Source: Opitutales bacterium (GTDB taxonomy: Bacteria; Verrucomicrobiota; Verrucomicrobiia; Opitutales; Seribacteraceae). From it: a stretch of DNA of 34,894 bases. Position numbers and translations under genes: made by a program. Below the pieces are notes generated by a model. That model made no database searches. It saw only the letters and a program-made list of their open reading frames with translations, and was not told the origin of the DNA. Within the stretch, counting starts at the first letter, position 1; the number at the start of each line of letters is the position of its first letter. The stretch lies in contig JAQXCL010000028.1 of assembly GCA_029251885.1 (NCBI GenBank), positions 1-34,894 of the forward strand, written 5' to 3'. This document shows, piece by piece, positions 1 through 34,894 of this stretch.

Positions 1-290
1 ATTAGGTTTTTCATGTGCTTTGGGTATCCCTCAAGTCGTAGGCGGTTGCCCACTTCATCTCCAGTCCAGGCTAGGCTCCTAATTTTTAGGCCCTTCCCAG
101 ATGTGGCAATTTGCAGGCGAGCTTCCATGCCCCCATGTTCGAGAAGTCGCTCGACCATGGAGTTCCCGTAAAAGAGGAGGGCAGGACTTTCGCCTGTAGG
201 GGGTGCATTCCTGGTCTTCGCAGAAGAGGAGTGGTTGCCAAAAATGGCAAGTCCAAGAAAAAGTAAAAGTGCTGGTTTGAAGGTTATCAT
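1..290 (-). CDS. Exported SGNH-type / PVC dehydrogenase-like protein, N-terminal part only
   Basis: The reading frame begins at an ATG complementary to 288-290 and runs off the left edge, giving 96 residues without a stop. It opens with a signal peptide (MITFKPALLLFLGLAIFG, then a small-residue stretch). It continues with LLFYGNSMVERLLEHGG and a later AWTGDEVGNRL segment. These match in layout the SGNH-like block of the large protein at 29620-34119, where [13 protein letters not shown] is followed by [14 protein letters not shown] and TGD correspond to the Asn/Gly blocks of SGNH folds; the catalytic Ser is not obvious. The full gene is probably another long PVC-type membrane-bound dehydrogenase-like protein, but the diagnostic part lies outside the window. 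No clear ribosome binding site precedes the ATG. Confidence 0.7.
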   Translation of the reverse strand, partial: MITFKPALLLFLGLAIFGNHSSSAKTRNAPPTGESPALLFYGNSMVERLLEHGGMEARLQIATSGKGLKIRSLAWTGDEVGNRLRLEGYPKHMKNL

Positions 291-380
291 AAACAAAGGA
301 AAAATATGGAGGGTAACACCCACTCGTATCGTTTTTTAAAGTATCCCACGGATGATTGACCCAATGGACAAACCTATATT

Positions 381-420
381 AACAAGTATTGCGTAAAAAT
401 TCTGTTGAATTGCGTCAAAT
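381..420. promoter_or_regulatory. Copy 1 of a 40-base intergenic element with direct half-sites 21 bases apart
   Basis: This element lies between the divergent genes starting at 290 (minus) and 538 (plus). It contains ATTGCGTAAAA at 388-398 and ATTGCGTCAAA at 409-419, a direct repeat with a period of 21 bases (two helical turns). The whole 40 bases align without gaps to 27571-27610, with 31 identical positions by manual count. The spacing suggests a protein binding site, but no regulator is identified. The surrounding 291-537 stretch holds no gene that I can support. Confidence 0.45.
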
Positions 421-537
421 GAGCGTGAGGCATTTGGGTTGGTTGCATAACAAAAGGAGGGAAGATGTTTTAGAAAAGGCAAGGACTGGATACACTTCGC
501 CATTGATTGATTGGGAACAGGAGTTCAATTTGATGAT

Positions 538-1107
538 ATGCCTATTCAAAAATGTACCATTCTTTTTTCCTCAATCATGCTGCTTGCCTGTTCCTCGGTT
601 TGGGCAAAGTCCAATTTTTCCCGCCAAACCATTGATTTGGGCATGGTGGTATCGGATATCGAGAAATCCGTTTCCTTTTACAAACAAGTGATCGGATTTG
701 AGGAGGTTGATGGTTTCGAGGTAAAGGGATCTTTCCCCAAGGCAGTTGGATTGACCGATGGGGCACCACTTAATGTACGCATACTGGTTCTGGGTGAGGA
801 TGAATCGGCGACCAAGCTCAAGATGATGCAGGTGGATTCAAAAAAGCCCGCCCGCACCATCAATCAGCCTCATATTCATACACTTACCGGATTTTCCTAC
901 CTTACTATTTTTGTGGAGGATGTGGACCTCGTCATGGCTAATGCCAAAAAGCATGGTCATGAGGCCTATGCCAAGAGCCCACAGATTCTACCTAAGGGTT
1001 TTCCTCAGGATTTGTGTTTGTTGATGCTCAAGGATCCGGACGGTAACTTTGTGGAAATCGTCGGTCCAAACACCCAGGCACTTAAGAAAAAGAAATCGAA
1101 AAAATAA
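538..1107 (+). CDS. Exported VOC-superfamily (glyoxalase/bleomycin-resistance fold) protein
   Basis: The protein has 189 residues from the ATG at 538. This start is preferred over the upstream in-frame TTG at 511 because it places a clean signal peptide (MPIQKCTILFSSIMLLACSS) at the N-terminus; AGGAG at 519-523 lies upstream but at a long spacing. LLAC may be a lipobox with Cys18, or cleavage may follow VWA at 21-23. Residues about 30-180 form a VOC domain: it begins with IDLGMVVSDIEKSVSFY and ends with LKDPDGNFVEIVGPN, both family hallmarks, the latter carrying the usual metal-ligand Glu. VOC proteins include lyases, dioxygenases and isomerases, so the reaction cannot be named. Export is unusual for this family. 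The tail is Lys-rich. The next gene begins 27 bases downstream and is probably co-transcribed. Confidence 0.8.
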   Translation: MPIQKCTILFSSIMLLACSSVWAKSNFSRQTIDLGMVVSDIEKSVSFYKQVIGFEEVDGFEVKGSFPKAVGLTDGAPLNVRILVLGEDESATKLKMMQVDSKKPARTINQPHIHTLTGFSYLTIFVEDVDLVMANAKKHGHEAYAKSPQILPKGFPQDLCLLMLKDPDGNFVEIVGPNTQALKKKKSKK

Positions 1108-1134
1108 GATCCTTCTTCATTTCCTGTCTATGCG

Positions 1135-2013
1135 ATGCGCTTACTCATAATTTCATTAGTAGTAGGATTAGTGCTCATTGGTTCCTTTTCTTGTTCACCG
1201 GCTATTCCTGTCCATGAAACACAGCGCCTGAAGAAACTAAAATCTGCATTAGCTCCCTATGTTTTACCTGCCAAGTTTGATGAGGAGCGGGTAGAACACT
1301 TAAACTTAAGGAATGAGCGGATTAGCAAGCTGGCAGAGATTTTAGAACCACACGACATCAAGCTGCAGGTATCGGAACAGGCCCTGCAACAATCATTTCC
1401 TATTAATGGTCTGTCTGGTTTTACCATCCAGCGAACAGTTGATGTTTGCGTTCGTGAGATCGGCGGGTTCTGGCTCTATGATGATAAGACTGTTTTTGTG
1501 GCTATGGACCCAAGTGAATTTGACCAAGCACTTCAAAAAAAGTACGAGAACAAATGGGCTCTTAGCTCATTGGTTGAGCAACAAAAATTTCAAATAAGTC
1601 AAATAGAAATGGGAGTCGCGAGGCTGCCTACGAAACTATTGTTACACCTTCGATTTCCTGGAGATCTTCCAGAAAATATCAAACTCGATTATATTTCCTG
1701 GCAGGATACTCCCCTGAAAGAAATATTCAGGGACCTAGAAAGTGCAGTCCGAAAAGAACTGGGTAAGAATGCCAATCATTCTAAAAAAGAGTCTATCGAA
1801 AATTTTGAGATTACCCTTCTTTTTGAAGACGATGAAGTCTACGAAAGAAAGAAGAGTTATCATTTTAAAAACAGTTCTATTGAGTCAATAATTTCTACCA
1901 TATGTGAAGAAAACCAACTACACTCAAAAGGCCATTCCGCTTCGGACGAGCAATTTTACATCGTTCCGTTGCACCCAAGTCTTTTGATTGGTGCAGATGA
2001 ACGCATCAATTGA
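1135..2013 (+). CDS. Unrecognised exported, lipoprotein-like protein
   Basis: The 292-residue protein is not confidently assigned to a family. The N-terminus is a hydrophobic signal (MRLLIISLVVGLVLIGSFSC) with a candidate lipid-modified Cys20, although SFSC is a weak lipobox. The rest is charged and soluble. Two segments have the short helix plus beta-strand pattern of STN/secretin-type modules: about residues 95-127 (around the GGFWLYDD stretch, ending FVAMDP) and about 247-282 (SSIESIISTICEENQ ... QFYIVPLHP). That resemblance is by eye only. It follows the VOC gene by 27 bases on the same strand. The 81 bases to the convergent sulfatase end at 2095 contain no further gene and no convincing terminator. 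Confidence 0.6.
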   Translation: MRLLIISLVVGLVLIGSFSCSPAIPVHETQRLKKLKSALAPYVLPAKFDEERVEHLNLRNERISKLAEILEPHDIKLQVSEQALQQSFPINGLSGFTIQRTVDVCVREIGGFWLYDDKTVFVAMDPSEFDQALQKKYENKWALSSLVEQQKFQISQIEMGVARLPTKLLLHLRFPGDLPENIKLDYISWQDTPLKEIFRDLESAVRKELGKNANHSKKESIENFEITLLFEDDEVYERKKSYHFKNSSIESIISTICEENQLHSKGHSASDEQFYIVPLHPSLLIGADERIN

Positions 2014-2094
2014 GGGTGACGCTTGCAGATTCAGGAATCATCTGAGTGTTGGATAAATTAACCCAGTATTAACCTTTGCGAAATTAAGTTATTT

Positions 2095-3384
2095 TTAATT
2101 TTTTTGTGGATTCCACCAGGCATCAAGCTTGGCTGTTAAATTTTGCACCACATCTGGATTTTGATCAGCTAAGTTGGTGCTTTCCAATGGATCTTTCGTG
2201 AGATCAAAGAGTTCCACTTTTTCCTGAGGTACTCCAATTTGCCAGCCCATGGATTTGAGCTTTGGGTGAGGCTCTGTCCACCTAGTCAGTTTCCAGTTAT
2301 GCTGTACAACTGATCGTGCACGGAGGGCGGTTTCCGGGCGGTCAACATCGAGCATATCATGAGTGAAGATTTCGAGAAAGATGGACTTTCTTTTTTTGAC
2401 TGCGGTGGGATTTAAAAGATCAATCCCGCTCATCCTCTCATCCGGTTCTATGCCGCAGGCATTTAGAATAGTGGGCACAAGGTCGAGGTTGCTGGCAAGG
2501 TCGGTGGAATTGATTTGAGGAGAGATTTTAACGGGCCATCGAAACATGATCGGCGTACGAACACCTTGCTCATAGGGGGATGCTTTAACGGAACCTCTCT
2601 TCCCGTCGAGCCTTCCCCAGCCATTGTCGCATGCATAAACCACCAGGGTATTATCGGACAATTTCAGATTATCCAGATCATCGAGCAATTTTCTGCAGCT
2701 TTGATCAAACCATTCGCACATCGCATAATATTTTGCCTGTCCGCCTGCTCCGAGATCACGGTATTTTTTCTCCAAATCGGCAGGAGGATTATGCGGAGTG
2801 TGGGGGAGAAATGGGGCTTACCAAATAAAGAACGGTTTTTCCTTCTCCTTGGACTCACGGAGGAAGTCGGAAATAGGCTTCATGGTATCCCTGCCAATAC
2901 TTAGGGAGTAGGGGGATCCATGTCTTTGGGTAGCACCCATATCGTGGGTGAAACCGGAATATTTAGGATGTGCATGCCAGTACTTTCCCGTGTGTAAGCT
3001 GATGTATCCTTGCTTGGCAAGTAGCTTGGGCAACTGGGGCGAGTTTTTAAATTTATCAATCCATGGCTGCCGGCTGATTCCCTTGAGTGGGTCATTCCCA
3101 GTGGTTCTGTGCTCATGGGGGTAGAGACCGGTGAGCATAGTGGTGAGGGAGGAACTGCATAGGGCAGTGGTTACATATCCACGGTCATATCGTAAGCTCT
3201 GAGATGCGAGGCGGTCGAGACTCGGAGTTTCGATTATTTCGTGCCCCATAAATCCATAATCGCCGAACCCTTGGTCATCGCTTAGAATCATTACCACATT
3301 GGGCAGTGGTTCAGGCTTCGCCCACGAAAAAATACTGCCGCAAAGTGAAAGGAAAATGAAGGTTACTAATTTAAGTTTCATCAA
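2095..3384 (-). pseudogene. Sulfatase interrupted by an in-frame TAA stop
   Basis: Two open segments in the same frame, 3384 to 2818 and 2817 to 2095, together encode one sulfatase-like protein of about 429 residues. A single TAA at complement 2818-2820 (codon 189) separates them. The reading continues without frame change: FFIW, stop, APFLPHTPHNPP. The sister protein at 14212-15567 reads FFLWYGVFLPHTPHNPP, so the stop sits where a Tyr codon (TAT/TAC) is expected. Present are a signal peptide, a SDDQG metal motif, HTGKYWH, and in the second half CDNGW and RTPIMFRWP. The active-site segment is C76-S-S-S-L, lacking the Pro and Arg of the CxPxR formylglycine motif. The gene is last in the minus-strand run, 31 bases after a DUF1501 gene. 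Sequencing error is possible. Confidence 0.85.
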
Positions 3385-3415
3385 TTATGATTTTAGTGGA
3401 TCCTGATTTCTGGAT

Positions 3416-4846
3416 CTAAACCAACAACTTTTTTACTACATGTCCATGTACATCGGTGAGGCGGTATCTTCTACCCTGGAAGAAATATACCAGGCGCTCA
3501 TGATTAATTCCGAGCTGATGGAGCAGGGTAGCGTGAAGATCATGTACCGATACCTCATCCTTGGTGACGCGGTAGGAAAAATCATCAGTCTCCCCAAACT
3601 GTAGACCTGGCTTAAAACCACCACCTGCCAAAAGTTTGGTAAAACAACCGGGATGATGATCGCGTCCATAGGCTTCCATCACTTTGCCGTTTTGACTGTA
3701 GGTACTTCTGCCAAACTCGCCCCCCCATACGACAATTGTATCATCCAGCAGTCCGCGTTGTTTAAGATCGGTGATTAAGCCGGCAGTAGCCTGGTCGACT
3801 TCCCGGCATCGTTTGGGCAGATGGGCGGGCAGATTGAAATGGTGATCCCATCCGGAGTGGTATAGCTGAATGAAGCGGACATCTCGTTCAGCAAGGCGAC
3901 GGGCCATCAAGCAATTGAATGCAAATGTTCCCGGTTTGCGTGCATCTTCTCCATAAAGTTTGTAAGTTGATTCAGGCTCATTGGCAAAATCGGCAAGTTC
4001 AGGGATGGAGGTTTGCATACGGAAGGCCATTTCATACTGGGCGATTCTGGTATCGACCGACGGATTACCTGAGCGGTTGGCTTCCTCTCTGTTCAGGGCA
4101 TTGATGGCATCGAGGATGGATCGCTTCTCCTTAAGGGTTTTGCCAGAAGGGTCGTTTAAGTAGAGCACTGGTTCTGTCCCTGAACGCAAGCGCACTCCCT
4201 GATGTTTGCCCGGAAGGAATCCATTTCCCCAGAGACGGGAGTTGAGTGGTTGCATATTGGGCAGGTCCCCACTCGATACCAGTGCGACAAATTCTGGCAG
4301 GTTCTGATTCATTGTGCCCAGTCCATAACTTAACCATGAGCCCATACTGGGCCGGCCGGGTAAGTTGTGCCCTGTTTGCATGAAGGTCATGGCCGGGTCA
4401 TGGTTGATGGGGATCGTGGTCATCGATCGGATGGTGCAGAGATCATCTGCAATTCCTGCCATGTGGGGTAAGAGTTCGCTGGTCCATGAGCCTGTCTGAC
4501 CATGCTGGGCAAAGGAGTACTTACTATTAATAACAGGTAAAATCTTTCGATTGTTATTAAACCCTGTGAGCCGGCTCTGTTGTTCAACATGTTTGAAAAT
4601 ATCACTGCCGTGGTGCTGAGCGAGTGCTGGTTTATGATCAAAAAGATCGACCTGAGATGGGCCACCAGACTGGAAGAGATAGATAATGCGCTTGGCCCGA
4701 GCAGGGTGATGGGAGAATTTTCCAGCAGTTGTAGAGCCATCGGCAAGCAAACTGCCCAGAGCCATGTACCCGAGCCCTGCACCCACGGTGCGGAGGGCCT
4801 GACGACGGTTCATCTTCAACCAGAGGTTTTCAATTTCTTGATTCAT
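3416..4846 (-). CDS. DUF1501 family exported protein (alkaline phosphatase-like fold)
   Basis: The 476-residue protein has a twin-arginine style leader (MNRRQALRTVGAGLG, residues 12-26) followed by a hydrophobic stretch, so Tat export of a folded protein is likely. A start at Met12 is also possible. Family hallmarks are RIIYLFQSGGPSQVDLFDHKP near residue 53, HSGWDHHF, VVWGGEFGRS, GRDHHPG and VHDLHATLLHQLGI. These His/Asp/Glu clusters are the likely metal ligands of the alkaline phosphatase/sulfatase-type fold. No catalytic activity is established for the family. It begins 8 bases after the stop of the DUF1549/1553 gene at 4855-7614, repeating the pair seen at 7611-12415 and 21060-24817. The annotation as DUF1501 is firm; the substrate is unknown. 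Confidence 0.92.
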   Translation of the reverse strand: MNQEIENLWLKMNRRQALRTVGAGLGYMALGSLLADGSTTAGKFSHHPARAKRIIYLFQSGGPSQVDLFDHKPALAQHHGSDIFKHVEQQSRLTGFNNNRKILPVINSKYSFAQHGQTGSWTSELLPHMAGIADDLCTIRSMTTIPINHDPAMTFMQTGHNLPGRPSMGSWLSYGLGTMNQNLPEFVALVSSGDLPNMQPLNSRLWGNGFLPGKHQGVRLRSGTEPVLYLNDPSGKTLKEKRSILDAINALNREEANRSGNPSVDTRIAQYEMAFRMQTSIPELADFANEPESTYKLYGEDARKPGTFAFNCLMARRLAERDVRFIQLYHSGWDHHFNLPAHLPKRCREVDQATAGLITDLKQRGLLDDTIVVWGGEFGRSTYSQNGKVMEAYGRDHHPGCFTKLLAGGGFKPGLQFGETDDFSYRVTKDEVSVHDLHATLLHQLGINHERLVYFFQGRRYRLTDVHGHVVKKLLV

Positions 4847-4854
4847 AAGATAAT

Positions 4855-7614
4855 CTATTTGCGGGTTATGGTCTCGCTGAGATTGAAAAGTGTGTGGCAG
4901 ACATCAGTAAGCCCAGCCAGTTGAGCAGGTTTCATTGTCGTGCTGGATGCCGTACTTTCTCCAACGGATAGAGTGCGATTGGCAGATTTTGAATCTTTTC
5001 GGTAATGAGATATGCGCTGATTTTGCAGATCTGAAAGAAGCTGGAACTCTTTGTGGGAAGGCTTTCTTGACAGCACTCTTTCAAAAGCCGATTTAATCGG
5101 ATCTGTTTCCCCGTGAACGAGAACGGCGAGCGTGCGGGCCGCTTCCCAATAGGTGAGGTCATGCAGAGTAACCAGAGCTTGAAGCGGAGTATTGGTGGAT
5201 GCCCGTTCAACGGTGCATACATCCCGGCTTGGGGCATCAAAAGCAGACATCGATGGATGAAGAACGGCACGACGCCAGTAGGTGTAGAGGCTTTTGCGGT
5301 ACAGATTATCCCCTTTGCTTTGCACATAAAATTCGCGGTGGGAAGGCGGGGCGTTCAGATCAGCCCAGACTCCATCCGGTTGGTAGGGCATCACACTTGG
5401 ACCTCCCACTTTCTTGGTGAGTAACCCACTGGCGGCTAAGGCCTGGTCCCTGATCATTTCTGCCGGCAAGCGGAAGGTGGATGCACGCGAAAGGGAACGG
5501 TTTTCAGGATCCTCCAGTTCGGGGCGATAGGTTGAGGATTGTCCATAGGTCGCCGAAAGCACGATCTTTTTGATGGTTTGATGAAGATCCCACTTGTGGT
5601 TGATAAAATCTTTGGCCAACCAATCGAGAAGTTCCGGATGGCTTGGTAGTTCGCCCTGCAAACCGAAATTATCTGGGGTTTTTACCAATCCATAACCAAA
5701 GAACTGTTGCCATAACCGGTTGACCGAGACACGGGCAAACAGTGGGTTCTCCTTGGATACCAGCCAGTCGACCAGTCCTAACCGGTCCAATCTGTATCCG
5801 TCAAAGGATGGAAGTACGGCCGGGGTTCTTGGAGTTACCCGCTTGCCGGGCTGGTCATAGAGTCCCTCCATGAGAATACGGGTCTCTCTTTCTTCCTCTT
5901 TCATGATCATGGTAAGGGCATTGGGTGGAGTGATGCCCCAGATGGACGATGCAAAGCGGAAGCGTCCTAAAACATGTTTATCATGGGAAGAAAATTCCAT
6001 GCTCGCTTCCAACCTTGGTCCCTTGGGAATATTTAATTCGGTCTCAAAATCGAAGCGGGCAATCTGGGTTTTATTGAGGCCTCCCTGCACTGCCCATCCA
6101 GTACTGGGGTCCCCGTCAATGCTTTGCTTCACATGAAACCCAAACTGATCAAAGGTGGCGGTAGCTTCCTTGATTTTCAAAGGCGTCCTGGAATTTTCTG
6201 AGACCAGGAAGATTTCAAGTTCATTGAGTACGAAATTCCCATTGGGAGCCCGGCCAACTGGTCCGTGCTTGGAGCCGTTAATGGGAAGAACTTCAAGCCT
6301 TAGGCTTCGAATCTTTTGTGACGAAAGCTCAAAGTGAACCACATAAGAATCAGATGAGGGTACCTCTCCTGTCGCTTTAATGGAGTGATTCTTTTGAATT
6401 TCAAGTGTTTGTTTTTCAGCAACTGCCTTGGTTGGTTTTAATTGCTTCCAGTTTGCATGGATGGGTTTTTTCTTGCCCGAATAAACTTCAAGATAAGGAG
6501 CTGAAGCTTTTGTTGCCCGGGATTGTTCACCAGGGTTTCCTTTCTCGGCACTGGTGTTAAAGAAAGCAAACATGGAATAATAATCTTCCATGCTAAGCGG
6601 ATCATACTTGTGATCGTGGCAACGGGTGCATTCCAGGGTTAACCCGAGAAACAAGGTTCCAAAGGTGGTGGTTTTATCATTTGCATAGATAACCCGGTAC
6701 TCCTCGTCTATGGTTCCTCCCTCGAAGGTATATCCATGGTTTCGGTTAAAACCAGTTGCAATTAATTGATCCTGAGTAGGGTTGGGCAATAAATCCCCTG
6801 CCACCTGTTCACGAACAAATTGGTCATAGGGCATATTTTGAGAATAAGCCTGAATCACCCAGTCCCGCCAGGGCCACATGGTACGGGTGGTATCAAACTG
6901 AAAGCCATTGCTATCTGCATAACGGGCACCATCCAACCAGAGCAGTGCCATTCGTTCGGCATAATCTATGGTGGATAAGAGGTAATCAACTTCCGCTTCC
7001 CTGGCTTTGGGGGAGGGGTCCTGAAGAAATTTTTGGAGTCTATCTAATGAAGGGGGCAGTCCGGTGAGATCAAAGGATACCCGTCGTAACCAGGTTTCTG
7101 GATCCGCTGGCTTGGACGGTGAAATCGATTTTTGGATCAGGGAAGAAAGAACGAACTCGTCGATCTCATTTTGAGGCCAGGTGGAATCATTATTGGGAAC
7201 CTTGGTTTCCTCAATGGGTTCAAAGGACCAGTGATTTTCCCATTTTGCACCTTGTTCAATCCATTGTTTAATAATGGATTTTTCCTGTTTGGTTAGGGAA
7301 AGGTGAGAGTCGGGTGGGGGCATAATTTCGTCTTCCTCTTTCGATTCGATCCGCCAGAAGATTTCACTCTCCTCAGGATCACCTGGGGTGATTGCACGAT
7401 ATCCCCCAAGGTCGGCAAAAGCACCCTCCTCCGTGTCCAATCTCAGATCGGCGGCCCGGTCTTCTGGATCTGGTCCGTGGCAGGCATAACATTTATCCGA
7501 CAAAATAGGTCGGACATGATCATTGAAGCTAACTGAAAGGGGGTGCGATTCCTTGCCTGATGCCCCGACGACCGAAAGTCCTCCAAGAAGAGGCAACAAC
7601 CACTGCAGTCTCAT
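4855..7614 (-). CDS. DUF1549/DUF1553 protein with N-terminal planctomycete-type cytochrome c domain
   Basis: The 919-residue protein has a signal peptide (1 to about 20). A PSCyt1 domain follows with C42-Y-A-C-H46, then GPDPEDRAADLRLDTE and a MPPP motif. DUF1549 covers about 150-360 and includes LRRVSFDLTGLPP, AERMALLWLDGARYADSNG and a second heme-type motif CTRCHDHKYDP near residue 328. Residues about 400-590 form a galactose-binding-like insert (RLEVLPI ... SIDGDPSTGW ... GRFRFASS) also found in the 9020-12415 paralogue. DUF1553 covers about 600-870 (VNRLWQQFFGYGLV, HPELLDWLA, NTPLQALVTLHD). The ATG overlaps the stop of the preceding DUF1501 gene as ATGA. Probably a periplasmic multiheme-type redox protein working with the DUF1501 product; that role is inferred. 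Confidence 0.93.
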   Translation of the reverse strand: MRLQWLLPLLGGLSVVGASGKESHPLSVSFNDHVRPILSDKCYACHGPDPEDRAADLRLDTEEGAFADLGGYRAITPGDPEESEIFWRIESKEEDEIMPPPDSHLSLTKQEKSIIKQWIEQGAKWENHWSFEPIEETKVPNNDSTWPQNEIDEFVLSSLIQKSISPSKPADPETWLRRVSFDLTGLPPSLDRLQKFLQDPSPKAREAEVDYLLSTIDYAERMALLWLDGARYADSNGFQFDTTRTMWPWRDWVIQAYSQNMPYDQFVREQVAGDLLPNPTQDQLIATGFNRNHGYTFEGGTIDEEYRVIYANDKTTTFGTLFLGLTLECTRCHDHKYDPLSMEDYYSMFAFFNTSAEKGNPGEQSRATKASAPYLEVYSGKKKPIHANWKQLKPTKAVAEKQTLEIQKNHSIKATGEVPSSDSYVVHFELSSQKIRSLRLEVLPINGSKHGPVGRAPNGNFVLNELEIFLVSENSRTPLKIKEATATFDQFGFHVKQSIDGDPSTGWAVQGGLNKTQIARFDFETELNIPKGPRLEASMEFSSHDKHVLGRFRFASSIWGITPPNALTMIMKEEERETRILMEGLYDQPGKRVTPRTPAVLPSFDGYRLDRLGLVDWLVSKENPLFARVSVNRLWQQFFGYGLVKTPDNFGLQGELPSHPELLDWLAKDFINHKWDLHQTIKKIVLSATYGQSSTYRPELEDPENRSLSRASTFRLPAEMIRDQALAASGLLTKKVGGPSVMPYQPDGVWADLNAPPSHREFYVQSKGDNLYRKSLYTYWRRAVLHPSMSAFDAPSRDVCTVERASTNTPLQALVTLHDLTYWEAARTLAVLVHGETDPIKSAFERVLSRKPSHKEFQLLSDLQNQRISHYRKDSKSANRTLSVGESTASSTTMKPAQLAGLTDVCHTLFNLSETITRK

Positions 7615-9023
7615 GCGATTAATTTTTTGACGGCGTGGTGTTGTTCTACTCCTGTAAGTCGAAAATCAAGCCCCTGAAAGCGAAAGGACAATTGGGTGTG
7701 ATCAATTCCTAGGAGTTGGAGAATGGTGGCTTGCAGATCGTGAACATGGACTGGGTCCTCGGTCACATGAAAGCCAAGTTCATCGGTCTGTCCGAGAGTG
7801 ATGCCAGGCTTTACTCCACCGCCAGCCATCCACATGGTAAAAGCTTGTGGGTGATGATCACGTCCGCCGCTGCGGTTGAGGGCAGCACTAGCCTCGACCA
7901 TTGGAGTACGTCCAAATTCTCCTCCCCAGATGACCAGAGTGTCTTCGAGCATGCCACGTTGCTTGAGGTCCTGCACTAAGGCGGCACTTGCCTGGTCAAT
8001 AGTTTTGGCGTTATTGGTAACATTTCCTTTCACATTGGAGTGTGCATCCCAACCCGCATGATATAGTTGAACAAATCGGGAGCCTCTTTCCACCAAACGA
8101 CGGGCAAGCAGGCAGTTACTTGCAAAATTTGACCGTCCCTCTTTTACACCATAAAGGTCGAGTGTCTTTTTACTTTCCTTGGAGAAATCCATCAGTTCAG
8201 GAGCCCGTGCCTGCATGCGATACGCCATTTCATAGGCTTCAATTCTAGTATTGATTTCGGGATCCCCCATTCTCCTGAAATTACTGTTGTTAAGCTTGTT
8301 CAGTAGATCAAGGGTCTGCCGTTGTGCTGTGCGATCAATTCCTTTGGGGTTTGTGACATGTAAAATGGGATCTGAACCTTCACGGAAGGGGACGCCCTGG
8401 TGCTCGGAAGGTAGAAATCCCGATCCCCACATGGCGGTTCCGCCACTTAAGTTTCCACCACTTTGCATGACCACAAAGCCGGGCAAATCATTGGCTTCAC
8501 TACCAATACCGTAACTGAGCCACGAGCCCATACTTGCACGCCCTGGTATTCCATTACCAGTGGTCATAAAAAGCTGGGCAGGAGCGTGATTAAAGTGTTC
8601 GGTGTGCATTGACTTGATGAAAGTCAGGTCGTCTGCAACTTTGCTTAAATAGGGAAGTCGATCGGAGATTTCGGCCCCAGATTGGCCATGCTTTGCGAAT
8701 GGAAAGCAGGGGCCTAATACTGCTGCATCAGGTTGGATAAAAGCATAGCGTTGTCCTTTAATGACTGAAGGTGGGATGGGCTGCCCCTCGATTTCTTTTA
8801 ATTTTGGCTTGTTGTCAAAAAGTTCGAGCTGACTGGGAGCTCCGGCCATAAATAGGTAAATGATCCGCTTGGCTTTTACCGGGAACCGCATGAAGCTTGG
8901 CTTGCCAGTTGCCCCAAAGGCGTCATTAGCAAGTAGGGAAGCCAAGGCAATCTTGCCAACGCCTAATCCACAATCTTGAAAGAAATGACGACGGGTACGG
9001 TGAAGAAGAGGATGTGTGTTCAT
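7611..9023 (-). CDS. DUF1501 family exported protein (alkaline phosphatase-like fold), copy 2
   Basis: The 470-residue protein starts with a Tat-like leader containing RTRRHFFQDCGLGVG. It then shows KRIIYLFMAGAPSQLELFDNKP, FVQLYHAGWDAHSN, LVIWGGEFGRTPM, GRDHHPQAF and VHDLQATILQLLGID. The middle GIPGRASMGSWLSYG is also shared with the copies at 3416 and 21060. It overlaps the upstream DUF1549/1553 gene by 4 bases (9020-9023) and the downstream one by 4 bases (7611-7614), so translation of all three is probably coupled. The equivalent of WDHH in copy 1 is WDAH here, while the downstream GRDHH is kept, so the likely metal site appears intact. Function beyond the fold family is not known. Confidence 0.92.
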   Translation of the reverse strand: MNTHPLLHRTRRHFFQDCGLGVGKIALASLLANDAFGATGKPSFMRFPVKAKRIIYLFMAGAPSQLELFDNKPKLKEIEGQPIPPSVIKGQRYAFIQPDAAVLGPCFPFAKHGQSGAEISDRLPYLSKVADDLTFIKSMHTEHFNHAPAQLFMTTGNGIPGRASMGSWLSYGIGSEANDLPGFVVMQSGGNLSGGTAMWGSGFLPSEHQGVPFREGSDPILHVTNPKGIDRTAQRQTLDLLNKLNNSNFRRMGDPEINTRIEAYEMAYRMQARAPELMDFSKESKKTLDLYGVKEGRSNFASNCLLARRLVERGSRFVQLYHAGWDAHSNVKGNVTNNAKTIDQASAALVQDLKQRGMLEDTLVIWGGEFGRTPMVEASAALNRSGGRDHHPQAFTMWMAGGGVKPGITLGQTDELGFHVTEDPVHVHDLQATILQLLGIDHTQLSFRFQGLDFRLTGVEQHHAVKKLIA

Positions 9024-12000
9024 GGTTTTGTTATGGCTTCATCGAGGTTCATAATAGCCCGGGCGAGGAGAACATTACCGGCCCACTCAGCATTGGCTTG
9101 TTTGTCATTGGCAACTTCCTGAGGATTGAGTTCGCCCTGCTTAAAACGGTTTAGTTGCTGGTCTAGGTAAGCCTGAAGGTTTTTCTGTTCTTCGGCTTTG
9201 GGAGGACGGGTAAGAAAGCGACGAAATAGGGTGCGAACCGGGTCTTTCTTTTTAATATGTACTTCTTTTCCTGCTGCTCTTGCCAACTCGAGGAACATTT
9301 CATCATTCAGTAGTGTAAGAGCCTGCAACGGGGTGTTGCTCCGATCCCGTCTGGCCAAACAGTTTTCCCCCGATGTGCCATCAAATGTCATATGTCCAGC
9401 AAAGGGAGCCGTGCGTTTGATAAAAGTGTAGAGTGATCGGCGATATCGATCTTCGCCTTGGGAGACATTCCATGCCTTACTGCCAAAGGCATGAGAAAGT
9501 ACACTCTTAGGTTGTGGAGGGTAGACGCCCGGACCAAACATTTTTTTGGATAGTTTTCCACTTGCTAAGAGCATATGGTCTCGAATCAATTCCCCGGTTA
9601 GTCTAAAGCGTGGTCCTCGGGCTAATAGGCGATTTTGCGGATCCATTTCGAATAACTTTTCTGATGTTTCTGAACTTTGCCGGTAAGTGGAGCTGTTCAC
9701 CAATAAACGGTGCAATTTTTTTAAAGACATTCCGTTTTTACGAAATTCAACGGCTAACCAATCAAGCAATTCAGGGTGGTCAGGAGATGCAGACTGGGTA
9801 CCAAAATCACCGCTAGTTCGAATCAAACCGGCGCCAAATAGCGATCGCCAAGCACGGTTAACCACCACGCGGTCACCGATTGGATTTTCCTCACTGACTA
9901 ACCAACGGGCAAATTCTAGTCGGTTTGTTGGTTCTTGATCAATGGAAAGTCCAAATACTTCAGGGATTCCCGCAGGCACTTTATGTTTTGGATTGGTGTA
10001 TTCTCCACGGTGTCGAAGGTAAGTTGCCCTAGGGTTATCGGCGGGGCGCTCCTGCATAACTAATGATTTCGCACTTTTAGGCATTTTTCTTTTCAACCCG
10101 GCCAGTTCTGTTTTACCTGAGGAGGGTACTGAAATACTCTTCCATGGTGCGTCCCCGGGTTTTCCGATAACGGTGGACTTTATTCCATTACGTAACCCTT
10201 TTGTTTTCCATTGTTCATTGGACGGTTTTTCTTCGCTGAAAAGCCAACTTTCATCACTTGGAATATTTTGTTTTTTTCCTTTTGGCATAACCAAACTTAA
10301 TTGTGCAATAAGAGCACCGGGGCCACCGTTGTTCTTGGCTTTGACTGCAATTGTATTGGTTCCCTTCGCGAGATTGGTCTTGAGATTTAGGGAGACTGGT
10401 TCGTTCCACAAAGTATTACTTGCCACTTTTATGCCATTGATAAAAAACTCGGATTCATCGTCGCAGGTAAAGGTGAGTTTTCCTGATTTGGGTGCTTCAG
10501 TAAGTTCAAAACTTTTTGTAAAATAAAGGGACTTAGCGGTTTGGGTATTTTCCCCGTCCCAAATCCAACGCGATGCAGCTCCAAATAATTGATTGTTTTC
10601 CTTCTGGTTAAGAAATATTTTCTCGAGAAATATTTGTTTAAGAAAATCATTTTCTTGCTGGGTCTTGTTGTCCTTGGCTATCAAGTCTTCGACCTTTGAC
10701 CCTAAGTGCATGGGTTTGATTGGCTTGGTGGATGATGTTGCGGATATACGGAAGCGACCGAATGCGGCTACGAAATGTCTTTCAAAAAGCATTGATAACG
10801 AAAAGGACTCCCTGGCAGGAATTGGCTTGGACAGCGGAAGTATTAAATGGTGTTCCGTTCCGATGGCTCCCGAACCCCATCCCGAAGATCCATCGCCATC
10901 TAGGATATTTTCTACACCATGGCCACCATGACTAGATGGCTTGGTGAATTCTACATCTGATCCATTTAGCGATGCGGTAACTTCGCTGAGAAAAAAAGTA
11001 CCACTGCGTCCCTCATAGTATGAACGACCCGGCCCTTTCCCCGGTAAGCGATCGTCCGGTAAGGCTTCAATACGAAGTGCAGTTATTGAGGAGTTCGAAG
11101 TATAATTTAAGTCGTAGACATCCCGTTTGGTAAAATCTCCAGATGAGAAAATGGAACCATCCTTCATAAGTTCAAGTTTGGGGAGGTTGGTATTCCATCC
11201 AGTCGGTTCCAGGATTTTCCAGTTTGTAGTACTTTTTTTCGTACGGGTTAGCCAGGAATTGAAGGAATTATCAAAGTCAGAATGTCGGGTAATGAGTTCT
11301 TTGACTTTCTGTGAAACCTGACTTTCGATTTCTAGAGTAAGTTTCTTTTGTTGTTCGGTGATGAGGAAGAGATCAGGTTCTTCAACATTATCGAGTAGAG
11401 CCATTATGCCAAAGTATTCATCATGGGTTATTGGATCGTATTTGTGGGTATGGCACTGAGCACATCCCGTAGTCAATCCCATCCAAACGGTACCAGTAGT
11501 GGCCACTCGATCCACGGCCGCATAAAAGCGGAATTCGAGAGGATCAATGCCTCCTTCCTCATTGAGTTGGGTGTTGCGATGAAAGCCGGTTGCGATTTTT
11601 TGATCTAATGTCGAGTTCGGTAGCATGTCACCTGCAAGCTGTTCGATGGTAAATTGATCGTAGGGCATATCATTGTTGAGGGCTCGAATCACCCAGTCTC
11701 TGTAGTGCCAAATTTCACGAGGCCTATCTTTCTCATACCCATTAGTATCGGCATAGCGTGCAAGATCGAGCCACTCGCGGGCCCATTTTTCTCCGTAGTG
11801 AGAAGATGTCATCAATTGATCGACCAATCTTTCGTATGCATCGACGCGGTTGTCTGTTACAAAGCGGTCCACTTGTTCGGGGGTAGGGGGTAGTCCAGTC
11901 AGGTCGAGGTAGATCCGTCTTGCTAGGGTGTAGCGGTCTGCCTCGGGAGAAGGTTCAAGCTCATGTCTCTCCAGGCTTTTAAGAATAAAGGCATCGATAG

Positions 12001-12415
12001 GATTATTTCCCCACTTCGCTGCATTGACGAGAGTGATGGATGCTTGAGGTGGATCAAAGGCCCAGTGTTTGGCGTATTCCGCACCCTCGGCAATCCATTG
12101 ATCAAGCAGGTCTTTTTCCTCCTCGGTTAATGAGGCATGAGATTCGGGTGGTGGCATGATCTCATCTGGATCATCGGATCGAATACGGTAATGAAATTCA
12201 CTGTCCTCAATCACTCCCGGTACGATGATATCATCTTCAAGGGCATTCCCCCTAATATCCAACCGTAGTTTTGCTTTACGGCCCTCTTCATCCGGTCCGT
12301 GGCAGGCGTAACACTTGCTGGCAAGCAGAGGGCGGATGTCCTGGTTGAAATCAACAGAAGCAACGCAAGTTAAATGAGAGCCTAAAAAGGCCAAAAACAA
12401 GAAAATGGCTTTCAC
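9020..12415 (-). CDS. DUF1549/DUF1553 cytochrome-type protein with carbohydrate-binding-like inserts
   Basis: I place the start at a GTG (complement 12413-12415), giving 1131 residues and a compact signal peptide (MKAIFLFLAFLGSHLTCVAS). The ATG at 12469 would add 18 polar residues before it. C35-Y-A-C-H39 lies in the PSCyt1 domain. DUF1549 follows (LARRIYLDLTGLPP, AREWLDLARYADTNG), with CAQCHTHKYDP near residue 320. Two inserts follow: a galactose-binding-like region (ILDGDGSSGWGSG) and a jelly-roll/PA14-like segment at about 620-720 (SRWIWDGE, FTCDDESEFFINGIKV, AKNNGGPGALIA). DUF1553 closes the protein. It is the first gene of a five-gene run ending at 2095 and the longest of the three paralogues. 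The inserts suggest direct contact with a glycan. Confidence 0.9.
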   Translation of the reverse strand: MKAIFLFLAFLGSHLTCVASVDFNQDIRPLLASKCYACHGPDEEGRKAKLRLDIRGNALEDDIIVPGVIEDSEFHYRIRSDDPDEIMPPPESHASLTEEEKDLLDQWIAEGAEYAKHWAFDPPQASITLVNAAKWGNNPIDAFILKSLERHELEPSPEADRYTLARRIYLDLTGLPPTPEQVDRFVTDNRVDAYERLVDQLMTSSHYGEKWAREWLDLARYADTNGYEKDRPREIWHYRDWVIRALNNDMPYDQFTIEQLAGDMLPNSTLDQKIATGFHRNTQLNEEGGIDPLEFRFYAAVDRVATTGTVWMGLTTGCAQCHTHKYDPITHDEYFGIMALLDNVEEPDLFLITEQQKKLTLEIESQVSQKVKELITRHSDFDNSFNSWLTRTKKSTTNWKILEPTGWNTNLPKLELMKDGSIFSSGDFTKRDVYDLNYTSNSSITALRIEALPDDRLPGKGPGRSYYEGRSGTFFLSEVTASLNGSDVEFTKPSSHGGHGVENILDGDGSSGWGSGAIGTEHHLILPLSKPIPARESFSLSMLFERHFVAAFGRFRISATSSTKPIKPMHLGSKVEDLIAKDNKTQQENDFLKQIFLEKIFLNQKENNQLFGAASRWIWDGENTQTAKSLYFTKSFELTEAPKSGKLTFTCDDESEFFINGIKVASNTLWNEPVSLNLKTNLAKGTNTIAVKAKNNGGPGALIAQLSLVMPKGKKQNIPSDESWLFSEEKPSNEQWKTKGLRNGIKSTVIGKPGDAPWKSISVPSSGKTELAGLKRKMPKSAKSLVMQERPADNPRATYLRHRGEYTNPKHKVPAGIPEVFGLSIDQEPTNRLEFARWLVSEENPIGDRVVVNRAWRSLFGAGLIRTSGDFGTQSASPDHPELLDWLAVEFRKNGMSLKKLHRLLVNSSTYRQSSETSEKLFEMDPQNRLLARGPRFRLTGELIRDHMLLASGKLSKKMFGPGVYPPQPKSVLSHAFGSKAWNVSQGEDRYRRSLYTFIKRTAPFAGHMTFDGTSGENCLARRDRSNTPLQALTLLNDEMFLELARAAGKEVHIKKKDPVRTLFRRFLTRPPKAEEQKNLQAYLDQQLNRFKQGELNPQEVANDKQANAEWAGNVLLARAIMNLDEAITKP

Positions 12416-12438
12416 AAATAATATAATGTCGCAAATGG
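12416..12438 (-). promoter_or_regulatory. Single half-site similar to the 27571-27610 element, just upstream of a DUF1553 start
   Basis: Read on the minus strand this stretch contains ATTTGCGACATTATATTA immediately before the proposed GTG start at 12415. It resembles ATTTGCGACACTTTATTA at 27598-27615, with 16 of 18 positions identical by manual count. The second half-site 21 bases away is not convincing here. If the ATG at 12469 were the true start this would be coding sequence, which lowers the weight. Confidence 0.25.
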
Positions 12439-12541
12439 TCGGTTTCTTACCACTTAAAACATTAAACAAAATACAAATTCTTATTCAGGTCACAAATTTA
12501 CTCTTTTAGAATTTTGCTATCTTGCTCCTTAAAAGGTCAAA

Positions 12542-12563
12542 GGGCGACCATTCAAGTTCGCCC
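12542..12563 (-). terminator. Candidate hairpin terminator between sulfatase and DUF1553 operon
   Basis: On the minus strand GGGCGA (12563-12558) pairs with TCGCCC (12547-12542) around a 10-base loop, followed by TTTGACCTTTT. It sits about 20 bases after the stop of the sulfatase at 12582. The stem is GC-rich but only 6 base pairs and the T tract is broken, so termination may be partial. Confidence 0.4.
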
Positions 12564-12581
12564 GCAATTCTTGTTATAAAG

Positions 12582-14159
12582 TTAATTTTTCAGTAATTCT
12601 TTGAATTGAATCACTTTTTCATTCCAGAGATTTTCGAGCTTACTTTTTAATTTTGGCATCTTCTTGGATAGGTCATTTGATTCGGCTCGATCTTTACTAA
12701 GGTCGTACAAGGCCCATGGGTCATTCTTGGCGGCAACAAGCTTGAGATTTCCTTGCCTGATCGCACGGTTGCCCGCGTGCATCCACCAAATAGATTCTCT
12801 CGGGATGGCGCGATCCTCCAAGAAGGATGAAACCAAACTTTTACCAGGAGCCTTGGGAATAGGTGCCCCTTTCCATGATTTTGGTTTTTTAATTCCGGCT
12901 AATTCCAGAATGGTAGGTACGATGTCGATCACATGCCCAGGTGAATGTCTTAATTCACCTTTGTTTTTTATACCATTTGGCCAATGAGCGATGAGAGGCG
13001 TGCTGATTCCTCCTTCGTGTACCCAGGTTTTATGCCTGCGGAAAGGAGTGTTGGATGCACTGGAAAACCCGGGGCCCAAGCAGAGGTAAGATTTAGCACT
13101 GCCCATTGGAGCTTCTGTGTCATGCCCGCCGCTTCGAATCATGATCTCTGCACTGGCTCCATTGTCGGAGGCAAAAAGGATGAGGGTGTTTTTGTAGGCT
13201 CCCATCTTTTTGAGTTGTTCGATAACGCGGCCCACTTCCTGATCGATCCGATCGATCATGGCTGCATGAATGGCCATTTTGGTAGCCTGGAATTGTTTCT
13301 GGGTGTCAGAAAGGCTTGCCCATGGCAGAGGACGGTTTATTTCACTGGGGCCTAAGTTTTCAATCGCTTGAGGAAAGGCATATGGTGGACCGACTTTAGG
13401 TTCGAGGGCGGATAGCGAAGTTTTGTGAAGACCGATTTTCTTTTGTTTGGCGAAGCGTTCTTGCCTGATTTTGTCCCAGCCAAATAAGTACCTGTCTTTA
13501 TACTTGGCGATATCTTCGGCTTTAGCATGAAGGGGGAAATGGGGGGCGATAAAGGCAAGGTAATGGAAGAAGGGTTGATTATCGTAGTTTTGCTGATGAT
13601 CCTTCAGGCACTCGATCGCATGGCTGGCGGTGGCAGTGGTTGAATAGTAACCCTTTTCTACCTTGGCAGGCTTAAAGGGTTTGTCATTGATGAGGTTTCC
13701 CCGTGACGAAAAGAAATTATTTTGTTCCGCTACATACCAGGAACGATCGAAACCACCCGCTAATACTTTGCCGTCAATGTGCCACTTTCCACTGTGATAA
13801 TTACGGTAATCTGAAGATTTTAGAAGCTCAGGAAGAAGGGGTGCCCAGGTTGGGCGTATGCCATGTCCGCCGCCTCTAATGCCAGGCATGGCATCGCGAT
13901 TAATTTGCTGGGCATAGTATCCGCTAAGGAGTGAGGAGCGGGTGGGCCAGCATCTGCCAGTGTTGTAAAACTGGGTATAACGCAATCCGTTGGCAGCAAG
14001 GTTGTCCAGGTTAGGCGTTTCAATCTCACTGCCATAACAGCCCAGGTCGGAATATCCCATGTCGTCGACCAGAATCATCAAGATGTTTGGTTTTTCTTTT
14101 CCGAAAACATTAAGAGAAAAAAAGAACAAGATGGTTTTTAAAATGGTTATTTTTCTCAT
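12582..14159 (-). CDS. Exported sulfatase with canonical CxPxR motif (arylsulfatase-like)
   Basis: The 525-residue type I sulfatase has a signal peptide (1-20, MRKITILKTILFFFSLNVFG). The N-terminal metal motif is VDDMGYSDLGCYG. The formylglycine site is C70-W-P-T-R74, which fits CxPxR, so Cys70 is the expected formylglycine residue. Downstream are YHSGKWHIDG, the metal-site block FASDNGAS, and THDTEAP-like loop residues around HDTEAPMGSAKS. The overall layout, with DRIDQEVGRVIEQLKKMGAY and HEGGISTPLIAHWP, resembles large bacterial arylsulfatases that act on sulfated sugars. Maturation would need a formylglycine-generating enzyme, not encoded here. It lies 52 bases after the stop of the sulfatase at 14212 and probably shares its transcript; a hairpin follows. 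Confidence 0.93.
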   Translation of the reverse strand: MRKITILKTILFFFSLNVFGKEKPNILMILVDDMGYSDLGCYGSEIETPNLDNLAANGLRYTQFYNTGRCWPTRSSLLSGYYAQQINRDAMPGIRGGGHGIRPTWAPLLPELLKSSDYRNYHSGKWHIDGKVLAGGFDRSWYVAEQNNFFSSRGNLINDKPFKPAKVEKGYYSTTATASHAIECLKDHQQNYDNQPFFHYLAFIAPHFPLHAKAEDIAKYKDRYLFGWDKIRQERFAKQKKIGLHKTSLSALEPKVGPPYAFPQAIENLGPSEINRPLPWASLSDTQKQFQATKMAIHAAMIDRIDQEVGRVIEQLKKMGAYKNTLILFASDNGASAEIMIRSGGHDTEAPMGSAKSYLCLGPGFSSASNTPFRRHKTWVHEGGISTPLIAHWPNGIKNKGELRHSPGHVIDIVPTILELAGIKKPKSWKGAPIPKAPGKSLVSSFLEDRAIPRESIWWMHAGNRAIRQGNLKLVAAKNDPWALYDLSKDRAESNDLSKKMPKLKSKLENLWNEKVIQFKELLKN

Positions 14160-14211
14160 GGTTGAGAATGAATGGATGAAGTTTAAAAAAAGTTGAGATT
14201 TTGAGAAAATT

Positions 14212-15567
14212 TTAATCCCAATTTTTTACTACCTTACGCTCCTTTACCGGCCACCAATTATCGATTTTTGCGACGAGTTTTGCCACTACATCCGGGTTTT
14301 GTTCGGCCAGGTTATTTTCTTCTTTTGGATCTTTCAGTAGGTTGAAAAGTTGAGGGCGTTTTTCTTCGCGTGGATGGGTAGTTTTATAGCGGTTAACCTC
14401 CCCGTCATAGGTTAGCAAAAGTTTCCAGTTTCCTTCAATGGTCCATCGGAAAAGGAGAGAGTCTTCAGGGTTTTCGATATCTGCAATATCATGTGCAAAG
14501 CTTTCTCCAAAGATTCCCTTTCTTTTGATGGGTTTTTCTGTTTTTAAATTTTCGAGAAGATTTAATCCAGGCAGAGCTTCTGGTGTTCGTGCCCTGGTCG
14601 CAGCTAGAACCGTGGGGAATAAATCGATGGATGAGACCACATCCTTACGCGTACCATTTTTCAGTTTTCCGTTTGGCCAGGAGAACATGATGGGCGTGCG
14701 AATACCTCCCTCGTATGGAGTTTGCTTGGAACGGGGTGCATAGGCAGATTTGTCGGTTCGGTTGATCCAACCATTGTCAGTCACATAGACAATGAGAGTG
14801 TCATCTCGCAGGTTTCTTTCTTCCAGAATGTCAATGAGTTGGCCACAAGTTTCATCAAACCAAGTACAGTTCGCATAGTACTTGGCAATAGGAAGGGGTA
14901 GGCCCATGTCGCGATAAGGCTTGAGCAGGCGTTCGGGTGGATTGTGTGGCGTGTGAGGAAGAAAGACTCCGTACCATAAGAAGAAGGGCTTTTTCTCCTC
15001 CATTGTATGGTCCACAAATTCTTCGATTGCTTGCAGTCCTTCCCGACCGATTTTTAGACCGTCGTCTCCATGGCGTCCACCTGATTTGGGAAAGCCACGG
15101 GTCATTCCATGTGTGAATCCACCATGTTTAAAATTCCCCTCCCACCATTTTCCGCTTTGATGGCTGAGGTAGCCCTTTTCACCAAGCAACTTGGGTAGGG
15201 TGTCAAACTTATCGAGGTAGGAAATAAGCTTGGCTCTCTTTTGGTTGTAGTTTTTACCGTCCTTGGGAGAATAGTTTTTCGGGGATGGATCATTTCCGGT
15301 TACACCGTGCTTGTGAGCGTACTGCCCATTGACCAGGGTGACGAGGGAAGGTCGGCAGAGAGCAGTGGGAACATACCCCCGTTCGAATAGTACGCTTTCG
15401 TTAGCGAGTTTATCCAAGTGAGGAGTTTTAATTTGCGGGTGTCCCATGAAACCGTAATCAGTCCAAGCCTGATCATCCGAAAGAATGTAAAGGACATTGG
15501 GAGATTTTTGAGCAGATAACCAAAGGGTTGAACCAAATATGAAGAGTAATTTAATGAGTTTTTTCAT
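14212..15567 (-). CDS. Sulfatase-family protein with non-canonical C-R-P-S-L active-site segment
   Basis: The 451-residue protein has a signal peptide (1-20). The SDDQAWTDYGFMGHPQ metal block is at about 30-45 and QSGKWWEGNFKHGGFTHG follows. VTDNGW and GIRTPIMFSWPNG lie in the second half, and a typical sulfatase C-terminus (LLKDPKEENNLAEQNPD) closes it. The expected formylglycine segment reads C71-R-P-S-L75: Cys and Pro are present but Leu replaces the usual Arg. It is the closest relative in the window of the interrupted gene at 2095-3384 (shared TALC, TGNDP, GFTHGM/GFTHDM, FLPHTPHNPP). It follows the cytochrome-tail remnant and the sigma/FecR pair. Sulfatase-fold hydrolase is certain; sulfate ester as substrate is less so because of the altered motif. 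Confidence 0.9.
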   Translation of the reverse strand: MKKLIKLLFIFGSTLWLSAQKSPNVLYILSDDQAWTDYGFMGHPQIKTPHLDKLANESVLFERGYVPTALCRPSLVTLVNGQYAHKHGVTGNDPSPKNYSPKDGKNYNQKRAKLISYLDKFDTLPKLLGEKGYLSHQSGKWWEGNFKHGGFTHGMTRGFPKSGGRHGDDGLKIGREGLQAIEEFVDHTMEEKKPFFLWYGVFLPHTPHNPPERLLKPYRDMGLPLPIAKYYANCTWFDETCGQLIDILEERNLRDDTLIVYVTDNGWINRTDKSAYAPRSKQTPYEGGIRTPIMFSWPNGKLKNGTRKDVVSSIDLFPTVLAATRARTPEALPGLNLLENLKTEKPIKRKGIFGESFAHDIADIENPEDSLLFRWTIEGNWKLLLTYDGEVNRYKTTHPREEKRPQLFNLLKDPKEENNLAEQNPDVVAKLVAKIDNWWPVKERKVVKNWD

Positions 15568-15602
15568 AGGGAACAGGATTCTATGAGGAGATGAGTTTTA
15601 AA

Positions 15603-15710
15603 CTATTTGGCGAAGCGTTGATGATCCGATTTATTACCAGCAACTAAGTAGTCCTTCAAATCAAGAATATCTTCTTTGTCCAGGGTATTTAAAAGTTCGG
15701 AAAGCATCAT
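15603..15710 (-). pseudogene. Remnant of the C-terminal tail of a PVC cytochrome c-type protein
   Basis: A 35-residue frame (ATG complement 15708-15710, stop TAG at 15603-15605) reads SELLNTLDKEDILDLKDYLV, then AGNKSDHQRFAK. This closely follows the end of PVC heme-binding CxxCH proteins, which typically finish with a pattern like LLNTLTKEEILDLLAYLxSGG. A TGA stop lies only three codons upstream in the same frame and no CxxCH is present, so the body of the gene is gone. It sits between the FecR-like gene and the sulfatase at 14212. A short functional peptide cannot be excluded but is less likely. Confidence 0.6.
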
Positions 15711-15765
15711 GGAAATTGCTCATTCTTTTTCCATATCCCATATTTTTGCCTTCCTATTAATCACT

Positions 15766-17367
15766 TTATTGAACCACGGACCAAAGTTCGGATTTGGGAA
15801 GAGAGAAGGAACCCATAATTTTTTCTTCCATGTGTGTTCTAAGTTTTTTCAGTTCCTCTTCTTCATCGGGAGAAAATGCTTCCGTGGTAAACAGGGGCCA
15901 TTTAGGTTGCCCCCAATAGGTCTTCTCGTAGTTAGCACCTTCGTGCTCGATTAATAGTAAGCTTGAAGTTTTGTTGCCCCGCGATTCTCCAAATAGTAAG
16001 TCAATCTTGACCGACTTTTTTCCCGCTTCAAACCATTGTCCTGAGGCAAAACCAGCACGCGCATTTAAGCAGGGGAATGATGGGTGATTGTTTCGAGGAA
16101 TTTTTAATTCCGTGCGGAACGATGAGTCATATCTGGAGCCTTCAAATATAGGGTGTCCGTTAATGGCGACGAGAAGGTTGTTGTCTGCATATCCCCAAAA
16201 CCTAAACCTTCCTTTTTTCGGTGCTTTTATCTTCCCTCGGTACCAGGCGATCCAACCATTGGCTTCACAATAGGGCACTAAGCCAGTTCTTTTTGGAAAG
16301 AGATCGTAGGTGCCAGCAATTCCGCGGAACCGAGTGAGCTGTCCTTCTTTTAGTCCATCCAAGCAAGTAAGGTCGGAAAAGTTGGACCTAACCAGTGGAA
16401 GGATTTGATTGGTTATCGGGCTGCTTTCGGGGTCTGGCTCATAAACATCTGTATCTTCTGGAAAACCAATGATCGAACCGAGGAGGGAACCTAACTTTGA
16501 GCCTTGGATGTCTTTTGCAATCTCAGGAACTCCACTTGGTCGATTGCTTTGGGGTGAGAAACTCCCATTTCGATCAAAGCTCGCCAGTCCACCCTCCGTC
16601 ATTAGGTGCGATCCTTGTTTGTTTCTTGTACCAACCGCAATCTCACCATCCAAGACGAGGACACGGGAACCGAGGTTGCTTGCCTGCACTACAAAACTTG
16701 TGCCAAGGTCCACAAATTTTCGTTCCATTGTATCCACGACAAAGCCAATACCCTGAGGAGGGACGACCAATTTAATTTCCCCGTCGTTTAAAAATAGGCG
16801 ATTATTGTCTATTACAGTCATCTCAAGGGGACCTTTCCCAATGAGGTGTACTCCACTTTCTTGAAAGGCGATTTCCACTAAGCCATCGGTAAATTCGAAT
16901 TTTTCCCCTCTTTGAAATTTAAAGTTTTCCTTTACTGATTGGTCGGACCCCTCGTATTTTATAATCCAAGCGATCCCATTAGGCATTTGCTCTTTGGGGG
17001 GAATGACAAAAGCAGTTATCAAGGTTGCAGCCATCGCAAGCCATGCAAAACTTGGTTTTTTGAGATAGGAGAACCAAGACTTATTTTGTTTATTGTGTAG
17101 TTTGCGCAGGACGCTGTCCTCGAAGGAGACAGATGTATCATTTGAACTGTTTAAAATCTCTTCCAGTTTCAACCATCTGGGTTCGCCAGATTGAGCAGCC
17201 CGGATGAGTCCGGCCATTTCAATTTCATCGGCGACAGCAGTTCGCAGATTAGCGTCTTTAGACAGTCTGTGGAGTAACTCTTTTCTTCTTTTAGGGGAAA
17301 TGTGAGTGGCACCATGCCAGGTAGATAGGATGTCCAGGTAATCGGCGTCGTTAGCGAAGTTCTTCAT
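15766..17367 (-). CDS. FecR-like membrane regulator with C-terminal PA14-like domain
   Basis: The 533-residue protein starts at the ATG complementary to 17365-17367, which overlaps the sigma-factor stop as ATGA; a further upstream ATG at 17400 is less likely. Residues 1-100 are cytoplasmic and charged, fitting an anti-sigma-like domain. A membrane segment lies at about 105-122 (PSFAWLAMAATLITAFVI). Residues about 140-260 form a FecR domain (LVEIAFQESGVHLIGKGPLEM, FVDLGTSFVVQ, VLVLDGEIAVGT). Residues about 340-500 look like a PA14/jelly-roll module (GRFRFWGYADNNLLVAINGHPIF, ARAGFASGQWFEAG). It probably holds the ECF sigma factor in check and responds to an envelope signal. No TonB receptor is nearby, so the signal input differs from classical FecIRA. 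The PA14-like assignment is by pattern. Confidence 0.82.
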   Translation of the reverse strand: MKNFANDADYLDILSTWHGATHISPKRRKELLHRLSKDANLRTAVADEIEMAGLIRAAQSGEPRWLKLEEILNSSNDTSVSFEDSVLRKLHNKQNKSWFSYLKKPSFAWLAMAATLITAFVIPPKEQMPNGIAWIIKYEGSDQSVKENFKFQRGEKFEFTDGLVEIAFQESGVHLIGKGPLEMTVIDNNRLFLNDGEIKLVVPPQGIGFVVDTMERKFVDLGTSFVVQASNLGSRVLVLDGEIAVGTRNKQGSHLMTEGGLASFDRNGSFSPQSNRPSGVPEIAKDIQGSKLGSLLGSIIGFPEDTDVYEPDPESSPITNQILPLVRSNFSDLTCLDGLKEGQLTRFRGIAGTYDLFPKRTGLVPYCEANGWIAWYRGKIKAPKKGRFRFWGYADNNLLVAINGHPIFEGSRYDSSFRTELKIPRNNHPSFPCLNARAGFASGQWFEAGKKSVKIDLLFGESRGNKTSSLLLIEHEGANYEKTYWGQPKWPLFTTEAFSPDEEEELKKLRTHMEEKIMGSFSLPKSELWSVVQ

Positions 17368-17942
17368 GATTGAGTGGTGGAAGTCGTTTGATTCATGCAT
17401 TTACGCAGAGCGATGTGAGCACGGTGACGAAGTTGGTAAACCGCATTTTCCTTAAGTCTTAAATCTTTAGCGATAAGGGAAACCTTTTCCCCTTCCAAGC
17501 CTGAGCGAATAACTTTTCTCAAGTTGTCGGGAAGTTTTGAAATACAGTCTAGTAGTCTTGGTATTCTTGATTCATCAATCTCCTCATGAGAGACGCTGAG
17601 CTCAGTCTGAATCGATTCTGCGATATCATACCTGAATTTCTCCATCACTGTGGCCCGGTTGCCATATTTTCGCCAATGGTTGTTAAGTAAAAACTTAGCA
17701 ATACTCATTAGCCAAGCCCGGAAGTTTGTACCTAATTCATAATCTTCTAGTTTCTCGTACGCTTTTACAAATGTGTCTTGTGCAAGATCCTCTGCGTCAA
17801 CCAAATGGTAAACCCGTGCAGCGAGAAAGCCTCTAACCAGTAAGCCGTACTCGGAGACAATAAGACGATAAGCATCCTCGTTTCCGCTTAATACTGAGGA
17901 AACAATGGAATCTGGGTCAAAGCGTGGAGCATCGTTCTGCAT
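17364..17942 (-). CDS. ECF-type sigma-70 family RNA polymerase sigma factor
   Basis: The 192-residue protein has region 2 at about 12-85 (AYRLIVSEYGLLVRGF, DAEDLAQDTFVKAYEKL, FRAWLMSIAKFLLNNHWR) and region 4 at about 130-185 (LPDNLRKVIRSGLEG, LIAKDLRLKENAVYQLRHRAHIALRKCM, a helix-turn-helix). There is no region 1.1 or 3, as expected for ECF factors. AGGA lies 6 bases before the ATG. The stop overlaps the ATG of the FecR-like gene by 4 bases, so the two are translationally coupled. A GGAACTT motif matching the ECF -35 consensus lies about 55 bases upstream and suggests autoregulation. It stands between two sulfatase pairs, its likely targets, although this is inference. Confidence 0.92.
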   Translation of the reverse strand: MQNDAPRFDPDSIVSSVLSGNEDAYRLIVSEYGLLVRGFLAARVYHLVDAEDLAQDTFVKAYEKLEDYELGTNFRAWLMSIAKFLLNNHWRKYGNRATVMEKFRYDIAESIQTELSVSHEEIDESRIPRLLDCISKLPDNLRKVIRSGLEGEKVSLIAKDLRLKENAVYQLRHRAHIALRKCMNQTTSTTQS

Positions 17943-17993
17943 GCAAATCCTATATGTTGTTTGAGGAGAGTTTCTTACATTAATATAAAGTGA

Positions 17994-18009
17994 ATCAAGT
18001 TCCCTTGAT
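17994..18009 (-). promoter_or_regulatory. Candidate ECF -35 element inside a small hairpin upstream of the sigma gene
   Basis: On the minus strand ATCAAG, GGAA, CTTGAT forms a perfect 6 base-pair inverted repeat. Within it GGAACTT (complement 17997-18003) equals the classical ECF -35 sequence. A TATATT stretch follows at short distance, but no clear ECF -10 stands 15-17 bases downstream. It could instead be a weak terminator for the sulfatase ending at 18032; no T tract follows. Confidence 0.35.
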
Positions 18010-18031
18010 CCATCTAATAATAAGACAACTG

Positions 18032-19468
18032 CTAGCTTTCCTTAATTAGTGCGGGAAAAACTTTCTTTAAATCCAAAGTGTCTTCCATTTGATTTTGTAG
18101 GTGGATCAGTCTGGGGAAAAGCTTTTCAGCTAACTGTTCGCCCTTTGGGGAACCGACAAGATCGTTCATTTCTAATGGGTCTTCAGTGAGGTCATAAATG
18201 CGATACGCTTTGGCTTTTGGGTATACAATCATTTTTTTGTTGTTCAGGGTGATTGACCTTTGTGCATCTAAGTATGCTCCGTAAATTTCTTTATGTTTTG
18301 AGGAAACTTTTCTTCCCTTTGCCAATGGTAGAAGGTTTTGAAATTCAACTTGTTTTGGTTTCTCGAAGTCGGCAATCGCTAAGGTGGTTGGCATGACATC
18401 CTGTAAATAAATGGGGTCGCGGATGACTCGGTCTTTGGGAATACCTGGCCCAGTTATTATAAAGGGCACTCTGGTGCTGTGCTCGTACAAGTTTTGTTTC
18501 CCAATTAGACCGTGATGACCGACTGAGAGTCCATGGTCTGCGGTAAAGAAGATGTAGGTATTATCGGCTTGCCCGGATTTTTTTAAAGCTTTGAGGATTC
18601 GTCCGATTTGATCATCCATATGGGTGACGATGGAGAAATATTCTTTTCGATGTACTTTTACTGCTTCTTTAGTTCTTGGATAAGGAACTAAGTTTTCATC
18701 ACGAAGAGAAGGAGGGCAACTCATGGCCTGATTGTGAGGATAGGATGGGAGGAAGCTCTTGGGTACGCTTATTTTATCAAGTGGGTATTTATCCAAATAT
18801 TTCTTGGGAGATTGCCTGGGGTCGTGTGGTGCATTGAAGGCAATGTAAGCAAAAAACGGCTCGGTGTGCTCTTTGGCTGATTGGATAAATTGGATGGCAT
18901 CATCGGCGGTGACTTCACTCCAATGTTTCCCACCTTCCCAAAAACCACCGTGTTTTGGATCATAGGGGCTCCATGAATCCTCCCCATTTGCCTGGGGGCG
19001 TTGGTAAGCGGATGGAACCGTCTTGGGCATTCCGCCGCGCGGATTTTGCACGATATCGAAACACTCGTTTATTTTGGCAGGCAGATGCCATTTACCGGTG
19101 AAGTAAGTTTTATAACCAGCCGATTTCATATACTTCGCCCAGTATCTACCTTCCTTTTGTTCCTTGTTTGCGGTTTTATGAGTTTTCTTGGCCCGCCAAA
19201 TAAAAGCTCCGGTGTTCAACATATGACGACTGGCCACGCAGACAGCTCCGCTCCACGAACCCATATTGTAAGCCCGGTCAAAGAAAGCTCCCTCTTTAGC
19301 CAGTCGGTCAAGGTTAGGAGTTTTTACCTCGGTTAAGCCAAGCATCCCGAGAGTTTCATAGCTTTGATCATCAGCAAAGAGAAACAAGATATTTGGCTTT
19401 TTGCTCTGGGTTCCCAGTGCAAAATGACAGCAGGCAATTACAAGAAAGATATTTAAAAGAGTAGGCAT
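18032..19468 (-). CDS. Exported sulfatase with CxAxR active-site motif
   Basis: The 478-residue sulfatase has a signal peptide (MPTLLNIFLVIACCHFALG). The metal motif is FADDQSYETLG. The expected formylglycine segment is C77-V-A-S-R81 within SGAVCVASRHMLNTG. The Pro of CxPxR is replaced by Ala, a variation found in a number of bacterial sulfatases. FTGKWHL, HMDDQIGRILKALKKSG and FTADHGLSVGHHGLIGKQ complete the active-site surroundings. The HGLSVGHHG type of block resembles choline-sulfatase and iduronate/glucosamine-type sulfatases, but the substrate cannot be decided. The C-terminus has the common DLTEDPLEMNDLVGSP segment. It lies 127 bases after the sulfatase at 19596 and 89 bases before the sigma gene on the same strand. 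Confidence 0.92.
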   Translation of the reverse strand: MPTLLNIFLVIACCHFALGTQSKKPNILFLFADDQSYETLGMLGLTEVKTPNLDRLAKEGAFFDRAYNMGSWSGAVCVASRHMLNTGAFIWRAKKTHKTANKEQKEGRYWAKYMKSAGYKTYFTGKWHLPAKINECFDIVQNPRGGMPKTVPSAYQRPQANGEDSWSPYDPKHGGFWEGGKHWSEVTADDAIQFIQSAKEHTEPFFAYIAFNAPHDPRQSPKKYLDKYPLDKISVPKSFLPSYPHNQAMSCPPSLRDENLVPYPRTKEAVKVHRKEYFSIVTHMDDQIGRILKALKKSGQADNTYIFFTADHGLSVGHHGLIGKQNLYEHSTRVPFIITGPGIPKDRVIRDPIYLQDVMPTTLAIADFEKPKQVEFQNLLPLAKGRKVSSKHKEIYGAYLDAQRSITLNNKKMIVYPKAKAYRIYDLTEDPLEMNDLVGSPKGEQLAEKLFPRLIHLQNQMEDTLDLKKVFPALIKES

Positions 19469-19595
19469 GACTCAATTATCTTCTGCTCTTGGTTTCTAGG
19501 TCAAGACTTGAGGGGGTGGAACTCCCATATAAATTGATGAGGATATATGGCTTTAATAAACGCTCAGTGCTTGAAGCCTCTGAAGGCGGGATTTG

Positions 19596-21023
19596 CTAAC
19601 GAGTTTTATCCAATGCCCGGTGCTTAAGAAAACGGTTATGCAGATTGGCAAGAACCTCTGGATACTTTGAGGAAAGCTCATTTCTTTCAAATGGGTCTTT
19701 GTTTAGGTTGTACAAAGCCCAGTCAGATGGATTTCTGGGGATTTTTTTAGAGTAGCAGACGATCTTCCAACTGTCATGTCGGACGGCCCAGCGGCGGTTG
19801 CTCTGTACCCAGTAAAAGTCGCGCTCAAGAGCTTTAGCCCCGCTCAGGATGCTGGGGGATTGATCAAAACCATCCCAAGATAGCGAACCGGTTTTTTGGA
19901 ATCCAACAACCTGAGCAACCGTAGGGAACCAGTCCACGATGTGCATGGGGTAATCGATTTGTTGAGGTTTTATTTTTTTGGGCCATACCGCAAAGCCTGG
20001 TACCTTGATGCCTCCTTCATAGACATCATGCTTTTGGCCTCTCATCGGAATGGGTTGATTGAAATCGGTAAGTTTGAGGTCGTCTGGGTAAGCGTTGCCC
20101 GGCCAATTGACCTGCGGGCCGTTGTCGGATGAAAAAAGAAGGAGGGTGTTTTCGTATAAATTGTGATCTTTAAGGGTGTCGATGACCCGACCGATGGCAT
20201 GGTCCAGATGATGAAGGGCCGCCAGAAATAATCTTTTCTCTGGATCCTCTTCCTGCTGAATTTTCCCTAGGGAGTCATTAAACCAGGGAATATCATTCTC
20301 ATTTTGCCATCGATTTGGGTTTCGCCGGTCCAATCGTGTCGGTTGATTATGAAATTTCCCCCGTTCATCCAAAGGGGTATGCACGGCGGTGTAAGGCAAA
20401 TAGAGAAAGAAGGGGTTGTCTCTTTTTTGACGAATGAAACCAATGGCATCATCGGTGATTAAATCGGTTGTATGAACCCCGTTCTCACTGCCTTCAATTA
20501 ATTCATGATTGCGATGCCAGGTCTGAAAGAGAGGGCCCTTGCGGTACCCGTGGTTGTAATTCCCCACCGCTCCTGAAAGACAACCATAGCTTTGATCAAA
20601 TCCAAAATAGTTGGGCCCGTGATCGGGGGAACTACCCAGGTGCCATTTCCCGGATAGGCAGGTATCGTATCCTTGTGATTTGAGCATCGAAGCAATGGTC
20701 GGGGTGCCTTTAGGGAAGGCTGGCTTGGTGCTGGCAGATGTGGCATGCGGGCCGAACCGGCTTGGGTACCTGCCGGTCATCAGGGCCACCCGAGTTGGTG
20801 TGCACTGAGCCATGACATAGTGGTTGGTGAACAGAGCTCCGCTTCGGGCAAGCTTATCCATGTTTGGAGTATAGACCTTCGGGTTGTTGTAGCCTATGTC
20901 AGCCCATCCCTGGTCATCGGTCAGGATAATGATTACATTTGGGCTTTGGCCGTAGGTAATACTCACGGGTATAAACACCAGATTAAGCAGACTGAATAGA
21001 ACCGATTGTATATTTATGACCAT
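19596..21023 (-). CDS. Exported sulfatase with canonical CxPxR motif (arylsulfatase A/B-like)
   Basis: The 475-residue protein has a signal peptide ending near SITYG (residues 21-25). The metal motif is LTDDQGWADIGYNN. The formylglycine segment is C74-T-P-T-R78 (AQCTPTRVALMTGRYPSRFG). LSGKWHLGSSPDHGPNYFGF and LLFSSDNGPQVNWPG follow, with GQKHDVYEGGIKVPGFAVWP. The layout is that of arylsulfatase A/B and N-acetylgalactosamine sulfatase relatives. It begins 36 bases after the stop of the DUF1501 gene at 21060 and is probably in the same transcript. Cys74 must be converted to formylglycine for activity; the maturing enzyme is not in this window. The following 127 bases to the next sulfatase contain no gene. 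Confidence 0.93.
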   Translation of the reverse strand: MVINIQSVLFSLLNLVFIPVSITYGQSPNVIIILTDDQGWADIGYNNPKVYTPNMDKLARSGALFTNHYVMAQCTPTRVALMTGRYPSRFGPHATSASTKPAFPKGTPTIASMLKSQGYDTCLSGKWHLGSSPDHGPNYFGFDQSYGCLSGAVGNYNHGYRKGPLFQTWHRNHELIEGSENGVHTTDLITDDAIGFIRQKRDNPFFLYLPYTAVHTPLDERGKFHNQPTRLDRRNPNRWQNENDIPWFNDSLGKIQQEEDPEKRLFLAALHHLDHAIGRVIDTLKDHNLYENTLLLFSSDNGPQVNWPGNAYPDDLKLTDFNQPIPMRGQKHDVYEGGIKVPGFAVWPKKIKPQQIDYPMHIVDWFPTVAQVVGFQKTGSLSWDGFDQSPSILSGAKALERDFYWVQSNRRWAVRHDSWKIVCYSKKIPRNPSDWALYNLNKDPFERNELSSKYPEVLANLHNRFLKHRALDKTR

Positions 21024-21059
21024 TTCAATCTGACTTTACATACGAGCAAGATGGACCCA

Positions 21060-22463
21060 TCAGGCGATCAATTCATTGACCACATGGGAGTGATCCACTC
21101 CGGTCAATTTCCAGTCTAGTCCCTGGTGTTTTACAGTAAAGAATTGATGATTGATTCCTAGTAAGTGAAGCATGGTGGCGTGCATGTCGTGCACATGTAC
21201 TTTATCTTTAACCGCGTGGTAGCCCAGGTCATCGGTCTCGCCGTATCCAAAGCCTCCCTTGGTTCCTCCTCCCGCCATCCACATGGAAAAGCCCTTTATG
21301 TGGTGATCGCGACCGATCTCACCCTTCCCTTGGTACATCGGGGTTCTACCAAATTCTCCACCCCAAACCACGAGGGTGTCATCGAGCATGCCCCTTTGTT
21401 TAAGATCCTGAATGAGTGCCCATGTTGGTTTGTCCGTAAGTCCGCAACAGGTGCCCATGTATTTTTCCAAACCGCCGTGGTGGTCCCAGCCCCGGTGGTA
21501 AAGATGAATGAAACGAACGCCTTTTTCAGCAAGCTTTCTTGCGAGCAGGCAATTTGATGCGTAGGAACCATCCCCGGGTGTGGCACCGTACATATCTAAA
21601 ATATGCTGGGGCTCATTTGAAACATCCATCAGTTCAGGCACCGAGGTTTGCATTTTAAAAGCCATTTCATAGGCGGCTATTCGAGTATCGGTTTCCGGAT
21701 CGTTGATTGCCTGGTTGCGGTGGCGGTCCAGGGCAGTGATTGCATCGACTAATTTTTTCTGGTGACTTGAACTGACGCCCTTTGGGTTTCGCACATAGTG
21801 AACCGGATCGCCCGTGGAATTAAACTCCACACCCTGAAATTTACTTGGAAGAAAACCGGCCGACCATTGGCGGGATGCGATGGGCTGGGGATTGCGCCCG
21901 CCCACACTGGTCATTACCACAAAACCCGGCAGATCCTCGGCTTCGCTTCCCAGTCCATAATTCATCCAAGAGCCCATGGATGGACGTCCGCTGATTGCAG
22001 TGCCCGTGTTCATGAAAGTATGAGCGGGGTCGTGGTTGATCTGTTCGGTGACCATGGAACGAATGATCGATATATCGTCGGCCATCTTTGCCGTCCATGG
22101 GAGGTAGTCACTGACATACTGCCCACCTTGACCGTACTTTTTGAATTTGGTAAGATGTCCCTGAACTTTTAGTTCTTTGCCCTGTAGTTGAGCGATTGGC
22201 TGTCCCTTGGTGAAAGACTCGGGCATTGGTTGCCCGTGGAGTTCATCAAGTTTGGGTTTGAAGTCGAAGGTTTCCAGGTGGGATGGGCCTCCAGCCATAC
22301 AAAGAAAGATGACTCGTTTCGCTTTTGCCTTGGGTAAAAGGAAGCTAGGTTTACCGGAATCTTTTGCTATGAGTGAATTGAGGGCAGCACTACCCAGGCT
22401 AAGACCGGAACCGGCAAGAAAGGCTCTGCGGTTGATATGGTTGGCGGAGAATAGTGGATTCAT
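21060..22463 (-). CDS. DUF1501 family exported protein (alkaline phosphatase-like fold), copy 3
   Basis: The 467-residue protein has the clearest Tat leader of the three: NRRAFLAGSGLSLGSAALNS (residues 11-30). It keeps KRVIFLCMAGGPSHLETFDFKP, FIHLYHRGWDHHGGL, LVVWGGEFGRTPM, IGRDHHIKGFSMWMAGGG and VHDMHATMLHLLGINH. The His-rich blocks that probably bind metal are complete. It overlaps the stop of the upstream DUF1549/1553 gene by 4 bases (22460-22463). Unlike the two pairs at 3416-12415, this pair is followed directly by a canonical sulfatase. The conserved pairing supports joint action on one substrate, but no reaction is established. Confidence 0.92.
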   Translation of the reverse strand: MNPLFSANHINRRAFLAGSGLSLGSAALNSLIAKDSGKPSFLLPKAKAKRVIFLCMAGGPSHLETFDFKPKLDELHGQPMPESFTKGQPIAQLQGKELKVQGHLTKFKKYGQGGQYVSDYLPWTAKMADDISIIRSMVTEQINHDPAHTFMNTGTAISGRPSMGSWMNYGLGSEAEDLPGFVVMTSVGGRNPQPIASRQWSAGFLPSKFQGVEFNSTGDPVHYVRNPKGVSSSHQKKLVDAITALDRHRNQAINDPETDTRIAAYEMAFKMQTSVPELMDVSNEPQHILDMYGATPGDGSYASNCLLARKLAEKGVRFIHLYHRGWDHHGGLEKYMGTCCGLTDKPTWALIQDLKQRGMLDDTLVVWGGEFGRTPMYQGKGEIGRDHHIKGFSMWMAGGGTKGGFGYGETDDLGYHAVKDKVHVHDMHATMLHLLGINHQFFTVKHQGLDWKLTGVDHSHVVNELIA

Positions 22464-24817
22464 CGTCTTAAATTGGTTTCAGCGAGATTAAGTACGGCCC
22501 GGGCAACCGGAGTCCAGTCATCCTCGGTACTTGGTTCTTGAGAGTCAAATAGTGCGGCCAGAGTTTTTTGTTCAAAGGCATCCGGAGGTCTTGAGAGAGC
22601 CTGACGGAAAGCATAGGTTAAGCGCTCCTCAATGCTGGAGCCTCCACTACTGACAATCTTTTTAGCAAAGGACTTAGCCGCTGCTAGAAAGGTTGGATCA
22701 TTGAGTAGAACAAGGGCAGCTAGGGGAGTGTTGGACTGCGGGCGTTCTGCGGAACACTCTTCCCGACTCGGGGCATCGAATGCTTTAAGCATGGGGTGGA
22801 GAAATTGTCTTTGCCAATGTACATAGAGTCCACGGCGCCAAAGAGACTTTCCTTTGTCGGTCTGGTATTTTCTTGGGGGGAAGTTGAGGTGACGATAGTA
22901 CCCGGCAGGTTGCATGGGTTTTACGCTGGGGCCTCCAATGGTGGGGACAAGTAATCCGCTAATCGCAAGAGTGTTGTCGCGTACGAACTCAGCGGGTAGG
23001 CGGCGGGCGATCTGATAGCTTTGATAGCCAGCTGGGGGCAGGGTGGCTTGCCGGTAGGTTCTACTAAATAGAATATCCTTGATGAAGACCTTGATATTCC
23101 ACTTTTTTTCGACGAGCGAGAGAGCGAGCCGGTCGAGCAATTCAGGGTGTTCCGGCGGGGTCCCTTGTCCACCAAAGTCGGTCAGGTCAGGTGCGAGCCC
23201 TTTGCCGAAAAAGAGATGCCACAAACGGTTGGCGAGCACGCGGGCATTAAGCAAACCTATACCATTCTCGGGGTCTGTAAGCCAATTAGCGAGATCAAGT
23301 CGATTCAGACGCTTTTTTTCCGATTGAATCGTTCCGAGAAACTCAGGGACGGATGGTAATACAACCGGTCCGCTATCGTCCATCCAGTTCCCTCTTGGGA
23401 GAACCCGCATAGTGCGAGGTTTAACCGCCCGGGAAACCATGGTCCAGCGGCCCTCTTTCTTTATCTTTTCTCTTTGCTCGACCAATTGACGGTAGCGGTC
23501 GATGCTAGCTTGATCGGTAAGCTCAAGATATTTGGTTTCAAGTTCGGCGAGCTTCTTTTTCCATGGTGGCTTCTTATTGTTTTTTGCTTTTTTAAGTTGG
23601 CTAGTAAATTGTGTACGGTTGTGGTCGAGGGCGTTAATTCCCAAAACGATTTCTCGGGGTAGTGCCTTGGTAATTTCTTGGCTAAGACTATCAATTCTTG
23701 CCTGCTGCTCCTGGGTAAAAATCTGAATTTCAGGAGGTCGCTTGGTAGGTAAAGAATTTCCGTTAAAACCACGGTCGCCCAGATCGGAAAAGAAGGAAGC
23801 GAGGGCATAGTGATCCTTGATGGTGTAAGGGTCATACTTATGGTCATGGCATTGGGCACAGCCGACGGTCGCCCCCATCCATACTTCTGAAACATTGCGT
23901 ACCCGGTCGGCGGCATAGATCGCGTCGTACTCCTTGATTTGCAGTCCTCCTTCATGGGTGGTCTGCAGGAGTCGGTTGTAGCCCGATGCCACTTTTTGTT
24001 GGATGGTGGATCCGGGCAGAAGGTCGCCAGCCAACTGCTCAAGGGTAAACTGATCAAAGGTCATGTTGTCATTAAAAGCTTGGATGACCCAGTCGCGGTA
24101 AGGCGATATATTGTGGGGTTGGTCACCGTGGTAACCGACGGTGTCCGCATAACGGACCAAGTCTAGCCAGTAAGTGGCGAGGCGTTCGCCGAAATGCGGA
24201 GAGTTGAGTAGGCCTTCGATTATTTTTGAGTAGGCTTTTTCAGAGGGGTTGGATTCAAAGGACTGCACTACTTGAGGTGAAGGAGGAAGGCCGGTGAGAT
24301 CGAAGTGTAAACGGCGGACAAGGGTCACAGGGTCTGCATCCTTGGCAGGGAGTAAGTTTGTTTTTTCAATATTAGTGAGGGCGAACTGGTCAATCCAGTG
24401 ACTCGACCATCCCTTGTTCTTTACTTTGGGTGTGGGGTGGTCGACAGGTGGGGCATAGGCCCAGTGGTCCGCCCAAACTGCACCTTCCTGAATCCATTGT
24501 TCGAGAATGTCTTTTTCTTCTTGAGTAAGGGGTTTACCAATTTCCGGGGGTGGCATTAGTTCATCTTCATCTTCTGAATGAACACGATAAATCATCTCAC
24601 TGTCCTCGGGACTGCCGGCTACAATCGCCATCAGTTCATCATTCTTCGCCTCCGATTCTATGTCGAGGCGTAGATCTGCTTTGCGTCCCTCTTCGTCAGG
24701 ACCGTGGCAGGCAAAACATTTATCGGAGAGGATGGGGCGGACATCCCGATTAAAATCCAGGGCACCCTGGCTGAAGGAAGCCAGAAAAAGAAGGAGAATG
24801 TGGAGGTAGGTACGCAT
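22460..24817 (-). CDS. DUF1549/DUF1553 cytochrome-type protein, short form
   Basis: The 785-residue protein has a signal peptide (MRTYLHILLLFLASFSQGA) and C34-F-A-C-H38 in the PSCyt1 domain. DUF1549 at about 130-340 includes LVRRLHFDLTGLPP, LATYWLDLVRYADTVG and a second CxxCH (CAQCHDHKYDPY, about residue 320). Between DUF1549 and DUF1553 there is only a charged, probably coiled-coil stretch (about 370-460), with none of the binding-type inserts of its two paralogues. DUF1553 at about 490-770 contains ANRLWHLFFGKGLAPD, HPELLDRLAL, CSAERPQSNTPLAALVLLND. It is followed by a 4-base overlap with the DUF1501 gene. A 16-base inverted repeat covers its start codon. Confidence 0.93.
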   Translation of the reverse strand: MRTYLHILLLFLASFSQGALDFNRDVRPILSDKCFACHGPDEEGRKADLRLDIESEAKNDELMAIVAGSPEDSEMIYRVHSEDEDELMPPPEIGKPLTQEEKDILEQWIQEGAVWADHWAYAPPVDHPTPKVKNKGWSSHWIDQFALTNIEKTNLLPAKDADPVTLVRRLHFDLTGLPPSPQVVQSFESNPSEKAYSKIIEGLLNSPHFGERLATYWLDLVRYADTVGYHGDQPHNISPYRDWVIQAFNDNMTFDQFTLEQLAGDLLPGSTIQQKVASGYNRLLQTTHEGGLQIKEYDAIYAADRVRNVSEVWMGATVGCAQCHDHKYDPYTIKDHYALASFFSDLGDRGFNGNSLPTKRPPEIQIFTQEQQARIDSLSQEITKALPREIVLGINALDHNRTQFTSQLKKAKNNKKPPWKKKLAELETKYLELTDQASIDRYRQLVEQREKIKKEGRWTMVSRAVKPRTMRVLPRGNWMDDSGPVVLPSVPEFLGTIQSEKKRLNRLDLANWLTDPENGIGLLNARVLANRLWHLFFGKGLAPDLTDFGGQGTPPEHPELLDRLALSLVEKKWNIKVFIKDILFSRTYRQATLPPAGYQSYQIARRLPAEFVRDNTLAISGLLVPTIGGPSVKPMQPAGYYRHLNFPPRKYQTDKGKSLWRRGLYVHWQRQFLHPMLKAFDAPSREECSAERPQSNTPLAALVLLNDPTFLAAAKSFAKKIVSSGGSSIEERLTYAFRQALSRPPDAFEQKTLAALFDSQEPSTEDDWTPVARAVLNLAETNLRR

Positions 24818-24830
24818 GTAAACTTACATG
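24815..24830. repeat. Inverted repeat overlapping the start codon of the DUF1553 gene
   Basis: CATGTAA and TTACATG flank a 2-base centre, and the ATG of the gene at 22460-24817 lies in one arm. It could be an operator or a structure affecting translation start. A 7-base arm can occur by chance in AT-rich DNA, so weight is low. Confidence 0.25.
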
Positions 24831-24916
24831 TGTAAAGCTAGCGAGATGAGATAATCACTCCAAGTAGAAATTTTAAAAATGGACTAAATCTGTGGAGGTA
24901 GGACCGGGGGAACTGG

Positions 24917-27529
24917 CTAGCGGAATGAGAGGGAAGAAAGGTTCATTATCCCGCTCTGAATACCCGGTTTATCGAAACAAACATACAGGTCATGTCTGCC
25001 TGAGGTTGGACTAATGATGATGGGTTGCTCGACATACTCGGACCAACTACCATTCGGGGTTACCTCGACTTTACCAATCAGTTGGCCATCCCTTGAACCA
25101 AGCCGAAGCTGGATTCCTCCTCCGGTTCCGGCACTGGCGACATAGGCTATTATCTGACGAACACCAGTGAGGTTAATCCCTTGGTAGCAAAGATAGGATC
25201 CATGCCCGATGTGACCGACCATTTTCTCGGAAAGTTTCAGACCCTGATGGGCATCTGCCAAAATACCTGGTATGTCTCTTGTTCTTAGTTGGATGAGTTG
25301 GGACCCCCTGAGTGGAGCAACAGGCAGGGCACCGCCATCCATATAACTTGCTTCAAGAAGCAGAAGGGATTGGTTGGCTTTTTTAGCATCCTTTGGCTTT
25401 TGAACGATGAGAGTTCCAGAATTTCCCCGTTGTACAGTATCCTCTTCCTGACCCAGGGCAAAAATCCAATCAACCATTTCGCGGGCAACTTTGATACTGT
25501 GCTGAGGGTGGGGCATCATCGGGATTTGCCCCCATACACCCGATGAACCGTTGACTATTCTTTTCGCGGCTTCGTTTCTTGCTTTTTTAACGCCTTGGTA
25601 TTTTTGAGAAATTGCGGAAAAAGAGGGCCCAACCAGTTGCTGGTCCACGGAGTGACAATTAAAACAATCACTTGCCTTCATGGAACCAAGCCCCGGATGA
25701 ATTTCCCCTTGCAAGCTCTTCGGTTGTTGCCCAGATGGACCAAACACCATCTTGTGAGCGAGTTTTATACGGTTGGAGTCGATCGATGCATCCTCTTCAT
25801 CGGATACATTCACCTGCCAGTGAATTGGTTGTCCAAATTCGAAAAAGTCCCCGTTTTGTGGAGAGACGATCTTGACAGAAGGCGGGCCATTGCCAACGGA
25901 TACAGGGAGCGTGGCCTCTGCACTTGCTCCTACTGCATCTCTCACGGTGAGGGAGATTTTCAGGTTTCCGAAATCCTTCAGGGTCAGGGTGGGGTTTGGA
26001 GAGGTGGAGAGAATGGAGTCATCGCCCGGTATCTTCCGCCATTCATAGCTCACGGTATCGTCCTTGTCCGGATCTTCGGTTCCCTTGCTCGAGAGACGAA
26101 TCGTCAGTGGGGCTTTTCCCGCTGTTTGGTCGGCGGAGATTTTGGCTACAGGCGGACGGTTTCCTCGAATATAATCAATGCGAACAAGTTTGGCGTTTTC
26201 GTTCTTCCCCCAGGTGGTTCCATACTCAATCAAGTAGAGGGCTCCATCCGGACCCAATGTCATATCGATGGGGCGGATGAATGGATAGTCCGGCATGAAG
26301 GGTTCGAGTTTAACCAGTTTTTCATCCTCATCGAGCCGGGCAGCAAAGACCCAGTTACGTGTCCACTCGTAAATAAAGAGACAATTGTCAAAATGGGAAT
26401 GGAGTTGGTTGGAGCTCTTCAATTCAGGGTCGTAATGGAAGACAGGACCGGCACAGGCGGTTCGTCCTCCACCGCGAAGAATACTGAACTCGGGAGTTCC
26501 CCGAGTCCGGTACCAGATGAAAGCAGGATTTGCAGGTGGTAAAGTTATGGGTTTTTCGACAAAGCTGGATCGGTTGACTGGGGCTTGCGGATTTTGTGGA
26601 GGGTGAAGTTCGGAGGTATTAAAGTCCCGCATAGGATAGGCAAAATTATTGCCCACAAAATAGGGCCAGCCAAAATTGCCAGCCTGTTTTACCTGATTGA
26701 TCTCATCGTGGCCGGCAGGGCCTCGTTCCCCCTCGAGGTAGGCATCGGGTCCGACATCACCAAAATAAAGGGTGCCGGTTTTTTGGTTGAGATTGATTCT
26801 CCAGGGATTCCTGCATCCCATCACATAAACCTCGGGCAATCCTGTGGTGCCATCTTTGGGAAAAAGGTTACCTGCGGGAACTTCGTACCCTCCATCATCC
26901 ATGGGGCGAATGCGCAAAACCTTACCGTTGTAACTAAATGGGTTAGACGAGGATTTTTCAGCACTAAGACGATGCTGCCCAGGCCGATCATCAATGGGAG
27001 CATAGCCTTTTGAGTCCCCGCCAGGGCTGGTGTCATCTCCAGTGGAAATGTATAGGCATCCGTCGGGGCCAAATTCAAGAGAGCCAGCATGATGGGAACC
27101 TTTTCCAAAAGGTTCATGGAACTCGATCAATCTTTTCTCGCTTCCCTCAATGATCTTGTTTTTTTGAAGAGTGAAGCGTGATGTTCTTTGAGAGGTTAGG
27201 CCGATTGGAGAATATTGTAAATACACCCAATTATTTTTTAAAAAGTTGGGATCAAGAGCTAGTCCGATCAACCCAACTTCACCCCTGCGCGCAACCTCAA
27301 ATTTATGAATGAGGGAAACGGATTCATCCTTGGGGTTAAGAACGCGAAACTGACCGTTGAGTTCGATAAAGAAAATTCGCCCATCGGCAGCAACTGCCAA
27401 TTCCATTGGTTGATCGAGCTTATCAAGCAACGTAACTGGTGTTAGACGGCCCGAATCATATGTCTCAGCATAGACTGTGGACAGGTGAACCATAGCGAGA
27501 ATGTAAAAGAACATGCGTTGTAACATCAT
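24917..27529 (-). CDS. Exported sugar-dehydrogenase-like propeller protein with PKD, cytochrome c and lectin-like domains
   Basis: The 870-residue protein has a signal peptide ending near TVYA (residue 21). Residues about 30-450 form a PQQ-type glucose/sorbosone dehydrogenase beta-propeller: MELAVAADGRIFFIELNG, LEFGPDGCLYISTGDDTSPGG, VYVMGCRNPWRI, GPDALYLIEYG-like blocks. A PKD domain follows (about 452-545; APLTIRLSSKGTEDPDKDD). A class I cytochrome c covers about 610-705 with C-F-N-C-H near residue 622 and a likely Met ligand in QIPMMPHPQHS. A CBM6-like beta-sandwich ends the protein (about 725-870; GIQLRLGSRDGQLIG, GRHDLYVCFDKPG). The design suggests a periplasmic sugar oxidase passing electrons to its own heme. 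It precedes the DUF1553 gene by 99 bases. Confidence 0.9.
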   Translation of the reverse strand: MMLQRMFFYILAMVHLSTVYAETYDSGRLTPVTLLDKLDQPMELAVAADGRIFFIELNGQFRVLNPKDESVSLIHKFEVARRGEVGLIGLALDPNFLKNNWVYLQYSPIGLTSQRTSRFTLQKNKIIEGSEKRLIEFHEPFGKGSHHAGSLEFGPDGCLYISTGDDTSPGGDSKGYAPIDDRPGQHRLSAEKSSSNPFSYNGKVLRIRPMDDGGYEVPAGNLFPKDGTTGLPEVYVMGCRNPWRINLNQKTGTLYFGDVGPDAYLEGERGPAGHDEINQVKQAGNFGWPYFVGNNFAYPMRDFNTSELHPPQNPQAPVNRSSFVEKPITLPPANPAFIWYRTRGTPEFSILRGGGRTACAGPVFHYDPELKSSNQLHSHFDNCLFIYEWTRNWVFAARLDEDEKLVKLEPFMPDYPFIRPIDMTLGPDGALYLIEYGTTWGKNENAKLVRIDYIRGNRPPVAKISADQTAGKAPLTIRLSSKGTEDPDKDDTVSYEWRKIPGDDSILSTSPNPTLTLKDFGNLKISLTVRDAVGASAEATLPVSVGNGPPSVKIVSPQNGDFFEFGQPIHWQVNVSDEEDASIDSNRIKLAHKMVFGPSGQQPKSLQGEIHPGLGSMKASDCFNCHSVDQQLVGPSFSAISQKYQGVKKARNEAAKRIVNGSSGVWGQIPMMPHPQHSIKVAREMVDWIFALGQEEDTVQRGNSGTLIVQKPKDAKKANQSLLLLEASYMDGGALPVAPLRGSQLIQLRTRDIPGILADAHQGLKLSEKMVGHIGHGSYLCYQGINLTGVRQIIAYVASAGTGGGIQLRLGSRDGQLIGKVEVTPNGSWSEYVEQPIIISPTSGRHDLYVCFDKPGIQSGIMNLSSLSFR

Positions 27530-27570
27530 TATATTAAACCCGACGCTCTATTCATTCACAATTATTTAAG

Positions 27571-27610
27571 AACAAAAATTGCGTAAATAATCTTTTGATT
27601 TGCGACACTT
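27571..27610. promoter_or_regulatory. Copy 2 of the 40-base intergenic element
   Basis: This copy lies between the divergent propeller gene (start 27529, minus) and fructose-bisphosphatase gene (start 27741, plus). It has ATTGCGTAAAT at 27578-27588 and TTTGCGACACT at 27599-27609, again 21 bases apart. It aligns ungapped with 381-420. The distance to the plus-strand start is about 130 bases here and about 118 in copy 1, so either direction could be controlled. The rest of 27530-27740 is AT-rich with no gene. Confidence 0.45.
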
Positions 27611-27740
27611 TATTAGCGGGTAATCAATTTAAAAATCATTTAATCAAATAATATTTACAAATTTGTTTGCATATGTGTGGAACGGTTTTTGAAGGTATTA
27701 ATCACAACCATAGTATCCAATAATTCAGACCAAAAATTAA

Positions 27741-28736
27741 ATGCCACATTCCAACCTCCTTACCGTACAGCAACATATTTTACGCGAACAGCTTCGTTTT
27801 TCAGGAGCCTCGGGGGAATTTTCCTTTTTGCTTTCCGGTATTACCTTAGCAACTAAAATTATCCAAGCTAAAGTAAGGAGTGCCGGTCTTGTTGATGTTC
27901 TGGGTGAACATGGCGAGGTGAATGTACAGGGAGAAATTCAACAAAAGTTGGATGTGATTGCCAATGAAGCCATTGTTCAAGCTCTGACGAGTCGTGCGAG
28001 TGTCGGGGTTTTGGCCTCGGAGGAAAATGAAGAGCCAATGATTGTTCACAAGGGGAATAAAGAGGCAAAGTATGCGGTTGTTTTCGACCCATTGGATGGT
28101 TCTTCCAATATTGATGTTAATGTAAGCGTGGGCACTACCTTCTCGATTCTTCGTAGGCCAGATGATGCCGCTGCTGATAATCCTGAAGCGTGGGTACTAC
28201 AACCCGGTACTGAGCAGGTTGCTGCAGGATATGTGGTTTATGGGTCTTCGACTATTTTGGTTTACAGTGTCGGTCATGGGGTGCACGGATTTACCTTAGA
28301 TCCTGCAATTGGTGCTTATGTTTTGAGCCATCCAAACATGACAATGCCTGAGCGGGGAAAATACTATTCGGTAAACGAGGCCAATGCGGATAGTTTTCCT
28401 GATAAATACAAAAAATACCTTTCGGGGCTTAGGAATGGAGAGTACGGTTTAAATTATTCCTCCCGTTATATCGGTTCGATGGTGGCCGATTTTCACCGGA
28501 CTTTGCTTAAAGGTGGAGTGTTTTTATATCCTCCCACCAAGGACAATGCCGAGGGTAAATTACGACTTCTTTACGAAGCCAACCCGGTGGCCTTTCTTGC
28601 GGAACAGGCAGGTGGAGTGGCTACTGATGGCAAAACCCGCATGCTTGAGGTCAACCCGACGAGCATACATCAGCGGGTGCCATTAGTTGTTGGCAGTAAG
28701 GCGGAGATGGAAGATTTTGCCGCTTTGGAAGAATAA
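27741..28736 (+). CDS. fbp: Fructose-1,6-bisphosphatase, class I
   Basis: The 331-residue cytosolic enzyme hydrolyses fructose 1,6-bisphosphate to fructose 6-phosphate in gluconeogenesis. Class I hallmarks are complete: GEIQQKLDVIANE and ASEENEEP for metal binding, FDPLDGSSNIDVNVSVGT at about 115-132 with the metal-binding Asp-Pro-Leu-Asp, YSSRYIGSMVADFHRTLLKGG, and KLRLLYEANPVAFLAEQAGG near the C-terminus. The length is normal. It is the one clear central-metabolism gene of the window and is transcribed opposite to the sulfatase region. Only 11 bases separate its stop from the stop of the convergent FKBP gene. Growth on sugar-acid or C3 products would require it, but its placement may be coincidental. 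Confidence 0.96.
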   Translation: MPHSNLLTVQQHILREQLRFSGASGEFSFLLSGITLATKIIQAKVRSAGLVDVLGEHGEVNVQGEIQQKLDVIANEAIVQALTSRASVGVLASEENEEPMIVHKGNKEAKYAVVFDPLDGSSNIDVNVSVGTTFSILRRPDDAAADNPEAWVLQPGTEQVAAGYVVYGSSTILVYSVGHGVHGFTLDPAIGAYVLSHPNMTMPERGKYYSVNEANADSFPDKYKKYLSGLRNGEYGLNYSSRYIGSMVADFHRTLLKGGVFLYPPTKDNAEGKLRLLYEANPVAFLAEQAGGVATDGKTRMLEVNPTSIHQRVPLVVGSKAEMEDFAALEE

Positions 28737-28747
28737 GTGCTAAGTTT

Positions 28748-28762
28748 TTAGAGAATCTCTAA
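28748..28762. terminator. Small palindrome at the convergent fbp / FKBP ends
   Basis: TTAGAGA and TCTCTAA flank a single A at 28755, preceded by a T run on the plus strand. In RNA only about 5 pairs with a 5-base loop could form. It overlaps the FKBP stop codon. It could be a weak shared terminator; no other candidate lies in the 11-base gap. Confidence 0.25.
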
Positions 28763-29485
28763 GAGTTCACACTCAAAAATTAGTGTATCCCCGGGTTTGA
28801 TTTTACCGCCGGGTCGAGGGTTGTCTCCATAGCCAAGCTCACTTGGTATGTAGATTCTAATTTTACCACCTACTTGGGTTTTGGTGAGACCACCAGAAAA
28901 GCCTTTAATCACTCCATTCATGGGAAAGCTAGCAGGTTCTCCCCGATCAACCGAACTGTCGAATACAGTACCGTCCGTCAGAGTGCCGTGGTAATGCAGA
29001 CGCACGGTATCCTCCATTGTGGGTGTGGCACCTTTACCTGGTTTGAGGATTTCATAGTAAAAGCCGGTAGGATCTTTCTTAACTCCTTCTTGAGAGGCAA
29101 GCAGAGCAAAGAATTCTTTAGCTTTTTCTTTGTTAATGAGAGCATCTTTGGCCTGTTCTGCTTGAGCGGCTTGTCGAACGGTCTGCATCTTTTCCATCAT
29201 GATTGCTTGAACCTTGGGCTGAAGGGCTTGTACCTCGGCAGGAATTTTTTCAGTCGAAAATCCTTTTTTCAACCCAATGAGAATCGCTTCGATCTGAAGA
29301 TTTTCAAAGCCCATTTTATGGAGGCCAGATCCATGGGCAATCATCATACCAATGGCTTCGTAGGTTGCCTGGTCAGGCAGCCCTTTAGCTTTTTCCTCGG
29401 CACTAAGGCAAAAGCATGAGTACCCCGAGAGCAAAATAACGGCAAGCAGACGAGCGGCCGATCGAGTGATTAAGATATTGGTCAT
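28748..29485 (-). CDS. Exported FKBP-type peptidyl-prolyl cis-trans isomerase
   Basis: The 245-residue protein has a signal peptide ending about residue 29 (LSGYSCFCLSAEE; the two Cys make a lipoprotein possible but no strict lipobox is seen). Residues about 35-125 form the helical FKBP N-terminal dimerisation domain (IGMMIAHGSGL, ILIGLKKGFS). The catalytic FKBP domain covers about 145-245 (VRLHYHGTLTDGTVFDSSVDRGEPASFPM, VIKGFSGGLTKTQVGGKIRIYIPSELGYGD, LIFECELLEIL). The layout is that of FkpA/Mip. It catalyses proline isomerisation during folding of periplasmic proteins and fits a locus rich in exported enzymes, though a general role is equally likely. It is transcribed divergently from the giant gene at 29620. 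Confidence 0.93.
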   Translation of the reverse strand: MTNILITRSAARLLAVILLSGYSCFCLSAEEKAKGLPDQATYEAIGMMIAHGSGLHKMGFENLQIEAILIGLKKGFSTEKIPAEVQALQPKVQAIMMEKMQTVRQAAQAEQAKDALINKEKAKEFFALLASQEGVKKDPTGFYYEILKPGKGATPTMEDTVRLHYHGTLTDGTVFDSSVDRGEPASFPMNGVIKGFSGGLTKTQVGGKIRIYIPSELGYGDNPRPGGKIKPGDTLIFECELLEIL

Positions 29486-29619
29486 CGCCCAACGCTCCCA
29501 TCTTCGTGTTTTTAGTCAACCCAGAACCCCTCCTGTAAAATAAAAAAAGATTCTTTGGGTTTCTTGATTGGACAAATCTCAGCTCATTGTACAAAAGAGA
29601 TTCCTTTAACGAACTGAAT

Positions 29620-32600
29620 ATGCGAATCAATTCCTCCCTCCCGTTGTTTCTTATAACGCTGTGCACAATTTGCACATCTATCTTTGCTCAAAGTCTTGTT
29701 TACAAAGGGGGCAATGGTCCTGGGCAGGGCAAACACTTAGTCTTGGTGGCGAGCGATCACGAGTACCGTGCTGAGGAAACCATACCCGCACTTGCGAGAA
29801 TTCTCTCAGTTCACGGTGGGTTTGATTGTACAGTCTTGTTTGGGGTTACTGATCAGGGAGAAATCCAAGCTGGGATATCGAATATTCCCGGTTTGGAAGT
29901 TTTACAAAAAGCAGACGGGTTGGTCTTCTTTGCACGTTTCCTTGCTTTGCCCCCCGAACAGATGAAGCACCTTGACGAGTATTTTGGCCGGGCTGGACCA
30001 GTGGTTGGTTTACGTACATCCACCCATGCGTTCAAATACGACAAGAACAAGGTGAATGATCCCTATGCCAAATATGATTTTCGTTTTGCAGGCACCGACT
30101 TTAAGGGAGGTTTTGGTGAGCAAATTCTGGGTCAGTCCTGGGTGGGGCATTACGGACAGAATCACCGCCAAAGCACACGCATCGATTTGGTGCCCGAAAA
30201 AAGGAATCATCCAATTTTAAGAGGCGTCAATAAGGTGCATGTCATGGCAGGTGGTTACAACGCAGAAGCCCAACCAGACTGGAATATTCTAACCATGGCC
30301 CAACCTCTGATGTCGATGGAACCGAATGGGGAAAATGATCCACAGAAACCACCTATGGCAAGCGAGTGGACCCGTGCTTACACCGCAAAGAACGGAAAGC
30401 AGGGCAGGGTGTTTACATCTCTGTATGGAGCGTCAATGGATCTAGTAAATCCGGGCTACAGGAGATTGATCTTAAACGGTATCTATTGGACGGTTGGCTT
30501 GGAGGACAAGATAAAGCCTGATTCAAAAATCGAATTTGTCGGGTCATTTAATCCCAGCAAATTTCAGGTTAGGGGAGAAGTAAAGGGGGTAAAGCCTTCG
30601 ATGTATGCTGATTTAACTGGGCCGATTCCGGCCGATCCGAAGGCTGTTGTTCAAAAGGTAGAGTCTGTCACTGCGAAAAACCAGAATGTGCGAAAGGGGG
30701 CACGATTTCTGCGGGTTGAAATACCGAAAGACAATAAAATACTAACCTTAAACGAAGTTGAAATTATAAGTGGAGGTAAAAATGTCGCCCCTAAGGGTAA
30801 GGCCACCCAATCGAGTACGGGTGCAGGTGGCGTCGCATCGCGAGCCATTGATGGTAATAAAGACCCAGATTATAACAAAGGTGGGCAAACCCACACCGAT
30901 GGATTTGGTTCTGTTAATCCTTGGTGGGAAATTGATCTAGGTAAGGAATATAAAGTCGATGAGGTAGAAGTTTGGAACAGGAAGGGCTTTGAATCGAGAT
31001 TGGATGGATTTACCATCCAATTATTGGATGCCAATCGGAAACAAATTTATAAAAGCGGAAAAACCAAGGGTGCCCAGCGAATCAAGTTTACTCTGAGGTT
31101 TAGGACTGTAATCGAATTTTTCCTCTATGACGGAAAACCAGAGCCAGTTGCTTACAAGCCCGTGCCATACCAAGTCAATGTACCTGCTGATTACAAAGAT
31201 ATTCTTCCGTTTGCTTTTAAGAAAGGAGACAAGATTGCCATACTTGGAAATGGGTTAGCTGACAGGATGCAACATGATGGGTGGACTGAGGCACTGCTGC
31301 AAAGCGAGCTTAAAGATAAAGAAGTGAACTTCCGTAATATGAGTCTATCCGGTGACCGACCTAATAGCTATCCCCGTAGTAAGGGGTTCATGGAAATGAA
31401 TGATTACCTTCGCCATGTAAAAGCGGATGCGGTCTTTGCCATGTTTGGTTATAATGAATCTTTTGAGGGCGAAAAAGGTGCGAGCCGATACAAACAGGAA
31501 CTGATTAAATTTGTTAAAAACATTCGTGGTTCAAAAGCAAATGGAGAGAACTTTCCTCGGATCATTTTGTTCAGCCCGATCGCCTTTCAGGATTTAAAGG
31601 ACCGAAACCTTCCTCGTGGAAAACTTCAAAACAGGAATCTCGCACTCTATACAAAAATCACCGAGGACGCCGCCAAAGTTACTGGAGTTGAATTTGTTGA
31701 TCTTTACAATCCAACCCTGTCGCTTTTCCAAAAGACTACTCAACCACTAACGATTAACGGGGCTCACTTGAATGAGGAGGGTAACCGATTGCTTGCAGAG
31801 ATTATCGCTAAGGCACTGCTTAAAAAAGAGGTGAATGCAAAAGCTTCCTTGGAAACTCTTCGCCAAGCTGTGATTGATAAAAACTGGCATTGGTTTAATC
31901 GCTATCGTGCGACTGATGGCAACGACATTTGGGGGGGGCGCTCTAAGTTACGTTTTGTGGATGATCAAGCCAACTCAGTAGTTTTACAGCATGAACTCAA
32001 GATGCTTGATATGATGACTGCCAATCGAGATCAGCACATTTGGAGGATGACAAAAGGTATAACGAGCAAGGTGGATGACTCCAGTGTGCCTGCACCCGTA
32101 AAGGTCATTTCCAATGTGGGTGGTGGAAGTATCAGTTCGAGTGCCATCAAGGAGGGTTCCACCAAATACCTGAGCCCGGCGGAAAGCTTGAAGCGGTTAA
32201 CGGTGAGGGATGATTTTGAAGTTAATCTATTTGCTGATGAACAGCAGTTTCCTGAACTCATCAATCCTGTGCAAATGCAAGTCGACGCCAAGGGGCGGCT
32301 TTGGGCCGCGGTCTGGCCCACTTATCCGATGTGGGAACCCATGAAACCGATGAACGATGCCTTGGTTATTTTGCCTGATGACAACAAGGATGGCAAAGCC
32401 GACCGGGTCATTGAGTTTGCCAAAGTTCACAACCCGGTAGGTTTCGAGTTTTGGAACGGAGGAGTATTGGTTACTTCTGGTCCTGATCTACTTTTCTTAA
32501 AAGACACGGATGGAGATGATAAAGCGGATGTGCGGTATGTTATTTTGCAGGGTCTAGGTACTTCGGATACACATCACGCAGCAAATAACTTAATTTATGG

Positions 32601-34119
32601 CCCTGATGGTGGAATTTATTGGCAAAGCGGTGTCTTTCTTCAGCACAACCATGAACATCCTTGGGGGCCAAGTCTTAAGACTACTGCCTCCGCGATGTAC
32701 CGTTTTGATCCACGCCGGCACACCATTGCCTTTCATGGCAGCAATAGCCCCAACCCCCATGGGATTGCCTTTGACTACTGGGGGTATCATTACGCGACGG
32801 ATGGAACGGGAGGGCGTGCCTTTCAGGTATACCCGGATGGGAATTCCTGGAAAATGCGCCAATTACTTGCCAAGGAAGTGCGCCCAGTACCCGCATGTGA
32901 GGTTGTTTCGAGTGATAATTTTCCTGACTCCATGCAGGGCGATTTCCTCATCTGCAACACCATTGGTTTCCTCGGGGTAAAACAATACAAACTTAACCGG
33001 GATGGTGATTTTACCAAGACGAGCGGGAGCGGAAGGTGGGAGAATGGTGCCAAAGTTTCCAGCCAATCTAAATTTGGCGAGGTCTGGGGAACTCCTAATG
33101 GTCAGAAGCTTTCTGTTATAAAAGATTTATCTGATGGTTCAAAAGTGGAGGAGGAATCCGTTGGCTTTATGCTTAGCGGGGATAAGAACTTCCGCCCGAC
33201 CGATGCGATTTTTGGAGAAGACGGAGCTCTTTATGTATCCGACTGGCAGAACGTCATCATCGGACATATGCAACACAATGTCAGGGATCCAAACCGGGAT
33301 GAAAAGCATGGGCGGATTTACCGTTTTACTAACAAAAAGAAGCCTCTGCAAAAAGCGGTTAAAATCGATGGGGAGTCCATAGAGAAGCTTCTTGCCAATT
33401 TAATGCACCCGGTGGATAGCGTGCGCCATCGCACCCGGGTGGAGTTGAGCGAGCGTGATTCCTCCGAGGTAATCAAAGCGACCCAGGAATGGATGAAGCA
33501 ATTTGACCCGAACAAAAAGGAGGATGCCCACCACTTGCTCGAAGCTCTTTGGTTGCATCAGCAGCACAATTTCCGAAACGGACGCTTGCTCAATCAACTG
33601 CTCAAGTCTCCCCATCCGCATGCCCGGATGGCGGCTCTAACCGTGCAGCACCATTGGTACAATGCCAATCCCACCAAAGGGGTTGAAGAGATTGAGGAAG
33701 AGCATATCGAAGAGATGGCTCAGTCTGGAGTTCTTTCCGATACCCCCGAACTAACCACCGTTCGTATCGGAACCATTCCAGAGAAAATGAAGTACGACCT
33801 CGCCGAATTTACGGTTCAAGCCGGCAAGGCGGTCAAGTTGATCTTCGCCAATCCTGACTTCATGCCCCACAACCTGGTGATGGTCAATCCGGGCAAGGCG
33901 GATGAGGTCGGCAAGGCCGCGATTAATTTGGGAGCCGGTGGGTTCGATGTCGCCTTTGTGCCGCAGAGCAAGGAAATCCTCTGGGCGAGCAAACTCATTG
34001 ACCACAAACAGGAGGAGATTATCGAATTTAAGGCACCAACCCAGCCTGGGGATTACCAATATGTATGCACCTTTCCTGGTCATCACTTTGTGATGCGTGG
34101 TTTGATGAAGGTTCGCTAA
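29620..34119 (+). CDS. Giant exported ThuA / discoidin / SGNH / propeller protein ending in a cupredoxin domain
   Basis: The protein has 1499 residues from the ATG at 29620, chosen over the TTG at 29587 because it gives the signal peptide [21 protein letters not shown] ThuA-like domain covers about 25-300 ([16 protein letters not shown]). A discoidin-type module lies at about 357-497 ([23 protein letters not shown]). An SGNH-like domain covers about 537-740 ([35 protein letters not shown]). A PVC membrane-bound dehydrogenase propeller spans about 855-1240 and a helical HEAT-like stretch about 1250-1350. The end (about 1375-1499) is azurin/plastocyanin-like with ligands [15 protein letters not shown] and the Met of RGLM. 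No CxxCH occurs, so the usual cytochrome c tail is replaced by a blue-copper site. Probably a periplasmic oxidoreductase; substrate unknown. Confidence 0.9.
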
Positions 34120-34290
34120 TTTTTTATCCAAGTCTCTGGATCCGAAATTTTCATTTAGAAGAGTTCAACTTAGAACATTTGAAATTCCGAAGTTTTTGCT
34201 CCGATTGTTTCCTGTTATCGAGAAAAGGTTGAATAGTTGCTCTGCTCGCTTGAGCTTTTCTTTTATGGGAATTTCTTTAAGTTGTCGGGA

Positions 34291-34893
34291 ATGAGTGAAC
34301 TTGAAGATTTTAAGGCCCGTGTAGCCCAACCGGCTCTGGCAAAAAAATTAAACCTTTGGGCATGGATCATTTCGGCAGCCGTTTTAGGGCTGGTGGTCAT
34401 GATGCAAAGGATAAAAATCCCGCTACCTGGTGGGGTTGATTTATCTTACCTGCCTGGTTTCCATGCTTTGCTCAATGCTTTAGCTGCAGTCTTTCTTGTC
34501 TTAGCGATTCGGGCTATTAAAAATGGAAAAGCGATTCTGCATCGCAAAATGATTTATGCCGCCTTTGTCTGTTCTTTTGTCTTTCTTCTATCTTATGTGG
34601 TTTATCATATAACCACCCCGGCAACTCTGTTTGGTGACGCGAATCAGGATGGATTATTGAGTGATGCCGAGCGTGAGTTAGTTGGTGGGTCTCGATCGGT
34701 CTATTTATTCATTTTGATTTCTCATATCGGATTAGCGGCATTAAGTTTCCCTTTTATATTACTTACTTTTGTCCAAGCTTTTACCAACCAGTTTGATAAG
34801 CATCGAAAATTAGCAAAGCGAGTCTTCCCCGTCTGGCTCTATGTCGCAGTCACCGGTCCGGTCGTCTTCTTGTTCCTACAACCCTATTATTGA
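34291..34893 (+). CDS. DUF420 (CtaM-like) integral membrane protein with EF-hand-like loop
   Basis: The protein has 200 residues from the ATG at 34291 (MSELEDF); a TTG at 34237 would add 18 residues with no family support. Four hydrophobic segments are evident: about 22-40, 55-75, 85-105 and 135-160, with a fifth near 175-195. His-containing segments LPGFHALLN, LHRKMIY, VVYHITT and LISHIGLA are the conserved His positions of DUF420. In Bacillus and Staphylococcus the DUF420 protein CtaM is needed for a functional heme A-containing cytochrome oxidase, so an oxidase-assembly role is likely. Between two segments sits DANQDGLLSDAE, a 12-residue match to a calcium-binding EF-hand loop. The 171 bases upstream hold no other gene. 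The stop TGA is at 34891-34893. Confidence 0.88.
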   Translation: MSELEDFKARVAQPALAKKLNLWAWIISAAVLGLVVMMQRIKIPLPGGVDLSYLPGFHALLNALAAVFLVLAIRAIKNGKAILHRKMIYAAFVCSFVFLLSYVVYHITTPATLFGDANQDGLLSDAERELVGGSRSVYLFILISHIGLAALSFPFILLTFVQAFTNQFDKHRKLAKRVFPVWLYVAVTGPVVFLFLQPYY

Positions 34894-34894
34894 T

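Follow-up and report, generated by a model that had tools for sequence, protein, structure and literature searches.

In formylglycine-dependent sulfatases, Arg55 stabilises the formylglycine, and nine sequences from Lentisphaerae and Planctomycetes that have Ile or Leu at this position may be inactive (SulfAtlas paper, PMC5066984). The gene described here is a sulfatase-fold gene on which a search of the literature returned nothing. It is carried on the minus strand of a 34,894 nt stretch of DNA (the window), which is one entire contig (C97) of a metagenome-assembled draft genome of a marine Opitutales bacterium (GCA_029251885.1, denoted G000; 2.18 Mb in 167 contigs, 94% complete). A sequence-only reading of the window had proposed that a single TAA splits a sulfatase gene at this locus, and the stop codon, the open frame around it and the domain matches on either side all bear this out.

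The frame comprises 428 codons (nt 2095–3381, minus strand), beginning with an ATG at nt 3381 and ending with a TAA at nt 2095–2097. The only internal stop is a TAA at nt 2818–2820 (minus strand, ...TTT ATT TGG TAA GCC CCA...), which is codon 188 and so lies well before the normal end. The frame is otherwise open, which at the GC content of the window would occur by chance with a probability of about 1e-10. The upstream half had been listed from nt 3384; the frame is correct, but the start is likely to be the ATG at 3381, as nt 3384 belongs to a TTG just before it. Both halves match PF00884 (Sulfatase) consecutively, at profile positions 1–168 and then 174–301, and while each is matched on its own, the read-through sequence gives an E-value of 6e-43. 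The N-terminal part (187 codons, nt 2821–3381) contains the first part of the sulfatase domain, including Asp35, Asp36, Cys75 and Lys133. The C-terminal part (240 codons, nt 2095–2817) would be untranslated unless translation reinitiates; it carries His194, Asp252, Asn253 and Lys266 and also matches SGSH_C. There is no second copy of the gene anywhere in the G000 assembly. Sequence comparison identifies the nearest paralogue as an intact gene in the same window (nt 14212–15567, minus strand), which is 47% identical, carries the motif CRPSL and, as previously claimed, has Tyr at the place of the stop.

The description of the split gene as an otherwise complete sulfatase holds for the domain, which is present over the whole length, but not for the maturation signature. 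In place of C-x-P-x-R there is Cys-Ser-Ser-Ser-Leu (codons 75–79, nt 3145–3159), and this departure is inherited, being common to the corresponding genes of Opitutia bacterium isolate ARS76 (G006, same genus as G000) and of a genome from another genus (G023). Among the 80 best-matching loci in the genome collection, Leu replaces the Arg in all 80, and the motifs are CRPSL (53), CRASL (9), CRPAL (6), CCPSL (5), CSPSL (4) and others, so that the homologues are mostly of a CxPSL type and the Ser for Pro of CSSSL is confined to the G000/G006/G023 clade. CSSSL was considered as a second lesion of the interrupted gene and ruled out on these grounds. Canonical motifs are found in other sulfatases of the window (CWPTR at nt 12582–14159, CTPTR at nt 19596–21023). 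The His that follows GK (GK-x-H motif) is absent from most homologues. The Leu-for-Arg subfamily (loci L070–L149) is spread over Verrucomicrobiota, Planctomycetota and Lentisphaerota, with a few members in Bacteroidota. Conservation of the other active-site residues, counted over 52 homologues, together with the low dN/dS given below, speaks for a function of some kind in the subfamily. A tentative suggestion is that this widespread group may use a chemistry other than that of the formylglycine sulfatases, and that the motif of the present clade may have changed further, to CSSSL, before the gene was repeatedly lost. The atypical Cys motif is the part of this analysis that a specialist might follow up.

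Examination of the orthologue in related genomes had been proposed as a check on the stop. In G006 the gene is one uninterrupted frame with 94% protein identity and Tyr at codon 188, and the 80 best loci have Tyr (78/80) or His (2/80) at this codon. The TAA is private to G000 among all sequences searched, and is represented by one consensus sequence of one metagenome-assembled genome. This distribution bears directly on whether the stop could be read through, by programmed recoding or by a suppressor tRNA, to give a full-length enzyme. The frame past codon 188 is open and constrained, as such an explanation would have it, but the stop is not conserved, and TAA is the terminator of 8 of the 19 window genes. 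A suppressor anticodon is likewise absent from the 31 tRNA genes of G000: ARAGORN, run on 30 tRNA loci and one further tRNA, gave no anticodon for TAA or TGA, in a set that is incomplete, the draft lacking some of the tRNAs to be expected. Recoding had been thought unlikely from the window alone, and with these comparisons readthrough appears highly improbable. Open frames in both halves would also be kept if the gene had been truly split into two subunits made independently, the second from a restart downstream of the stop. The earliest restarts available are a TTG at codon 203 and an ATG at codon 221, which lie within conserved sequence and have no obvious Shine-Dalgarno sequence when inspected by eye; the cut falls within the catalytic domain, just ahead of the invariant His194, and none of the best 80 loci is split at codon 188. 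A functional split is scarcely credible, and is the least probable of the explanations considered.

The age of the stop was assessed by comparing the interrupted gene with its G006 orthologue, which gave a dS of 0.174 and a dN of 0.025 (ratio 0.14), corresponding to 24 amino-acid and 45 silent changes on both branches together. Had the gene been fully neutral on the G000 branch, that branch would be expected to hold about 85 amino-acid changes (half dS × 982 sites, calculated by hand), so the gene was constrained for most of it. When polarised by eye against the homologues, the changes fall in similar number on the G000 and G006 sides. The gene had been described as undamaged apart from the stop. 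This is true of the frame, which shows no indel relative to the G006 orthologue over ~1.28 kb, but codon 230 (nt 2692–2694) is Arg, whereas Gly is found in 52/52 homologues and in the orthologue. Gly230Arg is a private, radical change in G000 and may be taken as weak evidence of decay; G006 has a radical change of its own, at Thr145. There is no clear excess of amino-acid changes in the interrupted gene and, Gly230Arg apart, no independent sign of decay. The intact orthologue, the unconserved stop, the lack of a suppressor among the tRNA genes found and the low dN/dS agree with the earlier proposal of recent inactivation.

Since such an excess is missing, an error in the consensus would look the same as a recent nonsense mutation. 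The cells would then keep an intact gene, and the TAA would have arisen in sequencing, or by the collapse of strains into one consensus during assembly. The change is a single base in a draft of many contigs, and the gene is otherwise constrained, as would be expected if it were intact. Against this, about 4% of the single-base changes possible in the gene create a stop, so that one erroneous stop implies many silent errors. The quality of G000 was calibrated against a same-genus genome (G007): over 201 genes and 70,053 residues (median identity 94%), no convincing nonsense mutation or frameshift was found on the G000 side. Two stops were flagged, one in a doubtful ORF of 101 residues and the other about 10 residues from a predicted start. 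The single frameshift flagged in G000 (C97:356–996) was assigned instead to G007, as the window ORF (nt 511–1107) is full length and matches an ORF of G006. When the comparison is reversed, many apparent frameshifts are seen in G007 relative to G000 (L234–L273), as in an indel-rich assembly. By this test, a limited sample that is silent on codon 188 itself, G000 is an accurate assembly. The comparison replaced a search for nonsense breaks in 418 kb by intrinsic coding potential, which was uninformative because both known broken genes score near zero.

The second of these broken genes is another G000 sulfatase, with a lone in-frame TGA where G002 and G004 have Trp (L014 1543–1545; G000:C45, ~35029). 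Internal stops are thus present in 2 of the 53 sulfatase matches of G000, compared with none of the 201 calibration genes; the hypergeometric p of ~0.04, calculated by hand, is only a hint of enrichment because neither sample was drawn at random.

G000 yielded a single tRNA-Leu(UAA) gene (L232 7913–8003, G000:C115), which has a one-base deletion in the anticodon loop, leaving six bases, and a second change, when compared with five relatives. Both changes could be errors and were considered as proof that the consensus contains them, but this argument is weakened because the gene sits at one end of a ~7.6-kb insertion relative to G006 and may be a decayed copy. The locus is possibly an integration site where a tRNA copy has decayed, or the changes may be errors. 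Taking these observations together, we regard a consensus or assembly error at codon 188 as unlikely, though considerably more probable than readthrough or a split gene.

The interrupted gene belongs to a cassette (nt 2067–7750, ends approximate) whose limits are set by a step in identity to G006 and G023. Its first member is an intact PSD1/PSCyt1/PSCyt2 (DUF1553) gene (nt 4855–7614, minus strand), followed by an intact DUF1501 gene (nt 3416–4846, minus strand), directly upstream of the sulfatase in the same run. Within the cassette, from nt 2067 to about 7750, identity is ~96% to G006 and, where aligned, ~93% to G023, compared with ~70% for the flanks. Beyond nt 7750, the identity of the window to both falls to ~70%, while G006 and G023 remain ~80–90% alike. 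Synonymous divergence from G006 shows the same step, from 0.10–0.17 within the cassette to ~1.8 in the next gene. This pattern is likely to reflect horizontal exchange or recombination. For the PSD1 gene, the dN/dS value relative to G023 was left out, as a 1-base indel makes it unusable; the G023 gene has a 1-base insertion relative to the window (L065, opposite window position ~7210), which is a frameshift or an error. Adjoining the cassette is a predicted protein of 292 residues (nt 1135–2013) with no Pfam match and no match in the G006 stretches examined.

The state of the sulfatase gene could be judged in four genomes, the G001 copy having been left out as it runs off the end of its contig. 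It is intact in G006, interrupted by a nonsense codon in G000, and deleted for the most part in G023 and G004. In G023 a deletion junction cuts it off after about codon 119 (L065 ~9190–9210), while G004 keeps only its last ~150–168 bases, joined there to the opening ~130 codons of the PSD1 gene (L199 7600–7830). These two deletions of the same gene are independent events.

The best explanation, and in our judgement a probable one, is that the locus is a nonsense pseudogene of an ordinary kind and very recent date, lying in a dispensable cassette that is exchanged horizontally and repeatedly lost. On this view, codon 188 of an accessory sulfatase-fold gene became TAA through a recent nonsense mutation, which could be either fixed or a strain polymorphism. 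Translation would stop after 187 residues, with the active site only half made and the C-terminal part of the domain missing entirely. This product would be inactive as an enzyme, since it ends before the invariant His194, Asp252-Asn253 and Lys266. The stop would not be expected to affect other genes, because the sulfatase is the last gene of its run and the next downstream gene is on the opposite strand. From the mosaic of identities, the host cassette appears to have been exchanged horizontally; the two deletions show its repeated loss in the family. Since the genome has about fifty further sulfatase matches, the gene is probably dispensable.

Taken alone, one more recently broken accessory gene is of little weight. 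With its relatives, it shows the turnover of sulfatases in marine Verrucomicrobiota caught in progress, in a cassette that is shared between genera and is found with the gene intact, broken at a point, or, twice, mostly deleted. It also indicates that sulfatase counts from draft genomes need to be read with care.

Compared with the nonsense pseudogenes of other bacterial accessory families, the G000 gene is alike in its single stop, its intact orthologue and its repeated loss in other relatives, and shows no difference in kind; the G000 case is known from the consensus of one metagenome-assembled genome. The closest counterpart is the G006 orthologue, which is the same gene with the same upstream neighbours and the same CSSSL motif, and differs in being uninterrupted and in its codon 145, which is Asn instead of the Thr of most homologues. 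The formylglycine-dependent sulfatases (PF00884, SulfAtlas S1) resemble it in the full-length domain, the SGSH_C match and the retained Asp/Asp/Cys/Lys/His/Asp-Asn/Lys positions. The present gene and its homologues differ from them in having Leu for Arg (80/80), Ser for Pro within the clade and, in most cases, no His after GK.

Follow-up and report, generated by a model that had tools for sequence, protein, structure and literature searches.

A predicted blue-copper tail on a giant DUF7133 propeller protein of Opitutales, and exchange of copper and heme tails in its wider family

A protein of 1510 amino acids from an Opitutales bacterium ends in a cupredoxin, and sequence and structural model together confirm the prediction of this tail as a type 1 (blue) copper domain. 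The protein is encoded by the open reading frame 29587-34119 of the stretch analysed here, hereafter called the window, which comprises 34,894 nucleotides of GenBank assembly GCA_029251885.1 (contig JAQXCL010000028.1; source genome of 2.18 Mb, 94% complete). Elsewhere in the DUF7133 propeller family, close relatives have swapped copper and heme tails, and this exchange suggests, as far as sequences can tell, that the two kinds of tail share one role as electron carriers. We regard it as reasonably probable that the window protein is a redox protein built on a propeller, located in the periplasm or secreted, which has the tethered type 1 copper domain as its own electron carrier.

Architecture of the protein and its copper ligands

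The features of the gene are the following.

29587..34119, plus strand: whole gene, with ThuA, F5/8C, SGNH-like domain, DUF7133 propeller, HEAT-like helices and cupredoxin (open reading frame list, Pfam, NCBIfam)
29620..29688, plus strand: likely signal peptide (read by eye from the sequence)
29770..30492, plus strand: ThuA domain, residues 62-302 (PF06283, 36.6 bits, cut-off 33.4)
30802..31086, plus strand: F5/8 type C (discoidin-like) domain, residues 406-500 (PF00754, 37.7 bits; PF22633, 47.5 bits)
31276..31791, plus strand: SGNH/GDSL-like domain, residues 564-735 (PF13472, 42.3 bits; motifs read)
32173..33336, plus strand: DUF7133/TIGR02604 beta-propeller, residues 863-1250 (PF23500, 209 bits; TIGR02604, 172 bits; fold)
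33379..33663, plus strand: HEAT-like helical region, residues 1265-1359 (helices in the model; HEAT_2 matches in relatives)
33667..33717, plus strand: flexible, poorly conserved linker, residues 1361-1377 (pLDDT below 50 at model positions 561-577; low identity)
33772..34113, plus strand: predicted cupredoxin (blue copper) domain, residues 1396-1509 (PF00127; auracyanin; 6kol)
33868..33870, plus strand: predicted copper ligand His1428, in MPHN (alignment, sequence)
34066..34068, plus strand: predicted copper ligand Cys1494 (alignment, sequence)
34081..34083, plus strand: predicted copper ligand His1499 (alignment, sequence)
34093..34095, plus strand: predicted axial ligand Met1503, in FVMRG (azurin/auracyanin spacing, alignment)

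Although the frame opens with a TTG at 29587, translation probably starts at the ATG at 29620, because this ATG is the first one in frame and is conserved in the relative at locus L039. Pfam matches to the ThuA, discoidin and SGNH modules all lie within the 1510-residue frame, which bears out the upstream fusion described in an earlier note on this DNA. In the SGNH-like domain (31276-31791), block I reads GNGL and block V reads NGAH. When the residues of an active SGNH hydrolase (Ser, Asp, His) were looked for in the frame, the catalytic Ser and Asp appeared to be lost; among ten relatives, Asn stands instead of the Asp of DGxH in all ten, and only two (L076 and L083) retain the Ser of GDS. 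Because the catalytic Ser and Asp are missing, the SGNH-like domain is probably a binding module.

An AlphaFold2 model of residues 801-1510, built with 43 sequences, reached a mean pLDDT of 85.7 and a pTM of 0.74. The propeller is of the PVC type by its TIGR02604 score (172.1 bits, cut-off 122.2). The linker at residues 1361-1377 has a pLDDT below 50 and a mean identity of only 19%, against 58% in the propeller and cupredoxin, and for these reasons the stretch between the HEAT-like helices and the cupredoxin is read as a tether. TIGR02604 bears the name "PVC-type heme-binding CxxCH protein" and is over its cut-off on this heme-less frame, which makes the name a trap; automatic annotation through it labels such copper proteins heme-binding and is misleading.

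The earlier note's description of a C-terminal cupredoxin in a protein devoid of CxxCH holds. The motif is absent from all 1510 residues, which contain only six Cys (26, 29, 81, 1104, 1123 and 1494), Cys1494 being the sole one beyond 1123. PF00127 (Copper-bind) matches residues 1396-1509 with 37.0 bits (cut-off 21.2, E 4.6e-9), and the best three solved relatives of the tail by sequence are auracyanins (E 2e-14 to 7e-13). The azurin equivalog TIGR02695 gives 33.8 bits against a cut-off of 105.1, so that the tail is not azurin proper by this profile.

The predicted ligands H1428, C1494, H1499 and M1503 have the azurin spacing C-x4-H-x3-M, and all four are invariant in 28 of 28 aligned relatives. 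A complete set of blue-copper ligands had been correctly recognised before; the Met of RGLM (M1507), chosen then as the axial ligand, was the wrong one, as it is M1503 that fits the azurin/auracyanin spacing. Position 1507 is Leu in two members of the 28-row alignment (L034 and L047), in which M1503 is invariant, and the auracyanin A match likewise puts the axial Met at M1503. The motif CTFPGHHxxMRGxM is kept in all 19 ortholog loci with a frame reaching the C-terminus, and 83 of the 85 cupredoxin matches from the best 80 of at least 583 relatives have C-x4-H-x3-M together with the HN histidine, the two exceptions being a fragment in L061 and one match cut by a contig end; with both counts taken together, the blue-copper motif stands well above chance. 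The L061 fragment (L061:7616-7969) is a decaying cupredoxin of 118 amino acids that lacks the full ligand motif and lies downstream of an intact copper-tailed gene.

In the model, the cupredoxin domain has a pLDDT of about 90 (AlphaFold2) and superposes on the solved auracyanin 6kol from Roseiflexus with an rmsd of 1.4 A and a TM-score, by target length, of 0.86. Judging by this match to solved blue-copper proteins, the four ligands are predicted to sit together in space.

Distribution of the copper tail and its exchange with heme

At least 583 relatives turned up when 84,980 species genomes were scanned, and the best 80 of them were analysed further; by record titles, their sources include Verrucomicrobiota, Planctomycetota, Bacteroidota and Hydrogenedentota. 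Among these best 80 of at least 583, with domains called by our own HMMs from few seed sequences, the cupredoxin shares its frame with DUF7133 in 52 cases, with an SMP-30-like propeller in 6 and with a weak GSDH-like partner in 18 (mostly Bacteroidota, scores of 10-33 bits), while 4 have no propeller partner and 3 of these end at a contig edge. The closest named relatives are marine Opitutales (Verrucomicrobiota), and the cupredoxin of one of them, Opitutales bacterium AH-709-B10 (L051), is 93% identical. A cupredoxin match was found in 41 of the 42 genomes of the family, with full-length orthologs in the genera g1 and g3. Elsewhere, copper tails are patchy, since none of 38 other genomes sampled from the phylum has such a cupredoxin in a long frame, three of them having only frames of 171-197 amino acids.

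Split orthologs occur at five loci, in g2, g4 and genome G017. There, the gene for SGNH and DUF7133 stops just before the position of the cupredoxin, which instead terminates an SMP-30-like propeller protein encoded by the following gene of the same strand, with 4-84 bases between the two frames. An SMP-30/gluconolactonase-like propeller (PF08450) with a cupredoxin, directly behind a tail-less propeller gene, is seen at L044, L045, L046, L049 and L050. The ortholog at L021 (G007:C2) is interrupted by several in-frame stops, through decay or assembly error, and tandem pairs of copper-tailed propeller genes, with frames 95-96 bases apart, occur at L054, L059 and L065.

Tails were surveyed in six related genomes, as the earlier note had proposed, by taking every PF23500 match, which gave 86 DUF7133 frames; the tail domains were called with our own HMMs built from few seed sequences. 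Heme tails were found in 40 frames, copper tails in 19, both in none and neither in 19, and the remaining 8 were cut. Relatives are thus usually heme-tailed, as had been stated, and both kinds are present in every genome, with 2 to 14 heme-tailed proteins in each of the six beside the copper-tailed ones. In two of the 19 copper cases (L151 and L199), the cupredoxin lies on the N-terminal side, before a DUF7133-like propeller. The 80 relative loci are uninformative on the frequency of heme, because they were picked for likeness to the copper domain.

A tree of 72 propellers combined 41 of the 86 surveyed frames with 28 rows taken from the 80 relative loci and 3 chosen rows; frames that were cut, shorter than 300 amino acids or below 140 bits with our own DUF7133 profile were left off, as were, by hand, 26 of the 80 loci, mostly near-copies or fragments. 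Over 64 rows of this tree, at least 7 changes between copper and heme were counted. In the starred 24-row clade that contains the window protein, 16 members carry copper, 5 copper plus heme and 3 split copper, and none is heme-only. On this sequence record the copper tail is the rule in the window's lineage, and heme has not been replaced on this branch. As copper is fixed there and no close relative is heme-only, the earlier description of the cupredoxin as standing in place of a cytochrome c is wrong for this protein and describes only the larger family.

Two families illustrate the exchange. In fam1, the propellers of L047 (G016, copper) and L156 (G038, heme) are 90% identical, and their alignment breaks in frame right after the HEAT region; of the 17 members read, 16 have heme and 1 has copper, and this copper-tailed protein, which recurs as L072, comes from a single assembly (UBA3151) that may be a chimera. 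In fam2, with 11 members, 7 heme tails (G028, G041, G040, G008, G012, G009 and G011) and 4 copper tails (G020, G039, G034 and G029) come from separate assemblies, and the tree has 3 tail changes, with one change in 0 of 200 bootstrap trees and the order of gain and loss not fixed by the tree. Heme tails also vary in kind: that of L184 is partly like SoxX and TIGR02603, and that of L032 is PF00034. Because the copper and heme tails look interchangeable, both probably carry electrons.

The two carriers may also stand on one chain. A CxxCH motif follows the cupredoxin in one frame in 6 of the best 80 of at least 583 loci (L067, a fragment; L069; L070; L102; L120; L129), and in L069, L102 and L129 the heme part is over the TIGR02603 cut-off, the order being propeller, copper, heme. 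L069 and L070 are near the window protein, with the full architecture alike. Since heme follows the cupredoxin on chains such as these two, the copper domain can, by its position, occupy the place of an intermediate carrier between the propeller and the heme. A second model, of the copper plus heme tail of L069 with 5 rows, had a pLDDT of 71.8; its top 50 Foldseek matches were cupredoxins only, and the heme part is backed by profiles alone.

A standalone azurin-like cupredoxin gene lies within about 2 kb of at least 9 of the 24 listed heme-tailed DUF7133 genes, in one subfamily with frames of 481-744 amino acids, a count obtained by comparing rows by eye; L141 and L166 were checked and have no such neighbour. 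At L031:2347-2826 and L131:745-1221, the standalone cupredoxin gene is convergent with a heme-tailed DUF7133 gene. As standalone cupredoxin genes face heme-tailed DUF7133 genes, this arrangement suggests azurin-like carriers as partners of these DUF7133 proteins.

Electron path, propeller chemistry and competing explanations

The nearest fold to the propeller is that of the PQQ-dependent sugar dehydrogenase 3a9g (Z 25.0, rmsd 3.0 over 283 residues), with further matches to DFPase (Z 23.8), SMP30/gluconolactonases (Z about 23) and the AA12 enzyme 6h7t (Z 21.9). Because DFPase and the SMP-30 lactonases lie only 1-2 Z below the best PQQ enzyme, the modelled fold alone does not settle the chemistry of the propeller. 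The GSDH family PF07995 is absent from the Pfam matches of the frame at E 0.001, and the propeller sequence profile matched no solved PQQ sugar dehydrogenase. The pqqC gene was over cut-off in none of the 42 family genomes, which are incomplete; the same search did detect it above the cut-off in 6 of 288 genomes from the phylum, and 14 control genomes gave no match. As the family has no detectable pqqC, PQQ, if used, would be taken up; judged by genome content PQQ was rejected as the cofactor, its uptake being possible. Seven propeller residues (D994, H996, N1056, D1219, H1227, R1243 and R1246) show 96-100% conservation over 45 copper-bearing rows, and 100% over the nearest heme-tailed rows, 7 in number. 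In the heme-tailed rows at a greater distance (16 in all), three of them (D994, H996 and N1056) are common to half or fewer, which counts against the redox-protein reading.

From two established points, the nature of the tail and the interchange of copper and heme, we infer the following course of events. The ThuA, F5/8C and SGNH-like modules would hold a carbohydrate-like substrate, which the propeller would oxidise with a cofactor; electrons would hop singly from the propeller to the copper, and the copper domain would swing on its linker and pass the electron on to a soluble azurin-like cupredoxin, to a cytochrome c or, in some relatives, to a heme domain further along the same chain. The copper-based electron path put forward earlier gains support by such reasoning, its best evidence being the copper/heme swaps on near-identical propellers. 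Against the redox-protein reading stand the 19 of 86 DUF7133 frames that are tail-less in frame, and the hydrolase folds close behind the best fold match. On a wider scale, and with confidence somewhat short of even, we propose that DUF7133 propellers are modular redox enzymes with a C-terminal socket for blue copper, for several kinds of cytochrome c or for copper and heme in series, that these carriers have been repeatedly exchanged, and that the copper-tailed marine Opitutales-like branch represents an undescribed class of copper-dependent glycan oxidoreductases.

The DUF420/CtaM-like gene just downstream had been taken as a hint of a link to a terminal oxidase. DUF420 directly follows the ortholog in G000, G003, G004, G006 and G007, and also on contig C85 of G025, which carries an ortholog 94% identical to the window protein and probably belongs to a relative of g1; in G001 and G005 a contig end truncates the ortholog, and G002 gave no match. 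The adjacency is limited to g1 and this one g1-like contig. DUF420 lies on other contigs elsewhere, and the next gene is a different one in all four g3 neighbourhoods read (L040, L041, L042 and L043). Because DUF420 is over cut-off in 37 of the 42 genomes, neighbour or not, the oxidase hint is unsupported, and a conserved DUF420/CtaM link was rejected across the 42 genomes. Genomes of the PVC group encode many giant cytochrome-tailed proteins, often near sulfatases. On the minus strand of the window, at 19596-27529, a Sulfatase, DUF1501, PSCyt1-PSCyt2-PSD1 and a GSDH + PKD + CBM6 protein form one run, a typical PVC heme/sulfatase cluster close to the copper-tailed gene.

Other explanations of the copper-tailed propeller protein were weighed against the redox reading. 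It is rather unlikely that the propeller is a lactonase, another hydrolase or a scaffold, with tails that have some unconnected function, for instance in anchoring, in sensing or in moving electrons between other proteins. The closeness of DFPase (23.8) and gluconolactonases (about 23) to the best PQQ enzyme (25.0), the fusion of the cupredoxin of split orthologs to a PF08450 propeller and the lack of pqqC in the 42 genomes are all consistent with such a role, but the repeated swap of two one-electron carriers at one place is hard to explain if the protein is purely hydrolytic, and the strong conservation of the seven propeller residues in copper-bearing and nearest heme-tailed rows also argues against it. 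A structural role alone for a cupredoxin fold that has lost its copper hardly seems credible: one degenerate relative, the 118-aa fragment in L061, would agree with it, whereas the ligands are invariant in all 28 rows and the motif is kept in 83 of 85 matches.

Blue copper and heme are known to replace each other with metal supply in the pair of plastocyanin and cytochrome c6, and the coexistence and interchange of both tails within the same genomes and families would fit a copper tail adapted to iron-poor or copper-rich water, sparing iron by replacing heme. We consider this improbable: iron is not avoided, since heme-tailed proteins are kept in six of six genomes (2 to 14 each), and copper is fixed in the window's lineage. 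Electrons might also flow inward, from the copper domain into a propeller of reductase type, on the pattern of nitrous oxide reductase, with which Foldseek indeed produces an alignment over about 700 columns and both domains (E 6e-10). This direction of flow appears very improbable, because, with TM-scores of 0.2-0.3 and an rmsd near 25 A, the two domains as arranged here fail to superpose on those of the reductase. A CuA signature requires two Cys in the loop and CuZ has seven His; the loop of the tail offers a single Cys, and only 3 propeller His are invariant over 43 sequences (196, 197 and 427 of A2). Since Cys1494 is alone there, no CuA is expected in the tail. An outward path, from propeller to tethered copper, is the reading that we retain.

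Comparison with known systems

The tail shares with auracyanin (Chloroflexus, Roseiflexus) and azurin the cupredoxin fold and the H-C-H-M ligands in a CTFPGH..M loop, with 35% identity to 6kol; those proteins, however, are separate carriers, whereas the present domain forms the tail of a propeller protein of about 1500 amino acids. In the examined text of a survey of azurins, azurin genes are described in Verrucomicrobia with auracyanins as the outgroup, and propeller-cupredoxin fusions are not treated (PMC8779525). The propeller family is common to the PVC-type heme-binding CxxCH proteins (TIGR02604 with TIGR02603), from which the window protein differs in its copper tail and its lack of CxxCH. 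The PQQ-dependent sugar dehydrogenases, including AA12, have the nearest propeller fold, but PF07995 is absent here, as is pqqC in the 42 genomes. Nitrous oxide reductase likewise places a cupredoxin fold after a propeller, in contrast to which the present protein has one Cys and few conserved His.

The natural exchange of heme and blue copper on nearly identical propellers is evidence for a tail that carries electrons and a propeller that is its redox partner, and the copper tail would offer a coloured, easily tracked reporter (600 nm) for finding the substrate. Copper-tailed DUF7133 or PVC propeller proteins are absent from the open-access literature as searched by title and abstract, with subscription papers and preprints outside that scope. 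The closest parallel to the exchange is provided by three-domain copper nitrite reductases, of which, in the portions consulted of one account, RpNiR and PhNiR carry a C-terminal cytochrome c and TsNiR and HdNiR a cupredoxin, the role of the tethered domain being debated (PMC13324648). As described there (PMC13324648), one core occurs with either tethered heme or tethered copper, as it does in our family; the core itself is unrelated, being here a DUF7133 propeller with many paralogs per genome. A core enzyme with a tethered cytochrome c or cupredoxin is therefore already known, and what is new is such a swap on the DUF7133 propeller family.
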